A stretch of DNA of 64,000 nt from Egibacteraceae bacterium (lineage in GTDB: Bacteria > Actinomycetota > Nitriliruptoria > Euzebyales > Egibacteraceae): the NCBI GenBank assembly GCA_030447925.1, contig JAUJNX010000002.1, positions 372,001 through 436,000 on the forward strand. Direction: 5' to 3'. This document shows, in pieces, positions 1-64,000 of the stretch (the first letter of the stretch is position 1; each line of letters starts with the position of its first letter). The notes under the pieces are model-generated. The model was given only the letters and a program-made list of their open reading frames with translations, made no database searches and was not told the DNA's origin. Position numbers and translations under genes: made by a program.

Positions 1-1365
1 GCCCAGCTTGTACTCCGGGTCGGTGTGGTATCGCCCGTGCACCTGGGCCAGGCCCGTCATCCCCGGCGGGATCTCCTGGCGGCGGGTGTAGCCGGGGATC
101 AGCCGGTCGTAGCGGGCCGTCAGCTCGGGCCGCTCCGGTCGCGGCCCGACGATCGACATCTCGCCGCGGACGACGTTCCACAGCTGGGGCAGCTCGTCGA
201 GGCGGGCGCCGCGCAGCCAGCGCAGCGCGGGCACGACCCGGTCGTCGTCCGCCGCGGCCAGCACCGCCCCGCGGCCGGCCTCCGCGTCGGGGACCATCGT
301 GCGGAACTTCAGCATGGTGAAGTGCCGTCCCTCCCGCCCGACGCGGACCTGGCGGAACAGCACCGGGGACCCCGCGGCCACGCGCACGAGCAGCGCGACC
401 GCGCCCGTGAGCAGGAGCAGCGGGAGCGCCGCGACCACCAGGGCGGCGAGCTCCAGGACGCGCTTGAAGCGCGCGCGCGAGGGCGGCAGCGCCGAGGGGC
501 CCAGGGCCACGAACGGCATCCCCGCCAGCTCGCGCACCGCGCGCAGGCCGAGCAGGGTGTCGCGCGCGCCGATGCGCTGGAGGACCCCGACGCCGTTGCG
601 CTCCAGCACCGCGAGGGGGTCGGGGTAGACCTCGTCGAGCATCCCCGGGGACACCAGCAGCACGTCGGTGGCACCTGTCGCGGCGACCCGCGCGACCAGG
701 TCGCGGCCCGACGCGGTCTCCCCCACCACCTCTGCCGCCGGCCCGGTGGCGGCCAGGTGGGCCCGCGCCAGCGCGATGTCGTCGGGGGCGCCGGCCAGGA
801 CGACGCGCGGCACGCCCTCGCGCAGCAGCCGCCGGGACCGGGCCACGCGGCGGTTCCCCGCCAGGACCAGGCTGGTCAGCACCGGCAGCAGGGGCAGGCT
901 GGCGCGGGGGACGTAGTAGACCTCGGCGTACAGCTGCAGGGCGGCCACGATCGCCGCCGCGACCGCGGCGAGCCCCACGATCCGCGGCAGCACGGGGCGC
1001 GACCCCAGGCGGGCCTCGCGCTCGTACAGCCCGCCGAAGTACGCGACGACGACGTGCACCGCCGCGGTGACCAGGTAGGCGGCGGCGTAGGCCCACAGCG
1101 GCTCGGTGCCCGCGGTGGGCTCGCCGAAGCGGACGAGGTTGGTGGCGACCAGGACGGCCAGGACGCCGAGGAGGTCGGCGACCTGGAGCAGGCGCAGCCC
1201 GCGCCGGTGCAGCTCGCGGACCGCGGCCCGCGACAGCGGCCGGCGCAGCGCCCCCGGCCCCGCTGCGGCCGGTCCCCCTGCGGCCGGTCCCCCTGCGGCC
1301 GGTCCCGCGGGGGGCGGCCCCGCGGGGGCTGCGGGGTGGAGGTCGCGGTCGGCGCCGGCCGCCAC
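1..1365 (-). CDS. Exopolysaccharide polyprenyl glycosylphosphotransferase (C-terminus beyond window edge)
   Basis: Membrane enzyme that would transfer a sugar-1-phosphate onto undecaprenyl phosphate to start exopolysaccharide or O-antigen repeat-unit synthesis. About 455 codons are visible from a GTG start two bases after the preceding gene's stop. The N-terminus is Pro/Ala/Gly-rich (a GGPAA unit repeats three times), followed by hydrophobic segments near residues 50-140, a Rossmann-like middle part, and another membrane segment near 315-337. The bacterial sugar transferase core follows: FRQVRVGREGRHFTMLKFRT, then LDELPQLWNVVRGEMSIVG and PRPERPEL near residue 390, the hallmark of the WbaP/WcaJ/CpsE family. 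The upstream ligase-like gene supports an exopolysaccharide cluster extending left of the window. The sugar specificity cannot be read from the sequence. Confidence 0.9.
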   Translation of the reverse strand, partial: MAAGADRDLHPAAPAGPPPAGPAAGGPAAGGPAAAGPGALRRPLSRAAVRELHRRGLRLLQVADLLGVLAVLVATNLVRFGEPTAGTEPLWAYAAAYLVTAAVHVVVAYFGGLYEREARLGSRPVLPRIVGLAAVAAAIVAALQLYAEVYYVPRASLPLLPVLTSLVLAGNRRVARSRRLLREGVPRVVLAGAPDDIALARAHLAATGPAAEVVGETASGRDLVARVAATGATDVLLVSPGMLDEVYPDPLAVLERNGVGVLQRIGARDTLLGLRAVRELAGMPFVALGPSALPPSRARFKRVLELAALVVAALPLLLLTGAVALLVRVAAGSPVLFRQVRVGREGRHFTMLKFRTMVPDAEAGRGAVLAAADDDRVVPALRWLRGARLDELPQLWNVVRGEMSIVGPRPERPELTARYDRLIPGYTRRQEIPPGMTGLAQVHGRYHTDPEYKLG

Positions 1366-1367
1366 GG

Positions 1368-3394
1368 TCAGCGGCCCGGGGCGGCGTCGGCGGCGGCGAG
1401 GCCGTTGACCCGTTCCAGGCCCTCCGCGGCCCCGCGCACGCCGGGGTCCAGCTCGATGGCGCGCTGGAAGGCCTCGCGGGCGCCCGCGGCGTCCTCCCCG
1501 GCCTCGCGGACCTCGCCGAGGGCGACCCACAGCCGCGCGTCGTCACCGGCGACGGCCATGCCGCGGTCGACGAGGTCGGCGGCCCGGTCGACGTCGCCGC
1601 GCTCCAGCCAGTACCCGCCCGCGCCGGCCAGCACCTCGGGGGTGGTGGGGTCGATGGCCAGGACCCGCTCCCACGCCGCGTCGGCCCGGTCCGTGGCCCC
1701 CGCCGACGTCGCCAGCCGCGCCTCGTTCAGGGCCACGGCCAGCCCGCGCGGGTCGGCAGCGGCGGCGCGGTCGTAGGCGGCCAGCGCGGCCTGCGGGTCG
1801 GTGGCCGCGAGCACCCCCGCCTCCAGCACCGGGTAGCGCGACTCCCAGGGCGCCAGCTCGCCCGCCCGCCGGTACGCCGCGCCGCCGCCTGGGGCTGCGC
1901 CGCGGCCAGGCGGGCGCCGGACGCGGCGGCGACGTCGGCCCGCAGCGGCCGGGTGGCCACCACCGCGGCGGCGACCGCGACCACGGCGATCAGGCCGACG
2001 AGCACCGGGCTGACCGGCACCACGGGCGGGGCGGGCGGCGCGACCTTGCGCTTGCGGCCCGGCCGGGCGGGCGCGGCCGCGGGGAGCGGCGGCGCGCCCG
2101 GCAGCGCGACCGCCCGCAGCGCCGGGACGGTCCCGTAGCCCACGATCACCCCGGCCAGGACGTAGTGCAGCAGCGCCACCGGCGGGACGTCGATCGAGAC
2201 CAGCGACTGCACCTGGTAGGCGACCCAGCCGCCGCCGATGCCGGCGAGCAGCAGGCGGTCCGCGCCGGAGCGCCGGCGCAGGCCCGCGACCAGCGCCCAG
2301 CCGGTCAGCCCGACGAAGGCGAGGTAGGCGACGGCCAGCAGCAGCCCGCCGTTGGCGAGCATGTCCAGCGGGATGTTGTGCGGCGTGTCGGTGGTCCGCA
2401 GCAGGCCCGTCCGCGCCGCCAGGTCCGCGGGGCGGTAGGCGTGGAACCAGTCGGCGTAGCGCTCCAGCCCGACCCCCGCGACGGGGTTGTCGCGCCAGAT
2501 CGCCAGCGCCGTCGTCCACTTGGGCGTGCGCGTCCCCAGGCTGGCGGCCAGGTTGGCGCGCACGGCCCCCAGCGGCCCGACCCCCGCGGCCACCAGCGCC
2601 ACCGCTGCCAGCCCCAGCGCCGCGCCGCCACCCAGGACCAGCGCCCGCACCCGGCGCGACAGCCCCGGCGCCGTGCCCACGGCCACCGCCACGACGAAGG
2701 CGGTGCCGGCGGCGGCCATCAGCGGCCCCTGCTGGGAGTTGGACAGCACCGCGACCACCAGCGCCCAGACCCCCAGCACCGCGCTGGCGACCCGCCAGGG
2801 CGCGTCCCAGGTGGGCGTGATCGCCCCCCAGGCCGCGAGCGGCACGACCACGCCCAGGTAGGCGGCCATGAAGTTGGCGTTGCCGAAGGTCGAGAAGACC
2901 TGCGGGCCGCCCTCGACGGCCTGCCAGCCGAGCGGGTCGATCCCCGCCGCCTGCAGCGTCCCGTAGAGCGTGACCGGGACGGCGGCCCCGAGCAGGGTGA
3001 GGACGAGGTCGGTCGGCGCCGTCGCGTGGTAGAGCCGCACCGCGACGGCGAACAGCACGAGGTAGGTGAGGTACAGCGCGAGGCCCGTGTGGCGCCCGGG
3101 CCGCCCGACGATCGAGGCGACGGGCAGCGGCGACACGGCGGTGGCGACGACCAGCGCGGCGGCCAGCGCGCCCGCGCCGATCAGGACCGGGCTGCGCGGG
3201 ACCTGGAGCCGCCGGGTGCGCGCGACCCGGTACGCCCCGATCGCGACCACGGCGATCGCGCCGAGCACGATGGCGGTGGCCTTGACGGTGTTGAACACGT
3301 CGTAGGACGCGCGCCAGAACAGCAGCGCGGCGGCGGCCACCACGACCTGGAGCACGATCCGCTGCCAGCGCAGCGTGCGTTCGACGACATCCAT
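1368..3394 (-). CDS. O-antigen ligase-like polytopic protein with C-terminal TPRs (frameshifted)
   Basis: Predicted Wzy/WaaL-family membrane protein that ligates or polymerises lipid-linked glycans at the outer face of the membrane. About ten hydrophobic segments are followed by a periplasm-type loop with the family-typical HNIPLDMLANGG stretch, then more membrane segments, a basic Pro-rich linker and one last membrane helix. The TPR part (for example AWERVLAIDPTTPEVLAGAG and EAFQRAIELDPGVRGAAEGL) lies in a different frame: the membrane frame runs from the start to about 1890, the TPR frame from about 1890 to 1368. One base change near 1885-1895, in a run of GCG repeats, would join them, so I read this as one gene of about 675 residues. 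An ATG at 3394 is preferred to a TTG at 3430, which lies five bases from the upstream terminator. Confidence 0.8.
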
Positions 3395-3434
3395 CCCGAC
3401 CCGGATCCTAGCGAACGGGTGCGACGGCAACGGG

Positions 3435-3466
3435 GACGGCCCCGGTCACCAAGGACCGGGGCCGTC
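3435..3466 (-). terminator. Terminator hairpin after the cell-wall-binding gene
   Basis: Perfect 13-bp inverted repeat (GACGGCCCCGGTC / GACCGGGGCCGTC) with a six-base loop, starting 15 bases after the stop codon of the 3481-6975 gene. There is no long T tract, as is common in high-GC actinobacteria. It separates that gene from the exopolysaccharide genes. Confidence 0.75.
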
Positions 3467-3480
3467 GATGGTGCGGAGCG

Positions 3481-6400
3481 TTACGGCTGGAGGCTCAGCG
3501 CCTGCGCCAGGTCGACCACGGTCTCGAGCTGGCCGCGGACGATGCCGGCCGGGTACTCGGTGGTGTGGACGTTGACGTAGTAGCCGGCCGGGTCCTCGAC
3601 GAGCTCGTCGAGGACCAGCAGCGCGTCGGCCGGGAAGCAGCTCCCGGACCGTCCGTTGCGCTCGTCCGCCTCGTCGCTCGGCACCGGCAGCGGCTGCACG
3701 ATCGGGCCGTTCTCACCGACCGGTGCCTCGTGGACGTGCGCGCCGGGAGATCCGGCGAAGGTCCCGTCCTCTGGGCCCTTCTCCACCGCCAGGGTGGAGC
3801 AGATGACGTTGGAGGCGGTGTTGATGCGCAGGGCGGCCACACCGGCGGCACCTGCGTCGACGGGCGGCACCTCGTTCTCGTCCTCCAGCGCCGCACCGAG
3901 GACGTCGGTGAAGGTGGGGACGATGGTGAACCCGACGGTGTCGGTGGCGGTCGCCACGGCCGCGCTCACGGCCGGGCCGATCAGGGTCACGTCGCCGTTG
4001 GCGAGGTCGACCCGGTAGATGCCGGTGTCGTCCGCGCCGGTCTCCAGCACCGCGTAGGCGTCACCGGTGACACCGGAGATGTCGAAGCCGTTCGCGGCGG
4101 TGACGTCGCCGCCGCCGGGGAGCAGGTCCCCGACCTCGGTCAGCGTGCCCTCGTTGGGCGGAGCCTGGAGCACGAGCGCGTCGCGCTGGGTGTCGATGTC
4201 GTAGAGCTCGGTCGCCGTCGCCCCGGACACGTTGCCGGTGTAGGCGGCCGCGGTGACGGTCCCGGTCTCGCCGGGGCCGTAGGAGAGCGTCCCATCCGAG
4301 GTCACCACGCCGGTGCCGGCGGTCACCGACTCCGGGTTGATGCGGTAGTTCGAGCCGTCGGCGGTGACTAGGCGGATGCGGTCCACGACCGGGTTGACGT
4401 CGAAGCCGACGCCGGCGGTCAGGTCGGTCCCCGCCGCGAGGGGCAGGGGCTCGCCGATGGGGGTGGCGGTGTAGCCCGCCCCGCTCGCGTTGGCGAGGAC
4501 GACGTAGAGCTGGCCGTCGTCGCCCAGCGCGTAGACGGTCCCGGTCGAGTCGCGGTAGTCCATGCCCACCAGCGTGGTGCCGGCGGTGACGCCGGCGACC
4601 GGCTGGGGCACGGCGGCGTCCAGGGCGGCCAGGACGTTGACCGCGATGATCGTGTTGTCGTCCTGCAGCAGCAGGCCGAGCTCGGTGGCGACGCGCGGCG
4701 CGACCGCCAAGGCGGTCAGGCCGTCGGGCAGGTCGTCGACGAGCGCCGTGGCGCCGCTGTCGAGGTCCACGACGTACAGGCCCAGGTCCGCGTCGCCCTC
4801 GGTCTGCAGGGCGGCGTAGGCGATGCCGGTGTCACCCGACACGTCGAAGCCGTTGACGGAGGTCACCGCGACACCGAGGGGGCCCACGGTCGTGAGCTGC
4901 CCGGCCGTGTCGCCGGTCGCCGACTGGCGGACCAGCGCGTTGGTGCCGCTGTCGATGTCGAACAGCGCGGTCGCGGTCGCGGTCTCGCCGAAGTTGCCGC
5001 CGACGTAGGCCGCGGCGGTCACCTGGGCGGCGAGGCCCTCCGAGGCGTCGCCGGCGGCGTACGTCACCGTCGGCTGCGCGGTCACGGGGGTGCCGGTGTC
5101 CGGGTCGACGACGAGGTTCACACCGGCTGCGCCGGGCGTGACGACGCGGATGCGGTCCACGACGGGGTTGAAGTCGAAGGCGACACCGCCGGTGTAGTCA
5201 CCCGGCAGCGGGACGGAGTTGACCGCCACCGCGTTGGGCGCGACCCCGAGCGTGATCGTGTAGATGGTCCCGGCGTCGCTGATCGCGAACAGCTCCCGGG
5301 TGTAGGGCCGGAAGTCCGTCCCCACGATGGTCTCGCCGGCCGGCACGCCGGTCACGGGGGCGGTCGCGGTGACCTCCAACGTGTCCGGCTCGTCCGGGAC
5401 GAACAGGGTCGTGGTGGGACCCGTGCCGGAGAAGCCCACCAGGGTCTCAGGCTCGGCGGGCAGTGCGAAGGTCTTCGTGGCGGTGGCGGTGCGGACCACC
5501 CCGGAAAGGTCGGTGACCTCGGCGGTGACGGTCACGTCACCCGGGAGGTTGGAGGTGAAGTCGAAGGTCGCGGTGCCGTCGGCGGCGACCTCGACGGTGG
5601 CGGTCTCCGGGGAGACCTGGGCGGTGCCGGTCTCGGCGGTGGTGAAGCTGACCGTGACGGGCTCGTCGAACAGGGTCGCGTCGACGGGGTTGCCGGCGTT
5701 GTCCACGACGGCGGCGGTCACGGTGTGGGTCTCGCCGACCAGGTTGGTGGCGGTCTCCGGGGTCAGCGCGATCGCGCAGGCGTCGCCCACGGCGGTGAGG
5801 GCCTCGCGGGCCTCCTCGACGACGGTGTCCGGCACGGCCACGGGGCCGCCGGCGACGTGCAGGGCGGCGCCACCGGGGACGCCGGCGCCGTAGTCGCAGT
5901 CCCCGATGGACTCGAGGTAGGCGGTGGCGGGCTCACCGAGGATCGGGCCCTCGGTCAGCAGGATCGGTGCGGGACCGCCCACGTCCAGGCCGGCGTGCGG
6001 CCCGAGCGCCAGGGCGTCGGGGAAGTTCTGGCCGGTGGCCAGGTTCACGTGGTCGGTGCCGAAGCCGAAGCCGGCGTCGTCGAACTCGATCTCCGCCAGC
6101 GTGGCGAACGCTGCGGCGGTGCTGTAGCGGTTCGGCCCGGACACCCGGTCCGGCTCGCTGCCGACGATGGTGCCGAGCTCGGTGGCGACCTCGGCGCTGA
6201 CGGCCTCCTCGCCACCGGCGATGATGACCCGCTCGATGTCGAGGTCCTCGAGGGCGTCGGCGGTGAACGGGTTGACCGGACCGGAGGTGTCGGTCAGCAG
6301 GATCGGGATCGGCGCGGGGTCGTCCCCGGCCGAGGTGGCGGCCGCGATGGCGCCCGCGACCAGCGCGTCGGGGAACTCGTCCGCGCGGGCGACGATCGCC

Positions 6401-6975
6401 GTGCGGGTCTCGGCCGAGGCGGCCAGCTCGTCGGCGCGCTCGCGCGCCAGCAGGGCGGCGGTCTCGTAGCGGTTCTCGCCGCCGATGCGGGTGACCGCGG
6501 CGTCGTAGCCGGTGTCGATCAGCGACTCGATCTCGGCGGAGACCGCCTCGGTCTCGCCCAGGATGTAGATGGTCTCGGGGTCGACACCCTCGATGGCCTC
6601 GACGAGGTCCTCGTCGAGCTCACCGGGGGTGATCGCCGTCGTCGACGGGGTCAGCACGATCGGCGCGGCCTCCGCGCCGCCGAGGCTGGACCCGGCCAGC
6701 GCGTCCGGGAACCGGTCCCCGGTCGCCACGATCATGGCGTCGCCGGAGAACGCGGCCTCGAAGCCCGTGTTCTCGGTGGCGATCAGCTGCGCGGTGTCGA
6801 AGCGGTTCTCACCGGCGAAGCGGACGGTCGGCACGAGGCCGTCCCCGGTGATCACCTCCGTCTCCGCCATGGCGCTGCCCGCGAACGGGATCGTGGTGGC
6901 GAGCAGGGTGCCCGCCATCACCATCGCCAGGCGGCGTGGTACCGACGCCAGCGGCGGTCGGTGGGTGTCCGTCAT
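3481..6975 (-). CDS. Secreted cell-wall-binding repeat 2 protein with DUF4394 and CHRD domains
   Basis: 1164-residue exported surface protein. A Sec signal peptide (twin-Arg-like PRR, hydrophobic stretch, AMA cleavage region) covers about residues 1-37. Three cell-wall-binding type 2 repeats follow, marked by RFAGENRFDTA (near 51), RIGGENRYETA (near 161) and RVSGPNRYSTA (near 276), which are known to anchor proteins to secondary wall polymers. Next come a bacterial Ig-like domain (about 405-505), two tandem DUF4394 beta-propeller-like domains (about 515-770 and 775-1030, each with a G-F-DxNPVVDRIRxV core) and a C-terminal CHRD domain (about 1035-1155; ENEVPP and HVHEAPVGENG). A GGGAGG ribosome site precedes the ATG. 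The gene is monocistronic, between its own promoter and the hairpin at 3435-3466. Function beyond wall attachment is unknown. Confidence 0.88.
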   Translation of the reverse strand: MTDTHRPPLASVPRRLAMVMAGTLLATTIPFAGSAMAETEVITGDGLVPTVRFAGENRFDTAQLIATENTGFEAAFSGDAMIVATGDRFPDALAGSSLGGAEAAPIVLTPSTTAITPGELDEDLVEAIEGVDPETIYILGETEAVSAEIESLIDTGYDAAVTRIGGENRYETAALLARERADELAASAETRTAIVARADEFPDALVAGAIAAATSAGDDPAPIPILLTDTSGPVNPFTADALEDLDIERVIIAGGEEAVSAEVATELGTIVGSEPDRVSGPNRYSTAAAFATLAEIEFDDAGFGFGTDHVNLATGQNFPDALALGPHAGLDVGGPAPILLTEGPILGEPATAYLESIGDCDYGAGVPGGAALHVAGGPVAVPDTVVEEAREALTAVGDACAIALTPETATNLVGETHTVTAAVVDNAGNPVDATLFDEPVTVSFTTAETGTAQVSPETATVEVAADGTATFDFTSNLPGDVTVTAEVTDLSGVVRTATATKTFALPAEPETLVGFSGTGPTTTLFVPDEPDTLEVTATAPVTGVPAGETIVGTDFRPYTRELFAISDAGTIYTITLGVAPNAVAVNSVPLPGDYTGGVAFDFNPVVDRIRVVTPGAAGVNLVVDPDTGTPVTAQPTVTYAAGDASEGLAAQVTAAAYVGGNFGETATATALFDIDSGTNALVRQSATGDTAGQLTTVGPLGVAVTSVNGFDVSGDTGIAYAALQTEGDADLGLYVVDLDSGATALVDDLPDGLTALAVAPRVATELGLLLQDDNTIIAVNVLAALDAAVPQPVAGVTAGTTLVGMDYRDSTGTVYALGDDGQLYVVLANASGAGYTATPIGEPLPLAAGTDLTAGVGFDVNPVVDRIRLVTADGSNYRINPESVTAGTGVVTSDGTLSYGPGETGTVTAAAYTGNVSGATATELYDIDTQRDALVLQAPPNEGTLTEVGDLLPGGGDVTAANGFDISGVTGDAYAVLETGADDTGIYRVDLANGDVTLIGPAVSAAVATATDTVGFTIVPTFTDVLGAALEDENEVPPVDAGAAGVAALRINTASNVICSTLAVEKGPEDGTFAGSPGAHVHEAPVGENGPIVQPLPVPSDEADERNGRSGSCFPADALLVLDELVEDPAGYYVNVHTTEYPAGIVRGQLETVVDLAQALSLQP

Positions 6976-7048
6976 ACGTGTGGCCTCCCTTGGCCGTGAA
7001 CAGTCGCGAAGCGAGGACGCCGGCCGCGGTGAATCCGTTTTGGGCTGG

Positions 7049-7110
7049 TTCGCTACTTCTCACTCTAAGTGAGCACGGGAGAACGTAGCGAAAGCCTCTT
7101 CAGCTGGCAA
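7049..7110 (-). promoter_or_regulatory. Promoter and nested inverted repeats upstream of the cell-wall-binding gene
   Basis: On the minus strand a -35 TTGCCA (7105-7110) is followed after 17 bases by a -10 TACGTT (7082-7087), giving a leader of about 100 nt. The -10 is inside an inverted repeat: TTCGCTAC (7049-7056) pairs with GTAGCGAA (7085-7092). A second repeat, CTCACT/AGTGAG (7059-7073), is nested inside. The arrangement could be an operator or a 5' leader stem. The intergenic stretch 6976-7218 also holds the aspS leader on the other strand. Confidence 0.55.
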
Positions 7111-7218
7111 TAGCCTCGTTACGGACTTCTCCTCACGCTGCCCACAGCCCGACCGTGGCCCGACCCCCGCTCGGGTAGGTTTCGGTGCCACATCGGACGA
7201 TCAGGGAGGCCCCCGACC

Positions 7219-9012
7219 GTGGAACCGTTCGGCTCGCTGCGCACGGATGGCGCAGGGACGCTGCGATCCGCCGACCTCGACCGCCGCGTCGTGCTGGGCG
7301 GCTGGGTCGCCAGCTCGCGGGACCACGGCGGGGTGGTGTTCCTGGACCTGCGGGACCGGTCCGGGGTCGTCCAGGTGGTGGCGGAGGCCGAGGGGGTGCG
7401 GGACGCGGCGGGCGCGCTGCGCGGCGAGTTCGTCGTGCGGGTGGAGGGCACCGTGCGGGCCCGCCCGGCGGGGACCGTCAACCCGGGGTTGAGCACGGGT
7501 GAGGTGGAGGTCGAGGCGACGGCGATCACCGTGCTGTCGCCGTCGCTCACCCCGCCGTTCCCGGTGGCCGACGACATCGAGACCGACGAGGCGCTGCGCC
7601 TGCGCCACCGCTACGTCGACCTGCGCCGACCGCGCATGGCGTCGGCGATCATCCTGCGCGCCCGCGCGGTCCAGGTCATCCGGCGCGTGATGGAGGCCAA
7701 CGGCTTCCTGGAGATCGAGACGCCGATCCTCACGAAGTCCACGCCGGAGGGCGCGCGCGACTTCCTCGTCCCCGCGCGCCTGGCCCCGGGCCGCTTCTAC
7801 GCGCTGCCGCAGTCGCCGCAGCTGTTCAAGCAGCTGCTGATGGTCGCGGGCATGGAGCGCTACTACCAGATCGCGCGGTCGTTCCGCGACGAGGACCAGC
7901 GCGCCGACCGCCAGCTGGAGTTCACCCAGCTCGACCTCGAGGCGAGCTTCGTGGTGGAGGCCGACATCCACGCCCTGCTGGAGGAGGTCTTCGCGACCCT
8001 GTGGTCGGAGCTTCTGGGCGTGGAGATCCCCCTGCCGCTCCCGCGGCTGAGCTTCAGCGAGGCCATGCGCCGCTTCGGGTCGGACAAGCCCGACACCCGC
8101 TACGGGCTGGAGCTTGTGGAGCTCGACAAGGTGGTGGCCGACACCGGGTTCCAGGTCTTCGCGGCCGCGCTGGGTGCCGGCGGGACCGTCGTCGGGCTGC
8201 GCCTGCCGGGCGGGGGGGACCTCTCCCGGCGGGAGTTCGACGAGCTCGTCGACTTCGCCCGCGGGCGCGGGGCGAAGGGCCTGGTCTGGATGGTGGCCGA
8301 GCCGGGCGGCGAGCTGCGCTCCCCCGTGCGCAAGTTCCTGTCCGACGCCGAGGTCGCCGGGCTGCGCGACGCGCTGGGCGCCGAGGACGGCGACGCGGTG
8401 TTCCTCGCCGCCGACCCCCAGGTGCGCGCGGCGCAGGAGCTGCTGGGCGCGGTGCGTGTCGAGCTCGCCCGCCGCCGCGGCCTCGTGCCTGAGCCCGGCA
8501 CCCGACCCACCCGGTGGGACTTCCTGTGGGTCACGGCTCCGCCGATGTTCGAGTGGGACGCCGAGGGCGGCCGCTGGGACGCCGCCCACCACCCCTTCGT
8601 CCAGCCGAGCCCGGAGTTCCGCGACACCTTCGACGAGCGGCCCGGCGAGGCGACGGCGACGGCGTTCGACCTCGTGCTCAACGGGGTGGAGCTGGGCACC
8701 GGGTCGCTGCGGATCCACGACCCGGCGATGCAGCAGCGCGTCTTCGCGCTCCTGGGCATCGCGCCGGAGGAGGCGCAGGAGCGCTTCTCCTTCCTCCTCC
8801 GCGGCCTGTCCTACGGCGCCCCGCCGCACGGCGGCATGGGGCTGGGCCTGGACCGCATCGTCATGCTGATGGCGGGGCGCTCGTCCATCCGCGACGTCAT
8901 CCCGTTCCCCAAGCTGCAGAGCGGCGGCGACCCGCTGACCGACGCGCCGTCCACGGTGGAGCCCCGGCAGCTCACCGACCTGGGCATCGCCGTCCGGCCC
9001 GCCAAGCGGTGA
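7219..9012 (+). CDS. aspS: Aspartyl-tRNA synthetase
   Basis: Cytoplasmic class IIb aminoacyl-tRNA synthetase charging tRNA-Asp; 597 residues, normal for the bacterial type. An OB-fold anticodon-binding domain (about 15-110; GGWVASSRDHGGVVFLDLRD) precedes the catalytic core with motif 1 near 166 (ETPILTKSTPEGARDFLVP), motif 2 near 221 (FRDEDQRADRQLEFTQLD), the bacteria-specific GAD insertion in the middle, and motif 3 near 541 (GMGLGLDRIVMLMAG). The GTG at 7219 follows AGGGAGG at 7203-7209 with ideal spacing. Whether it is strict for tRNA-Asp or also charges tRNA-Asn cannot be decided. In related genomes hisS usually sits next to aspS on the rel side; here it is absent from that place. Confidence 0.97.
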   Translation: MEPFGSLRTDGAGTLRSADLDRRVVLGGWVASSRDHGGVVFLDLRDRSGVVQVVAEAEGVRDAAGALRGEFVVRVEGTVRARPAGTVNPGLSTGEVEVEATAITVLSPSLTPPFPVADDIETDEALRLRHRYVDLRRPRMASAIILRARAVQVIRRVMEANGFLEIETPILTKSTPEGARDFLVPARLAPGRFYALPQSPQLFKQLLMVAGMERYYQIARSFRDEDQRADRQLEFTQLDLEASFVVEADIHALLEEVFATLWSELLGVEIPLPLPRLSFSEAMRRFGSDKPDTRYGLELVELDKVVADTGFQVFAAALGAGGTVVGLRLPGGGDLSRREFDELVDFARGRGAKGLVWMVAEPGGELRSPVRKFLSDAEVAGLRDALGAEDGDAVFLAADPQVRAAQELLGAVRVELARRRGLVPEPGTRPTRWDFLWVTAPPMFEWDAEGGRWDAAHHPFVQPSPEFRDTFDERPGEATATAFDLVLNGVELGTGSLRIHDPAMQQRVFALLGIAPEEAQERFSFLLRGLSYGAPPHGGMGLGLDRIVMLMAGRSSIRDVIPFPKLQSGGDPLTDAPSTVEPRQLTDLGIAVRPAKR

Positions 9013-9058
9013 GCGCGGGGCGGGGGCGGCGCGTGCGCGCGGCGCTCCCGCGGCGGCC

Positions 9059-9898
9059 GTGACCGGCGGCGACCGGCCGCGCCAGGGCGCGGTGGCCGCG
9101 GCGATCGCCATGGCGCGGGCGACGCACCTGGCACCGACCGTGGCGGTCACCGCCTTCGCCACCGCCGTGGCCGTCGCCGCGGGGCGCGGGGCCGGCGCCG
9201 TGCTGGTGTTCGCGGCCGTGCTGACCGGCCAGTGCTCCATCGGCTGGGCCAACGACTGGATCGACCGCGACCGCGACCGCCGCGCCGGCCGGGCCGACAA
9301 GCCGATCGCGACGGGGGCCGTGGGGGCGCGGACGGTCTGGATCGGCGCGCGGGCCGCGCTGGCGGCGTGCGTCCCGCTGTCGCTGGCGGCCGGGCCCGTC
9401 GCCGGGGCCGTGCACCTGGTCGGCGTCGGCGCCGGCTGGGCGTACGACCTGGGGGTGAAGTCCACGCCGCTGTCCCCCCTCCCCTACGCCGTCGGCTTCG
9501 GGTCCCTCCCGGTGTTCATCGCCGGTCCCGGCGGGCCCTGGTGGGCGGTCACCGGGGCCGCGCTGCTGGGTGCGGGCGCGCACTTCACCAACGCGCTGCC
9601 CGACCTCGCCGAGGACGAGGCGGCGGGGATCCGCGGGCTGCCCCAGCGCCTGGGGCCGACGGGGTCGCTGGTCGCCGCGGCGCTCCTGCTCGGCGCCGGC
9701 ATCGCCGTGGTGACCCTCGCGCCCGCGGGCGCCCCCGGGCCGGTCCGCCTGGTCGCCCTCGCCGCCGGCGCGGCGCTGGTCGCGTCCGCGCTGGCGGCCG
9801 GCATCGCGGGCCGCCCCCGCCTCGCCTTCCCCCTGACCATCGGCGCCGCGGCCACCTGCGTCACCGCCCTCATCGCCACCGCCGACCAGCTGCGCTAA
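9059..9898 (+). CDS. UbiA-family prenyltransferase
   Basis: 279-residue integral membrane protein with about eight hydrophobic segments. The first Asp-rich motif of the UbiA family, NDWIDRDRDRRAGRADKPIA, lies near residues 65-84, and the second Asp-rich region is NALPDLAEDEAAGIRGLPQR near 180-199. These motifs bind Mg2+ and the prenyl diphosphate. The acceptor is unknown: quinone, heme O, decaprenyl-ribose or isoprenoid-lipid synthesis are all possible, and there is no pathway partner next door. The GTG start is 46 bases after aspS, so co-transcription is likely. Confidence 0.85.
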   Translation: MTGGDRPRQGAVAAAIAMARATHLAPTVAVTAFATAVAVAAGRGAGAVLVFAAVLTGQCSIGWANDWIDRDRDRRAGRADKPIATGAVGARTVWIGARAALAACVPLSLAAGPVAGAVHLVGVGAGWAYDLGVKSTPLSPLPYAVGFGSLPVFIAGPGGPWWAVTGAALLGAGAHFTNALPDLAEDEAAGIRGLPQRLGPTGSLVAAALLLGAGIAVVTLAPAGAPGPVRLVALAAGAALVASALAAGIAGRPRLAFPLTIGAAATCVTALIATADQLR

Positions 9899-9930
9899 CG
9901 TACGATCGAAGGCAGCACACGTACGTTCGA
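9898..9930 (+). promoter_or_regulatory. Direct-repeat operator candidate of the Phd/PIN pair
   Basis: Two copies of ACGTACGNTCGA start at 9898 and 9919, exactly 21 bp (two helical turns) apart, just before the ribosome site GAGGGG of the antitoxin gene. The first copy contains a -10-like TACGAT. Such spacing fits binding of two antitoxin dimers on one face of the DNA for autoregulation. Confidence 0.5.
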
Positions 9931-9940
9931 GGGGAACGTC

Positions 9941-10183
9941 ATGCCCGTGACCGCGTCGGAGCTGCGTGCCAACATCTACCGCCTGCTCGACCAGGTCCTG
10001 GAGACCGGCGAGCCGCTGGAGATCGAACGCAACGGCCGGCGGCTGCGAGTCGTCCCCGACCAGCGGCCCTCCAAGCTGGACCGGCTCGTCCCGCACCCCG
10101 GCACCGTGGTCGGCGATCTTGAGGACATCATCCACATGGACTGGTCGGTCTACTGGGATTACGACGCGGGCGAGCCGTCGTGA
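9941..10183 (+). CDS. Phd/YefM-type antitoxin
   Basis: 80-residue antitoxin of a type II toxin-antitoxin pair. The N-terminal half (VTASELRANIYRLLDQVLET followed by GEPLEIERNGRRLRVV) is the Phd/YefM DNA-binding fold, which dimerises and represses its own promoter. The C-terminal half (WSVYWDYDAGEPS) is the likely toxin-wrapping tail, rich in acidic and aromatic residues. The last four bases overlap the toxin start as GTGA, so the two are translationally coupled. The ATG is preceded by a clear GAGGGG ribosome site. Confidence 0.88.
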   Translation: MPVTASELRANIYRLLDQVLETGEPLEIERNGRRLRVVPDQRPSKLDRLVPHPGTVVGDLEDIIHMDWSVYWDYDAGEPS

Positions 10184-10578
10184 TCCACTTGGACACCAAC
10201 GCCGTGCTCTGGCTGTACCAGCGGGGACCAGACGCCGTGCCGGTGTACGCCCAGGAGCGACTGGCGGACGAGGCGATCGCCGTCTCGCCGCTCGTGGACC
10301 TGGAGTTGCACTACCTCGAGGAGGTCAAGCGCCTGACGGTCCCGGCGACCGAGATCCTGCAGGGTCTGGAGTTCGCGCTCGATCTGACGTTCTCCGTCGC
10401 GTCCTACCGCGCGGTGATCCTCACGGCGCGGTCGCTGACGTGGACTCGGGACCCGTTCGACCGGCTCATCGCGGCGCACGCCGTGGCGGACCGCGCGGAC
10501 CTCCTGACCGCGGACAAGCGGATCCTCTCGCACCTGCCGTCGGCGTTCTGGGATCAGGCGCCGAGGCCGGCCAGGTAG
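10180..10578 (+). CDS. PIN-domain toxin (VapC-like)
   Basis: 132-residue predicted Mg2+-dependent ribonuclease. Acidic residues typical of PIN domains are visible: HLDTNAVLWL at the N-terminus, an acidic/aromatic SPLVDLELHYLEEV stretch, RDPFDRLIAAHAV near 97 and LLTADKRIL near the C-terminus. Members of this family cut tRNA or rRNA when the antitoxin is lost. It is paired with the Phd-type antitoxin by a GTGA overlap. Its 3' end overlaps the end of the convergent metallo-hydrolase gene by 25 bp, an unusual arrangement that suggests recent insertion beside that gene. Confidence 0.88.
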   Translation: MIHLDTNAVLWLYQRGPDAVPVYAQERLADEAIAVSPLVDLELHYLEEVKRLTVPATEILQGLEFALDLTFSVASYRAVILTARSLTWTRDPFDRLIAAHAVADRADLLTADKRILSHLPSAFWDQAPRPAR

Positions 10579-11198
10579 GGGTTGGTGGCGCGTTCGCGGC
10601 CGACGGTCGTGGAGGGGCCGTGGCCGGGGTGGACCGGGGTGGCGTCGGGCAGGGGCAGGACCACCCGGGACAGGGAGTCCATCTGCTGGTCCCAGGACCC
10701 GCGCGGGAAGTCGGTGCGGCCGACCGACCCGGCGAACAGCAGGTCGCCCGACAGCAGCGCGCCGTCGACCAGGAACACGCAGGAGCCCGGGGTGTGCCCT
10801 GGGGTGTGGCGGGCGCGCAGCCCGTGCAGCAGCTCCGCCCCGTCGTCGAACAGCCGCAGGCGGGCGTCGTCGGGCGCCCAGTCGAACCCGAGCTGGGCAG
10901 CGGCCGCGCGGGGCAGCCCGACCGCGCTGACCGGGTCGTCCCACAGCCAGCGGTCCTCGCGGTGCAGGAGGATCTCCACGTCGAAGCGCTCCGCCAGCAC
11001 CGGCGCCGCCCACAGGTGGTCCAGGTGGCCGTGGGTCAGCAGGATCGCCTCGCAGCGCAGGCCCAGGTCGTCCAGCCGCGCGGGGACCGCCTCCTCGCCG
11101 CCCTGGCCGGGGTCCACCACGACGCAGGTGCCGCGGTCGCGGTCCCCCACCACCCAGCAGTTCGCCTGCCAGGCGCCCAGCGCGAAGCCCTCGATCAC
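10554..11198 (-). CDS. MBL-fold metallo-hydrolase (glyoxalase II-like)
   Basis: 214-residue metallo-beta-lactamase-fold enzyme. The metal-binding residues are present: LTHGHLDHLWAAP (HxHxDH), RHTPGHTPGSCVF (next His), LLSGDLLFAGSVGRTDFPRG (bridging Asp) and VHPGHGPSTTVGRE (last His). This pattern fits hydroxyacylglutathione-hydrolase-like thioester hydrolases, and such a gene follows rel in many actinobacteria. The GTG start at 11198 overlaps the rel stop as GTGA, so translation is coupled to rel. The physiological substrate is unknown. Confidence 0.88.
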   Translation of the reverse strand: MIEGFALGAWQANCWVVGDRDRGTCVVVDPGQGGEEAVPARLDDLGLRCEAILLTHGHLDHLWAAPVLAERFDVEILLHREDRWLWDDPVSAVGLPRAAAAQLGFDWAPDDARLRLFDDGAELLHGLRARHTPGHTPGSCVFLVDGALLSGDLLFAGSVGRTDFPRGSWDQQMDSLSRVVLPLPDATPVHPGHGPSTTVGRERATNPYLAGLGA

Positions 11199-13549
11199 CT
11201 GCTGCCGTTGCCGTTGCCGTGCCCGTTGCCGTTGCCGTTGCCGCGCGGGACGACGCGGTAGGCGTCGTACACCGAGTCGACCCGGCGCATCTGGCCCAGG
11301 ATGTGGTCGAGGTGGGCGATGTCGGCCAGCTCGAAGGTGAACTTCAGGTAGGCCGCCCGGTCACGCTGGGTGGTGACCTGCGCCGACAGGATGCTGACGT
11401 GCAGGTCGCCGAGCACGGTGGTGATGTCACGCAGCAGGTGCTTGCGGTCCAGCGCCTCCACCTGCACCGTCACGCGGAACGACGACGGCGTCGAGGTGTT
11501 CCACTTGACCGCCAGCATGCGCTCGGGGTCCCGCCGCAGGTCCGCCGCGTTCGGGCAGTCGGCGCGGTGCACCGACACCCCCCGCCCGCGGGTGACGAAG
11601 CCGATGATCTCGTCACGCGGAACCGGTGTGCAGCAGCGCGCGAGGGTGACCAGGACGTCCTCGGTCTCCTCGACCAGGACGGCGTCCGACGACCGCGCGC
11701 GCGGCGCGATCTGGGTGGGCTGGAGGACCTCCTCGGCCTCCTCCTCGTCCGCGACGGCGCCGGCGAGCTGCTGGGCGACCGACGCCGCCGACACGTGCCC
11801 GTCGCCGATCGCGCGGTACAGCCCGTCGAGGTCGGGGTGCCCGAGCCGCTTGGCCTGCGCCTTGAGCTCCGCGCTGGTCATCAGGCGCTTCCACCCGAGA
11901 CCGAGCTTGCCGAGCGCGCGCTGGAGCTCGTCGCGGCCCTTCTCGATCGCGTCCTCGCGGCGCTCGCGGGAGAACCACTGGCGGATCTTGGAGCGCGCGC
12001 GCGACGACCCGACGAAGTCGAGCCAGTCGCGGCTCGGGCCGGCGTCGGAGGCCTTGGAGGTGAGGATCTCGACCGTCTCGCCGTTGCGCAGCTCGTACTC
12101 CAGCGCGACGAGCCGGCCGTTGATGCGCGCGCCGACGCAGCGGTGCCCGACCTCGGTGTGGACGGCGTAGGCGAAGTCCACGGGGGTCGACCCGCGCGGG
12201 AGCGCGGTGACGTCGCCCTTGGGGGTGAAGACGAAGACCTCGTCGGCGTAGAGGTCCAGGCGCACGTTGCGCAGGAACTCCCCGGAGTCCTGGGTGTCGG
12301 ACTGCATGGTCAGCATCGACGACAGCCACTGGGTCTCGGACTGGTCGGCTCGGACGGCCTGCTTGTACTTCCAGTGCGCCGCGATGCCGAACTCCGCGGT
12401 CCGGTGCATGGCGCGGGTGCGGATCTGCACCTCGATCGCCTTGCCCTCCGGCCCGACGACCGTGGTGTGGAGGCTCTGGTAGAGATTGAACTTGGGCATC
12501 GCGATGTAGTCCTTGAACCGCCCCGGGATGGGGCGCCACATCGCGTGCAGGGTGCCCAGCGCCGCGTAGCAGTCCTTGACCGACTCCACGATGACCCGGA
12601 TGCCGACCAGGTCGTAGATGTCGTTGAACTCCTTGCCGCGCAGCACCATCTTCTCGTAGATCGAGTAGTAGTGCTTCGGCCGGCCGGTGACGTCGGCCTT
12701 GATCTTCACCGACCGCAGGTGCTCCCCGACCTTCTCGACGACGTTCTCCAGGAACGCGTCGCGCTTGGGCTGGCGGTCGGTGACGAGCACCTTGATCTCG
12801 TCGTAGAGCTTGGGGTGCAGCGTGGCGAAGGCGAGGTCCTCCAGCTGCCACTTGAAGTTCTGCATGCCCAGGCGGTGCGCCAGCGGCGCGTAGATCGCCA
12901 GGGTCTCCTCCGCGATGCGCTCCTGCTTGGCCCGCGGCAGGTGGTGGATGGTCTTCATGTTGTGCAGGCGGTCGGCCAGCTTGATGAGCAGCACGCGCAG
13001 GTCCGACGCCATCGCGATGAGCATCTTGCGCAGCGACTCGGCCTGCTGCTCCTCCTTGGAGGAGGTCTTGATGCGGTCCAGCTTGGTGACGCCGTCGACC
13101 AGCAGCGCGGCGGTGTCGCCGAACTCGCGCGCGACGTCATCGACCGACAGGTGGGTGTCCTCGACGGTGTCGTGCAGGAGCGCCGCCACGATCGTCGGGG
13201 TGTCCATGCCCAGCTCGGCGAGGACCTCCGCCACGCCGATCGGGTGGACGATGTAGGGCTCGCCGGAACGGCGGCGCTGGCCGGCGTGGGCGGCCTCGGC
13301 GATCTCGTAGGCGCGCAGGACCTCCTTGAGGTCGACCTTCGGCGAGAACGCCTTCAGCGCGTTGACCAGCGGGACGACGCGCTCCGGCACCGGCGAACCG
13401 AGGTCGAACATCGGCAGGCGGGCCAGGACGGCGCGGACCCCCGACTGGCGGGGACGGGCCGAGATCGGGGCGCGGCGCTCGACGTCGTCCGCGGCCGCGC
13501 GCACGTCGCGGGCGAGCAGGTCCTCCTCGGACGGGGCGGCGTCAGGCAC
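11195..13549 (-). CDS. rel: Bifunctional (p)ppGpp synthetase/hydrolase
   Basis: 784-residue long RelA/SpoT homologue controlling the stringent response. The HD hydrolase domain carries AALLHDTVEDT (near 126), the synthetase domain has GRFKDYIAMPKFNLYQSLHT (near 340; RXKD-type loop of bifunctional Rel) and EVQIRTRAMHRTAEFG. TGS (VFVFTPKGDVTALPRGSTPV, near 440) and a C-terminal ACT domain (about 707-760) follow, so both activities and the ribosome-sensing half look intact. The protein ends in a low-complexity Gly/Asn tail (alternating GN units), which is not a usual Rel feature. It is followed by the coupled metallo-hydrolase and preceded by apt, the usual actinobacterial order. The GTG start lacks a strong ribosome site. 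Confidence 0.96.
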   Translation of the reverse strand: MPDAAPSEEDLLARDVRAAADDVERRAPISARPRQSGVRAVLARLPMFDLGSPVPERVVPLVNALKAFSPKVDLKEVLRAYEIAEAAHAGQRRRSGEPYIVHPIGVAEVLAELGMDTPTIVAALLHDTVEDTHLSVDDVAREFGDTAALLVDGVTKLDRIKTSSKEEQQAESLRKMLIAMASDLRVLLIKLADRLHNMKTIHHLPRAKQERIAEETLAIYAPLAHRLGMQNFKWQLEDLAFATLHPKLYDEIKVLVTDRQPKRDAFLENVVEKVGEHLRSVKIKADVTGRPKHYYSIYEKMVLRGKEFNDIYDLVGIRVIVESVKDCYAALGTLHAMWRPIPGRFKDYIAMPKFNLYQSLHTTVVGPEGKAIEVQIRTRAMHRTAEFGIAAHWKYKQAVRADQSETQWLSSMLTMQSDTQDSGEFLRNVRLDLYADEVFVFTPKGDVTALPRGSTPVDFAYAVHTEVGHRCVGARINGRLVALEYELRNGETVEILTSKASDAGPSRDWLDFVGSSRARSKIRQWFSRERREDAIEKGRDELQRALGKLGLGWKRLMTSAELKAQAKRLGHPDLDGLYRAIGDGHVSAASVAQQLAGAVADEEEAEEVLQPTQIAPRARSSDAVLVEETEDVLVTLARCCTPVPRDEIIGFVTRGRGVSVHRADCPNAADLRRDPERMLAVKWNTSTPSSFRVTVQVEALDRKHLLRDITTVLGDLHVSILSAQVTTQRDRAAYLKFTFELADIAHLDHILGQMRRVDSVYDAYRVVPRGNGNGNGHGNGNGSR

Positions 13550-13642
13550 CCGCTCGAGGACGTGCTCGGCGGCAGCGCTGCGCGGCTGCTCGGGACTCGT
13601 CGTGCCTCCCTGCTCGTCCGTGGAGCTCGCGCTCCACCCCCA

Positions 13643-14176
13643 TTAGTACTCCAACAGGCTCACGTAGTCATAACCATCGAGACGCCGCGCACCTTCCAGG
13701 AACGACAGCTCGATCACGAACGCCAGCCCGACGACCGTCGCGCCGGCCTGCTCGACCAGATTGCAGGCCGCCTTGGCGGTGCCCCCGGTGGCCAGGACGT
13801 CGTCGACGATCAGCACCCTATCGCCCGGCGCGAACGCGTCGGCATGGATCTCCAGGGTCTCCTGGCCGTACTCCAGCGCGTAGGACTCACTCATCGTCTC
13901 CCACGGCAGCTTGCCGGCCTTGCGCAGGGGGACGAAACCGGCGCCGAAGTGGTAGGCGACGGGGGCGGCGACGATGAAGCCGCGCGCCTCGATGCCCACG
14001 ACCTTGTCGATGTGCCCGCGGCCCCACGACACGACGATCGCGTCGACCGCGCTGGAGAACGCGGCGGGGTCGGCGAGCAGCGGGGTGATGTCCTTGAAGA
14101 TCACCCCCGGCGTCGGGAAGTCGGGGACGTCGCGGATCGACCGGCGCAGGATGGCCGTGTCGAACTCGATGCGCAT
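13643..14176 (-). CDS. apt: Adenine phosphoribosyltransferase
   Basis: 177-residue purine-salvage enzyme making AMP from adenine and PRPP. The PRPP-binding loop [17 protein letters not shown] and the N-terminal [20 protein letters not shown] are diagnostic, as is [20 protein letters not shown]. The frame stays open further upstream, but the ATG at 14176 is chosen because it matches the usual MRIEF-type start, has a GGAG ribosome site and does not overlap secF, whose stop is at 14196. It lies between secF and rel, the conserved order. Confidence 0.95.
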
Positions 14177-14195
14177 GCGGGTCTCCAGTGACCGG

Positions 14196-15206
14196 TCAGC
14201 GACCACGGGCGGCCGCCCGCTCGCGCAGCTGGGCGTAGCGGGGCTCGCGCTCCTTGAGCCAGACAAGGAGCGGCGTGGCGACGAACACCGACGAGTAGGT
14301 GCCGACGGCCATGCCCACGAACAGCGCGAGCGCGAGGTCGCGCAGCGTGTCGGCCCCCAGCAGGCTCGCGCCGACGAACAGCAGCGACCCGACGGGCAAC
14401 AGCGCGGTGACCGACGTCGAGATCGACCGGACCAGGACCTGGTTCAGCGAGGTGTTCGCAACCTGGGCGTAGGTCTGGGAGGACACCGAGGTCAGCCGGG
14501 CGGCGTTCTCCTGCACGCGGTCGAACACGACCACCGTGTCGTAGATCGAGTAGCCCAGGATGGTCAGCAGCGCGATCACCGAGGCGGGCGTGACCTCGAA
14601 GCCCACGATCGCGTACACGCCGATGGTGACGGCGATGTCGTGGAGCATGGTGACGATGGCGGTCAGGGCCATCCGCCACTCCAGGCGGATCGACAGGTAG
14701 AGCACGGTCAGGGCCAGGAAGACCGCGAGGCCGATCAGCGCCTGGCGGCTGATCTGTGCCCCCCACCGCGGCCCGACCGCGTCGACGCCGATGCCCTCGC
14801 GCGGCGCGCCGGTGATCCGCGCGACGGTGTCGACCACGGCGGCCTGCTGCGGGCCGCCGACCTCGATCTGCTCGGTGCGGATGAGCGCGGCGCGGCCGTC
14901 GCGGTCCTCGGCGATCTGCACGACGCTCTCGCGGACGCCCTCGGCCTCCAGTGCGGTGCGCAGCTCGTCGGCGGTGAAGTCCTGGGTGGTGCCGCGGGCG
15001 ACCACCGACGTGCCGCCGGTGAAGTCGATGCCGAAGTTGAGGCCGCGGACGGCCACGCCCAGGGCGCAGATCGCCAGCAGGACCAGGGAGGTGTACAGCC
15101 AGGTCCGCGAGCGCCCGACGAAGTCGTACTCGCGGCCGGCCAGGACCCCCCGCAGCCCCGTGGGAGCGGTGGAGGGGGCCGGCGGTGCCGGTGCGGCGGT
15201 GCTCAT
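14196..15206 (-). CDS. secF: Protein translocase subunit SecF
   Basis: 336-residue membrane protein of the SecDF complex, which uses the proton gradient to pull proteins out of the SecYEG channel. Six membrane segments and a periplasmic loop are visible. The signature [14 protein letters not shown] lies after the first helix, and [20 protein letters not shown] followed by RVQENAARL is the conserved transmembrane 4-5 region. [20 protein letters not shown] is another conserved helix. It starts 34 bases after secD in the same operon. Confidence 0.96.
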
Positions 15207-15240
15207 GGGTGCACCTCGGGTGTGCGGCGGCCGGCGGTGC

Positions 15241-16743
15241 TCATCGTGCCCCCTGTCGCGCGGCGGGCTTGCGGGCCGGGCGCGTCGTGGCCGCGCGCGC
15301 GGCGGCGATGTCGGCGTTCAGGCCCATGAACCGCGACCGCGCCAGGCGCGGGGTGCGGGCGATGAGGCCGAGCAGCGACCGCGTGAAGGTCGCGAAGATG
15401 AAGGTGTCGACCAGGGTCGACAGGCCCAGCGTGAACGCGAAGCCGCGCACCGGGCCGACAGCGAGGAAGTACAGGACGAGCGCGGCCAGCAGCGACACCG
15501 CGTTGCCGGTCAGGTTGGTGCGCCAGGCGTTGGAGAACGCGTGGTCGGCGGCGGTGCGCACGGTGCGCCCCGCGCGCAGCTCGTCGCGGAAGCGCTCGCG
15601 GTAGATGATCGAGCTGTCCGCCGCGGTGCCCACCGACACGATCAGGCCGGCGATGCCCGCCAGGGTCAGGGTGAAGCCCGCGTACTCGCCGAGCAGCAGG
15701 ATCAGGCCGAGCGACAGCGCGCCGAAGACGAGCAGCTCGGCGATGGCGGCCAGGCCGACGCCCTTGTAGAGGACCAGCAGGTAGGCGGCGACGAGCAGGA
15801 GGCCCAGGCCGCCGGCCAGCAGGCCCGCGTCCAGCGATTCCCGGCCCAGGGTCGGCGAGACGCTCTGGGAGGTGGCGAAGTCCAGCTGGATCGGCAGCGC
15901 GCCGGTGCGCAGGACCAGCGCGAGCTCGCGCGCCTCGTCCTCGCCGCCGCCGGTGGTGATGATCGCGTTGCCGTCGGGGATGCCCTGGTTGCAGAGGATG
16001 GTGGTGTCCATCGGCGGCGCGGACTGGACGACGCCGTCCAGGACGATGGCCAGCCGGCGGGCGGGATCGCCCTCCGGGGCACAGGCCAGGGTGCCGGTGA
16101 CCTCCTGGAACGCTTGCACGCCCTCGCCCTCCAGCGACAGGTTGACGATCCATTCCGCCGCGCCACTCGAACTCAACGCGGCGCTCGCGTCGGCGAGCTG
16201 GTCGCCCGACACCGCGACCGGACCCATCTCGTACTTGGCGCGCCCCTCTGGCGGCGTCTGCTCGCCCTGCAGCTCGGGCGTGAGCTGCGACGGCCCGCAC
16301 AGGATGACCACCTCGTCCGGGGGCGGGACGTCGTCGGCGCTCTCCGCGCAGGGGGCGCCGGTGGCGTCGTACTCCGGCGTCCCGGGCTCGACGATGCGCT
16401 GCACGGGGCGGAACTGCAGCTGCGCGGTCCGCCCGATGACGTCCTGGGCGCGCTGCTGGTCGGTGACCCCGGGCAGCTGCACCTGGATCGTGTCGCCCTG
16501 CCGCGCGATCTCCGGCTCGGCGACGCCGAGGCCGTCGACGCGCTGGCGGATGATCTCGACGGTCTGGTCCAGCGTCTCGGTCGACGGGTCCTGCCCGGGT
16601 GCGGGGATGAGGGTGATGCTCACCCCGCCCTGGAGGTCCAGGCCCAGCTGCGGCTCGATGCCGCGCCAGGTGAGAAACCCCCAGAGCCCGCCCAGCAGGA
16701 CGAGGAACGTGATCAGCGCGGCGATCAGCCGCCCCCTGCCCAT
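15241..16743 (-). CDS. secD: Protein translocase subunit SecD
   Basis: 500-residue membrane partner of SecF. One N-terminal helix is followed by GLDLQGGVSITL, a large periplasmic P1 region (about 50-300) and five C-terminal helices; LAGIAGLIVSVGTAADSSII is the conserved segment with the catalytic Asp region. The open frame continues far upstream through ruvB, but the ATG at 16743 follows the HD-protein stop and starts a typical SecD. The tail is basic (Arg/Lys-rich). Gene order yajC / HD protein / secD / secF. Confidence 0.96.
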   Translation of the reverse strand: MGRGRLIAALITFLVLLGGLWGFLTWRGIEPQLGLDLQGGVSITLIPAPGQDPSTETLDQTVEIIRQRVDGLGVAEPEIARQGDTIQVQLPGVTDQQRAQDVIGRTAQLQFRPVQRIVEPGTPEYDATGAPCAESADDVPPPDEVVILCGPSQLTPELQGEQTPPEGRAKYEMGPVAVSGDQLADASAALSSSGAAEWIVNLSLEGEGVQAFQEVTGTLACAPEGDPARRLAIVLDGVVQSAPPMDTTILCNQGIPDGNAIITTGGGEDEARELALVLRTGALPIQLDFATSQSVSPTLGRESLDAGLLAGGLGLLLVAAYLLVLYKGVGLAAIAELLVFGALSLGLILLLGEYAGFTLTLAGIAGLIVSVGTAADSSIIYRERFRDELRAGRTVRTAADHAFSNAWRTNLTGNAVSLLAALVLYFLAVGPVRGFAFTLGLSTLVDTFIFATFTRSLLGLIARTPRLARSRFMGLNADIAAARAATTRPARKPAARQGAR

Positions 16744-16760
16744 GTGCGGTGCCGCCTCCC

Positions 16761-17756
16761 CTACAGGATCGGGACGTCGTTGACCGTGATCTTGAAGTCG
16801 CAGCCGAGCGTGCGTGCGGCGCGGCGGCACATGATCATGCGGTCCAGGAAGATCTCGAAGTACTCCAGCACCTGGCTGATCGACGTGTCGATCGTCAGCT
16901 CGAGGGTGAGCGTGCGGGCCTGGAGGTCCACGCGCAGGAACGACGCCTGAACGGCGAAGTTCACGCGGTCGTGGATGTCCATCTCGATCGACGCGTCCTT
17001 GCGGACGCGGCTGCGGTGGACGTCGGACTTGTCGGCCAGGATCACCGCGGCGCCGACCGGCGACACCGCGACGCCGTACTGCTCCTCGTGGTTGCCGACC
17101 GCGGACAGCACGTGGGCCATGTCGCGGGGCGGGACCTCGAGCTCCTTGAGCAGGTCGTAGGCGATCATCGCCGAGGTCTGGCCGTGGTAGGCGCGGCTGA
17201 CCACGTTGCCGATGTCGTGGAGGTAGCCGGCGACGGCACCGAGCTCCGCGGTGCGCTGGTCGTGGCCCAGGTGGGTCAGCACGTTGAAGGAGATGTGGCC
17301 CACCAGGTTGGCGTGGCGGAAGCCGTGCTCGGTGAAGCCCTGCGCGCCCAGGAACTCGTCGGCCGCCTCGATGAACGCCGAGGCGCGCTCGTGCCCGCGG
17401 ACGCGGTCCAGCAGGGGGATGCGGGCGCGGCCGGTGGACTGCGCGGGCGTCGCCCGCTCGATGCCCGCGGGCGTGCGCCCGCCCAGGGCGACGACGCGCC
17501 CGGCGCCGTTCGCGGCGGCGTGCCCGTTCCCGCCGTCGGCGTCGCGGTCGGCGAGGCCGGTCGCGGCCGCCTCCGCACGGCGCTCCGCGTCGGCCGCCGC
17601 CGCGCGGTCCGCCTCGGCCTCCGCGGCCTCGCGGTCCCCGGCCGCGCGCGCGTCGAGGTCGCGCGCCCGGTCGGCGTCGCGCCCGGGCGCCGCGTCGTCC
17701 GGCCCGGACCCGTTGCCCGCGCGCGCCGTGGCGAGGCCGTCGCTGCGACGGTCCAT
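16761..17756 (-). CDS. HD-domain phosphohydrolase inserted between yajC and secD
   Basis: 331-residue cytoplasmic protein. The first 110 residues are low complexity (Ala/Asp/Arg/Glu, likely disordered or coiled-coil). The HD domain follows: HANLVGHISFNVLTHLGHDQ, AGYLHDIGNVVSRAYHGQTS (the HD pair) and AVGNHEEQYG supply metal ligands. A C-terminal part (ELTIDTSISQVLEYFEIFLD) is of unknown fold. HD proteins hydrolyse phosphodiesters or nucleotides; the substrate here is unknown. Spacing to both neighbours is under 20 bases, so it is co-expressed with the Sec accessory genes, and a link to export or to nucleotide signalling is an inference only. Confidence 0.82.
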   Translation of the reverse strand: MDRRSDGLATARAGNGSGPDDAAPGRDADRARDLDARAAGDREAAEAEADRAAAADAERRAEAAATGLADRDADGGNGHAAANGAGRVVALGGRTPAGIERATPAQSTGRARIPLLDRVRGHERASAFIEAADEFLGAQGFTEHGFRHANLVGHISFNVLTHLGHDQRTAELGAVAGYLHDIGNVVSRAYHGQTSAMIAYDLLKELEVPPRDMAHVLSAVGNHEEQYGVAVSPVGAAVILADKSDVHRSRVRKDASIEMDIHDRVNFAVQASFLRVDLQARTLTLELTIDTSISQVLEYFEIFLDRMIMCRRAARTLGCDFKITVNDVPIL

Positions 17757-17765
17757 GCGGCGCGC

Positions 17766-18074
17766 CTACTTCCCCGCCGCGGAGGCGCCGCCCGCGGCGG
17801 GCTGGGCGTCCAGGTCCACGACCTTGCGCGCGACCGCCGCCTTGACGATGGTCGCCTCCGTGCCGCGCCCCAGCTCGAGGTGGATGTCGTCGCCGTCGAT
17901 CGAGCGGACGGTGCCGTAGAACCCGCCGATCGTGATGATCCGGTCGCCCGCCTGCAGCGCGTCCACCAGGTCCTTCTGCCGCTGCCGCTGGGCCCGCTGG
18001 GGGCGGATGAGCACGAAGTAGCCGAAGACGCCGACGAACAGGAGGAGGATCAGCTGGGAGACGGCGGGGTTCAT
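17766..18074 (-). CDS. yajC: Preprotein translocase accessory subunit YajC
   Basis: 102-residue single-pass membrane protein of the SecDF-YajC complex. One N-terminal helix (LILLLFVGVFGYFVLIRPQR) ends in the family signature IRPQRAQRQRQKD and continues with LQAGDRIITIGGFYGTVRSI. The ATG at 18074 has an AAGG ribosome site and removes a spurious upstream extension overlapping ruvB. A short Ala/Gly-rich tail closes the protein. Confidence 0.95.
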   Translation of the reverse strand: MNPAVSQLILLLFVGVFGYFVLIRPQRAQRQRQKDLVDALQAGDRIITIGGFYGTVRSIDGDDIHLELGRGTEATIVKAAVARKVVDLDAQPAAGGASAAGK

Positions 18075-18127
18075 CGGGATGCCTTCGTGCTGGTGCGGGA
18101 CGGCGGCCGAGGGTACCAGTCGAGCAT

Positions 18128-19156
<1,029 letters not shown>

Positions 19157-19157
19157 G

Positions 19158-19754
19158 TCAGGCCCGCTGCCCGATGGTGCGCAGGGCGGCGCGCAGGACG
19201 TCCTCCGGCACCGCGTCGTCGGCGACCTCCAGCCGGTCCAGGACCGCCACGGCCTCCGCCGGTGCGTAGCCGAGGGTCTCCAGCGCCTGCGCGACCTCGC
19301 CGCGGGTGCCTTCCGCCGGGACCGGCCCGCCGCCGGGGACCCCGGCGAGCGGCCCGGCCGCGCCCAGCTTCTCGCGCAGCTCCAGCACCATCCGCGCCGC
19401 GCCCTTGCGGCCGACGCCCGGCACGACGGTCAGCGCGGCCACGTCCTCGGTGACCACGGCCCGGCGCAGGCCGTCGGCGCCCAGCGCCCCGAGCGCGGCC
19501 AGCGCCAGCTTCGGGCCGACGCCGGTCACGCCGAGCAGGGTCTCGAACAGCGCTCGGCTGGTCGCGTCGGGGAAGCCGTACAGGGTGAGGGCGTCCTCGC
19601 GCACGGCCAGGTGGGTGTGCAGGACGACCTCCGTCCCGGGGGCGCCGACGCGCCGGCCGGGGACGGTGCGCACCGCGTAGCCGACGCCGCCGACGTCCAG
19701 GACCACCTCGCCCAGGGCGGCGCTGACGATGCGGCCCCGCAGCAGCGCGATCAC
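19158..19754 (-). CDS. ruvA: Holliday junction DNA helicase subunit RuvA
   Basis: 198-residue tetrameric DNA-binding subunit that holds four-way junctions. The N-terminal OB domain ([20 protein letters not shown]), the helix-hairpin-helix motifs ([19 protein letters not shown] and [20 protein letters not shown]) and the flexible linker before the C-terminal RuvB-binding domain ([20 protein letters not shown]) are all present. The GTG start overlaps the stop of a 35-codon leader frame as GTGA. In most actinobacteria ruvC lies directly upstream; here 4.8 kb separates them. Confidence 0.96.
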
Positions 19755-19858
19755 CGCTGCGGCCTGGCCCGATCGGGGATCCGGCGCGACGCTGCGGCGG
19801 CCAGCCCGGCCGACGTGACCGCGATCCCCCGCCCCCGGCCATCCGCCCCCACCGTCAT
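19751..19858 (-). other. 35-codon leader frame coupled to ruvA; possible ruvC 5' remnant
   Basis: A short frame starts at ATG 19858 with a strong ribosome site (AAAGGGGG), just downstream of the LexA box, and ends in TGA overlapping the ruvA GTG. The peptide begins MTVGADGRGRGIAVTSAG, which weakly resembles the RuvC start (VVGVDPGLSRCGVGVVEG: shared V-G-x-D, R, G-[VI]-[AG]-V). It may be the decayed 5' end of a copied ruvC or a coupling leader. The protein level evidence is weak. Confidence 0.35.
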
Positions 19859-19870
19859 GCCGCCCCCTTT

Positions 19871-19884
19871 CGAACGTCCGTTCG
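19871..19884 (-). promoter_or_regulatory. LexA (SOS) box upstream of ruvAB
   Basis: CGAAC-GTCC-GTTCG matches the Gram-positive/actinobacterial SOS box CGAAC-N4-GTTCG. On the minus strand a -10-like TAGCGT lies immediately upstream, so LexA would cover the transcription start. The 31 bases including the box are nearly identical to the box region upstream of ruvC. Confidence 0.8.
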
Positions 19885-19933
19885 CGCGGACGCTACACCG
19901 GCGAGGGCGGATTCGCCGTCACGTTCGGTCTGC

Positions 19934-19948
19934 TCGATGGTCACCTCC
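19934..19948 (+). repeat. 15-bp direct repeat, left copy, at the ruvA-side edge of the inserted genes
   Basis: TCGATGGTCACCTCC is repeated exactly at 24600-24614. The two copies bracket the signal peptidase, substrate and RCC1 genes and lie in the intergenic spaces next to ruvA and ruvC. They could be a target duplication or attachment-like site, or chance. Confidence 0.5.
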
Positions 19949-19987
19949 GATACGGGGACAGGGGCGGCCGCCACGTGAGCGGACCGG

Positions 19988-20593
19988 TCAGGGGGAGCCG
20001 TCCGGGGGCGCGGGATCGGCGCCGACGGGCAGGCTCCAGATGGCACCCTTGGCACCTGGCCTCTGCGACCGGCGGGCGGACCGCGTCAGGCCCGCCCCGG
20101 ATGCCAGGCCGACGGTCGCCGCCGCCCACACCGTCAGCGGCGCGAGCTGCCCCGTCCGCGCCCACAACGCGGGGAGGCCGGCCAGCGGGACCAGCAGCCG
20201 CGCGACCCCGGCCACGTCCTCCCCGCGTACGGGGGTGGAGTCCGCGGCGTCGTTGGCATCACCCCTGGTCCGGTAGCTGCCGCCGGACAGCACCTCCTCC
20301 ACGCGGTGGGTGAGCAGGCGCTGCGGGCGGCTCGGGTCCGGGAACAGGATCACCTGGCCGGGTAGCAGGTCCCGGCCCGCGGCTGGAGCGAACAGGACCA
20401 CGTCACCCGCCCGCACGGTGGGCTGCATGGAGCCGGACAGCACGACCACGGCGCGCATCGGCGTCAGCAGGGCCGGGCCGATGGCGAGCAGCCCGAGCCA
20501 CAGCATGCCTGCCGCGTACAGCAGGCAGGCCAGCTCGACCGCGGCGCCCGCCCCGCCGCGCCCGGGCCGACGCGCGGCGTCCCCTGCGCGCAC
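19988..20593 (-). CDS. SipW-type (ER-like) signal peptidase I
   Basis: 201-residue S26B membrane protease. The catalytic serine is S55 in VVVLSGSMQPTVRAGDVVL, the dyad base is His96 (LLTHRVEEV) instead of the Lys of ordinary bacterial enzymes, and the conserved GDANDAAD box lies at 111-118. Membrane helices span about 18-45 and 168-186. SipW enzymes are known to process TasA/camelysin-type matrix proteins. The GTG start at 20593 overlaps the last base of the upstream substrate's TAG, so enzyme and substrate are translated together. The frame is open further upstream, but that would overlap the substrate gene. Confidence 0.9.
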   Translation of the reverse strand: MRAGDAARRPGRGGAGAAVELACLLYAAGMLWLGLLAIGPALLTPMRAVVVLSGSMQPTVRAGDVVLFAPAAGRDLLPGQVILFPDPSRPQRLLTHRVEEVLSGGSYRTRGDANDAADSTPVRGEDVAGVARLLVPLAGLPALWARTGQLAPLTVWAAATVGLASGAGLTRSARRSQRPGAKGAIWSLPVGADPAPPDGSP

Positions 20594-21192
20594 TAGGTGT
20601 TCTGCGCTTCCCAGGTGAAGATCGCCGACACGCCGTCGCCCTGGACGTCGTCGCCCGCCGCGGCGTTCAGCGTGTAGACGAAGCGGTACACCCGCGTCTG
20701 GTTGGTGGTCGCCGCCCACGACCCCGCGCCGCTGGCGTAGGCGCTGTGGGTGGTGCCGAAGGCCGCGAGCGTGCCGGTGTACACCGTGCCCTCGGGCGAG
20801 AAGTCCCCGCACCCGCCCGCGAACGTGCCGGTGGTGGTGCTGTCGTAGGTCACCACCAGGTCGAGGTTGCTGTCCAGGGTGTCGCCGGCCGTGTCGTCGG
20901 AGACCGAGCCGTACAGGCGGACGTCCGCAGCCGCCGACCCGTCGTAGGTGACCAGGATGCAGCGCTCGCCGGTGTCGCCGGGGGTGAGCCCCGATGCCGT
21001 GAACAGCGTCGAGCCGCTGTCGTCGTCACGGATCGTCACCGTCCCGGCCTCCCAGCTGTTACCGGTGCTCGACGTCGCCCCGGAGAAGGCCGCGTACGAA
21101 CCGCGCACCACGAACGACGTCACCAGCGCCACCGACAGCACCGCCGCCGCAAGTCGCAAGCCCCCCGGAACGAGCATGTCCCATGCCTCCAC
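20593..21192 (-). CDS. SipW-dependent exported protein, TasA/camelysin-like (family member 1)
   Basis: 199-residue secreted protein. The signal region (LRLAAAVLSVALVTSFVVRG then SYAAFSGATSSTGNSWEAGT) is the SipW-type signal of TasA/CalY-like proteins: hydrophobic helix, then A-[AF]-F-S and N-x-[FW]-x-A-G. The mature domain has SGSTLFTASGLTPGDTGERC ILVTYDG, a second Cys in GGCGDFSPEGTVYTGTL, and ends FTWEAQ. Two relatives with the same layout lie at 25368 and 29154. It is probably a surface or matrix component; fibre formation is an inference. The start could also be the ATG at 21177. Confidence 0.82.
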   Translation of the reverse strand: MEAWDMLVPGGLRLAAAVLSVALVTSFVVRGSYAAFSGATSSTGNSWEAGTVTIRDDDSGSTLFTASGLTPGDTGERCILVTYDGSAAADVRLYGSVSDDTAGDTLDSNLDLVVTYDSTTTGTFAGGCGDFSPEGTVYTGTLAAFGTTHSAYASGAGSWAATTNQTRVYRFVYTLNAAAGDDVQGDGVSAIFTWEAQNT

Positions 21193-21279
21193 CCGGGCCG
21201 CACGCTGCTGCCCTCCGCCCTTCTGTCGGCATCCCCTGAACGGCCTTGACCTCCTTCCCCTGGGTCCCCCGATCGGGCC

Positions 21280-21296
21280 GGCGGGTTCAACCCGCC
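21280..21296. promoter_or_regulatory. Perfect palindrome between divergent substrate genes
   Basis: GGCGGGTT-C-AACCCGCC (8-1-8) lies in the 155-base divergent gap 21193-21347 between the TasA-like gene and the RCC1 gene. TAGCTAGCTA (21311-21320) is nearby. A shared operator for both directions is plausible. Confidence 0.45.
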
Positions 21297-21347
21297 TGCC
21301 GTCGCGCCGATAGCTAGCTAGGACGGGGACAGGCCGCGGAGCAGGGT

Positions 21348-24300
21348 TTGCGGGACGTGATCCGACGGGAGCAGACGGCGATGCGCGACGGCACCGACGC
21401 CACGGCGACCCGCCGCTCGGCGGCGGGGGTGGCTGCCGTGTCGCTGCTGGCCGCCGCAGTGCTCACGCTGCCCTTCACGCGCGCCGCGTTCACCGGCTCC
21501 ACCAGCGCGGGGTCCACCTTCACCGCTGGCACCTGGGCGGCGGCGATCGCCGGGGCCCTGTCGTGGTGGGGCGACGGTAGCTCCGGCCAGGGCGCCACCC
21601 CGACCGTGCCGACCAAGCTCGGCACCGACGCGCCCTGGGCCGGCTTCGCGGCTGGGGACGAACACACCTGCGCGACCCGCACCGACGCCACCCTGTGGTG
21701 CTGGGGCTCCAACGCCTCCGGCCAGCTGGGACTCGACGACACCACCCAGCGGACCAGCCCCACCCAGGTCGGCACCGCCACCACCTGGGACAGTGTCACG
21801 GCCGGGAGCTACCACACCTGCGCGACCCGCACCGACGCCACCCTGTGGTGCTGGGGCTCCAACGCCTCCGGCCAGCTGGGACTCGACGACACCACCCAGC
21901 GGACCAGCCCCACCCAGGTCGGCACCGCCACCACCTGGGACAGTGTCACGGCCCTACACACCTGCGCGACCCGCACCGACGCCACCCTGTGGTGCTGGGG
22001 CTCCACACGCCTCCGGCCAGCTGGGACTCGACGACACCACCCAGCGGACCAGCCCCACCCAGGTCGGCACCGCCACCACCTGGGACACGGGACACAGCTG
22101 CGCGACCCGCACCACCCTGTGGTGCTGGTGGTGCTGGGGCGACAACTCCTTCGGTCAGCTCGGGGTCGGCGACAGGCGCTGCGACCAACCAACTGTGGTG
22201 CCTCCGGCCCACTCGGCGACCCCACCCGCGGGCCGGCAGGCCCGCCGCCGGCGCGGACACCGCCACCACCTGGCGACAGCCCCACCGCGGGCTGGGACGC
22301 CACACCTGGGCCAGTGCGCTGGGACCACACCACCCGCACCGACGCCACCCTGTGGTGCTGGGGCGACAACCTCTCCGGCCAGCTCGGGCTGGACGACACC
22401 ACGAACCGGACCGCCCCCACCCAGGTGGGCGCCGCCACCACCTGGGCCGCCCCGACCGCGGGCGCCGGACACAGCTGCGCGACCAGAACCGACGGCACGG
22501 GGTGGTGCTGGGGCGCCAACACCCACGGCCAGCTCGGACTGGGGGACCCGAACGACCGCATCAGCCCCGACCAGGTCGGCACCGCCGCCAGCTGGGCCGG
22601 CGCAGCCGGCGGCCTTGGGCACACCTGCGCGACGCGCACGGACGGGACGCTGTGGTGCTTCGGCGCCAACGGCTTCGGGCGGCTCGGGGTCGGCGACACC
22701 GCGGACCGGGCCAGCCCCACCCAGGTCGGCACCGCCACCACCTGGGACAGCGTCACCGCCGGCTCGTCCACACCTGCGCCACCCGCACCGACGGCACCCT
22801 GTGGTGCTGGGGCCGGAACGCCGACGGGCAGCTGGGCGTCGGCGACGTCAGCGACCGGACCAGCCCGACCCAGGTCGGCACCGCCACCACCTGGGACAGC
22901 GTCACCGCGGGCGGCGGGCACACCTGCGCGACCCGCACCGACGCCACCCTGTGGTGCTGGGGCGACAACATCTCCCGGCCAGCTCGGATTGGGCGACACC
23001 ACCGGGCGGACCAGCCCCATCCAGGTCGGCACCGCCACCACCTGGGCGGACCCTGCCGCGGGCGAGGCCCACACCTGCGCCACCCGCACCGACGCCACCC
23101 TGTGGTGCTGGGGCCGGAACGCCAGCGGCCAGCTCGGGCTCGGCGACACCACCGGCCAGACCAGCCCCACCCGGGTCGGCACCGCCACCACCTGGGCGGA
23201 CCCTGCCGCGGGCGAGGCCCACACCTGCGCCACCCGCACCGACGCCACCCTGTGGTGCTGGGGCCGGAACGCCAGCGGCCAGCTCGGGCTCGGCGACACC
23301 ACCGGCCAGACCAGCCCCACCCAGGTCGGCACCGCCACCACCTGGGCCAGCATCACCGCCGGCTCGTCCCACACCTGCGCCACCCGCACCGACGCCACCC
23401 TGTGGTGCTGGGGCAACAACGACAACGGCCAGCTCGGGCTCGGCGACGCCACCGGCCAGACCAGCCCCACCCAGGTCGGCACCGCCACCACGTGGGCCGG
23501 CCCCGCCGCGGGCGGGTTCCACACGTGCGCCACCCGCACCGACGCCACCCTGTGGTGTTGGGGCGACAGCTACTCGGGCCAGGCGGGCGTCGACGCGTCG
23601 ATGGGGACGACCGCGGTACAGGTGGGCACCGCCACCACCTGGGACAGTGCCGCCGCCGGGTGGGCCCACGTCTGCGCGACCCGCACCGACGGCACCCTGT
23701 GGTGCTGGGGCAACGCCGACGCCGACCAGCTCGGACTCGGCACGCCGCCGACCGGACCAGGCCCACCCAGGTCGGCACCGCCACCACCTGGTCCAGCGTC
23801 ACCGCCGGTGAGCTGCACACGTGCGCCACCCGCACCGACGCCACCCTGTGGTGCTGGGGCAACAACACCAGCGGGGAGCTCGGGATGGGCGACGCCGCCG
23901 GCCGCAGCAGCCCCACCCAGGTCGGCACCGCCACCACCTGGGCCAGCGTCACCGCCGGCGGCTCCCACACCTGCGCCACCCGCACCGACGCCACCCTGTG
24001 GTGCTGGGGGGACAACGTCGCCAGCCAGCTCGGACTCGGCGACACCACCGATCGGACCAGCCCCACCCAGGTCGGCACCGCCACCACCACCTGGGCCGGC
24101 GTCACCGCCGGCGGCTCCCACACCTGCGCCACCCGCACCGACGCCACCCTGTGGTGCTGGGGCGAAAACTTCGACGGGCAACTGGGACTCGGCGACACCA
24201 CCACCCGGACCAGCCCCACCCAGGTCGGCACCGCCACCACCTGGGCCGGCGTCACCGCCGGCGGCTCCCACACCTGCGCCACCCGCACCGACGCCACCCT

Positions 24301-24595
24301 GTGGTGCTGGGGCAACAACTTCGACGGGCAACTGGGACTCGGCGACACCACCGACCGGACCAGCCCCACCCAGGTCGGCACCGCCACCACCTGGGCCACC
24401 CCGGCCGCGGGCGAGTTCCACACATGCGCCACCCGCACCGACGCCACCGCCTGGTGCTGGGGAACCAACGCCAGCGGTCAGCTCGGAATCGGCGGCACCA
24501 CCGGGCGGACCAGTCCCACCCAGCTCAGCACCCCGTCCGCCGTCCAGAAGGTCTTCTCCGGCCCCATCAGCAGTGCGACCTACGCCATCACCTGA
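21348..24595 (+). pseudogene. Exported RCC1-repeat protein, SipW-type signal, several frameshifts
   Basis: A signal region (TRAAFTGSTSAGSTFTAGTW) of the same SipW type as the neighbours is followed by about 19 RCC1-like repeats of roughly 50 residues (150 bp), each containing [14 protein letters not shown] and [23 protein letters not shown]1 repeats form beta-propellers; two Cys per repeat fit an oxidising outer location. The reading frame changes near 22005, 22180-22320, 22765, 22975 and 23745; missing or extra C bases explain several of them. If repaired, one protein of about 1080 residues ends at YAIT (24595). The start may be TTG 21348, with GGAG upstream, or ATG 21381. Repeat-length identity makes assembly or sequencing error likely, but decay is possible. 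Confidence 0.75.
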
Positions 24596-24599
24596 CCAG

Positions 24600-24614
24600 T
24601 CGATGGTCACCTCC
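24600..24614 (+). repeat. 15-bp direct repeat, right copy, at the ruvC-side edge of the inserted genes
   Basis: Second exact copy of TCGATGGTCACCTCC (see 19934-19948), five bases after the RCC1 stop codon and 28 bases from the ruvC stop. Confidence 0.5.
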
Positions 24615-24641
24615 CTACCGGGCGGAAGCCCGCGGGCAGGG

Positions 24642-25121
24642 TCACCGCAGGACGGTGCCGAGCTGCAGGTGGCAGATGGCCAGGGCGAGGGCATCGGCGG
24701 TGTCGGCCGGCCGGGGCACGGACTCCAGGCCCAGCAGGGCGCGGACCATGAAGCCGACCTGCCGCTTGTCCGCCGACCCGTCGCCGGTCACCGTGGCCTT
24801 GACCTGGGTCGGGGTGTACTCGGCGACCGGCACGCCCACCTGCTCCGCGCAGAGCAGGACGACCCCGGCGGCCTGGCCCACGCCCATCGCGGTCGGGGTG
24901 TTGTTGTTGACGAACACGCGCTCCACGGCGACGGCGTCGGGACGGGCGTCGGCGAGCAGGGCGGACAGCTCGCGGTGGATCTGGTGCAGGCGCCGCGACG
25001 TGCGGTCGCCCGGCGGGGTGCGGATCACCCCCGCGCGGATCGCGCGGGGCCGGTGCCCCGGCCCCTCGACGACGCCGACCCCGCACCGCGACAGCCCGGG
25101 GTCCACCCCCACGACCCGCAC
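24642..25121 (-). CDS. ruvC: Holliday junction endonuclease RuvC
   Basis: 159-residue resolvase that nicks four-way junctions held by RuvAB. The catalytic acids are visible: VVGVDPGLSRCGVG (first Asp), AVAVERVFVNNNTPTAMG (Glu) and PADTADALALAICH (last two Asp), with KRQVGFMVRALLGL between. The GTG at 25121 is chosen over longer openings because the family starts MRVxGxDPG and because GGGAGG lies seven bases upstream. A LexA box sits at 25155. The normal downstream neighbours ruvAB are displaced by the signal-peptidase and RCC1 genes. Confidence 0.96.
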   Translation of the reverse strand: MRVVGVDPGLSRCGVGVVEGPGHRPRAIRAGVIRTPPGDRTSRRLHQIHRELSALLADARPDAVAVERVFVNNNTPTAMGVGQAAGVVLLCAEQVGVPVAEYTPTQVKATVTGDGSADKRQVGFMVRALLGLESVPRPADTADALALAICHLQLGTVLR

Positions 25122-25154
25122 GCCGCCCCTCCCGCTCCCCGCCGTCCCGGCGGA

Positions 25155-25168
25155 CGAACACCCGTTCG
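25155..25168 (-). promoter_or_regulatory. LexA (SOS) box upstream of ruvC
   Basis: CGAAC-ACCC-GTTCG, a second perfect match to CGAAC-N4-GTTCG, 34 bases before the ruvC GTG. On the minus strand the -10-like TAGCGT precedes it. Together with the adjoining GCGCCGGACGCTAGCACCGG it is almost identical to the ruvA-proximal site, apart from single-base gaps. Confidence 0.82.
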
Positions 25169-25328
25169 CGCCGGACGCTAGCACCGGGGTGCGGGCGCGC
25201 GCGACAGGCGCGACGGGCCAGGGGGCGGCGCCGCCGGGGACAGCGCTGACGTCGGCGGTCACCCTGGCCACGCCGCTGGCGGGGTTGCCGCTGCCGGTGA
25301 CAGGTCGACGTGGGCGGTCACGACGACG

Positions 25329-25350
25329 CGCCCGGCGGGCACGCCGGGCG
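25329..25350 (-). terminator. Hairpin terminator between the second TasA-like gene and ruvC
   Basis: Perfect 9-bp stem CGCCCGGCG / CGCCGGGCG with a GGCA loop, 18 bases past the stop of the 25368-26033 gene. It would insulate ruvC from that gene. The rest of 25169-25367 shows nothing else recognisable. Confidence 0.6.
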
Positions 25351-25367
25351 TGTCAGGGGCGGGGGAA

Positions 25368-26033
25368 CTACGGCGCGAGCCGCGCCTCCCAGGTGAAGGT
25401 CTGCTCCGCGCTCAGCCCCTGCGCCGCGTTGTCGTCCCGCACCGTGATGACGAACTCGTAGTCGTGGGACTCGCCGGTGGTCCAGACCTCCGGGGTGCCG
25501 AAGGTCGGGTCCCAGCGCCCGGCGTCGAAGTCGTCGGGGAAGTCCTCGAGCGTCCCGTCGTACACGATGCCGTGGGGCCCGTGGCCGTAGTCCCCCGTGT
25601 CGGCGGTGAAGCCCACGCACGAGTCGTAGGGCTGGGTGAGGCCGGTACCCCGTCGGACGGTGAGGTCGAGGTACGGAGCCAGCTCGAAGGTGCCGGCAGT
25701 GGCGGGGGCGCCGTCGCCGGTTCTGCCGTAGAGCGAGACGTTGGCGTCCAGGGTCCCGTCGTAGTCCACCGTGATGCACGAGGTGTCCGTGTCGCCCGGC
25801 ACGGCCCCGGCCAGGCTCAGCATCGGCGTCGACCCCGAGCTGCCGCTGTTGTCCAGGGTCACCGAGCCCGCCGCGAACGCGTTGCCGGTGTTGGCGGTGG
25901 CGGCGCTGAACGCCGCCCAGGTGCCCGCGCCGCCCAGCGCGCCGGCCAGGAGGAGCACGAGGGCGGTCAGTCCCAGGCGCAGCGAGCGGGACGTCGGAGG
26001 CGGGGACCCGGCCGGCAGCGAGAACGTGGACAC
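25368..26033 (-). CDS. SipW-dependent exported protein, TasA/camelysin-like (family member 2)
   Basis: 221-residue secreted protein of the same family as 20593-21192. After a basic N-terminus and helix (LGLTALVLLLAGALGGAG) comes the signal motif TWAAFSAATANTGNAFAAGS. The mature part has AVPGDTDTSCITVDYDGTLD, LYG, a second Cys in YDSCVGFTADTG, GIVYDGTLEDF and the closing FTWEARLAP, all at matching places in the relatives. It lies on the minus strand upstream of ruvC and is divergent from the pseudo-signal-peptidase operon, with which it shares the 162-base gap 26034-26195. Two Cys may form a disulfide outside the cell. Confidence 0.8.
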   Translation of the reverse strand: MSTFSLPAGSPPPTSRSLRLGLTALVLLLAGALGGAGTWAAFSAATANTGNAFAAGSVTLDNSGSSGSTPMLSLAGAVPGDTDTSCITVDYDGTLDANVSLYGRTGDGAPATAGTFELAPYLDLTVRRGTGLTQPYDSCVGFTADTGDYGHGPHGIVYDGTLEDFPDDFDAGRWDPTFGTPEVWTTGESHDYEFVITVRDDNAAQGLSAEQTFTWEARLAP

Positions 26034-26195
26034 GGGCGCCTCCTGTCAGGGCGCCCTGGGGATGGGCGCCTCCCCCAGGTGTTCGGACACCCGATTCCGG
26101 GCTTGAGGGGGGTTCTCGACGTCAAGGGCACCCCGTGAACCGCCGAGACGAGAGGGGTCGGAAACCGCACCGTTCGCAGGGGGGAGGCGAGAGGC

Positions 26196-26729
26196 GTGGA
26201 CGCCGCGACGGTCCCGGCGTGGCTGGGCCGACGGCTCGGCCCCGCGGCCCTGCTCCTGGGCTGGTTCTACCTGGCGATCGTGGCGTGGCTGCTCATCTGG
26301 ACCGCGGTGCCGTGGGCCGCGCTGGGTTGGCACCCGCGCGTGGTCGAGGGCGGCGTCGGTCCCGACGTGCAGCCCGGCGACGTGGTCCTCGTCGACCCCT
26401 CGTCGTCCGACGCGCTGGGGACCGGCATGGTCGTGGTCACCGCCGACGGCGCCCTGGCGCGCGTCCGGGAGCAGGTCGCGCCCGGGCGCTGGTCGACCGA
26501 CGGCGGCGGGGAGATCGCCGGCGCCGACGTCGGCGGCGTGGGCAGGCTGCGCGGGCCGGCCGTCGCCACCCCGGCCGTGTGGTGGCGGCAGCGCCCCGGC
26601 GAGTCCCACGCGCACCTGCTCCGGGTCCCCGCGCCGGCGGGGTGGATCACCGCGGGCCGCGGCGCCGGTCCCCCGCTGCGCCGGCGCGCGGTGCACGCCC
26701 GCCCGGCGTGGACCGGGGGCCGGCCGTGA
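26196..26729 (+). CDS. S26 signal-peptidase-like membrane protein lacking catalytic residues
   Basis: 177-residue protein with one strong helix (about 17-40) followed by an S26-like core. The stretch VVEGGVGPDVQPGDVVLVDP aligns to the active-site segment VVLSGSMQPTVRAGDVVLF of the SipW-type enzyme at 19988, but the catalytic Ser is Gly53, the preceding Ser is Glu51, and Met is Val54. The dyad His is replaced (ALARVRE versus THRVEE, Ala88), and the GDAND box is degraded to DGGGE. The fold-defining P-x4-GDVVL is kept. It therefore looks like a pseudoenzyme, perhaps a partner or regulator of the active peptidase; that role is inferred. The stop overlaps the start of the GGDEF-EAL gene as GTGA. 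Confidence 0.7.
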   Translation: MDAATVPAWLGRRLGPAALLLGWFYLAIVAWLLIWTAVPWAALGWHPRVVEGGVGPDVQPGDVVLVDPSSSDALGTGMVVVTADGALARVREQVAPGRWSTDGGGEIAGADVGGVGRLRGPAVATPAVWWRQRPGESHAHLLRVPAPAGWITAGRGAGPPLRRRAVHARPAWTGGRP

Positions 26730-29152
26730 GCCCGGCCACGGCGACCGACGCCGGCGACCGGCTCGCCCCGGCCGCGCTGGAGGCCGTCGAGGCCGCGCTG
26801 CGCCAGGTCCGGGTGCTCGCCGCCGCCGTCCTGTTCCTCCAGTTCGCCCGCCAACCCGCCGGGACCGCGGACCTGCCCTTCGGCCTGTCCCCGCAGGCGG
26901 TGGCCGTGGTGCTGGCGCTGCTGCTCGGCGGTGTGAACCTGCTCTCGCTGCGCGGGCAGCGCGCCACCGGTCGCCGGGCCGTGGTGCTGGGCGCCGCGGA
27001 GCTCGCGGCCGACGCGGCCCTGGTCTTCCTGGTCGTCACCGTGCTCGGCGTGGGCCGCGAGGACCTCATGTGGGTGGCCTTCGTCATCCCCGTCCTGGAG
27101 GGCGCGCTGCGCTACCGGCTGCCGGGCGCCGTGGCGACCTGGGCCCTGCTGTCGTGCGCCTACCTCGCCGCCCAGCTCAGCGGCGTCGGCGACGCGACCC
27201 TCGACGAGGAGCTGTTCCTCGGCACCCTGGCGACCGCCGTGCAGCGCCTCGCGGTCATCCTGCTCGTGGCGGTCCCCGCGGGCTACCTCTCGGGCCAGCT
27301 GCTGGTCGACATCGACACCCAGCGCCGCGCGACCCGCGACGCCGTGCGCCGCAGCCTGCTGCTGCAGCGCGTCGCCGAGGCCGGCGAGCGCGTCACCCAG
27401 CTGGACGAGGAGGTGCTCCAGGCGGTCCTGGACTGCGCCACCGCGCTGGGCTTCCCCGACGCGAGCGTCTGGGAGCCGCGCGCCGGCGGCGGGCGGGTCG
27501 CGGCGGCCGCCGGGCGCGACGCCGGGACCCTGCCCTCGCCCGCGGCGCTGCGCGCCGCCACCGACCTGGCGGTGCGCCAGCGCGCCACCGTCGTGGTCGA
27601 ACCGGCCGACGCCGACCCCGCGGAGCTGCGCGTCCTGGCCGACCACGACCGGGCCGCCGTGGTCCTCACCCCGCTGGTGCGCCGCGACGACGTCGCCCTG
27701 CTGCTCATGGCCGGCGTGCGCGAGGGCCCGCTGGCCGCGCCCCAGATCGAGAGCCTGGAGCTGCTGGCCGGGCAGGCGGGGACGGCGCTGCGCAACGGGC
27801 TGCTGGTCACCGAGCTGCGCGCCGCGCAGGCCCAGCTGGAGCACCTGGCGTTCACCGACGGGCTGACCTCGCTGGCCAACCGCGCGCTGTTCCTGCTGCG
27901 CCTCCAGGACACCCTGGCCCGCCGCACCGCCGAGGGCGGGCGGGGCGCCGTGCTGTTCCTCGACCTCGACCGCTTCAAGCCGGTGAACGACACCCTCGGC
28001 CACGACGTCGGCGACGAGCTGCTGCGCGACGTCGCCGGGCGGCTGGTGCAGGCCGTCCGCGCGGGCGACCTGGTGGCGCGGCTCGGGGGCGACGAGTTCG
28101 TGGTGCTCATGGACCGCACGGCCGACGACGCCGAGCCGGACCAGGTCGCCGAGCGCATCGTCGCGGCGCTGTCCGCCCCGTTCACGCCGTCGGGCCACGA
28201 GGTCGTGATCTCGACCAGCGTCGGCATCGCCGCCGTCGACGGCACCCTGGAGTCGGCCGCGGAGACCCTGCGGCGCGCCGACGTGGCGATGTACTCGGCC
28301 AAGGCGGCCGGCCAGGGCCGGTGGCGGCACTGGTCGGTCGAGCTGGACGCCGAGGTGCGCGAGCGGGTGTCCCTGGAGGCCGACCTGCGCCACGCCTTGG
28401 AGCGCGACGAGCTCGGCCTGGTCTACCAGCCGATCGTGCGCCTGGCCGACGGGGCCATCGAGGGCTTCGAGGCGCTGCTGCGCTGGCACCACCCGCGCCT
28501 GGGCCTCCTGGGGCCCGAGCGCTTCCTGCCCGTCGCGGAGGAGTCCGGGCTCATCGACGAGCTGGGCCGCTGGGTGCTGGACCGTGCGGCCGAGCAGCTC
28601 CGCGGCCTCCAGGCCGACCTGCCCGTCGCGCCGTTCGTGTCGGTCAACGTGTCCCCGCGGCAGCTGCGCCACCCGGGGTTCCTGGCGATCCTGGACACCG
28701 TCGTCGCCGACGCCGGCGTGGACCCCAACGGGCTGCTGCTGGAGATCAGCGAGCGCGTCGTGGCCTTCGACGACTGCGAGCAGCTCCTCCACGAGCTGCG
28801 CCGGCGCGGGCTGCGCCTGGCGCTGGACGACTTCGGCACCGGGCAGACCTCGCTGCGCTACCTGCGCCGCTTCCCGCTGGACGTGCTGAAGGTCGACAAG
28901 AGCATCGTGTCGGGTGCCGCCGGTGACCGCCGCGACCGCGTGGTGTTCGAGGCGATCCTGGGCCTGGCGTCCGCGCTGGGCCTCGCCCTGGTGGCCGAGG
29001 GCGTGGAGGACGAGCCGCAGGCGCGCCTGCTGCGGGAGCTGGGCTGCCGGCTGGGCCAGGGCTTCCACCTGGACCGCCCGGTCGACGGCGCGGAGGTCCC
29101 CGCGCTGGCCCGCGACCGCGCGCCCGCGGCGTCGCTGGCCGGGAGCCGCTGA
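26726..29152 (+). CDS. Membrane GGDEF-EAL protein (c-di-GMP cyclase/phosphodiesterase)
   Basis: 808-residue signalling enzyme. About six N-terminal membrane segments (about 20-190) precede a GAF-like domain (about 235-360), then GGDEF and EAL domains. The cyclase motif RLGGDEFVVL (near 454) is intact, so GTP-to-c-di-GMP synthesis is possible; the EAL motif (EGFEALLRW, near 581), VNVSPRQL, EISERV and DDFGTGQTSLRYL (near 701) and EGVE support phosphodiesterase activity. Which activity dominates cannot be told. It starts by GTGA overlap with the pseudo-peptidase and ends one base before the third exported protein gene, making a three-gene operon that links c-di-GMP to the export cassette. Confidence 0.93.
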   Translation: MSPATATDAGDRLAPAALEAVEAALRQVRVLAAAVLFLQFARQPAGTADLPFGLSPQAVAVVLALLLGGVNLLSLRGQRATGRRAVVLGAAELAADAALVFLVVTVLGVGREDLMWVAFVIPVLEGALRYRLPGAVATWALLSCAYLAAQLSGVGDATLDEELFLGTLATAVQRLAVILLVAVPAGYLSGQLLVDIDTQRRATRDAVRRSLLLQRVAEAGERVTQLDEEVLQAVLDCATALGFPDASVWEPRAGGGRVAAAAGRDAGTLPSPAALRAATDLAVRQRATVVVEPADADPAELRVLADHDRAAVVLTPLVRRDDVALLLMAGVREGPLAAPQIESLELLAGQAGTALRNGLLVTELRAAQAQLEHLAFTDGLTSLANRALFLLRLQDTLARRTAEGGRGAVLFLDLDRFKPVNDTLGHDVGDELLRDVAGRLVQAVRAGDLVARLGGDEFVVLMDRTADDAEPDQVAERIVAALSAPFTPSGHEVVISTSVGIAAVDGTLESAAETLRRADVAMYSAKAAGQGRWRHWSVELDAEVRERVSLEADLRHALERDELGLVYQPIVRLADGAIEGFEALLRWHHPRLGLLGPERFLPVAEESGLIDELGRWVLDRAAEQLRGLQADLPVAPFVSVNVSPRQLRHPGFLAILDTVVADAGVDPNGLLLEISERVVAFDDCEQLLHELRRRGLRLALDDFGTGQTSLRYLRRFPLDVLKVDKSIVSGAAGDRRDRVVFEAILGLASALGLALVAEGVEDEPQARLLRELGCRLGQGFHLDRPVDGAEVPALARDRAPAASLAGSR

Positions 29153-29153
29153 C

Positions 29154-30116
29154 GTGCCCCGCGTGTTCGACCGCGCCGAGATCGACCGGCCCGAGCACGC
29201 GGACCGCCCCGACGCCACCGGCGGGGCGGCCGTGCCGGCGATGGCCGCCGCCGTGTCGTCGCTGCTGGTGAGCCTGCTGGTGGTGTCGGCCTCGGCCGGG
29301 GCCCTGACCAGCGGCGCCGCCAACCTGGACAACGTGTTCGGCGTCCTGGCCGCGGGGTCGACCGCGCCGGGCGGTGACGCGGCGAGCGACGGGCAGGTGA
29401 TCGCGGCGGGGGACGCGCCCGCCGACCCGGCGGCCGGGGACGCGCCCGCCCTGGACGAGGGTGTGCCGGACGACGGCGTCACCGACGACGGCGTCACCGA
29501 CGACGACGGCTTCCCCGATGACGTCGACGAGGGCGACCCCGCCGACCCGGAGGGGGACCCCGCCACCGACGAGGACGGCGGAGCGGATCCGGTCGACCCG
29601 GGGCCGGGCCGTCCCGCGGCCCCCGGCGACCCGCCCGCCCCGGCGCCCGGCGCACCCGCGGTCCCGGCCGTCCCCGCGGTCACGCCCGCACCGGCCCCCG
29701 CGGTCCGGCTGTACGACGACGATGAGGGCGCCGCCCTGTTCAGCCTGCCCGCGATGGCGCCGGGACGGTCCTACCAGCGCTGCATCACCGTCACCTACGA
29801 GGGCGCCACGCCGGCGCGCGTCGCGCTGGTGACCGAGGCGGACGGGGCGCTGGCGGAGCAGCTGGACGTGCGCATCGAGGTCGGCCGGTCGGGCTCGTAC
29901 GCCGACTGCACCGACTTCGTCCCCGAGGGCACCGTGTTCACGGGCACGCTCGCCGGGTTGGCGGACCTGCACGGGCCCGACGGCGCCGGGCTGGACGCGC
30001 TGCGCATCACCAGCACGCCCACGTCGCGGTCGTTCCGCATGACCTTGGCGCTGGTCGGCGACCCGGGCGACGCGACCGCGAACGCCGACTTCCAGTGGCG
30101 CGCGACCCCGGACTAG
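29154..30116 (+). CDS. Membrane/exported protein with acidic-proline linker and TasA-like C-terminal domain (family member 3)
   Basis: 320 residues. After a cytoplasmic N-terminus rich in Asp and Arg comes a helix (AAAVSSLLVSLLVVSASAGA) followed by LTSGAANLDNVFGVLAAGST, the SipW-type signature in diverged form. A long Asp/Pro/Ala-rich linker (about 80-190, with VTDDGVTDD repeats) leads to a domain shared with the two relatives: GAALFSLPAMAPGRSYQRCI TVTYEG, Cys in YADCTDFVPEGTVFTGTL, and the end FQWRATPD. The linker suggests the domain is held away from the membrane or wall. Co-transcribed with the GGDEF-EAL gene. The function is unknown. Confidence 0.72.
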   Translation: MPRVFDRAEIDRPEHADRPDATGGAAVPAMAAAVSSLLVSLLVVSASAGALTSGAANLDNVFGVLAAGSTAPGGDAASDGQVIAAGDAPADPAAGDAPALDEGVPDDGVTDDGVTDDDGFPDDVDEGDPADPEGDPATDEDGGADPVDPGPGRPAAPGDPPAPAPGAPAVPAVPAVTPAPAPAVRLYDDDEGAALFSLPAMAPGRSYQRCITVTYEGATPARVALVTEADGALAEQLDVRIEVGRSGSYADCTDFVPEGTVFTGTLAGLADLHGPDGAGLDALRITSTPTSRSFRMTLALVGDPGDATANADFQWRATPD

Positions 30117-30128
30117 CTGTAGCGCGCG

Positions 30129-30878
30129 CTAGGCGACGGCCTGGAGGATCCGGTCGGGGATGTCGAAGTTCGCGTAGACGTTCTGCACGTCGTCGCAGTC
30201 CTCGAGGGCCTCGACCAGGCGCAGGACCTGCTTGGCCACGCCCTCGTCGGCGATCGGGACGGTCACCGACGGCAGCATCGTGACCTCGGAGGTCAGCACC
30301 GGCAGGCCGGCGTCCTCCAGCGCCTTGCGCACGGCCAGCACGTCGCCCGGCCCGGTCGTGACCGCGTAGGTGTCGCCATCGGTGGTGACGTCGACGATCC
30401 CCGCCTCCAGCCCGGCCATCAGGATGTCGTCCTCGTCCACGCCCTGGCCGCGCACCTCGACCACCCCGCCGCGGCTGAACAGGTAGTTCACCGCCCCCGG
30501 CTCCGCCAGGGACCCGCCGTTCTTGTTGAACGCCGCGCGCACGTCGTTGGCGGCGCGGTTGCGGTTGTCGGTGAGGCACTCGACGTACAGCGCGACCCCG
30601 CCGGGGGCGTAGCCCTCGTAGTAGATGGTCTGGTAGTCGATGCCGTCGAGGTCACCGGCGGCGCGCTTCAGCGCCCGCTCGATGTTGTCCTTGGGCACCG
30701 ACGCGTCACGCGCCTTCTGCACGGCGTCGGCCAGGGTGGGGTTGCCGTCGGGGTTCGCGCCGCCGACCTTGGCCGCGGCCTCGATCCCGCGGATCAGGCG
30801 CGCGAACAGCTTCCCGCGCTTGGCGTCCGCCGCGCCCTTCTTGTGCTTGATCGTGGACCACTTGCTGTGTCCGGACAC
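30129..30878 (-). CDS. yebC: YebC/PmpR-family protein
   Basis: 249 residues. The start MSGHSKWSTIKHKKGAADAK and GKLFARLIRGIEAAAKVGGA are diagnostic of the family. Some members are transcriptional regulators, and YebC family proteins have also been tied to translation of proline stretches. It follows pdxT by 14 bases and normally neighbours ruvC; here the 25.1-30.1 kb insertion separates them. Its TAG stop lies in a 12-bp palindrome (30120-30131) in the convergent gap with the exported-protein gene. Confidence 0.95.
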   Translation of the reverse strand: MSGHSKWSTIKHKKGAADAKRGKLFARLIRGIEAAAKVGGANPDGNPTLADAVQKARDASVPKDNIERALKRAAGDLDGIDYQTIYYEGYAPGGVALYVECLTDNRNRAANDVRAAFNKNGGSLAEPGAVNYLFSRGGVVEVRGQGVDEDDILMAGLEAGIVDVTTDGDTYAVTTGPGDVLAVRKALEDAGLPVLTSEVTMLPSVTVPIADEGVAKQVLRLVEALEDCDDVQNVYANFDIPDRILQAVA

Positions 30879-30892
30879 GGGATCCGCCTCTC

Positions 30893-31597
30893 TCAGTTCG
30901 GCTCGCGGTCCTGCCGGGACCGTCGCGCCAGGTCCACGAACAGGCGGTGGAGGCGCGCGTCTCCGGTCAGCTCGGGGTGGAACGCCGACGCGAGGAGACG
31001 GCCCTGGCGGGCCACCACGATCTTATCCCCGGCGGGGGTGGCGACGGTGGCCAGCACCTCCACGCCCGGCCCCGCGGACTCGATCCACGGCGCGCGGATG
31101 AAGGCGACGCGCACCGGGCCACCCTCGAGGCCCTCCACACCGACGTCGAGCTCCGCGCTGTCGACCTGGCGGCCGAAGGCGTTGCGCCGCACCACCGTGT
31201 CCATGACCCCCAGCAGGGGCTGGGCGCTGGGGGTGCCGTCGGCCGACAGGGCGGAGGACGCGAGCAGGATCGCCCCGGCGCAGGTGCCGAAGACGGGCAG
31301 CCCGTCCCCGATGCGCGCGCGGATCGGGTCGAGCAGCCCGTAGAGGTCGGCCAGCCGGCCGATCGTGGTGGACTCCCCGCCGGGGATGACCAGCCCGTCC
31401 AGGCCGGCCAGCTCGGCCGCCCGCTTCACCGGCACCGCGCGAGCGCCGGCCTCGGCCAGCATCCGCAGGTGCTCCAGGACGTCGCCCTGCAGGGCGAGCA
31501 CCCCGATCAGCGGCGCGTCGGGGCCGGGCTCCCGCCGCTCGGCGGTGACGGTGCCCGGGGCCAGCTCCTCCCCGGGCACCCGTTCCACGGTGTGCAT
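30893..31597 (-). CDS. pdxT: Pyridoxal 5'-phosphate synthase glutaminase subunit PdxT
   Basis: 234-residue class I glutamine amidotransferase that feeds ammonia to PdxS for vitamin B6 synthesis. IGVLALQGDVLEHLRMLAEA, LVIPGGESTTIGRL, the nucleophile region VFGTCAGAILLASSAL, and FHPELTGDARLHRLFVDLA (catalytic His and Glu) are all present. The ATG at 31597 gives about 30 extra residues before the usual start, so an internal GTG near the ALQGD block could be used. It lies downstream of the M14 peptidase with a ten-base gap and upstream of yebC. Confidence 0.93.
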   Translation of the reverse strand: MHTVERVPGEELAPGTVTAERREPGPDAPLIGVLALQGDVLEHLRMLAEAGARAVPVKRAAELAGLDGLVIPGGESTTIGRLADLYGLLDPIRARIGDGLPVFGTCAGAILLASSALSADGTPSAQPLLGVMDTVVRRNAFGRQVDSAELDVGVEGLEGGPVRVAFIRAPWIESAGPGVEVLATVATPAGDKIVVARQGRLLASAFHPELTGDARLHRLFVDLARRSRQDREPN

Positions 31598-31607
31598 CCG
31601 CTCCAGG

Positions 31608-34090
31608 CTAGTCCCCGTCGGCCCAGTGCAGCGCCTGGGCCATCTGCCCGTAGAGCCCCTTCGGGTGGTCGCGGAACAGCGGGTCCGTGCCGAACAGCAC
31701 GGCCCGCCCGCCCTGGGCGGTGTCGCCCGAGACGACCGACGGCTGGCCCGCCGCGCCCTCCTGCCCGATCCAGTGGCCGGCGAAGAAGAAGTCCCCGTCA
31801 CCGTAGCGCTCGTCCACCCGCACCCCGGGGCCGACCTCGGGGAACCACAGCGGGTCGAACACGAAGGTCGCGTCCGCCAGCGGGTAGCCCGCCACCACCG
31901 GCGAGCGGCGCGCGTGCGTCACGGCGCCCACGCCGTTCGGCGTGGCGTCGATGTCGGCGAAGGCGTAGCCGACGTCCAGGGCGCCCGCGCCCTCGTTGAA
32001 CGCCGCGCCGTCACGCGTCCAGGCGACCAGGCCGCCGCCCTCGGCGAGGAACGCGGTCACCGCCGCCTGGGCCGCGGGCTCCAGGTCCTCCCACGGCGCG
32101 CCCTGCGAGTAGGCGAGCACGTCGTACTCGTCGGCGGACAGCGCGGCGAGGTCCTCCAGGTAGGTGACGTCGAAGCCGAGCTCGGTGAGCGTCAGCTCCT
32201 CGTTGAGCGCGGTGGAGATCGCCACGCGCAGGTCCTCCAGGGGCTCCCCCTGGGGAGCGGCGCGCAGGGCGCGGACGTCCAGTCCCTCCTCGCCCGCAGC
32301 CGCCGCCAGGGCCGCGTACGCGTCACCGGCGACCGCCGCGCGCCCGTCGGCGAGGCGCACGACCTCGACGCCCTGGTCGAGCAGCGCGTTGACGGCGCGG
32401 ATGGCCGACGGGTCGGTCAGCTCCAGCGCGTAGCCGGCCGCGCCCGGGGCGGCGCTGACCACGCCCTGGACGGGTTCGGTCAGCCGCCGCGGCCGCAGGC
32501 GCGGCGTCGTCTCCACCGGCACGACGGTCGCGCCCCACAGTTCGGCCAGGCTCCAGCCCGAGATGTCGTACATCTGGGGGCTGACCGGGGTGAGGTCGTA
32601 GCCGGGCTCCAGCATCGTGTTGGCCAGCCGCGCCGCGCCTGGGCCATGTCCACGACGTAGGTGCCGCGCGGGTACCAGCGGCCGTCCGCGCGGAACGGCA
32701 CGCGGGCGGTCCCGACCTCGACGCCGTTGGCGAGCAGGTGCTCGACGAGCCGGACCGCGGCAGCGCCGGACTCCTGGCCGACCCCCGCCGGGATCAGGTA
32801 GGCGGCTGGGGGGTCGGCGGTGTAGTCCTCCCGCGGGGACGGGTAGCCGGCGCTGTTCCCCGGCGGCTCCAGGAACGGGTCGGAGGCCGGCGGCTCGGCG
32901 GCGGCGCCGCGGCGGAAGACCTCGACCTGGTCGAGCATCACCTGCTGGGCGTTCGCGGTCATGTACTCGATGGCGCCCCAGGTGGCCGCGACGTGGGCCG
33001 CGGTGTTGATCTCACCCTGTCGGCGGCGCTCCTCCGGCGGGAGGCTGAGCCCGCGGCCGTTCTGGCGCAGCGGCGTCTCCATCGTGTGGCCGATGGAGCC
33101 GTGGTACATCGCGTACATCGGGGTGAAGATCGGCGGCCAGTCGTCCCAGTCCCCGCGCGGGTACTCCTCGAACGGGATGTCCGGCTCCTCGATCGGCACG
33201 CCCTCGGCGACGACGTTGGCCCGGCCCGACTGCGCGGCGGGCAGGGCGTGGCGGATGTAGAGGTCGTACTCGTAGTTCGGGTTGTGGGGCGCCGTGGTCG
33301 GCTCGAACAGGTACGGGTTCACGTAGCCGTGCAGGTCGTAGACCGCCGCGGGGTTCCACTTCACGAACTGCTCGACGGTGGCGCGCGTCTCCGGCTCGCT
33401 GCGGGTGATGAAGTCGCGGTTCAGGTCGATGTCGCTGGCGTTGCGGCGGGTGCCCTGCACGCGGCCGTCCGGGTTGGCGACGATGTTGAGCAGGACGACG
33501 TGCTCGCGCAGGATGGCGAGCGTCTCCTCGTCCTCGGCGGTGGCGAGGCGCTCCGCCAGCGCGAGCGCGGCGTCGGTGCCCTCCCACTCGTTGCCGTGGA
33601 TCGAGCCGTGCACCCACACCGGCGAGCGCAGGCCCGGGTTCGCCGCGGCGACCTCCGCGGCCCGCTCCGGGTCCTCCACCATCAGGCTGCGGAAGGCGAG
33701 GTCGGCCTCCAGGTCGCCGTACTCCGGGTCGGCGATGGTGACCAGGTAGAGGTCGCGCCCACCGGCGGACTGCCCGAACACCTCGACGGACACGCGGTCG
33801 CTGCGGTCGCGCAGGTCGCGCAGGACGCCGGCGATCTCGTGGTAGGGGATCAGGCCCGGCGGCAGGTCGACGTTCTCCTCGACCGGCGGGTCGGGGATCT
33901 CCGCCGGAGCCGCCTGGACGGCCTGGTCCCGCGCGGCCCGGCGGACCTGGACGCGATCGAGGAACTCCTCGGGCTCGGCGCGTTCGGAGCGGCCACCCGG
34001 CTCCTGGACCGCGCCGGCCGCCGGGAGCAGACCCAGCAGCAGCGTCAGGGACAGGGCCAGGACCGCGAGCCGGCGCATGCGCACTCCCAT
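31608..34090 (-). CDS. Secreted M14 zinc carboxypeptidase with C-terminal domain (frameshifted)
   Basis: A Sec signal peptide (LAVLALSLTLLLGLLPAAGA) leads to a peptidase M14 domain: HGSIHGNEWEG near residue 160 gives the HxxE zinc ligands, NPDGRVQGTRRNASDIDLNR holds substrate-binding Arg/Asn, YDLHGYVNP has the third ligand His, and GHTMETPL the general-base Glu. The product would trim C-terminal residues from proteins or cell-wall peptides outside the cell. The frame changes near 32630 (between MAQARRG and MLEPGYDLTPVSP); one missing base would join 536- and 335-residue frames into about 825 residues. The last part resembles a ThuA/GATase-like domain. It sits between pdxS and pdxT, which usually adjoin. 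Confidence 0.82.
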
Positions 34091-34106
34091 GTAGTTGTCG
34101 GGAGCG

Positions 34107-34136
34107 TTCTTACTTGCCGTCCTGCCCGGCCGTCAA
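34107..34136 (-). promoter_or_regulatory. Promoter of the M14-pdxT-yebC operon
   Basis: On the minus strand TTGACG (34131-34136), an 18-base spacer and TAAGAA (34107-34112). Transcription would start about ten bases before the ATG at 34090, giving a very short leader without a ribosome site. Confidence 0.5.
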
Positions 34137-34149
34137 GGGGCCGTTGCGG

Positions 34150-35055
34150 TCACCAGCCGCGGTGCTCCAGCCGGTCGCCCGTCGCCAGGCTGTCGCCGCT
34201 GATGCCGACCATGGGCTCGCCGAGGTTGCGGCTGACCCTGGCGATGACGTCGGCGTCGGTGAAGTAGGTCGTCGCCTCGACGATCGCGCGGGCGCGGCGC
34301 TCCGGGTCCCCCGACTTGAAGATGCCGGACCCGACGAACACCCCGTCCGCGCCGAGCTGCATCATCAGGGCCGCGTCGGCGGGGGTGGCGATCCCGCCCG
34401 CGGTGAACAGCACGACGGGCAGCTTGCCGGTCGCGGCGACCTCGCGGACGAGGTCCACGGGGGCGCGCAGCTCCTTGGCCTCGGCGTAGAGCTCGGTCTC
34501 GTCCAGCGTGGTGAGCCGGCGGATCGCGCCGACGATCGCGCGCATGTGGCGCGTGGCCTGGACGACGTCGCCGGTGCCCGCCTCGCCCTTGGAGCGGATC
34601 ATCGCCGCGCCCTCGCCCAGGCGGCGCAGGGCCTCGCCCAGGTTGGTCGCCCCGCACACGAACGGCACGGTGAAGGCGTGCTTGTCGATGTGGTGGGCCT
34701 CGTCGGCCGGGGTGAGGACCTCGGACTCGTCGACGTAGTCCACGCCGAGGGCCTGGAGGACCTGGGCCTCGACGAAGTGGCCGATGCGGGCCTTGGCCAT
34801 GACCGGGATCGACACCGCGCCCATGATCCGCTCGATCATGCCGGGGTCGCTCATCCGCGCCACGCCGCCGTCGCGGCGGATGTCGGCCGGCACGCGCTCC
34901 AGGGCCATGACGGCCACGGCGCCCGAGGCCTCGGCGATCTTGGCCTGCTCGGCGTCGACGACGTCCATGATGACCCCGCCCTTGAGCATGTCGGCGAGGC
35001 CGCGCTTGACGCGGTCCGTGCCGCGCTGCGCCTGGGGGGTGGAGGTCTCGGTCAT
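34150..35055 (-). CDS. pdxS: Pyridoxal 5'-phosphate synthase lyase subunit PdxS
   Basis: 301-residue TIM-barrel enzyme that builds PLP from ribose 5-phosphate, glyceraldehyde 3-phosphate and ammonia from Pdx[61 protein letters not shown] and [20 protein letters not shown] are diagnostic. The lysines that carry intermediates lie in the conserved positions. Its ATG is directly preceded by a run of G that can act as ribosome site. Confidence 0.97.
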
Positions 35056-35081
35056 CCCCCCCAGCGTACCGCCGTGGTGCC

Positions 35082-35474
35082 CTACGGTCGGAGGATCGAG
35101 CAGCGGCGGCCGGGCGCCGCGGCGAGACGGTCGTCCGCGGTCAGCAGGGGAACGTCGAGCGCCTCCGCCACTGCCACGTAGGCCGCGTCGTACGCGGTGA
35201 GGTGGGCGCGCAGCTCCCAGATGCGATCGAGCAGCGGCGCGGTGCCGACGACGGCGATCACGGCCTCGCGGAGGAACCGCACGGCGGCGGAAGCCCGCTC
35301 ATCCCGGAGCTTGCCGCCCAGCCAGCGGCCGCGGATCGCCGCGGCGGTTTCCACCAGGAGGTGCTCCGGGCCTGCCCAGCGGTCGTCGCGGGCGAGCGCT
35401 GTCGCCGCGGCGGCGCCGCGCTCGCCGCTGCCGGTCAGGGCCTCGGCCAGCACCGACGCGTCCACGACGATCAC
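35082..35474 (-). CDS. PIN-domain toxin (VapC)
   Basis: 130-residue predicted ribonuclease toxin. [15 protein letters not shown] gives the first Asp, [20 protein letters not shown] the Glu, and [20 protein letters not shown] plus [10 protein letters not shown] the C-terminal acidic residues of the PIN active site. The start ATG overlaps the antitoxin stop by four bases (ATGA). It is a distinct pair from the Phd/PIN one at 9.9 kb. Inserted between the lipid cluster and pdxS. Confidence 0.9.
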
Positions 35475-35713
35475 GACCGGCCGACCGCGCGCTCCCCGCG
35501 CAGGACGTCCGCGGCCGAGGGGTCGGCATCGTCCGCCCCGCCGCCGAGATCGCGCACGGCGGCGAGGAGCCGGAGGTTCACGTCGCGGGCGGCGTCGTCG
35601 CGCACGAGCTCGTACAGGTACGCCTGCATGGACCGCCCCTGTGCGCGCGCACGGGCGGCGATGGCGTCGCGGACGTCATCGGGTACGTCGCGGATGAGCA
35701 GGTTGACCGTCAT
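35471..35713 (-). CDS. Ribbon-helix-helix antitoxin (VapB/FitA-like)
   Basis: 80-residue antitoxin. MTVNLLIRDVPDDVRDAIAA followed by RARAQGRSMQAYLYELVRDD is the ribbon-helix-helix DNA-binding domain of FitA/VapB antitoxins; the tail ([18 protein letters not shown]) would cover the toxin. It represses its own operon in known systems. The promoter places the transcription start at or next to the ATG, so the mRNA is probably leaderless. Confidence 0.88.
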   Translation of the reverse strand: MTVNLLIRDVPDDVRDAIAARARAQGRSMQAYLYELVRDDAARDVNLRLLAAVRDLGGGADDADPSAADVLRGERAVGRS

Positions 35714-35719
35714 CGCGCC

Positions 35720-35750
35720 ATGCTACGCGCAACGCTTGCGGTATGCAAGC
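35720..35750 (-). promoter_or_regulatory. VapBC promoter and operator
   Basis: On the minus strand TTGCAT, a 17-base spacer and TAGCAT (35720-35725), placing the start at about 35713, the antitoxin ATG. The inverted repeat GCTTGC-GGTAT-GCAAGC (35734-35750) overlaps the -35 region and is a good antitoxin operator. Confidence 0.65.
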
Positions 35751-35755
35751 AGTCC

Positions 35756-36895
35756 TCAGCGGGGGGTGCGGAGGACCGAGCGGTAGACGTCGAGGACCTG
35801 GCGGCCGACGACGGGCCAGGCGTAGGAGGCGGCGGTGCGGCGGCCCTCCTCGGCCATGGCGCGGCGCAGGGCGGGGTTGGCCAGCAGGGTGCCGATGGCC
35901 TCGGCCAGGGCGAAGGCGTCGGTGGGCGGGACCAGGCGGCCCTCGCGGCCGTCCTTCACCACCGTGCGGTAGCCCGGGATGTCGGAGGCGACCAGCGGCA
36001 GGCCCGCGGCCATGGCCTCCAGCAGCACGATCCCGAAGGACTCCCCGCCGGTCGCGGGGGCCACGAACAGGTCCGCGCTGGCGTGGTAGCGGGGCAGCTC
36101 GACCTGGTCGACCGACCCGACGAACAGCACGTCGGGGCGCAGGGACGGGGGCACCATCTCCTGCGCCCGCGAGCGCTCCGGCCCGTCGCCCACCACGCAC
36201 AGCCGCACGCGGCTGCCGGCGGCGCGCAGGCGCAGGAACGCGCGGATGGCGACGTCCAGGCCCTTGCGCGGCTCCAGGCGGCCGAGGAACAGCAGCAGCG
36301 GGCGGTCGGGGTCGGCGAGCTCCGGCAGCGGCTCGGCGCCGGCGAAGGCGGGCGCGTCGACGCCGTTGGGCACCACCCGGAACGCGCCGAGGGGCAGGCC
36401 GAGGGCCTCGCCCGCGAACTGCTGGGCGGCGGGCGACACCGCGATGCGCGCGTCCAGGCGCCGGGCGACGCGCCGCGCGGCCGGCCCGATCAGCCGGTAT
36501 GCGCGGGTGCTGCGCGACCAGGCGTGGAAGGTCGCCACGACCGGGCGCGGCCCCCAGGCGGCGGCGGCCAGCGACACGATCGGGGCGAACGGCTCGTGGA
36601 CGTGGACGACGTGGGGGTCGAAGGCAGTCAGCGCCGCCACCACCCGGCGCGCGGCCACCGGCGAGAGCGAGACCGGCGCCACCGACCCGTTGTAGGGCAC
36701 CGGGACCGGGCGGCCGACGGCGGTGACCTGCCGGGCCAGCGGGCCGTAGGCGGGCGCGCCGGGCCGGGCCTGGGACGCGGGCGCCAGGACGCGGACCTCG
36801 TGGTCGGGCGCCAGGAACCCGGCATGGTTGGCGACGTGGTTGCGGACGCCGCCGGGGCGCGACCAGTCGTAGGAGCAGACCAGCGCGATCTTCAC
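35756..36895 (-). CDS. Family 4 glycosyltransferase, PimA-like
   Basis: 379-residue GT-B enzyme. VKIALVCSYDWSRPGGVRNH with an early Gly-rich loop, VHVHEPFAPIVSLAAAAWG, FLGRLEPRKGLDVAIRAF and the nucleotide-sugar site PATGGESFGIVLLEAMA are typical of GT4. Synteny with thrS / HIT / CDP-alcohol phosphotransferase / acyltransferase matches the mycobacterial pimA locus, so the likely reaction is mannosyl transfer from GDP-mannose to phosphatidylinositol at the inner membrane face. The GTG start overlaps the acyltransferase stop as GTGA. Confidence 0.88.
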   Translation of the reverse strand: MKIALVCSYDWSRPGGVRNHVANHAGFLAPDHEVRVLAPASQARPGAPAYGPLARQVTAVGRPVPVPYNGSVAPVSLSPVAARRVVAALTAFDPHVVHVHEPFAPIVSLAAAAWGPRPVVATFHAWSRSTRAYRLIGPAARRVARRLDARIAVSPAAQQFAGEALGLPLGAFRVVPNGVDAPAFAGAEPLPELADPDRPLLLFLGRLEPRKGLDVAIRAFLRLRAAGSRVRLCVVGDGPERSRAQEMVPPSLRPDVLFVGSVDQVELPRYHASADLFVAPATGGESFGIVLLEAMAAGLPLVASDIPGYRTVVKDGREGRLVPPTDAFALAEAIGTLLANPALRRAMAEEGRRTAASYAWPVVGRQVLDVYRSVLRTPR

Positions 36896-37953
36896 GGCGC
36901 CAGGTCGGAGAAGGCCGCGTGCCACTGGGCCGGGTCCAGCCGCACCAGGTCCTCCAGCGCGGCGGCGACCCGGCGCGTCGCGGTCGCCGGGTCCACCCCG
37001 GCGACGTCGACCACCGGCAGGACCTGCAGGTGCCAGCGCCGGCCGGGGCGCTGGAGCAGGGTGATGGGGACCAGCGCCGCGCCCGTGCGCTGGGCCAGGA
37101 CCGCGGGCCCGCGCGGGATGCGGGCGGGGGCGCCGAACAGCTCGACGACCTCGCCGTCGCCGCCCAGGTCGCGGTCGGCGAGCAGGCCGACGAGGTGGTT
37201 GGCGGCCAGCACCCGCGCGAGGGCGGCGGTCGACGCGCCCGCGCGCCGCCCGGTGGCCGTGCGCGTGCGGAGGAACGGCACGATCTCCAGGCCGATGCCC
37301 TCGCGCAGCGCGGCGAAGCGGGCGAACAGGCGGCGCGGCCGGAGGACCTCGGCGACGACGGCCAGGTGGTAGCCGTGGGTCTCCGCCCAGCGGGCCGCCA
37401 CGTCCCACGACCCGTGGTGGGCGAGCAGGACCACCACGCCGCGGCCGCGGTCCAGCGCCGCGTCGAGGTGGGCGAACCCGTCGGTGGTCGTGCGCCGGTC
37501 GACGTCGTCGGGGTCCAGGTCGGCGGCGCGGAAGGCCTCGACCCAGTAGCGGGCGTAGGACCGGAAGGCCGGGAGGGACAGGTCGGTGCCGGGGGCCACG
37601 CGCGCGAGGGTGGTGCGCACGCGCTCCCGGGTGGCGGCCAGGCGGGCGTGGCCCACGCGGGCGGCGACATCGGCCAGGCCGAAGGCGACGGGTTCCGGCA
37701 CCCGCCGGGCGACCTCCCAGGCGGCCAGCCACGCGGCCCCGGTCCAGCGCAGCCGCGGGGACTCCGGGCGGGGGTCGGCGGGCAGCCGGTCGGCCACGCC
37801 GGGCCGCCGGTCCACCGGCGCACCCGGCCACCCCGACCCCCGGTAGCGGCCCCGCGCCCACGCGGTGCCCCCGTGCGCGGCCACCGCGGCGGGGGGCGCG
37901 GGCGCGGGGGGGTGGCCCGCGCCGCCGCGGGGAGGTGGGGCCACCGGGGTCAC
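36892..37953 (-). CDS. Phosphatidylinositol mannoside-type acyltransferase
   Basis: 353-residue lysophospholipid acyltransferase-like membrane-associated enzyme. The catalytic HX4D lies in VVLLAHHGSWDVAARWAETH, followed by RDLGGDGEVVELFGAPARIP and ALVPITLLQRPGRRWHLQVL, the layout of LpxL/HtrB and mycobacterial PatA. It would acylate phosphatidylinositol mannosides. The first 60 residues are Pro/Ala/Gly-rich and not part of the domain. The GTG at 37953 overlaps the previous stop as GTGA and its end overlaps the glycosyltransferase start, so three steps of one pathway are coupled. Confidence 0.87.
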   Translation of the reverse strand: MTPVAPPPRGGAGHPPAPAPPAAVAAHGGTAWARGRYRGSGWPGAPVDRRPGVADRLPADPRPESPRLRWTGAAWLAAWEVARRVPEPVAFGLADVAARVGHARLAATRERVRTTLARVAPGTDLSLPAFRSYARYWVEAFRAADLDPDDVDRRTTTDGFAHLDAALDRGRGVVVLLAHHGSWDVAARWAETHGYHLAVVAEVLRPRRLFARFAALREGIGLEIVPFLRTRTATGRRAGASTAALARVLAANHLVGLLADRDLGGDGEVVELFGAPARIPRGPAVLAQRTGAALVPITLLQRPGRRWHLQVLPVVDVAGVDPATATRRVAAALEDLVRLDPAQWHAAFSDLAP

Positions 37954-38528
37954 GTCACGCCGGCCTGGCGCAGGACCGCGTGGAAGCGCTGCCCCACGGT
38001 GATGACCGAGCCGACCGCCAGCACCAGCAGCGCGACGCCCAGCTGGCCCAGGATCATGCCGGCGAGGACGATCACGAGGCGCTCCGGGCGCTCGATGACG
38101 CCCACGGTGGCGTGCCAGCCCAGCGACTCCGCCTTCGCGCGGACGTAGCTGGTGAGCTGCGCCCCGGCCAGCGCGACGACCGCCGCGGCGAACAGCAGCG
38201 GATCGTCGCGCACCAGCCAGGCCGCCGCGCCCAGGATCGCGGCGTCGCTGACGCGGTCCGCGACGCTGTCGTAGAAGGACCCGACCGGTGAGGGCGCGCC
38301 GCGCAGGCGGGCGACGGTCCCGTCCAGCGCGTCCAGCAGCGACGCGATCCCCAGCAGCCACCCCCCCGCGACCGGCTCGCCCCCGACGACGACGGCGACG
38401 CCGACGAGCGTGCCGACCAGCCCCGCCGCCGTGAGCATGTTGGCCGTGACCCCGACCCGGACGAGGCTGCGCCCCACGGGCACGGCGACCCGGTCGGTCG
38501 CATGTCGTGCGTGTGCGTTGATGGTCAT
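37950..38528 (-). CDS. CDP-alcohol phosphatidyltransferase (phosphatidylinositol-phosphate synthase type)
   Basis: 192-residue membrane enzyme with about six helices. The family signature D-G-x2-A-R-x8-G-x3-D-x3-D is present as DGTVARLRGAPSPVGSFYDS plus VADRVSD. In the syntenic mycobacterial locus the enzyme makes phosphatidylinositol phosphate from CDP-diacylglycerol and inositol phosphate, which PimA-type enzymes then use after dephosphorylation. The ATG at 38528 is two bases after the HIT gene stop. Substrate assignment rests on context. Confidence 0.88.
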   Translation of the reverse strand: MTINAHARHATDRVAVPVGRSLVRVGVTANMLTAAGLVGTLVGVAVVVGGEPVAGGWLLGIASLLDALDGTVARLRGAPSPVGSFYDSVADRVSDAAILGAAAWLVRDDPLLFAAAVVALAGAQLTSYVRAKAESLGWHATVGVIERPERLVIVLAGMILGQLGVALLVLAVGSVITVGQRFHAVLRQAGVT

Positions 38529-38530
38529 GC

Positions 38531-39046
38531 TCACCCCGCCGCGGCGAACGCGGGCGCCAGCCGGTCCCAGGTCTCCTCCAGCAGCTGGGGGAGGACCTTG
38601 GTGGAACCGATCACCGGCATGAAGTTGGTGTCGCCGCCCCAGCGCGGGACGACGTGCTGGTGGACGTGGTCGGCGATGCCCGCGCCCGCGACCGCGCCGA
38701 CGTTCAGCCCGATGTTGAACGCGTGCGGCTGCGAGGCCGCGCGCAGCGCCCGGATGCCCCGCTGGCACAGGTCGGCGAGCTCGTGCGCCTCGTCGGGCGT
38801 CAGCTCGTCGAACCCGGCCACGTGCCGGTACGGCACGGCCATCAGGTGCCCCGGGTTGTAGGGGTAGGCGTTGAGGATCGCGTACGCCTGGTCGCCCCGG
38901 TGCACGATCAGCGAGTCCCGGTCGTGCTCCGGCCCGCGCGCCGGGAGGCGGCAGAACGGGCAGCCGGGCTCCGGTTCGGACGTGCCCTGGACGTAGGCCG
39001 ACCGCCAGGGCGTCCAGAGCCGCTGCAGCTCGTCGGGGGCCGTCAC
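38531..39046 (-). CDS. HIT-family nucleotide hydrolase
   Basis: 171-residue histidine-triad protein, related to Ap4A phosphorylase/hydrolases. The triad is HVHQHVVPRWGGDTNFMPV, and the N-terminal CPFC zinc motif and ILNAYPYNPGHLMAVPYRHV are family-typical. It would cleave or phosphorolyse adenylylated nucleotides in the cytoplasm. The GTG at 39046 overlaps the thrS stop as GTGA. An open frame continues upstream inside thrS but is spurious. Confidence 0.93.
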   Translation of the reverse strand: MTAPDELQRLWTPWRSAYVQGTSEPEPGCPFCRLPARGPEHDRDSLIVHRGDQAYAILNAYPYNPGHLMAVPYRHVAGFDELTPDEAHELADLCQRGIRALRAASQPHAFNIGLNVGAVAGAGIADHVHQHVVPRWGGDTNFMPVIGSTKVLPQLLEETWDRLAPAFAAAG

Positions 39047-41049
39047 CCGGGCGCCCCCCTCCTGGCGACCTCGGCCGCCAGCTCCGCGGCGACGTCCTCG
39101 ACCGCCACGTCCTTGCGCTGGGGCCCGGTGCGCGGGCGCACCGACACCGTCCGCGCCGCCGCCTCGGTGTCCCCGACCACCAGCTGGTAGGGCACCTTGC
39201 CCAGCTGGTGCTTGCGGATCTTCGCGCCCATGGTGTCGTCGGAGTCGTCCACGGTGGCGCGCAGGCCGCGGGCGGCCAGGGCGGCGGCGACCTCGCGCCC
39301 GTAGGCGACGTGGCGGTCGGCGATGGGCACGACCACCGCCTGGACGGGGGCCAGCCAGGTCGGGAAGGCCCCGGCGTAGTGCTCCAGCAGGATCGCGAAG
39401 AACCGGTCCAGCGACCCGTAGAGCGCGCGGTGAACCATGTAGGGGCGGTGCCCGGCGCCGTCGGGTCCCGCGTAGGTGAGGTCGAAGCGGTCCGGGTGGT
39501 TGAAGTCGACCTGCACGGTCGACAGCTGCCACAGACGCCCGATGGCGTCGTAGACGGAAACGTCGATCTTGGGCCCGTAGAACGCGCCCTCCCCCGGGTC
39601 GACGACGTGGTCGAGGCCGGCCCGGTCCAGCGCCTGCGCCAGCGCGCCCTCCGCGTGGGCCCAGCCCTCGTCCGGGCCCACCGACTTGTCCGGCCGGGTG
39701 GACAGGGCCACGCGCGCCGGGCTGAAGCCGAAGTCGCGCAGCACGTCCACCGCGAAGCGCAGTGCCGCCTCCACCTCCTCGACCAGCTGATCGGGGGTGC
39801 AGAAGATGTGGCTGTCGTCCTGGGTGAACCCGCGCGCGCGCAGCAGGCCGTGGATGGTGCCGCTGCGCTCGTACCGGTAGACGGTGCCCAGCTCGAACAG
39901 GCGCAGCGGCAGCTCCCGGTAGGACCTGGTGCGCGAGCCGAAGATCAGCACGTGCATGGGGCAGTTCATCGGCTTGGGGTAGTAGTCGGTGCCCTCGTCC
40001 AGCTCCATCGGCGGGTACATGCCGTGGGCGTAGAACCCCAGGTGGCCGGAGGTCTGGAACAGCTGCGCCTGGCTCAGGTGCGGGGTGTAGACGGGGACGT
40101 AGCCCCGGCGCAGGTGCTCCGCGCGGGCGTAGTCCTCCATCTCCTTGCGCACGATCCCGCCGTTGGGGTGCCAGACGGCCAGGCCGGGGCCCAGCTCCTC
40201 CGGGAACGACACCAGGTCCAGCTCCCGCCCCAGCTTGCGGTGGTCGCGCTGGCGGGCCTGCTCCAGCCGCTCCTCGTACGCGGCCAGCGCCTTGCGCGAC
40301 TCCCACGCGGTGCCGTAGACGCGCTGGAGCATCCGGTTGCGCTCGTCCCCGCGCCAGTACGCCCCGCCGCTGCGCTGGAGGGCGAAGGCGGGGATCCACT
40401 TGGTGGTGGGCACGTGCGGGCCGCGGCACAGGTCGACCCACAGCGAGCCGTCGGGGCGCACGTTCTCGTACACCGTGATGGTCTCGCCGGGGCGGGGCGC
40501 CGTCGGGTCGTCGCCCGCCGCGGCGTCCGGCTGCGCCACGCCGTCGATGATCTCCAGCTTGTAGGGCTGGTCGGCGAACAGCGCGCGGGCCTCGTCGGGG
40601 CTGACCTCGCGGCGCCGGAAGGCCTGGTCCTCGCGCACGATCTCGGCCATGCGCGCGGTCAGGCGCTCGAGGTCGTCGGGGGTGAAGGGCCGCTCGACGT
40701 CGAAGTCGTAGTAGAAGCCGTCGGTGATCGGAGGGCCGATGGCGAACTTGGCGCCGGGGAACAGGTCGGTGACCGCCTGGGCCAGGACGTGCGCGGTCGA
40801 GTGGCGCAGGACCGCGCGGCCCTCCTCGGTGTCGACCAGGACCGGCTCGACGGTCGCGCCGTCGGGCACCGGGGCGGACAGGTCCACCAGCACCCCGTCG
40901 ACCCGGGCGACCGGGACCATGCCGCGCGCGGGCAGCCCCGCGGCGCGCAGGGCGTCCAGCGCCGCGCGGACCGTCGCCGACGTCCCCCCCGGGGTGGCCA
41001 CGACGGCGCTGACCCCGAGCGGTGACTTGACGACGATCTGGTCGGGCAC
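39043..41049 (-). CDS. thrS: Threonyl-tRNA synthetase
   Basis: 668-residue class II synthetase. An N-terminal TGS domain, the HxxxH editing domain (LRHSTAHVLAQAVTDLFPGA and the downstream CRGPHVPTT) and catalytic motifs (MNCPMHVLIFGSRTRSYREL with zinc Cys, LRARGFTQDDSHIFCTPDQL, and the anticodon domain VVVPIADRHVAYGREVAAAL) are intact. It charges tRNA-Thr and edits Ser-tRNA-Thr. No T-box leader is seen in the short 5' region. Confidence 0.97.
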   Translation of the reverse strand: MPDQIVVKSPLGVSAVVATPGGTSATVRAALDALRAAGLPARGMVPVARVDGVLVDLSAPVPDGATVEPVLVDTEEGRAVLRHSTAHVLAQAVTDLFPGAKFAIGPPITDGFYYDFDVERPFTPDDLERLTARMAEIVREDQAFRRREVSPDEARALFADQPYKLEIIDGVAQPDAAAGDDPTAPRPGETITVYENVRPDGSLWVDLCRGPHVPTTKWIPAFALQRSGGAYWRGDERNRMLQRVYGTAWESRKALAAYEERLEQARQRDHRKLGRELDLVSFPEELGPGLAVWHPNGGIVRKEMEDYARAEHLRRGYVPVYTPHLSQAQLFQTSGHLGFYAHGMYPPMELDEGTDYYPKPMNCPMHVLIFGSRTRSYRELPLRLFELGTVYRYERSGTIHGLLRARGFTQDDSHIFCTPDQLVEEVEAALRFAVDVLRDFGFSPARVALSTRPDKSVGPDEGWAHAEGALAQALDRAGLDHVVDPGEGAFYGPKIDVSVYDAIGRLWQLSTVQVDFNHPDRFDLTYAGPDGAGHRPYMVHRALYGSLDRFFAILLEHYAGAFPTWLAPVQAVVVPIADRHVAYGREVAAALAARGLRATVDDSDDTMGAKIRKHQLGKVPYQLVVGDTEAAARTVSVRPRTGPQRKDVAVEDVAAELAAEVARRGAPG

Positions 41050-41095
41050 AGGATGCTCCAGTTCTCGCGGCGATCGCGGGAGGATACGCCGGGGG

Positions 41096-41317
41096 TCAGG
41101 AATCGAGGTCCTCGAGCTCCGCCAGGAGGGCGCGCGCCCGCTCCAGCTGGGGCTCGGCGACCAGGACCCGCGTCGCGAACGACCCGACGTCCAGGGCGTA
41201 GACCGCCGCGAGCCCCGGCCGGTCGAGCCGCACGTCCAGCCCCTCGGCCGCCAGCGCGCCGGCCAGCAGCCGTGCCTGCACGTGCGGCCGCGCGGTGAGG
41301 GGCCGGTAGACGGTCAC
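41096..41317 (-). CDS. Small DUF2007-like protein
   Basis: 73 residues from a GTG start (VTVYRPLTARPHVQARLLAG). The pattern of a short beta-strand start, an ALAAEGLDVRLD helix-strand unit and RVLVAEPQLERARALLAELE is that of DUF2007 'putative signal-transducing' proteins, about the same length. The frame is open to 41371, but the first 18 residues look random. It is divergent from the thiolase gene and precedes thrS by 46 bases. Function unknown. Confidence 0.65.
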   Translation of the reverse strand: MTVYRPLTARPHVQARLLAGALAAEGLDVRLDRPGLAAVYALDVGSFATRVLVAEPQLERARALLAELEDLDS

Positions 41318-41385
41318 CCCCACAGCGTAGGCCGCGCCCGTCCCATACTTGGTGGTCCATCCGCTGAGCACGCCAGGAGCCCCCC

Positions 41386-42594
41386 ATGGCCGAAGCCGTC
41401 CTCGTCGCCACCGCCCGCTCCCCCATCGGCCGCGCCTTCAAGGGGTCCCTGGTCGACGTCCGCCCCGACGACCTGGCCGCCGAGATCATCAAGGCCGCCC
41501 TCGCCAAGGTCCCCGAGCTCGACCCCGGCGAGGTCGAGGACGTGCTGCTGGGCTGCGGTCTCCCCGGCGGCGAGCAGGGCTTCAACATGGGCCGGGTGGT
41601 GGCCGTGCTCGCGGGCCTGCCCGGGGTGCCCGGGACCACGATCACGCGCTACTGCTCCTCGTCGCTGCAGACCATCCGCATGGCGGCGCACGCCATCCGG
41701 GCCGGCGAGGGCGACGTCTTCGTCGCCGCGGGGGTCGAGACCGTGTCGCGGTTCACCCGTGGCAACAGCGACACCTGGCCCGACACCATGAACCCGCGCT
41801 TCGCCGAGGCGGGGGCGCGGACCGCGAAGCGGGCCGAGGGCGGGGCGCCGGAGTGGACGCCGTCGCCGCTGCCGGACATCTACATCGCCATGGGCGAGAC
41901 GGCGGAGAACGTCGCCGACCTGGAGGGCGTGACGCGCCAGGAGATGGACGAGTTCGCCACGCTGTCCCAGACCCGCGCCGTGGAGTCGCAGAAGAACGGG
42001 TTCTTCGACCGCGAGATCACCCCGGTGACCCTGCCGAGCGGGGACACCGTGAGCCGTGACGACGGCCCGCGGCCGGGGACGACGGTCGAGGTGCTGGCCG
42101 GGCTGAAGCCGGTGTTCCGGCCCGACGGGCGCGTGACCGCCGGCAACGCCTGCCCCCTGAACGACGGCGCCGCGGCGGTCGTGGTCATGAGCGACCGGCG
42201 CGCGGCGGAGCTGGGGATCACGCCGCTCGCGCGCGTGGTGTCCACGGGCCTGACGGCGCTGGACCCCGAGATCATGGGCCTGGGGCCGATCGCCGCCAGC
42301 CGCCAGGCCCTGCGCCGGGCGGGCATGACCATCGACGACGTCGACCTGGTCGAGATCAACGAGGCCTTCGCCGCCCAGGTGATCCCGTCCGCCCGGGCCC
42401 TGGGCATCGACTGGGACAAGCTGAACGTGAACGGCGGGTCGATCGCGGTCGGCCACCCCTTCGGCATGACCGGCGCGCGGATCATGACCACGCTGCTGAA
42501 CGGGCTCCAGACCTCCGGCGGGACCATCGGGCTGGAGACCATGTGCGTCGGCGGCGGCCAGGGCATGGCGATGATCGTGGAGCGGCTCAGCTAG
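41386..42594 (+). CDS. Acetyl-CoA C-acyltransferase (thiolase)
   Basis: 402-residue thiolase that cleaves or forms beta-ketoacyl-CoA. The nucleophile Cys is in TITRYCSSSLQTIRMAAHAI (near 90), the catalytic His in GGSIAVGHPFGMTGARIM (near 355), and the second Cys in ETMCVGGGQGMAMIVE (near 388). The length and ending are normal. AGGAG precedes the ATG. No other fatty-acid gene is adjacent, so degradation versus acetoacetyl-CoA synthesis is open. Confidence 0.95.
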   Translation: MAEAVLVATARSPIGRAFKGSLVDVRPDDLAAEIIKAALAKVPELDPGEVEDVLLGCGLPGGEQGFNMGRVVAVLAGLPGVPGTTITRYCSSSLQTIRMAAHAIRAGEGDVFVAAGVETVSRFTRGNSDTWPDTMNPRFAEAGARTAKRAEGGAPEWTPSPLPDIYIAMGETAENVADLEGVTRQEMDEFATLSQTRAVESQKNGFFDREITPVTLPSGDTVSRDDGPRPGTTVEVLAGLKPVFRPDGRVTAGNACPLNDGAAAVVVMSDRRAAELGITPLARVVSTGLTALDPEIMGLGPIAASRQALRRAGMTIDDVDLVEINEAFAAQVIPSARALGIDWDKLNVNGGSIAVGHPFGMTGARIMTTLLNGLQTSGGTIGLETMCVGGGQGMAMIVERLS

Positions 42595-42603
42595 GAGGAA
42601 CTA

Positions 42604-42636
42604 CACTCTCCGTAGATGTCCTATCGACGGAGAGTG
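42604..42636. promoter_or_regulatory. Inverted repeat enclosing the first sensor-kinase start codon
   Basis: Perfect 10-bp arms CACTCTCCGT (42604-42613) and ACGGAGAGTG (42627-42636) with a 13-base loop holding ATG 42616. It begins ten bases after the thiolase stop, so it may be a terminator, an operator or a hairpin hiding the start codon. Confidence 0.5.
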
Positions 42637-44197
42637 CCGCAGGATCCCGGGTACCGGGGCGTGGACCGGCGCGACGAGCTGGGCAGCGCACCGGTGCCGG
42701 CCGGCGTGGCGCTGCTGGCCGGCGCCGCGCTGGCCGCGGTCGTGGCGTCCGCGCTGGTGGTGGGCCGCGCGCTGGACCCCGCGGTGGCGGCCCGGGCGGG
42801 CGCCCTGCTGACCGCCGTGGCGGCGGGGGGCGCCTTCACCACCGCCGGGCTGGCCCTGGCCCGCTGGACGTCGTCGGGCGAGGCGCCCTCCCTGTGGATC
42901 GGCGCGGGCCTGCTGGCCGCCGGGGTGGCCCTGGCCGGCGTCGTGGCCCTCGCGGACGCGGGTCTGGCGGGCGCCGGCGGTGCGGCCGGCGCCGGCGGTG
43001 CGGCGGGCGCCGGGGATGCGGCGGGGGCGGGGGTCTGGCGGTGGCGGTGGCCGTGGCGGCGGGGCTCGCCGTCGGGGCGGGCTGGTGGCGGCGCTGGCGC
43101 CGGCCGTGGACACGCGCCTGCGGGTGCTGCCGATCGTCGCCGCAGTGGTGGCGGCCCCGCTCGCCGCCGGCGCGCTGGCCGGCCGAGGGGGCCGGTCCGG
43201 GCGGGATGGGCCCCGCGCTCCTGCTCGCGGCCGGCGCGGCGGGGGTGGCCGCGCTGCTGCTGCCGCGCCGTCGTGGACGGCCACCCGCTGGCGGCCGGGG
43301 CCGGGGTCCTGGCGGCGGCGTCGGCGGCGGCCGCCCTGGCCGGTCCCGCCGCGGGGCCCGGCGGCGCCGCGCTGGTGACCGGGGTGGCGCACGTCGCGGG
43401 GCTCGGTGCGGTCGCCGCCGGCGCCGCCCGCCAGCTCCAGCTGGGCTACCGGACCCAGCGCACGCACCTGTTCCGCGCCCGCACGTCGCTGCGATCCGCC
43501 CAGGACCGCCTCCGCGCGCAGGAGGAGCGCGACGAGGAGCGCGCCCACGAGGCCCGCTCCGCGCTCGCCGCGATCGACGCGCCACCCGGACCCTGGAGCG
43601 CTACCACGACCGCCTCCCGCCCGGCACCCGCGGCCAGCTCGCGGCCGCGGTGCAGGGCGAGATCCAGCGCCTCCAGCGCCTCATCGCCGTGACCGACGAC
43701 GAGGTGGTGCGCGTGGACCTGACCGAGCTGCTCGACCCGCTCGTGGCCGCCGAGCGCGCCCGCGGCACCGTCGTGCACCGCGAGGTCCCGGCCGGGCTCG
43801 TCGCCGCCGCCCGCGCGGGGCCACCGCCGACGCCCTGCGCGCGCTGCTGGACAACGCCCGCGTCCACGCGCGCGGGTCGGAGGTCACCCTGCGCGCCGAG
43901 GCGGCCGGCCACCGCGTCCTGCTGCGCGTCGAGGACCGGGGCCCCGGCGTGCCCGCGGAGCAGCGGCGCACCGTGTTCCGCCGCGGGGCGCGCGGCCAGG
44001 ACGCCGGCGCGGCCGGGCGCGGCCTGGGCCTCACGATCGCCGAGGAGCTCGCCCGCGGGCAGGGCGGGCAGCTGTGGGTGGAGGAGCGCCCCGGCGGCGG
44101 CGCCTCCTTCGTGCTGTCGCTGCCCGCGTGGTCCTGGGACACCGCGGCGGGGGTGGAGGCGGCGCGCCACGAGGCCGCGGGGCGGACGGTGTCGTGA
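42616..44197 (+). pseudogene. Sensor histidine kinase 1 (multiple frameshifts)
   Basis: The N-terminal part has hydrophobic segments (PAGVALLAGAALAAVVASAL and later ones). The phosphoacceptor region is HEARSALAAID (HisKA-like), followed by LLDPLVAAERARGTVVHREV, and the ATPase domain has LLDNARVHARG (N box), VEDRGPGVP (G1) and GRGLGLTIAEEL (G2). These pieces lie in three frames with changes near 43030, 43090, 43190, 43265, 43580 and 43820. About 520 residues are expected if repaired. A paralogue at 48860 is intact, so this copy may be decaying or mis-sequenced in G/C runs. The start is ATG 42616 or GTG 42661. It overlaps the response regulator by GTGA. Confidence 0.75.
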
Positions 44198-44844
44198 CCG
44201 ACGTGCTGGTCATCGACGACCATGCGCTGCTGGCCCAGAGCCTGGCGTGGTCGCTGCGCGGCGAGGGCTTCGACGTCACCGTCGTCCCGCCGACCAGCAC
44301 CGACGAGGTGCTGGCGGCCGCGCGGACGGCGGACCCGGCGGTCGTCCTGCTCGACCTGGAGCTCGGCGAGCCGGTCGGCAGCGGGCTGCCGCTCGTCGCC
44401 CCGCTGCGCGCCGGGGGGGCGCTCGTGGTCGTGGTCACCGGCGTGACCGACCGCGTACGCCTGGCCGAGTGCCTGGAGGCCGGGGCCGCAGGGCTGCTGG
44501 ACAAGTCGACGTCGTTCGACCACCTGGTCGAGTCGGTGCGCGAGGTGGCCGAGCTCGGCACCCTGCTGACCCCGTCGCGGCGCCAGGACCTGCTCGCCGA
44601 GCTGCGCCGCCAGCGCGCCAACCGCATCCGGCGCCTGGAGCCCTTCCGCCGGCTGACCCCCCGCGAGCAGGAGGTCCTCAAGGCCCTCCTCCAGGGCCAG
44701 CAGGCCGAGGCCATCGCCACCACGTCCTACGTGAGCCTGGCCACGGTGCGCAGCCAGATCCGGTCGGTCCTGACCAAGCTGAACGTCAACTCGCAGCTGG
44801 CCGCGGTGGCCATGGCCCGGCGCGAGGGCTGGCCCGAGGTCTGA
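44194..44844 (+). CDS. LuxR-family response regulator 1
   Basis: 216 residues. A receiver domain (VLVIDDHALLAQSLAWSLRG with acidic pocket, VVLLDLELG phospho-acceptor Asp, LLDKS with Lys) is followed by a LuxR-type helix-turn-helix (RLTPREQEVLKALLQGQQAE and SYVSLATVRSQIRSVLTKLN). It would be phosphorylated by the overlapping kinase. It is about 45% similar by eye to the regulator at 49936. Target genes are probably the adjacent ABC exporter, by position only. Confidence 0.9.
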   Translation: MTDVLVIDDHALLAQSLAWSLRGEGFDVTVVPPTSTDEVLAAARTADPAVVLLDLELGEPVGSGLPLVAPLRAGGALVVVVTGVTDRVRLAECLEAGAAGLLDKSTSFDHLVESVREVAELGTLLTPSRRQDLLAELRRQRANRIRRLEPFRRLTPREQEVLKALLQGQQAEAIATTSYVSLATVRSQIRSVLTKLNVNSQLAAVAMARREGWPEV

Positions 44845-44866
44845 CCCGGGCCGGTGGCGCCGTGCG

Positions 44867-47800
44867 TCAGCCGGCGGGCTCGCGCAGGCGGGCGGCGCGG
44901 GCGCGTCCGCCCGACAGCGCCGCGGGCAAGGCGGCGGCGACCGAGGCGGCCAGCGCCGCGGTCAGCAGCAGCGCCAGCTCGCCCCAGGGCACGCGGAAGG
45001 CAACGGCGACGTCGCCGAAGACCGTGCCGGCCGCGATCAGCTGGGCCGCCGTCACGACCGCCAGGCCGGCGCCCAGCAGCAGGCCCTGGGCGGCGAGGGC
45101 GGCGGGCTCGACCAGCAGGGCGGCGCGCAGCAGGCCAGGGGACGCGCCGAGGGCGCGCAGGACGGCCAGCTCGCGGCGGCGGCGGCAGGCGCCGCGGGCG
45201 GCGGTGACCCCCAGCCCGCCGATGCCGATCAGCAGCCCCAGCGCCAGGTAGGCCTCGATGAGGTCGAAGAAGCGGCCCTCGCGGGCCAGGGCCTCGTCGA
45301 CCACGGACGCGAAGGTGCGGGCGCGCACGCCGCCCTCGGCCAGGGCGGACTCCAGCGCCGCGGCGACCGCGGCCGGGTCGCGGTCCGGTTCGACGGCGAC
45401 GTGGTGGCGCAGGGCGCCGGCCTGGCCGACGGCCTCGGCGAACGAGGCGCCGGACAGCAGCACGCCCCGCCCGCGGCGCCGGCCGCGCTGATCGCCACCA
45501 CCCGGCGCGTGACGGTGGTGCCCTCGCGGGGGTCGGTCACGCTGATGCGCTCGCCCACCGCCACCCGGCGCTCGGGCGGCCCACCGCCGCGCTCCAGGAA
45601 GGCGACGTCGGCGATCGCGAGGTCCGGGTCGGCCAGGACCGCCGCCCACACCGCGGCCTCGTCGGCGTAGGCCGGGTCGTGCTCCTCCAGCGCGGGCGGG
45701 CCCATCTCGAGCAGGTCGGCGCCGAAGCCGGACACCGGCCAGGCCACGGGCTCCTCGCGGCCCTCGACCCCGAGGTCGGCGACGGCCCAGCGCAGGGTGG
45801 CGACGGCGGCGACGCCGTCGGCCGCGCGCAGGGGGTCGGCGGCGACGGGCAGCGCACCGCCGGCGGTGACCAGCACGTCGGCGCCGCCGCCCTCGTCGCG
45901 GGCCTGCTGGGACGCCTCGCCGGCGAACAGGTCGGCGAGGACCAGAGAGAACGTGAGGGTGAACACGACCAGGGCGTAGAGGGCGAGGGTCAGCGCGCGG
46001 CGCAGCGGCGCGGCGCGCAGGTGCCCCCGGCGATCCGGGCGACGAGGGCCGCGCGGCCCGGCAGCCGGTCGGTGAGCAGGCCGCCGGTGCGCGGGCCGGC
46101 CAGCAGGACGACCGCGGCGAGGGTGAGCACGACGCCCTGCACGACGAACACCGCGGCGTCGTCCCCGCCGATGCCGCGCAGCGGCAGCGCGGCGACGGCC
46201 CAGGCCAGCGCGGCGACGGCCGCGACCAGGGCCGCGACGCCGCCGGCCCCCGGCCACCGCCGGCGCACGACGAGCACCGCCCCGGCCGCCGCCAGCGGCG
46301 GTCCCCCCACGGCGGCCGCACCCCCGCCACCACCGCCGCCGCGCCCGCTGCCGCCAGCAGCCCCAGCACCCCGGCCGCGAGGGCCGCCGGGGTGGTGGGA
46401 GGCCCGCCCGGCCCGCCGTCCCGGCGCCGCCCCACCGCCGGGTCGGCGGGCGCGGGAGCCGCCACCACCGGGCCCGCCGCCCGGTGGTGCGCCGGGGCAG
46501 GGCCGCCGCGGGGCGGCGGCGCTGCGGGGGGAGGTCGCGCAGGCCCGCGGTGGTGGCCGCGCCCGCGACGCCCAGGGCGACGATCAGGACCGTGGCGACC
46601 GCGACGGCCAGCCCGATGCCCGCGCCGGTGAGGATCGGGCCGGGCGGGACGGCCAGGCGCAGGTCCAGCGCCCCGCGCGCCGCGGTCGTCACCGCGCGGT
46701 CGGCCAGGCGCAGGACCAGCGCCGCCACCGCGATGCCGCCGGCGGCGCCCAGCAGCGCCCCGGCGGCGGCCTGCACCGTCCCCTCCAGCGCGAGGGCGGC
46801 GACCACGACCCGGCGCCGCGCGCCCAGCGCGCAGCAGCGCGAGGTCGCGGCGCCGGTCCTCACCGAGCAGGACCAGCACCTGCACGAGCAGCACGACCCC
46901 GGCGAGCACCCCGACCGCCCCGAGCGAGGTGAACAGCTCCCCGAAGCTCGCCCCGTCGCGGGCGGCGGCCTCCAGGAGGTCGCGCTTCACCGGGGCCACG
47001 GCGTAGCCCTCGACGCCGGGAAGTCGCTCGACGACCTCGCGCTCCAGGTCCGCGGTGCGGTCCGCACCGGCGAGGACCCCGCCCCGGCCGGACAGCAGCA
47101 CCAGGCGCTCCGGCCCGGCGGCGCCGTCGGGCAGCGGCAGCGCGTAGGCGAGGGTCTGGAGCGTCCCCGGCGCGACGAACGCGCTGCGGGCGCCCGGCTC
47201 GAAGTCCGCGGTCCAGCCGGCCAGCCCGGTGCCGGGCAGGACGCGCGCGACGGTGAGGTCGCGCCGCTGGCCCCACGCGACCAGGGTGACCCGCCCGCCG
47301 GGGCCGACGCCCAGCTCGCGGGCGGTGGCCGCGACGAGCACGACCTCGTCGGGGCCGGGGTCGGTCCGCTGACGCCCGTCGCGGCCGGGTCGCCCCCGAA
47401 GGCGGCGGCCGCGGTCAGGTCGGCCTCGAGCAGCTGCACGCCCGGGACGGTGGCCCCGCCGGCCAGCAGGCTGCCCTCGGCGGTGGTCACGCCGAGGACG
47501 CCGTCGGCCGACGGCAGCGGGTCGGCGGCGACCGCCGTCTCGACCGCGTCGGCGATCAGGGCGAGAAGCTGGCGACCACCACGTCGACCGGTCCCAGCCG
47601 CGCGCCCGCCTGGTCGCGCACCGAGGCCTCCAGCGACGCCCCGACCAGCAGCGACGACGTGACCACGGCGGTGCCCACCAGGCAGCCGAGCACCGCGAGG
47701 AGGCTGTCGGCGGGGCGGCGCACCGCCTGGCGGACCGCCAGCCCCCAGGCCACACCCAGCTCGGCCCGGACCGGCGACCGGCCCCGCCGGCTGCCGCGTG

Positions 47801-48000
47801 CCCCCGGTCCCCCACCTGCGCCCGGTGGTCCCCGCCGGCGCCCGGTGGTCCCCCACCGGCGCCCGGTGGTCCCCCGCCGGCGCGCCCTTCGGCGTCGGCG
47901 CGCCGGTCCCCGCCTCCGCCTGCGCCGCGGGCGTGGTGCGGCGTGGCGGGCGGGGGGCGGGGCGGCCGCGGGGCGGGGCGGGGCGGGGCGGGTGGCTCAT
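44867..48000 (-). pseudogene. FtsX/MacB-like ABC transporter permease (multiple frameshifts)
   Basis: Pieces of one large permease lie in all three minus frames: VAWGLAVRQAVRRPADSLLA (47753), then LIADAVETAVAADPLPSADG, GPDEVVLVAATARELGVGPG, ALGARRRVVVAALALEGTVQ, and the C-terminal RRRRELAVLRALGASPGLLR with the last helices. Frame changes fall near 47565, 47375, 46840, 46500, 46320, 46030 and 45470. Two FtsX-like blocks with extracytoplasmic regions are expected. An ATG at 48000 overlaps the ATPase stop (ATGA) and opens a Pro/Ala-rich leader that shifts frame before the first helix; GTG 47753 is the alternative. It would export lipids, peptides or proteins with the ATPase at 47997. Sequence error in G/C runs is likely. 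Confidence 0.72.
47818..47879 (+). repeat. Three tandem 20/21-bp units in the permease leader
   Basis: Units beginning GCGCCCGGTGGTC occur at 47818, 47838 and 47859 with lengths 20, 21 and 21; the first lacks one C of a C5 run, which shifts the frame. G/C-rich runs (GGGGC)n follow at 47945-47992. Confidence 0.65.
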
Positions 48001-48677
48001 GGGGTGGCGGCGGTGACGCGGCCGTCGGACAGCGCCACGCGGCGGTCGGCGCGGGCCGCCACCGCGGGGTCGTGGGTCGCGACCACGACCGCGACGCCCG
48101 CCCGCGGCAGCTCGGCCAGCAGGTCGGCGACCGCGGCGGCGCGGGCCGCGTCGAGGCTGGCGGTCGGCTCGTCGGCGACGAGGACGGCGGGCTCGGCCGC
48201 CAGCGCGCGGGCGATCGCCACGCGCTGCTGCTCCCCGCCCGACAGGGCGGCCGGCCGGTGGCCGGCCCGGGCCGCCAGCCCGACGCGGTCGAGCGCGGCG
48301 AGCGCCAACGGCCGCGCCCGCCGCGGCGACGTCCCCGCCAGCAGCAGCGGCACCTCGACGTTCTCCACGGCCGACAGGACGCCCAGCAGGTTCCCCGACT
48401 GCAGGACGACCGCGGCGTGGCGCGCGCGCTCGTGGGTGGGCAGGTCCGACAGCGCGACCCCGCGCACCAGGACGGTCCCGCGGTCGGGGTCGTCCAGGCC
48501 GGCCAGGCAGTGCAGCAGCGTGGTCTTGCCCGACCCCGACGGTCCGGTGACGGCCAGCAGCTCGCCGGCCCGGACCTCCAGGTCCACCCCGCGCAGCGCG
48601 GTCACGTCGCCGCCCGCGCCCGGGTGCACGCGCTCGAGGCCCCGGGCCTGGAGCACCGGTCCGTTCCGTCCGCTCAT
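47997..48677 (-). CDS. ABC transporter ATPase (MacB/LolD type)
   Basis: 226-residue ATPase. Walker A is VTGPSGSGKTTLLHCLAGLD, the Q-loop region is VVLQSGNLLGVLSAVENVEV, the signature is ALSGGEQQRVAIARALAAEP, Walker B is VLVADEPTASLD and the switch His is VVVATHDPAV. It pairs with the broken permease downstream through an ATGA overlap. The ATG at 48677 follows CAGGGTCAGG; a GTG at 48695 would add six residues. The set is flanked by two paralogous two-component systems. Confidence 0.92.
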   Translation of the reverse strand: MSGRNGPVLQARGLERVHPGAGGDVTALRGVDLEVRAGELLAVTGPSGSGKTTLLHCLAGLDDPDRGTVLVRGVALSDLPTHERARHAAVVLQSGNLLGVLSAVENVEVPLLLAGTSPRRARPLALAALDRVGLAARAGHRPAALSGGEQQRVAIARALAAEPAVLVADEPTASLDAARAAAVADLLAELPRAGVAVVVATHDPAVAARADRRVALSDGRVTAATP

Positions 48678-48712
48678 GTCCTGACCCTGCGCCACGGGCG
48701 GCGCCCCCGCCT

Positions 48713-48749
48713 CCCCAATGTTGGGGGAATCCGGGCACCCGATCGGGTG
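48713..48749. promoter_or_regulatory. Two palindromes between the ABC ATPase and second sensor kinase
   Basis: CCCCAATGTTGGGG (48713-48726) and CACCCGATCGGGTG (48736-48749) lie in the divergent gap 48678-48859. A near copy of the first (CCCCACAATTGGGG) lies at 62473-62486 with similar flanks (CCGGA before, TCGG or CGG after). Probably binding sites for a dimeric regulator. Confidence 0.5.
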
Positions 48750-48859
48750 AGCGGACGCAACAGCGGCGGCGCGCCGGACGTCTGTACAGAGGGTACGGGG
48801 GGCGCCACCGCCATGGGCGGGGGGTGTGCCCCGGCACGCGCGGATTCAGGAGCCTTCGC

Positions 48860-49930
48860 ATGGATGGAACGGCGCTGGTGGCGGCACTGGACGCGGCGGT
48901 CGCCGCGTTCGCGCTGGTGGTCGGGACCCTGCGCCTGGTGCGCGCGCTCGAGGGCCACCGGCGCCGGGACCTGGCCGCCGCGGCGGCCCACCTGGTGTTC
49001 GGGGTCCTGCTGGGCGGCGCGGTGCTGCTGGCGGGCACCGCTGTCGGCCCCGCCCGCGCCCTCGCGGCCGCGGCGGTCCTGCAGATCGCCGGGGCGCTGG
49101 CGCTCGCCGCGGAGGTCCGCCGGACGGCCCCGGCCGCCGCCGTCGCGCTGGGGCTGCTCGCCGGTGGCACGGTCCTGGCGCTGGCCCTGGGCCGCGCCCC
49201 GGGTCCGGTGCTGCCCCTCGCGCTGCTGGTCACCGCCGCGGCGGTACTGCACCGGGTCCTGGCGGGGCTGGGCGCCGCCCGCCGCCGCGCGGAGGAGGTC
49301 GCCCACGAGGCGCGGTCGTCCTTCGCCGCCATCGAGGGCGCGACGACCAACCTGGCCCGCTGCGACGAGTACCTGCCCGACGACTACCGCGCCCTGGCCT
49401 CCGCGGTGTCCGGCGAGGTCCGGCGCCTGCGCCGCCTCGTCGACCCGGTCGCCCCCACCGTCCAGACCTTCGGCCTCGCCGCGCTGCTGAAACCGCTGGT
49501 GGCCGCCGAGCGCGCCCGCGGGACGACGGTCCGCTACCTGGTCCCCGGCGGCCTGACCGCCCACGGCGCGCCCGAGGCCGTCGCCGACGCGGTGCGCACG
49601 CTGCTGGACAACGCCCGGCGCCACGCGCCGGGGCCCGTGACCGTCCGCGCGGGCCTGGAGCGCGGCGACGTCGTGGTGCGCGTCGAGGACCGCGGCCCGG
49701 GCGTCCCCTCCCGCCGTCGGGGGGCGATCTTCGCCCGCGGGCGGCGGTCGGGGCCGGGCGCGGGCCGCGGCCTGGGGCTGTGGCTGGCCGCGGAGGCGCT
49801 GCAGCGCACCGGCGGTCGGGTCTGGGTCGAGGACCGCAGCGGCGGCGGCGCGTCGTTCGCCGTCGCGCTGCCCGTCGTCGCCGCCCCGCAGGCCCCCGAC
49901 GCGGGCGCCCTGTGGGACGCGGTCGCGTAG
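48860..49930 (+). CDS. Sensor histidine kinase 2
   Basis: 356 residues. Five or six membrane segments (about 5-145) precede a HisKA-like region (VAHEARSSFAAIEGATTNLA) and an ATPase domain with LLDNARRHAPG, VEDRGPGVPSRRRG and GRGLGLWLAAEAL; WVEDRSGGGASFAVALPVV closes the fold. The ATG at 48860 follows AGGAG; an upstream opening is unsupported. It is an intact paralogue of the kinase at 42616. The sensed signal would be within or at the membrane, since there is no large outer domain. Confidence 0.9.
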   Translation: MDGTALVAALDAAVAAFALVVGTLRLVRALEGHRRRDLAAAAAHLVFGVLLGGAVLLAGTAVGPARALAAAAVLQIAGALALAAEVRRTAPAAAVALGLLAGGTVLALALGRAPGPVLPLALLVTAAAVLHRVLAGLGAARRRAEEVAHEARSSFAAIEGATTNLARCDEYLPDDYRALASAVSGEVRRLRRLVDPVAPTVQTFGLAALLKPLVAAERARGTTVRYLVPGGLTAHGAPEAVADAVRTLLDNARRHAPGPVTVRAGLERGDVVVRVEDRGPGVPSRRRGAIFARGRRSGPGAGRGLGLWLAAEALQRTGGRVWVEDRSGGGASFAVALPVVAAPQAPDAGALWDAVA

Positions 49931-49935
49931 CACCC

Positions 49936-50604
49936 GTGGACCAGCCGACGCTGCTGCTGGTGGAGGACCACGAGCTGTTCGCGCAGAGCCTGGCGTTCGC
50001 GCTGCGGCCGCAGGGCTTCCGGGTGGTCGTGCAGGCTCCCGCCCACGAGGCCGCCGTGCTGGACGCCGTGGACGCCGAGCAGCCGGCGCTGGTGCTCGTC
50101 GACCTGGACCTCGGCCCGCCGGTCCTCGACGGCCTCGCCCTCATCGGCCCGCTCGTCGACCGCGGGGTGCGCGTGGGGGTCCTGAGCGGCGCGACCGACC
50201 CGGAGCGCCTGGCCGCCTGCCTGGCCGCGGGCGCGGAGGGGGTCCTGTCCAAGTCGGTGGCGTTCGACGTCCTCGTCGACCGGCTGCGGGCCGCGCTGGA
50301 CCGCGACCGCCTGATGACGCCCGCGGACCGTTCGGCGCTGGCGGCCCGCGCCCGCGCCCGCCGCGCCGCGCGCGGCCGGCGCCTGGAGCGCTTCTCGCGC
50401 CTGACCGCCCGCGAGCGGGCGGTGCTCCACGGCCTGGTCGAGGGCGAGTCCGCCGAGGTCATCGCCCGCCGCGCCTACGTGTCGCTGGCCACGGTCCGCA
50501 GCCAGATCCGCGCGGTCCTGCAGAAGCTGGCGGTCAACTCCCAGCTGGAGGCCGTCGCCCTGGCCCGCCGAGCCGGCTGGCCCGACGCCGACCCCCCTGC
50601 CTGA
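49936..50604 (+). CDS. LuxR-family response regulator 2
   Basis: 222 residues from GTG 49936. Receiver: LLLVEDHELFAQSLAFALRP, LVLVDLDLGPPVLDG (phospho-acceptor Asp) and VLSKSVAFDVLVDRLRAAL. DNA-binding: RLTARERAVLHGLVEGESAE and AYVSLATVRSQIRAVLQKLA. It is paralogous to the regulator at 44194 and starts five bases after its kinase. It probably controls the divergent ABC operon through the palindromes at 48713-48749; this is an inference. Confidence 0.9.
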   Translation: MDQPTLLLVEDHELFAQSLAFALRPQGFRVVVQAPAHEAAVLDAVDAEQPALVLVDLDLGPPVLDGLALIGPLVDRGVRVGVLSGATDPERLAACLAAGAEGVLSKSVAFDVLVDRLRAALDRDRLMTPADRSALAARARARRAARGRRLERFSRLTARERAVLHGLVEGESAEVIARRAYVSLATVRSQIRAVLQKLAVNSQLEAVALARRAGWPDADPPA

Positions 50605-50675
50605 GCCACCCGTCGGACCTCGGCGGATCTGGTCGTCGCCCGCCGAAGGGCGCACCTGGCCGGCACCGGAGGTGG

Positions 50676-51647
50676 TCATCGCGGGTGGGGCGCGGCGGCC
50701 GTCGCGAGGAGACCGGCACCGAGGTCGGTGCGGGCGTACAGGACCGAGCGACCCGTGCGCGTGCGGCTGACGATGCCGGCGGCGTGCAGGACCGCGAGGT
50801 GGGTGCTCACCGTGGCCAGGCTGAGCTCGAGCTGGGCGGCGAGCTGGCTGGTGGTCGCGGGACCGTCGAGGCTGCGCAGGACCGCGCTGCGGGTCGGGCC
50901 GATGAGCCGGTCGATGCTGTCGTGCGCCGCCGGCGTCGCCGGCGCGTGGATGCCGCGGGCGGGGTACACGATGGTGTAGGCCTGCTGCGGGGCGATGCCG
51001 AGCCACCCGTCGCCGAAGCTGCACGGGACCAGGAGCACGTCGGCGTCACCGACGGATCGGTCGGGATGGTCGTAGCGGTTGATCTCCAGCCGCCCGTCGC
51101 CGAGCCAGCGGATCCTGGCGCTCAGGCCGTCGAGGGCGCGCGCCCAGCCGTAGGTGGCCAGCAGCCCGGCGCGGTGGACGACGTCACGCTCGAGGACGGC
51201 CCGGGGGCGGGCCCAGTCCGGCTCGACCAGCCGGTTCCACACCCGGCTGAGCGCGCTCGCGGTGCGCTCGGCGACGTCGGGCCGGTCCAGGGCGGGCGGG
51301 CAGGTACCCCCCGCCCCGAGCGCGAGGTCGGCACGGGCCCGCTCCGGCGGCGTGGCGGCGACGACCGCGAGCTCGTCGCGCACGCGCGTGTGCATGCCGG
51401 GCGGGGGCGGCACCAGGAAGTCGGGCATCCAGCGGGCGCCCGATGTCAGCGTCGCGCCCAGGGCGGCGACCACCGGGTCGCGGGCGAGGTCGTGAAAGGC
51501 GGCGCGGTGCCGGCCCACCCAGACGCCGAGCTGCGCGGGGCGCCGACCGGACGCGAGCAGCGCCAGTGCGCCGATGGTCTCGGCCAGTGGCGACAGGGCG
51601 AACCTCGTGGCGGCCAGGTTCTCCGCGTGGACCCGCAGGACGGTCAT
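50676..51647 (-). CDS. ArsR-like winged-helix transcriptional regulator
   Basis: 323 residues. A long N-terminal domain (about 1-235) of DUF5937 type is joined to a C-terminal winged helix: RSAVLRSLDGPATTSQLAAQ, LELSLATVSTHLAVLHAAGI and SRTRTGRSVLYARTDLGAG. It is divergent from an MFS transporter and its start lies in the inverted repeat at 51648-51667, so it probably represses both genes. The effector is unknown; the arrangement is typical for a drug-efflux regulator. Confidence 0.87.
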   Translation of the reverse strand: MTVLRVHAENLAATRFALSPLAETIGALALLASGRRPAQLGVWVGRHRAAFHDLARDPVVAALGATLTSGARWMPDFLVPPPPGMHTRVRDELAVVAATPPERARADLALGAGGTCPPALDRPDVAERTASALSRVWNRLVEPDWARPRAVLERDVVHRAGLLATYGWARALDGLSARIRWLGDGRLEINRYDHPDRSVGDADVLLVPCSFGDGWLGIAPQQAYTIVYPARGIHAPATPAAHDSIDRLIGPTRSAVLRSLDGPATTSQLAAQLELSLATVSTHLAVLHAAGIVSRTRTGRSVLYARTDLGAGLLATAAAPHPR

Positions 51648-51667
51648 GTTTCGCCTCCAAACGAAAC
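51648..51667. promoter_or_regulatory. Operator candidate of the ArsR-like regulator and MFS gene
   Basis: GTTTCG-CCTCCAAA-CGAAAC, a 6-8-6 inverted repeat directly before the regulator ATG, covering its TTGGAGG ribosome site and facing the MFS start at 51705. Fits an autorepressing ArsR-type site. Confidence 0.65.
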
Positions 51668-51704
51668 CGTAGCCCAGACCGCGGGGGCCGCGGACCCTGC
51701 GGCC

Positions 51705-52880
51705 GTGCGCACCTACCGTGACATCCTCGCCATCCCCGAGTTCCGGGCGCTGCTCGCGGGCAACTCGCTCGCGGTCGCCGGGTTGACCGTGCAGCAGCTG
51801 GCCCTCTCGGCCCTGGTGTACGAGCGGACGAGCTCACCGCTGCTCGCGGCCGTGGCCTACCTCGGCGGGTTCCTGCCCCAGGCCATCGGCGCGGCCACGC
51901 TGCTGTCGCTGGCCGACCGGGTCCGGCCCCGGACCTTCCTGGCACGCTGGAACGTCGCCCGCGCGGGCGTCGCCCTGGTGCTCGCCCTCGACGTGCTGCC
52001 GGTGGCCGGGATGATCGGCCTGGTGATGGCCGTCGGGGTCGTCGACGCGGTCGCGTCCCCGGTGCGCACCTCGGTGGTAGCCGCCGTGGTCGGCCAGGAG
52101 GGGTAGGTCGTGGGCCGGTCGCTGCTGAACCTCAGCGTCGGCACCATGCAGATCCTGGGCTACGCCACCGGGGGCACGCTGCTCGCGGCGCTCGGCCCCC
52201 GGCCGGCGCTGCTCACCAGCGCCGCCCTCGCCACGTCCACCGCGCTCGTGCTGGGCGCCGGCCTGCGGTCGCGCGCACCCGTGGGGCGGGGTCGCGCGTC
52301 ACTGCGGGCGACCAGCCAGGGCAACCGCGCGCTGCTCGGCGACCGCACCACCCGCGCCCTGCTGCTCGCCGGCTGGATCCCCAACGGGCTGATCGTCGGC
52401 GCGGAGGCGCTGTACGTCCCCTACGCCGGCGACTCGGCCGGCGCGCTGTTCGCCGCCGCAGCCGCCGGCATGCTCGCCGGGGACCTGCTCGTCGGCCGCT
52501 GGGTCCCGTCCAGCCTGCGCCCTCGCCTCATCGTGCCGCTGCGCATCCTGCTGGCCGTGCCCTACCTGGCGTTCGCCGGGCAGCCGGGGACCTGGCTCGC
52601 GGCGGCCCTCGTCGCCATCGCCTCCGTCGGCTTCGCCGCCTCCCTCGCACTGCAGGAGCGGCTCCTCGCGGTCGTCCCCGACGACCTGCGCGGCCACGCA
52701 CTGGGGCTGGCCGGCAGCGGCATGCTGACCTCCCAGGCCATCGCCGCCGCAGCGGCCGGCCTGACGGCCCAGCTCACGACGCCCGCCCTCGCCATGACCA
52801 TCGCGGCGCTCGCGTCGCTGGCCGCCACGACACTGCTCGCCCCCCTGCTCCGGACCCCCTCGATCACGACGACGGGATGA
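51705..52880 (+). pseudogene. MFS efflux transporter interrupted by an in-frame amber codon
   Basis: One frame from GTG 51705 to 52880 encodes a 12-helix MFS protein (PEFRALLAGNSLAVAGLTVQ, LADRVRPRTFLARWNVARAG, later helices to LLAPLLRTPSITTTG), but TAG at 52104-52106 splits it after VVAAVVGQEG. The next codons continue in the same frame as VVGRSLLNLSVGTMQILGYA, so a Tyr codon TAC-to-TAG change is likely: relatives commonly have a Tyr there. About 391 residues if read through. A second GTG at 52110 could restart the C-terminal half. It is probably a non-functional allele or a sequence error. Confidence 0.8.
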
Positions 52881-52898
52881 CGGGGTCCCGCTGATCGC

Positions 52899-52931
52899 GA
52901 CGGGGCGGTCCCCCGACCTGCCCGCCCCGTC
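52899..52931. terminator. Bidirectional terminator between MFS gene and giant exoprotein gene
   Basis: GACGGGGCGG (52899-52908) and CCGCCCCGTC (52922-52931) form a perfect 10-bp stem with a 13-base loop in the convergent gap. Confidence 0.65.
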
Positions 52932-52940
52932 CGTCCTCGG

Positions 52941-55900
52941 TCAGGCCTCGACGGGGGCGGACAGCGAGCAGAACAGGCGCCGCTCCGCCGAGGCGGACGT
53001 GAAGGCGACGGGGGTGGCCGTCGCACCTGCCGCGGCCGGGGTCGCGCGCCAGCCGCCGGCCGAGCCGCCGCCGCCGGTGAAGACGAAGCCGTCGCCGATC
53101 GCCCCGGCGACGCCGGACACCCGGTTGGCGGGCAGGCCGGTCCCCGGCGCCCACTCGTCGGCGGCCGGGTCGTAGACGCTGACGTCGCCGACCGCGCGGG
53201 AGTGGGCGATCTCCCCGCCGGCGACGACGATGCGGCCGTCGAGGACGAACGTGGAGTTCGAGACGTGGCCGCGGGCCCGGGGCAGGTCCGCCACGGCGGT
53301 CCAGGTGTTGCCGGCCGGGTCGTAGCGGTGCACGTCGGCCTGGGTGGTCAGCGCGCCGTCGTGGCCGTGCTGGCCGCCGACGAGGTAGAGCGCGCCGTCG
53401 AGGACGGCGGACCCGGCGTGGTGGCGCGGATTGGGCACGGCCGCGGCCGTGGTCCAGGAGGTGGCGCCGCCGGCGATGTCGAGCACGTAGTGGTCGCCGA
53501 CGTCCTGCGTCCGGGCCTTGTTCGTGCCGCCGACGTAGTGCAGCTTCCCGTCGAGGTACTCCAGCTGCCCCGCGGCGCGCGCGACGGGCAGGTCGGGCAG
53601 CCGCACGTAGGCGTCGTCGCCGACGTCGTAGCGGTAGCCCCAGGTGGTGCCGAAGATCTGTCCGGTGCCCGCGGCGTTGGCGGTGTAGCCGCCGACGACG
53701 AAGATGTCGGTCCCGTCGGTGGCCATGCCGGCGTGGGTGACCCCGCCGAAGGTGGTGGCGGCCTCGAAGGACGGCAGCGGGGCGATGGGCGTCCAGGTGT
53801 TCGCAGCCGGGTCGTGGACGTAGGACCGGCTGGTCGGCGATGGGCGTCCAGGTGTTCGCAGCCGGGTCGTGGACGTAGGACCGGCTGGTCGGGGTGCAGC
53901 AGCTCTTGGTGCTGTCGAAGCCGCCGAAGGTGTAGAGCAGGCCGTCGACCACCTCGCCCTGGGCCTCGGACACGCCGAAGGGCTGGGCGGCGATGCCGGT
54001 GTAGGAGAAGGCGACCGGGTCGGCCGGGGTGGGGCCCGGGGGCGGCGGAGCCGCCCCCGGGATGATCTCGATCGCGCCGACGGACGGCTGGTTGACGGTG
54101 GCGCCGAACGCGATGTTCAGCGTGCCGTCGGTGACGTCCAGCGTGTACTGCTTGACGACGGCGGTGGCGGCCGCGCCGGCCTCGGCGAAGATGTCGAAGT
54201 TGGCCAGCTCGACGGCGCCGCCCTCGAGGTTGGCGCTCATGACCCGCTTGCCCGCCCCGCCGGGGCCGCCGCCCGGCGCGCCGTGGTACAGCTCGGCGAA
54301 GTGCAGCCGGACGGTGTAGGTGCCGGCCTGCGGCAGCGGCACCGCGTAGGAGAACGACCCCAGGTTGGCGGTCGCGCTGCGCTCGTTGAGGTAGATGGCG
54401 TCGTCGGTGGTCCCGGCGATCCCCGTGACCTGCGGGTTGCTGTAGCTCTTCCCGCCGCTGAAGGCCTGGTCGGCGCCGTAGGCGACGCCGTTGACCGTCA
54501 CCGCGGGCCCGCCGGTGTTGATGCGCACCGGCTCGGCTGCCGGCGGCGGGGTGCCGGGGCGCTCCGCGCTGGCCGTGGCCGGCGCGGAGGCGTTGCCGGA
54601 GGCGTCGACCGCCAGCACCCGGTAGAAGGAGGTGGCCCCGCCGGGGGCGGCCGCGTCGGTGTACGCGGACGCCGCGATCGGCGAGCTGGTCAGCCGGGTG
54701 AAGGTGCCCCCGGCGGTTGCGCTGCGCTCGACGTGGTACCCGGCCAGGTCCGGCTCGGTGTTGTCGGCCCAGTCCAGGGCGATGCCGTCCTCGGACCCCT
54801 CGGCGGTGAGGCCGGCGGGGGCGGCGGGCGCCGTCGTGTCCGTCGGCGCCACCGGGGCGAGGTTGGTGACCAGGTACACGTTGTCCTGGTAGTCGCAGTT
54901 CGCGCTGCCGGCCCCGCACCCGTTCTGGACGAAGTCCTGGGCGACGTAGAAGGAGCCGGGCACGACCTGGCCGTCGATCTCGACCGGCCACAGCCGCACG
55001 CCGAGGTTGCCCGTCGTGTTGGTGCTGTAGCCCGCGATCCGGATGGCGAAGTCGCCGGTCGGGCTGAAGGTCCGCGCCGCCGGGACGGTGGCCGACCCCT
55101 GCTGGGGCGGGAGCATCGACTGGCCGAACTCCGGGTTGTGGCGGAAGGAGCCGCCCCCGGTGCCGACGATGGCGAACTCGTCCCCGGCGGTGCAGCAGCC
55201 GTGGTACGCGGCCAGCTGGCGGATGTACACCGGCTTGGTCGTGTCGGCCCGGCGCCACAGCTTCGAGCGCACCTCGTCGCCGGCCAGCGGGGTGGTCGGC
55301 TCCTCCTGGAGCGGCTCCCCGATGGTCGTGGAGTAGCCCATGACCTGGGCGAACTGGGTGAGGGTGAGCTCGTTGCCGCCCTCGGGCCCGGGCATCCAGG
55401 CGCCGCGCAGCTGCACGACGGTCGTGGGCTCGTCGGCGTCGTTGGTCGTGATGGTCAGGGTCCGGGCGCGGACGCCCTTGCTCCCGGCGGTCTCGACGAA
55501 CTTCACCTGCACGTCGCGGAACGCGTTCGGCGCGACCGTGATCGGGAGCTGATCCGCCTCCCCGCCGGGCAGCGCGAACTCGGTCGTGTCGCTGATCGCC
55601 AGCCCGGTGATCACCAGCGGGTCGGTCCCGTTGGTGTTGCGGATGCGCAGGGTCGCGGTGTCGTGGACCTTGTGGAGCCCGCCCGACGGGATGCTGTTGA
55701 GGCGGCTGAAGACCATCCAGTCGTTGCGCAGTCCGGCCGGGACCGGCTGCGGCCAGTCGAGGTTCTCGACCGCGATCTCCGCCGCCGACGGCGGGGGGAC
55801 CTCGACGGTGAAGGTGGTCGGCGGCGACGTCGTGACGTTGCCGGCGCCGTCGGTGGCGCGGGCGACGACGGTGTGGTCGCCGTCGGCGTTCACCGCGAAC

Positions 55901-58900
55901 GGGGCGGTGTAGGGCTGGAACGCCCCGCCGTCGAGCTGGTACTCGACCGCGTCGAGGCCGGACCCGCCGTCGTCGGCGGCGGTGATGGTCACCGTCGCGG
56001 TGTTCAGGTAGTTCCCGTCCGGGTCCTGGGACCCGTCGACGGCGACCTCGACCGTCGGCGCGACGTCGTCGGCGCCGACATCGCCGGTGCGGGTGAAGGT
56101 GACGTGGGTGAGCTTGGTGTTGCTGCCCACCGCGTCCAGGGTCAGGCGGCCGTCGGTGACGGTCACGTCGACCGTCGCCTGGCGGAAGGGGTCGGCCGCC
56201 GAGGGCACGAAGCCGTCGATCGCCCGGGTGCCCTCCACGTCCAGGGAGTGGACGCTGTCGTAGAACCCGCTGTCGCCCGCGTTGACGGTCACCTCGTAGG
56301 TGCCGTCGGGGACCTCGTGCTCCCACGACCCGTCGACCAGGGTGGTCACCACGTCGTTCTGCATGATGACCAGGGTCTGGCGCAGGGCGTCGGACGGGAC
56401 CGTGCGGGCACGCATGTTGTTGGTCACGTTGACGCCGGTGGCCGTGCCGGGCTGGACCCAGCCGTAGCCGCGGGTGTCGCTGTAGGCCATGCCGCTGTCG
56501 CGGGCGTAGCCGGGGGCCAGGGCGGCGGTGGCGGGGCCGAAGTCGATCTGGCCCTCCACCGGCGGGGGCGGCGGCAGGCTGCCCACCGGCCGGACGTTGC
56601 GCAGGATCACGACGACGTCCTGGAAGTCGTCACCGGAGGTGTGCTCCTCGGTGGCGACGACGTAGGCGTTCGCCTCGCCGGGCAGCGGGTAGACGCGCAC
56701 GTGGTGGGCGTTGCGGGTGTCCCACGTGTTGAGGGCGTCCTCGCCGTAGACCCAGCGGTTGGAGAAGAAGGGCCACTGCGAGGCGATCGCGAAGGGCGAC
56801 GTGCCCGGGTCGAAGCTGAACGTGCCCCCAGCCCCGCCCGGCGCTTGAGGCGCAGGACTGGTCGGCGGCAGGAGCCGCTGGCCGTTGGAGGCGGGGCTGT
56901 TGGAGACCGTGAACAGCTCGGTCACGGGCGCACCGGCGCCCGGGGCCTTGTGGCCGAAGCGCACGATCGGGTTGGTGCTGGTCGGCCCGAACACCGCGAG
57001 GTTCTCGACGGTGACGGGGCCGGCGCCCGCGCGCTCGAAGGTCTGGGCGGCGACCTCGTCGCCCAGCAGCGGCGTGATCGGCATGACGTTGTTGGACGGG
57101 TCGGGGTCGCCGGTGGCGATCGGCACCTGGAGGGTGTCCAGGATCCACTGCAGCGACGGCTCTTGCGCCCCGCCCAGCCCCTGCGCGCCGAGGCCGCGCA
57201 GCGGGACCACGATCGACGCGGCGTCGGGGTCGTCGGAGGCGACGGTCAGCGTCGCCCCCTTGGGCCCGGCCGTGGTCGGGTTGAAGCCCACCGTGACGGT
57301 GACCTGCCCGCCGACCGGCACGGTCGCCGGCAGGGCCGGGGCGCCGGACAGGGCGAACTGCCCCGCGTCGGCGCCGCCGAGGGTGAGGCCCGTGACCTGG
57401 AGCGGCCCGGTGCCGGTGTTGCGGACGGTGACGACCTCGGTCGGGCCCGCCGGGCCGCCGGCGACGTCCGTGGCGACGACGCGGGCGGGGCCCACCTCGG
57501 CGTTGCCGGCGTCGCCCGCGGGCTCCCCGACCGGGCGCAGCAGGGTGATGCGCGCCTGGCTCGGGCTGCTCTGGGCGTACTGGCTGACGTAGATGTTGCC
57601 GTTGTCGGTGTCCTCGACCAGGTCGAGGGGGTCGTTGAAGCCGCCCATGCCGGGCAGGCCCTCGGTCGCGCCGTCGGCCTGGGGGATGTCCCCGCCCGCC
57701 GCCCGCGGGTCCATGACCAGGATGTCGTTGCTGTTGCTGTAGCGGACCACCAGCAGCTGCCCGGCGAGGGCCCCGCCGAACGTGTCGCTCTGGTACTCGA
57801 TGACCCCGTTCGGCGACTTGTTGAAGCCGAAGTCGTAGGCGGCCCCGCGGTAGTTGCGGTCCGGCAGGGTGCCCACCGGGTACCGGTTGGTGTCGGCCGC
57901 GGCCTCGCCCGGGTCCAGGCCCGCGGTCGGGTTGCCGCCGTTCAGCACCCACTCGCAGCGCAGGGGGTTCGGGTGGCCGTAGTAGCCGCCGGCCTCGACG
58001 CGGAACAGGAAGTCGCGCTGGGTTGGGTGGTTGTTGGCCGCCGGCACCTGCGGGCCGGTGTAGTCGCCGTTGGCGGCGTCGTCGATGCGGTCGGCGCACG
58101 ACGCGGGCAGGGTCGCGGGCGTGCCGGGCGAGTTGCCGCCCGCCGCGGTGCCGTTGGTCGGGACGTAGAGCTCGCCGTTGCTGTGCCAGACCAGGTCGTA
58201 GGCGTTGCGCACGCCGGTGGCGAAGGGCCGCACGGGCGCGCCGGGCGCGAACGGGTCGTAGGTGCCGCCGTCGGCCGTCTGCACGTTCAGCGGCGGGCTG
58301 GCGATGGCGGCGGGGTCGATCTCCAGCACGGTGGCGGTGAGCAGCTGCTCGCCGCGGTCGCCCCAGGCGGTGTCGGGAGCCCCGGCCGCCTGGTTGGAGC
58401 CCTGGTTGACGTAGAGCTTGCCGTCGCGGATCACGATGCCGTTGGTGACGTGGTCCTTGGCCGACCGGGGCAGCCCGACGACCCAGTCCTGCACGGTCTC
58501 CAGGTTCGCCCCGGACATCCGGGTGATCTTGCCGCCCCACTCCTCGGTCACGTTGGAGAACCCGAAGGTGGTGTGGGTGACCCACAGCACCGGGTTCGCC
58601 GCGGTGGCCGACGGGTCGAAGACCATGCCGATGAGCAGGCGGTTGCCGCCGTTGGCCGTCTGCAGGGACTCGATGACCTGGGGCGTGCCCAGGGTCCCGT
58701 CCGGGTTCACCGGGAAGCGGGCGATCTTGCCGTTGTTGGTGGCCGCGTAGAGCTTGTCGTCGGGGCCCATGACCAGGGTCGTGTACTGGGTCCCGGCGGC
58801 GGTGGGCAGGGCCACCTGCTCGAACGCGACCTCCGACAGGTCCGGCGGCGGGCCGACGTCGCCGGCCCCCGTGGTGAAGGTGCTGCTGAAGGGGACGAAG

Positions 58901-61900
58901 GCCGCGCCGGCCTCGTCCTTCACGCCGTCGGTGACCTCGAAGCGGTACTGGGTGTTGGGGACCAGCGGAGCGGTCGGCGCGAGGGTGATGACGTCGTTGC
59001 CCCCGGAGGTGCCGCGCGTCGCCGCGACCGCGGTCCCGTCGCTCACCTTCACGAGCCGGACGGTGTCGGGGGTCAGCGTGGCCTCGTCGACCCCGGCCTC
59101 GCTGGTGGGCAGGAACACGTCGGCGCCCACGCCCTCGTCGACGTCGACGCCGGTGGCGCCGTTCGCCGGGCGGACCGCGGTGATCCGCGGCCGCTGCTCC
59201 GCGGCGCCGGACAGCGCCGCGGAGAACCCGTCGAAGGTGTAGACGACGTCGCCGGCCGCGGTGTTGTTGCGCCGGGTGGCGAAGATGCCGCCGAAGCCGT
59301 TCAGCTCGGCCGGCGAGCCGGAGACCAGCGTCCCGTCGAAGAAACTCGCGGGGACCGTCAGCGGGCCGATCGGCGTCTCGGTGGTGCTGTCGTCGATGCG
59401 GAACGAGCCGCGCACCTGGTTGGTGGCCGCGTCGGCGATCAGGGTCAGGTGCACCCGCTGCTGGGTGCGGTCGACCCCGCCCGAGGTCGGGTTGTTGATC
59501 TCGTCCGCCCCGGCCGCGGCGCCGCCGACCTCACGGAGGAGCTGGATGCGCTGGGAGTTGGCGCCGGTGGCGGCCACCACCAGCTTCACGTAGTTGTCCT
59601 GGTCCGGACCGAACCACAGCCCGGCCTGCTGGGAGGTGTTGCCCGCCGCCGAGGGGTTCACGACGGTGGTGGTCAGCGTGGTCGTCCGGCCCGCGGTGTC
59701 GAGCCCCACGCCCAGCCCGTTGTCCAGGCTGTTGCCGTTGGTGGTCGTCGTCGGCGTCTTGAACTGGATGCCGTTGGTGGTGGTGATCCGCAGCGCCGAG
59801 GCCGCGGTGTCCAGGTCCAGCAGGTCCGGCAGGTACTCACCGGTGGTGCTGGGCTGCACCATCGTGAAGCCGGTGCCCTCGCCCTGGGCGTCGCCCAGGC
59901 CGCCCGCCGCGGCGGAGAAGTCCAGGTCCACCCCGTCGACCAGCACCTCGTCGCAGGTGAGGCTCGAGTACGGCGCGCACGGCTCGGCCGGCACGTCGGC
60001 GGGCTCCACGGTGACGAGGAACTCGTCGGTCGCGGTCGCGTCCGCCTCGTCGGTGACGGTCACGGTGACCGGATACGGCTCGGTCCGGGCGGTGCCGGCG
60101 GCGGGGGTCCCGGTGATCGCACCGGTCGCCCCGTCGATGGCCAGGCCGCCCGGGAGCCCCGCCGCGGCGTAGGTGAGGGTGTCACCGGCGTCCGGGTCGG
60201 TGGCGGTCACCTGGATCGGGGCGATGGCCTCGCCCTCGGTGACCGTCGCGTCGGCCACGGGGGTGACCGACGGCGGCGTGTTCGCCGGCGGCTCGTCCCC
60301 GGACACCTCGGCGGAGAACCCGTCGAAGGTGTACACGACCGCACCCGCAGTGGTGTTGTTGCGCCGGGTGGCGAAGATGCCGCCGAAGCCGTTCAGCTCG
60401 TCCGGCCCGCCGGTGACCAGCGTCCCGTTGAAGAAGCTGGCCGGGACGGTCATCGGCCCGATCGGCGTCTCGGTGGTGCTGTCGTCGATGCGGAACGAGC
60501 CGCGCACCTGGTTGGTGGCCGCGTCGGCGATCAGGGTCAGGTGCACCCGCTGCTGGGTGCGGTCGACCCCGCCCGAGGTCGGGTTGTTGATCTCGTCCGC
60601 CCCGGCCGCGGCGCCGCCGACCTCACGGAGGAGCTGGATGCGCTGGGAGTTGGCGCCGGTGGCGGCCACCACCAGCTTCACGTAGTTGTCCTGGTCCGGA
60701 CCGAACCACAGCCCGGCCTGCTGGGAGGTGTTGCCCGCCGCCGAGGGGTTCACGACGGTGGTGGTCAGCGTGGTCGTCCGGCCCGCGGTGTCGAGCCCCA
60801 CGCCCAGCCCGTTGTCCAGGCTGTTGCCGTTGGTGGTCGTCGTCGGCGTCTTGAACTGGATGCCGTTGGTGGTGGTGATCCGCAGCGCCGAGGCCGCGGT
60901 GTCCAGGTCCAGCAGGTCCGGCAGGTACTCACCGGTGGTGCTGGGCTGCACCATCGTGAAGCCGGTGCCCTCGCCCTGGGCGTCGCCCAGGCCGCCCGCC
61001 GCGGCGGAGAAGTCCAGGTCCACCCCGTCGACCAGCACCTCGTCGCAGGTGAGGCTCGAGTACGGCGCGCACGGCTCCACCGGCGCGTCCTGCGGGACGG
61101 TCAGCAGCAGCCGGTAGTCCGCGGCGCCGGACGCCGCCCCGACGACGACCTCGTAGCTGCCCGGCTCGGCGTCGTACTCGACGACCTCCGGGTTGCCCGC
61201 GGTCTGGGAGAAGTCGACCGACTGGCCGTCCTTCTTCAGGTAGACGTTCAGGTCCGCCGGACCGCCCCACGCGAGCTCCGCTCGGATGGTCCCGGCCTGG
61301 GTGACCTCGAACGGGTAGGAGCCCCACTGCTGGCCGGCGGCGTCCAGCGAGCCGTACTCCACGGTGCTGGCAGGCACCGCGGCGTCGACGTCGGCCAGCA
61401 GGCGGAAGTCGCCCACGCCGGAGCGGGCCCCGACGATCACCGAGTAGGTCCCCGCTGCCGGGGCGTAGAACTGCACGATCTCGCCGGCGAGCTGGGTCTG
61501 GGAGTAGCCGACGGTCGCGCCGCCGGCGTCCTTGACGTACAGGTCCAGGTTCCCGGCCGGGGGCTGGGTCCACTCCAGCCGGGCGGTGACCAGCCCGGCC
61601 GACGCGACCTCCAGCGGCTGGGTCGACCAGGCGGACCCGGCGGCGTCGACGCGGCCGCGCAGGACCGTGGTCGGGCGGGCCGTGGCGTCCACCGACGCGA
61701 TCGCCCGGTACTGCGCCTCGCCGGCGGCGGCGTGGACGATCAGGGTGTAGTCGCCCGGGGCGTCGGCGTAGAAGCGGATGACCTCGGGGTTGCTCGGCGT
61801 CTCCGCGTAGCCGACGTTGCCGGTGGCGGCGTCCAGGTAGAAGTCCAGGTCGGTCGCGGCCGGCCCGTTCCACCGGAGCTGGGCCGTGACCAGGCCCGCC

Positions 61901-62361
61901 GTCGGCACCGACAGGGTCTGCTTGTGCCACTCCCCCGCGGACCCGCCGACGGAGCCGCGCAGGACCTGCGCGGGCAGCGCGTCCTCGTCGACCGAGGTCG
62001 ACAGGTCGAAGTCCGCCGCGCCGGTGGCCGCCTCGACGACGAGGTCGTAGCTGCCGGGACCGGCGGCGTAGAACTCGACCGTCTCGGGGTTGGCCGCGGA
62101 GGTCGCGTAGCCGACGTTGCCGGATGCGCCGTCGACGTACAGCTGGAGGTCCGCCGCACCCTCCCAGGTGAGGTCGACGGTCACCAGGCCCGCCCCGGCC
62201 ACGGCCAGGGGGAAGCGCTGGTACTTGGCGCCGTCGGCGTCGACGGAGCCGCTGAAGTCCTCGGCCCGGGCGGGTGGCGCCAGGGGGATGAGTGTGGTGG
62301 CGATCGCCAGCAAGACGACGCACGCGAGGGCGCGGAGATCGCGCCGTGACACGGTGCTCAT
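52941..62361 (-). CDS. Giant secreted multidomain protein (frame broken by a 55-bp duplication)
   Basis: About 3121 residues if repaired. Signal peptide (LACVVLLAIATTLIPLAPPA) then, in order: five pre-peptidase-like beta repeats (about 35-425); a laminin/lectin-like domain (about 427-687); a He_PIG cadherin-like domain; a second copy of the lectin-like domain (about 790-1047); a Big_5-type Ig domain (about 1057-1167); a sugar-dehydrogenase-like beta-propeller (about 1170-1610; ATNNGKIARFPVNPDGTLGT); a choice-of-anchor D domain; a carbohydrate-binding-like domain (about 1934-2094); an Ig-like domain; fibronectin III (about 2514-2610); malectin (about 2610-2767); and Kelch repeats to the end. 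The duplication at 53783-53892 moves the frame by one; the last part (ending SASAERRLFCSLSAPVEA) is read in the other frame. Probably a polysaccharide-binding surface protein. The ATG at 62361 has GGAGG 12 bases upstream. Confidence 0.85.
53783..53892 (+). repeat. Exact 55-bp tandem duplication in the Kelch region
   Basis: Two adjacent identical 55-bp units start at 53783 and 53838. Since 55 is not a multiple of three, the downstream frame is lost; deleting one unit restores it. Confidence 0.9.
59366..59985 (+). repeat. 620-bp direct repeat within the giant gene, copy 1
   Basis: Identical by eye to 60458-61077 (offset 1092). It encodes the second lectin-like domain; the flanks differ. Confidence 0.85.
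60458..61077 (+). repeat. 620-bp direct repeat within the giant gene, copy 2
   Basis: Partner of 59366-59985, encoding the first lectin-like domain. Complete identity implies recent duplication or gene conversion. Confidence 0.85.
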
Positions 62362-62472
62362 GGGGTTGGTTGACCTCCGGATCAGCCATACGCGGGAGGC
62401 CCCGTCCCCAGATCGACCGATCGGGCAGCGAGGCACGCATGTGAGACTGGGCGCCGGGTGGGAGCCGGACAT

Positions 62473-62486
62473 CCCCACAATTGGGG
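62473..62486. promoter_or_regulatory. CCCCA-type palindrome in the divergent gap before the Wzz-like gene
   Basis: CCCCACAATTGGGG, with CCGGA before and TCGG after, resembling the site at 48713-48726. The gap 62362-62587 holds promoters for the giant protein and the exopolysaccharide gene and nothing else recognised. Confidence 0.45.
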
Positions 62487-62587
62487 AAGTCGGCGGCGTG
62501 CGGGGCCGCGAGCATCGCGGTGGTCGTCAAGGAGTCCGCACCGGCCGCCGAAGGAGTGACCAGGTGCCGGGGTCCGGAGGTCGAGAC

Positions 62588-64000
62588 GTGAGCAGCGTGG
62601 GCGCGGAGGCGCGCCCGGACCGCACGGAGGCACGGCCGGGCGCAGCGCGCCGCCGTGCCGGCCTGCCCGCGGGCGGACGGCCGCCGCTGTCGGCCGCGGC
62701 GGGCGTCGTGGCGTTGGCGGTCGCGGGCGCGGTGCTCGGGGTGCTCGGCGCGGTGGTGGGCCTGCGCTTCCAGTCCCCGGTGTACGTCGCGACGGCCAGC
62801 ATCCTGCTCTACCTCGACGACCCCGCGGAGGGGCTGCTCCAGGACTTCGTGCAGCAGCCCAACGCACCCGAGCGCTTCGTCGCGACCCAGGTCGACGTGG
62901 CGCGCAGCCGGGCCGTGCTGGAGCAGGCGGCGGGGCGGGTCGGGTTCAACAGCGCGGAGGCGCTCGCCGAGGCGGTGAGCATCAGCCCGGGATCCACCAC
63001 CGACACCCTGTCGGTGGCGGGCAGGGCCGCCCGGCCCGACCTCGCCGCGGCGTACGCCGACGCCGTGGCCGAGTCCTACGTGGAGAACCGGCGCGCCGCC
63101 GCCGTGCAGGGCATCGACGACGCCGTGGAGGCCATCGCCGCCCGCCTCCAGGAGCTGGAGGCCCAGGCCGCCGCCGCCTCGACGTCGCCCCTGGCCCGCC
63201 AGGCGGCGGAGGCCGAGTACCAGCGCCTGTTCGGGCTGCGCGAGAACCTCGTGGTCCGCGCGGAGCTGCAGCAGGGACTGGCGGAGATCATCGCCCAGGC
63301 CGTTCCGCCCACCGCCCCCGTCAGCCCCCGGCCGGTGCGCACCGTCGCGGTCGCGCTGGTCCTGGGGACCCTCCTCGGCGCGGGCGCGGGGCTGCTGCGC
63401 CACCAGCTGGACGACCGCGTGCGGACGGCGGAGACGGTCGCCCGGCTGACCGGGCTGCCCGCCCCCGGGCCGCTGGTCGTGTCCCGCCGGGCGCTGTCGG
63501 CGCCGCGGACGGCGCCGGTCGACGACCACGCGCTGCGCCTGGCCGCACGGGTGGAGCAGGTGAGCGGCGCCCCCGTCCGGGTGGTGCTCGTCGCCCCGGT
63601 CGGCGCGGGCGAGGAACCGGCCGGCGAGCTGGTGGCCCACGTCCTGAGCGCCGCCCTGCGCCTGCAGGGCCGCGACGCGCTCGTCCACCAGGGCGACGAC
63701 CTTCCGGCGCCCGGGCACGTGCCCGCCCCCCGCGGCCGGGGCCGCGACCGCCCGCGGCGCCGGCGCGGTGTGCCTGGTCGCCCTGGCGGGGCAGACGCGC
63801 ACCGCTGACCTGCGCGACGCCGCGGCGGCGCTCGCGGCCCTCGCGCCCGGGCGCAGCGTGGTGGTCCTGGTGCACGCGCGGAGGCGCCGGCCCGGTCCTG
63901 ACGCCGCGACGGCGCCGGTCGCCGTCGCCGGGGCGGTCCCGGGGGCGGCGCCGCCCCGGACCGGGCGCAGGGCGGCGGTCCTGCGCGCCGGCTGGGGCAC
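62588..64000 (+). CDS. Wzz/tyrosine-kinase-type chain-length protein (frameshifted, C-terminus beyond window edge)
   Basis: Polysaccharide co-polymerase controlling chain length at the inner membrane. Helix 1 (about 36-58; VVALAVAGAVLGVLGAVVGL) leads to a Wzz-type external region (SPVYVATASILLYLDD, then helical segments with VAESYVENRRAAAVQGIDDA), and helix 2 lies near 252-275 (TVAVALVLGTLLGAGAGLLR) after a PxxP-containing linker. The cytoplasmic part looks like a diverged P-loop domain (RVVLVAPVGAGEEPAGELVA). At a C6 run near 63726 the frame changes: GAVCLVALAGQTRTADLRDA continues in another frame to the window end, while the first frame stops at 63808. GTG 62588 follows GGAGG. It fits with the sugar transferase at the other edge. 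Confidence 0.8.

What the first reader, a model, noticed from the sequence alone, without database searches (positions are those of the whole stretch)
26196..26729. Signal-peptidase pseudoenzyme encoded with a c-di-GMP enzyme
The active-site segment keeps P-x4-GDVVL, but Ser becomes Gly53, the dyad His becomes Ala, and the GDAND box is lost. It is translationally coupled to the GGDEF-EAL gene. A regulator or scaffold for the real SipW is plausible and, as far as I know, not described.
Basis: partly seen in the sequence, partly recalled or inferred. Interest (0 to 1): 0.65.

Follow-up and report, generated by a model that had tools for sequence, protein, structure and literature searches.

The report
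Dead signal peptidase beside c-di-GMP enzyme
This bacterial gene encodes a protein built like a signal peptidase (the enzyme that trims exported proteins) but stripped of every catalytic residue; it sits in an operon whose relatives in other bacteria are a working signal peptidase fused in one chain to a c-di-GMP signalling enzyme, which suggests a little-explored link between biofilm signalling and matrix-protein export.

Summary
Confirmed: ORF 26196-26729(+) is a real S26B (SipW/Sec11-type) signal-peptidase homologue (E 4e-15 to a profile that excludes it; confident AlphaFold core; best fold match is Streptococcus SipA). Its Ser is Gly53, His is Ala88, the GDA Asp is Gly104 and the second Asp is deleted, as are the active-site loop and the C-terminal TM helix. 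Of 112 S26B domains gathered it is the only one lacking all four. It overlaps a GGDEF-EAL gene by 4 bp, which is 1 bp from a TasA-like gene.

In Acidimicrobiia the same operon exists with the two genes fused: TasA-like – [intact S26B::membrane-GAF-GGDEF-EAL] – TasA-like (7 loci in one frame, an eighth interrupted by Ns). The window enzyme groups with the fusion enzymes (100/100), and the downstream gene matches best in 8/8 loci. The window locus is thus a split, catalytically dead version of a c-di-GMP enzyme/signal-peptidase unit. An active SipW lies 6 kb away.

Most likely function (inferred): a substrate-binding, non-cleaving extracytoplasmic module of the c-di-GMP enzyme. A decaying relic cannot be excluded. 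S26 pseudoenzymes are known (SipA); I found no description of an S26B–GGDEF-EAL unit.

The parts
26196..26729 (+). S26B (SipW/Sec11-type) signal-peptidase pseudoenzyme, 177 aa: one N-terminal TM helix (about 17-43), beta core 46-120, no C-terminal TM; Gly53/Ala88/Gly104 replace Ser/His/Asp, second Asp deleted
26352..26354 (+). codon of Gly53 at the position of the nucleophile Ser
26726..29152 (+). membrane protein with GAF, GGDEF and EAL domains, 808 aa; GGDEF motif, RxxD I-site, EALLRW and DDFG motifs present; GTG overlaps the stop of the pseudoenzyme gene
29154..30116 (+). TasA/camelysin-like protein ('TasA3'), 320 aa: N-terminal TM segment, acidic/Pro-rich linker, TasA-like domain; 1 bp after the GGDEF-EAL gene; counterpart of the gene that follows the fusions in Acidimicrobiia
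25368..26033 (-). TasA/camelysin-like protein with SipW-type signal peptide ('TasA2'), divergent neighbour
20593..21192 (-). TasA/camelysin-like protein ('TasA1')
19988..20592 (-). intact S26B signal peptidase (window SipW); Ser, His, Asp, Asp present; true start not settled (around 20540-20590)

Best explanation
26196-26729 is the detached and catalytically dead peptidase half of a two-part membrane system whose ancestral or sister form is a single chain: an S26B signal peptidase fused to a membrane GAF-GGDEF-EAL c-di-GMP enzyme, encoded between TasA-like proteins. Shown: fold family, loss of all catalytic residues, tight gene coupling, fused counterparts with intact catalytic residues, common ancestry of the c-di-GMP enzyme and of the downstream TasA-like protein. 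Inferred: the dead domain still sits outside the membrane, is held by its N-terminal helix next to the GGDEF-EAL protein, binds the signal-peptide/anchor region of the TasA-like protein without cutting it, and so lets the c-di-GMP enzyme sense, or control the release of, matrix protein, while the separate active SipW does the cutting.
For: S26B homology E 4e-15 and coding pattern. AlphaFold with 38 sequences: pLDDT 86-96 over residues 11-50 and 61-120 (81 over 51-60); top PDB fold match is SipA 4n31, followed mainly by the LexA/UmuD/SPase superfamily. 112 S26B domains: only this one lacks Ser, His and both Asp. Operon with 4-bp overlap and 1-bp gap. Acidimicrobiia: S26B plus DGC N-terminus plus GGDEF plus EAL in one open frame in L095, L096, L098, L099, L100, L105, and in L103 up to the contig end inside GGDEF; L107 has both halves, interrupted by Ns. 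Their downstream gene matches TasA3 better than TasA1 or TasA2 in 8 of 8 loci, counting L153. Tree: window DGC and its paralogue join the fusion DGCs apart from stand-alone ones, 100/100, unrooted. TasA-linked S26B domains have a c-di-GMP enzyme within 5 kb in 25 of 41 cases against 4 of 69 without TasA. Losses among conserved columns cluster in the active site (8 of 10 against 3 of 12, p 0.03).
Against: Known from one genome; no close relative, so purifying selection cannot be measured. The S26B tree leaves the pseudoenzyme as a long branch (2.06) not placed with the fusion clade, though that placement is not rejected (p-AU 0.33). The C-terminal TM and about 13 residues of loops are gone, which could be decay. 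No evidence of a protein complex. The counts are not phylogenetically independent.
Confidence: 0.5

Rival explanations
1. Decaying relic: the peptidase half lost its job once a second SipW took over; the ORF persists because the downstream gene needs translational coupling.
For: Loss of all catalytic residues, loops and the C-terminal TM; long branch; active SipW 6 kb away; found in one genome only.
Against: Open frame with coding-like GC3 0.97; non-catalytic conserved residues P56, G61, R89, T101, G103, G114, P121 kept; core predicted to fold confidently.
Confidence: 0.28
2. Regulator or scaffold of the nearby active SipW: a dead paralogue that pairs with SipW.
For: Both in one gene region with several TasA-like genes; dead paralogues often pair with live ones (general knowledge).
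Against: The two are only 34% identical and on opposite strands; in relatives the coupled partner is the c-di-GMP enzyme, not another peptidase.
Confidence: 0.12
3. SipA-like assembly chaperone: binds TasA-like subunits at the membrane and promotes fibre assembly, independent of c-di-GMP.
For: SipA of S. pyogenes lacks Ser/Lys, keeps the cleft and is essential for pilus polymerisation (PMC4049620); best fold match is SipA.
Against: The identified neighbours are TasA-like and c-di-GMP genes rather than a pilin cluster; genetic coupling is to a c-di-GMP enzyme.
Confidence: 0.1

Closest known systems
Bacillus SipW / Sec11 (MEROPS S26B, TIGR02228)
   Same: TM helix, beta fold, GDVVL box, neighbouring TasA/camelysin-like genes
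   Different: No Ser, His or Asp; no C-terminal TM; coupled to a GGDEF-EAL gene
SipA of Streptococcus pyogenes FCT pilus loci (PMC4049620)
   Same: Signal-peptidase fold with the catalytic pair replaced; best fold match
   Different: SipA derives from the Ser-Lys branch and serves sortase-built pili; this is S26B, with TasA-like and c-di-GMP genes
LapD/LapG (PMC3032545)
   Same: Membrane GGDEF-EAL protein linked to extracytoplasmic proteolysis of a matrix adhesin (functional analogy)
   Different: LapG is a cysteine protease of another fold; LapD is a c-di-GMP receptor; no fusion, no TasA-like proteins
Acidimicrobiia S26B::GGDEF-EAL fusion operon (found here: L095, L096, L098, L099, L100, L103, L105, L107)
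   Same: Same order of parts: S26B, membrane-GAF-GGDEF-EAL, TasA-like
   Different: One chain with intact Ser/His/Asp/Asp in the fusion; two genes and a dead peptidase in the window

Membership tests
S26B signal peptidase (SipW/Sec11 type) | sequence homology and S26 fold | tested here: met
   E 4.3e-15; AlphaFold core and Foldseek matches to SipA, UmuD, LexA, SpsB, with weak E-values of 0.06 and above
S26B signal peptidase (SipW/Sec11 type) | catalytic Ser, His and Asp residues | tested here: not met
   Gly53, Ala88, Gly104, second Asp deleted
S26B signal peptidase (SipW/Sec11 type) | signal-peptide cleavage activity | not testable with these tools
   needs biochemistry; not expected without the residues
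S26 pseudoenzyme (SipA-like in kind) | fold kept, catalytic residues replaced | tested here: met
S26 pseudoenzyme (SipA-like in kind) | pilus locus with sortase | not tested
   no sortase search was run; neighbours identified are TasA-like and c-di-GMP genes
S26B::GGDEF-EAL unit of Acidimicrobiia | operon order S26B, GGDEF-EAL, TasA-like | tested here: met
S26B::GGDEF-EAL unit of Acidimicrobiia | common ancestry of the GGDEF-EAL part | tested here: met
   100/100 grouping apart from stand-alone enzymes, unrooted
S26B::GGDEF-EAL unit of Acidimicrobiia | common ancestry of the S26B part | tested here: inconclusive
   long branch; clade not recovered, not rejected, p-AU 0.33
S26B::GGDEF-EAL unit of Acidimicrobiia | single chain and active peptidase | tested here: not met
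   two genes, dead peptidase

The most novel reading that the evidence does not exclude
A new class of transmembrane c-di-GMP system: an extracytoplasmic signal-peptidase domain, live and fused in Acidimicrobiia, dead and split in this Nitriliruptoria lineage, joins matrix-protein (TasA-like) export to c-di-GMP synthesis or breakdown; in the window the dead domain serves as a pure substrate sensor.
Probability: 0.3. Interest if true: 0.85.

Novelty: new variant of a known kind. Interest (0 to 1): 0.62.

Why it matters
How c-di-GMP acts on extracellular matrix in Gram-positive lineages is, to my knowledge, poorly known. A signal peptidase covalently joined to a c-di-GMP enzyme, flanked by its likely substrates, makes a direct test possible: does substrate binding or cleavage change c-di-GMP, or does c-di-GMP gate cleavage? 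The dead version in this genome is a natural separation-of-function variant.

Tried and rejected
First genome-contig scan with the pseudoenzyme alone found no relative. A DNA pattern search for the Gly53 motif over 397 genomes was written with the wrong spacing (it misses the window itself) and is discarded. Mixed alignments had no stretch conserved enough for a collection scan. Single-sequence AlphaFold was poor (pLDDT 48) and was replaced by the alignment run. Spurious ORF rejected: homology E 4e-15 and GC3 0.97. Frameshift artefact at the C-terminus rejected: read by eye from the sequence, neither other frame after 26590 gives a hydrophobic helix. The own-genome paralogue of the GGDEF-EAL gene (G000:C21:607061) has no S26 gene nearby. 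Further fusions were sought in 199 Actinomycetota genomes: only the S26 part matched.

Full report
1. The observation. The ORF at 26196-26729(+) encodes 177 aa. It has a GGGAGG 8 nt before its GTG, and its codon-position GC (0.82/0.64/0.97) is like that of neighbouring genes. Pfam and NCBIfam do not recognise it. A profile made from seven S26B peptidases of the same class, without it, scores it 53.6 bits, E 4.3e-15, and an intact Nitriliruptoria S26B aligns at 38% identity, E 4e-11. The only other match in its own genome is the window SipW, 34% identity.

2. Catalytic residues. In 37 aligned relatives Ser, His and both Asp are invariant. Here they are Gly53, Ala88, Gly104 and a gap. The Met and Ser next to the nucleophile are also gone. 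P56, G61, R89, T101, G103, G114 and P121 are kept. Of 112 distinct S26B domains collected, 110 have Ser, one has Thr (L016) and one has Gly (the window). The C-terminal TM of SipW proteins is missing.

3. Fold. AlphaFold2 with the 38-row alignment gives pLDDT 86-96 over residues 11-50 and 61-120 (81 over 51-60), one long helix and a beta core. Foldseek top hit is SipA of S. pyogenes (4n31, probability 1.00), then mostly UmuD, LexA, phage repressors and SpsB, the LexA/signal-peptidase superfamily; E-values are weak (0.06 and above) and the alignment of live peptidases may favour the fold.

4. Operon. The pseudoenzyme stop overlaps the start of a membrane GAF-GGDEF-EAL gene whose GGDEF, RxxD, EALLRW and DDFG motifs are present; 1 bp after it begins a TasA-like gene with an N-terminal TM segment. 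Two further TasA-like genes and an intact SipW lie within about 6 kb.

5. Relatives. A collection scan with three intact S26B peptidases returned 60 loci with organism names. In Acidimicrobiia loci L095, L096, L098, L099, L100, L103 and L105 a single open frame holds an intact S26B domain followed by the same membrane N-terminus, GAF-like region and GGDEF, with EAL in all but L103, which is cut by the contig end; L107 has the same parts interrupted by Ns. A TasA-like gene precedes it, and where the contig continues another follows; the latter matches the window's third gene better than the other two TasA-like genes in 8 of 8 loci, counting L153. The window GGDEF-EAL enzyme and its own-genome paralogue group with the fusion enzymes apart from stand-alone relatives with 100/100 support. 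The S26B tree is not decisive because the pseudoenzyme is a long branch. In the class itself, S26B, TasA-like and GGDEF genes also cluster (L015, L025/L094, L079), and in G170 an intact S26B gene overlaps a membrane GGDEF gene (L207). TasA-linked S26B domains have a c-di-GMP enzyme within 5 kb in 25 of 41 cases, others in 4 of 69 (not independent samples).

6. Organism. L094 is the same contig as G065:C26 (34,535 bases in both, query 100% identical) and is titled Nitriliruptoraceae bacterium; G065 is in the same class as the window genome, so the class is most likely Nitriliruptoria, Actinomycetota.

7. Mechanism. Most likely the dead domain is a retained binding module: signal peptidases bind the signal-peptide end of exported proteins, and loss of the nucleophile turns cutting into binding, as proposed for SipA, whose cleft is kept (PMC4049620). 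Linked to a membrane GGDEF-EAL enzyme, such a module could report matrix-protein load or let c-di-GMP control it, functionally like LapD/LapG (PMC3032545). That chain is inference. Decay is the main rival.

8. Literature. No held paper found joins signal peptidase and GGDEF as a fused protein (four unrelated papers). SipW as a dedicated peptidase for TasA and TapA is known (PMC4551309); the bifunctional role of SipW (Terra 2012) is in that paper's reference list and was not read here.

Noticed in passing
L095 2983-6150; L096 6818-10087; L098 6800-9970; L099 3554-6910; L100 5903-9829; L105 6491-9853: Intact S26B signal peptidase fused in one frame to a membrane GAF-GGDEF-EAL protein in Acidimicrobiia, between TasA-like genes; apparently undescribed and of more interest than the dead version.
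   Followed up: yes
L016 1804-4329 (G044): S26B domain in which the nucleophile Ser is Thr (SDTMAP) with His and Asp kept; possibly a Thr-nucleophile signal peptidase or another inactive form.
   Followed up: no
L026 216-3239; L102 6812-7996; L209 3359-5293: S26B domains followed in the same open frame by beta-propeller-like or RCC1 repeats (in L026 with a second signal-peptide-like segment between): a peptidase fused to what looks like its own substrate.
   Followed up: no
window 21348-25181 and 21695-24595 (+): RCC1-repeat gene whose repeats hop between reading frames several times; either a broken gene or assembly errors in repeats.
   Followed up: no
L095 6985-8154, L096 11366-14431, L098 11207-13357, L099 7892-9283: A second S26B-type gene with an unusual motif (TGSMGDxAPxxS) downstream of the TasA-like gene in the fusion operons.
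   Followed up: no
L207 4572-6787 (G170): Intact S26B gene overlapping a membrane GGDEF gene (motif VGGDF), a two-gene live counterpart of the window arrangement.
   Followed up: partly
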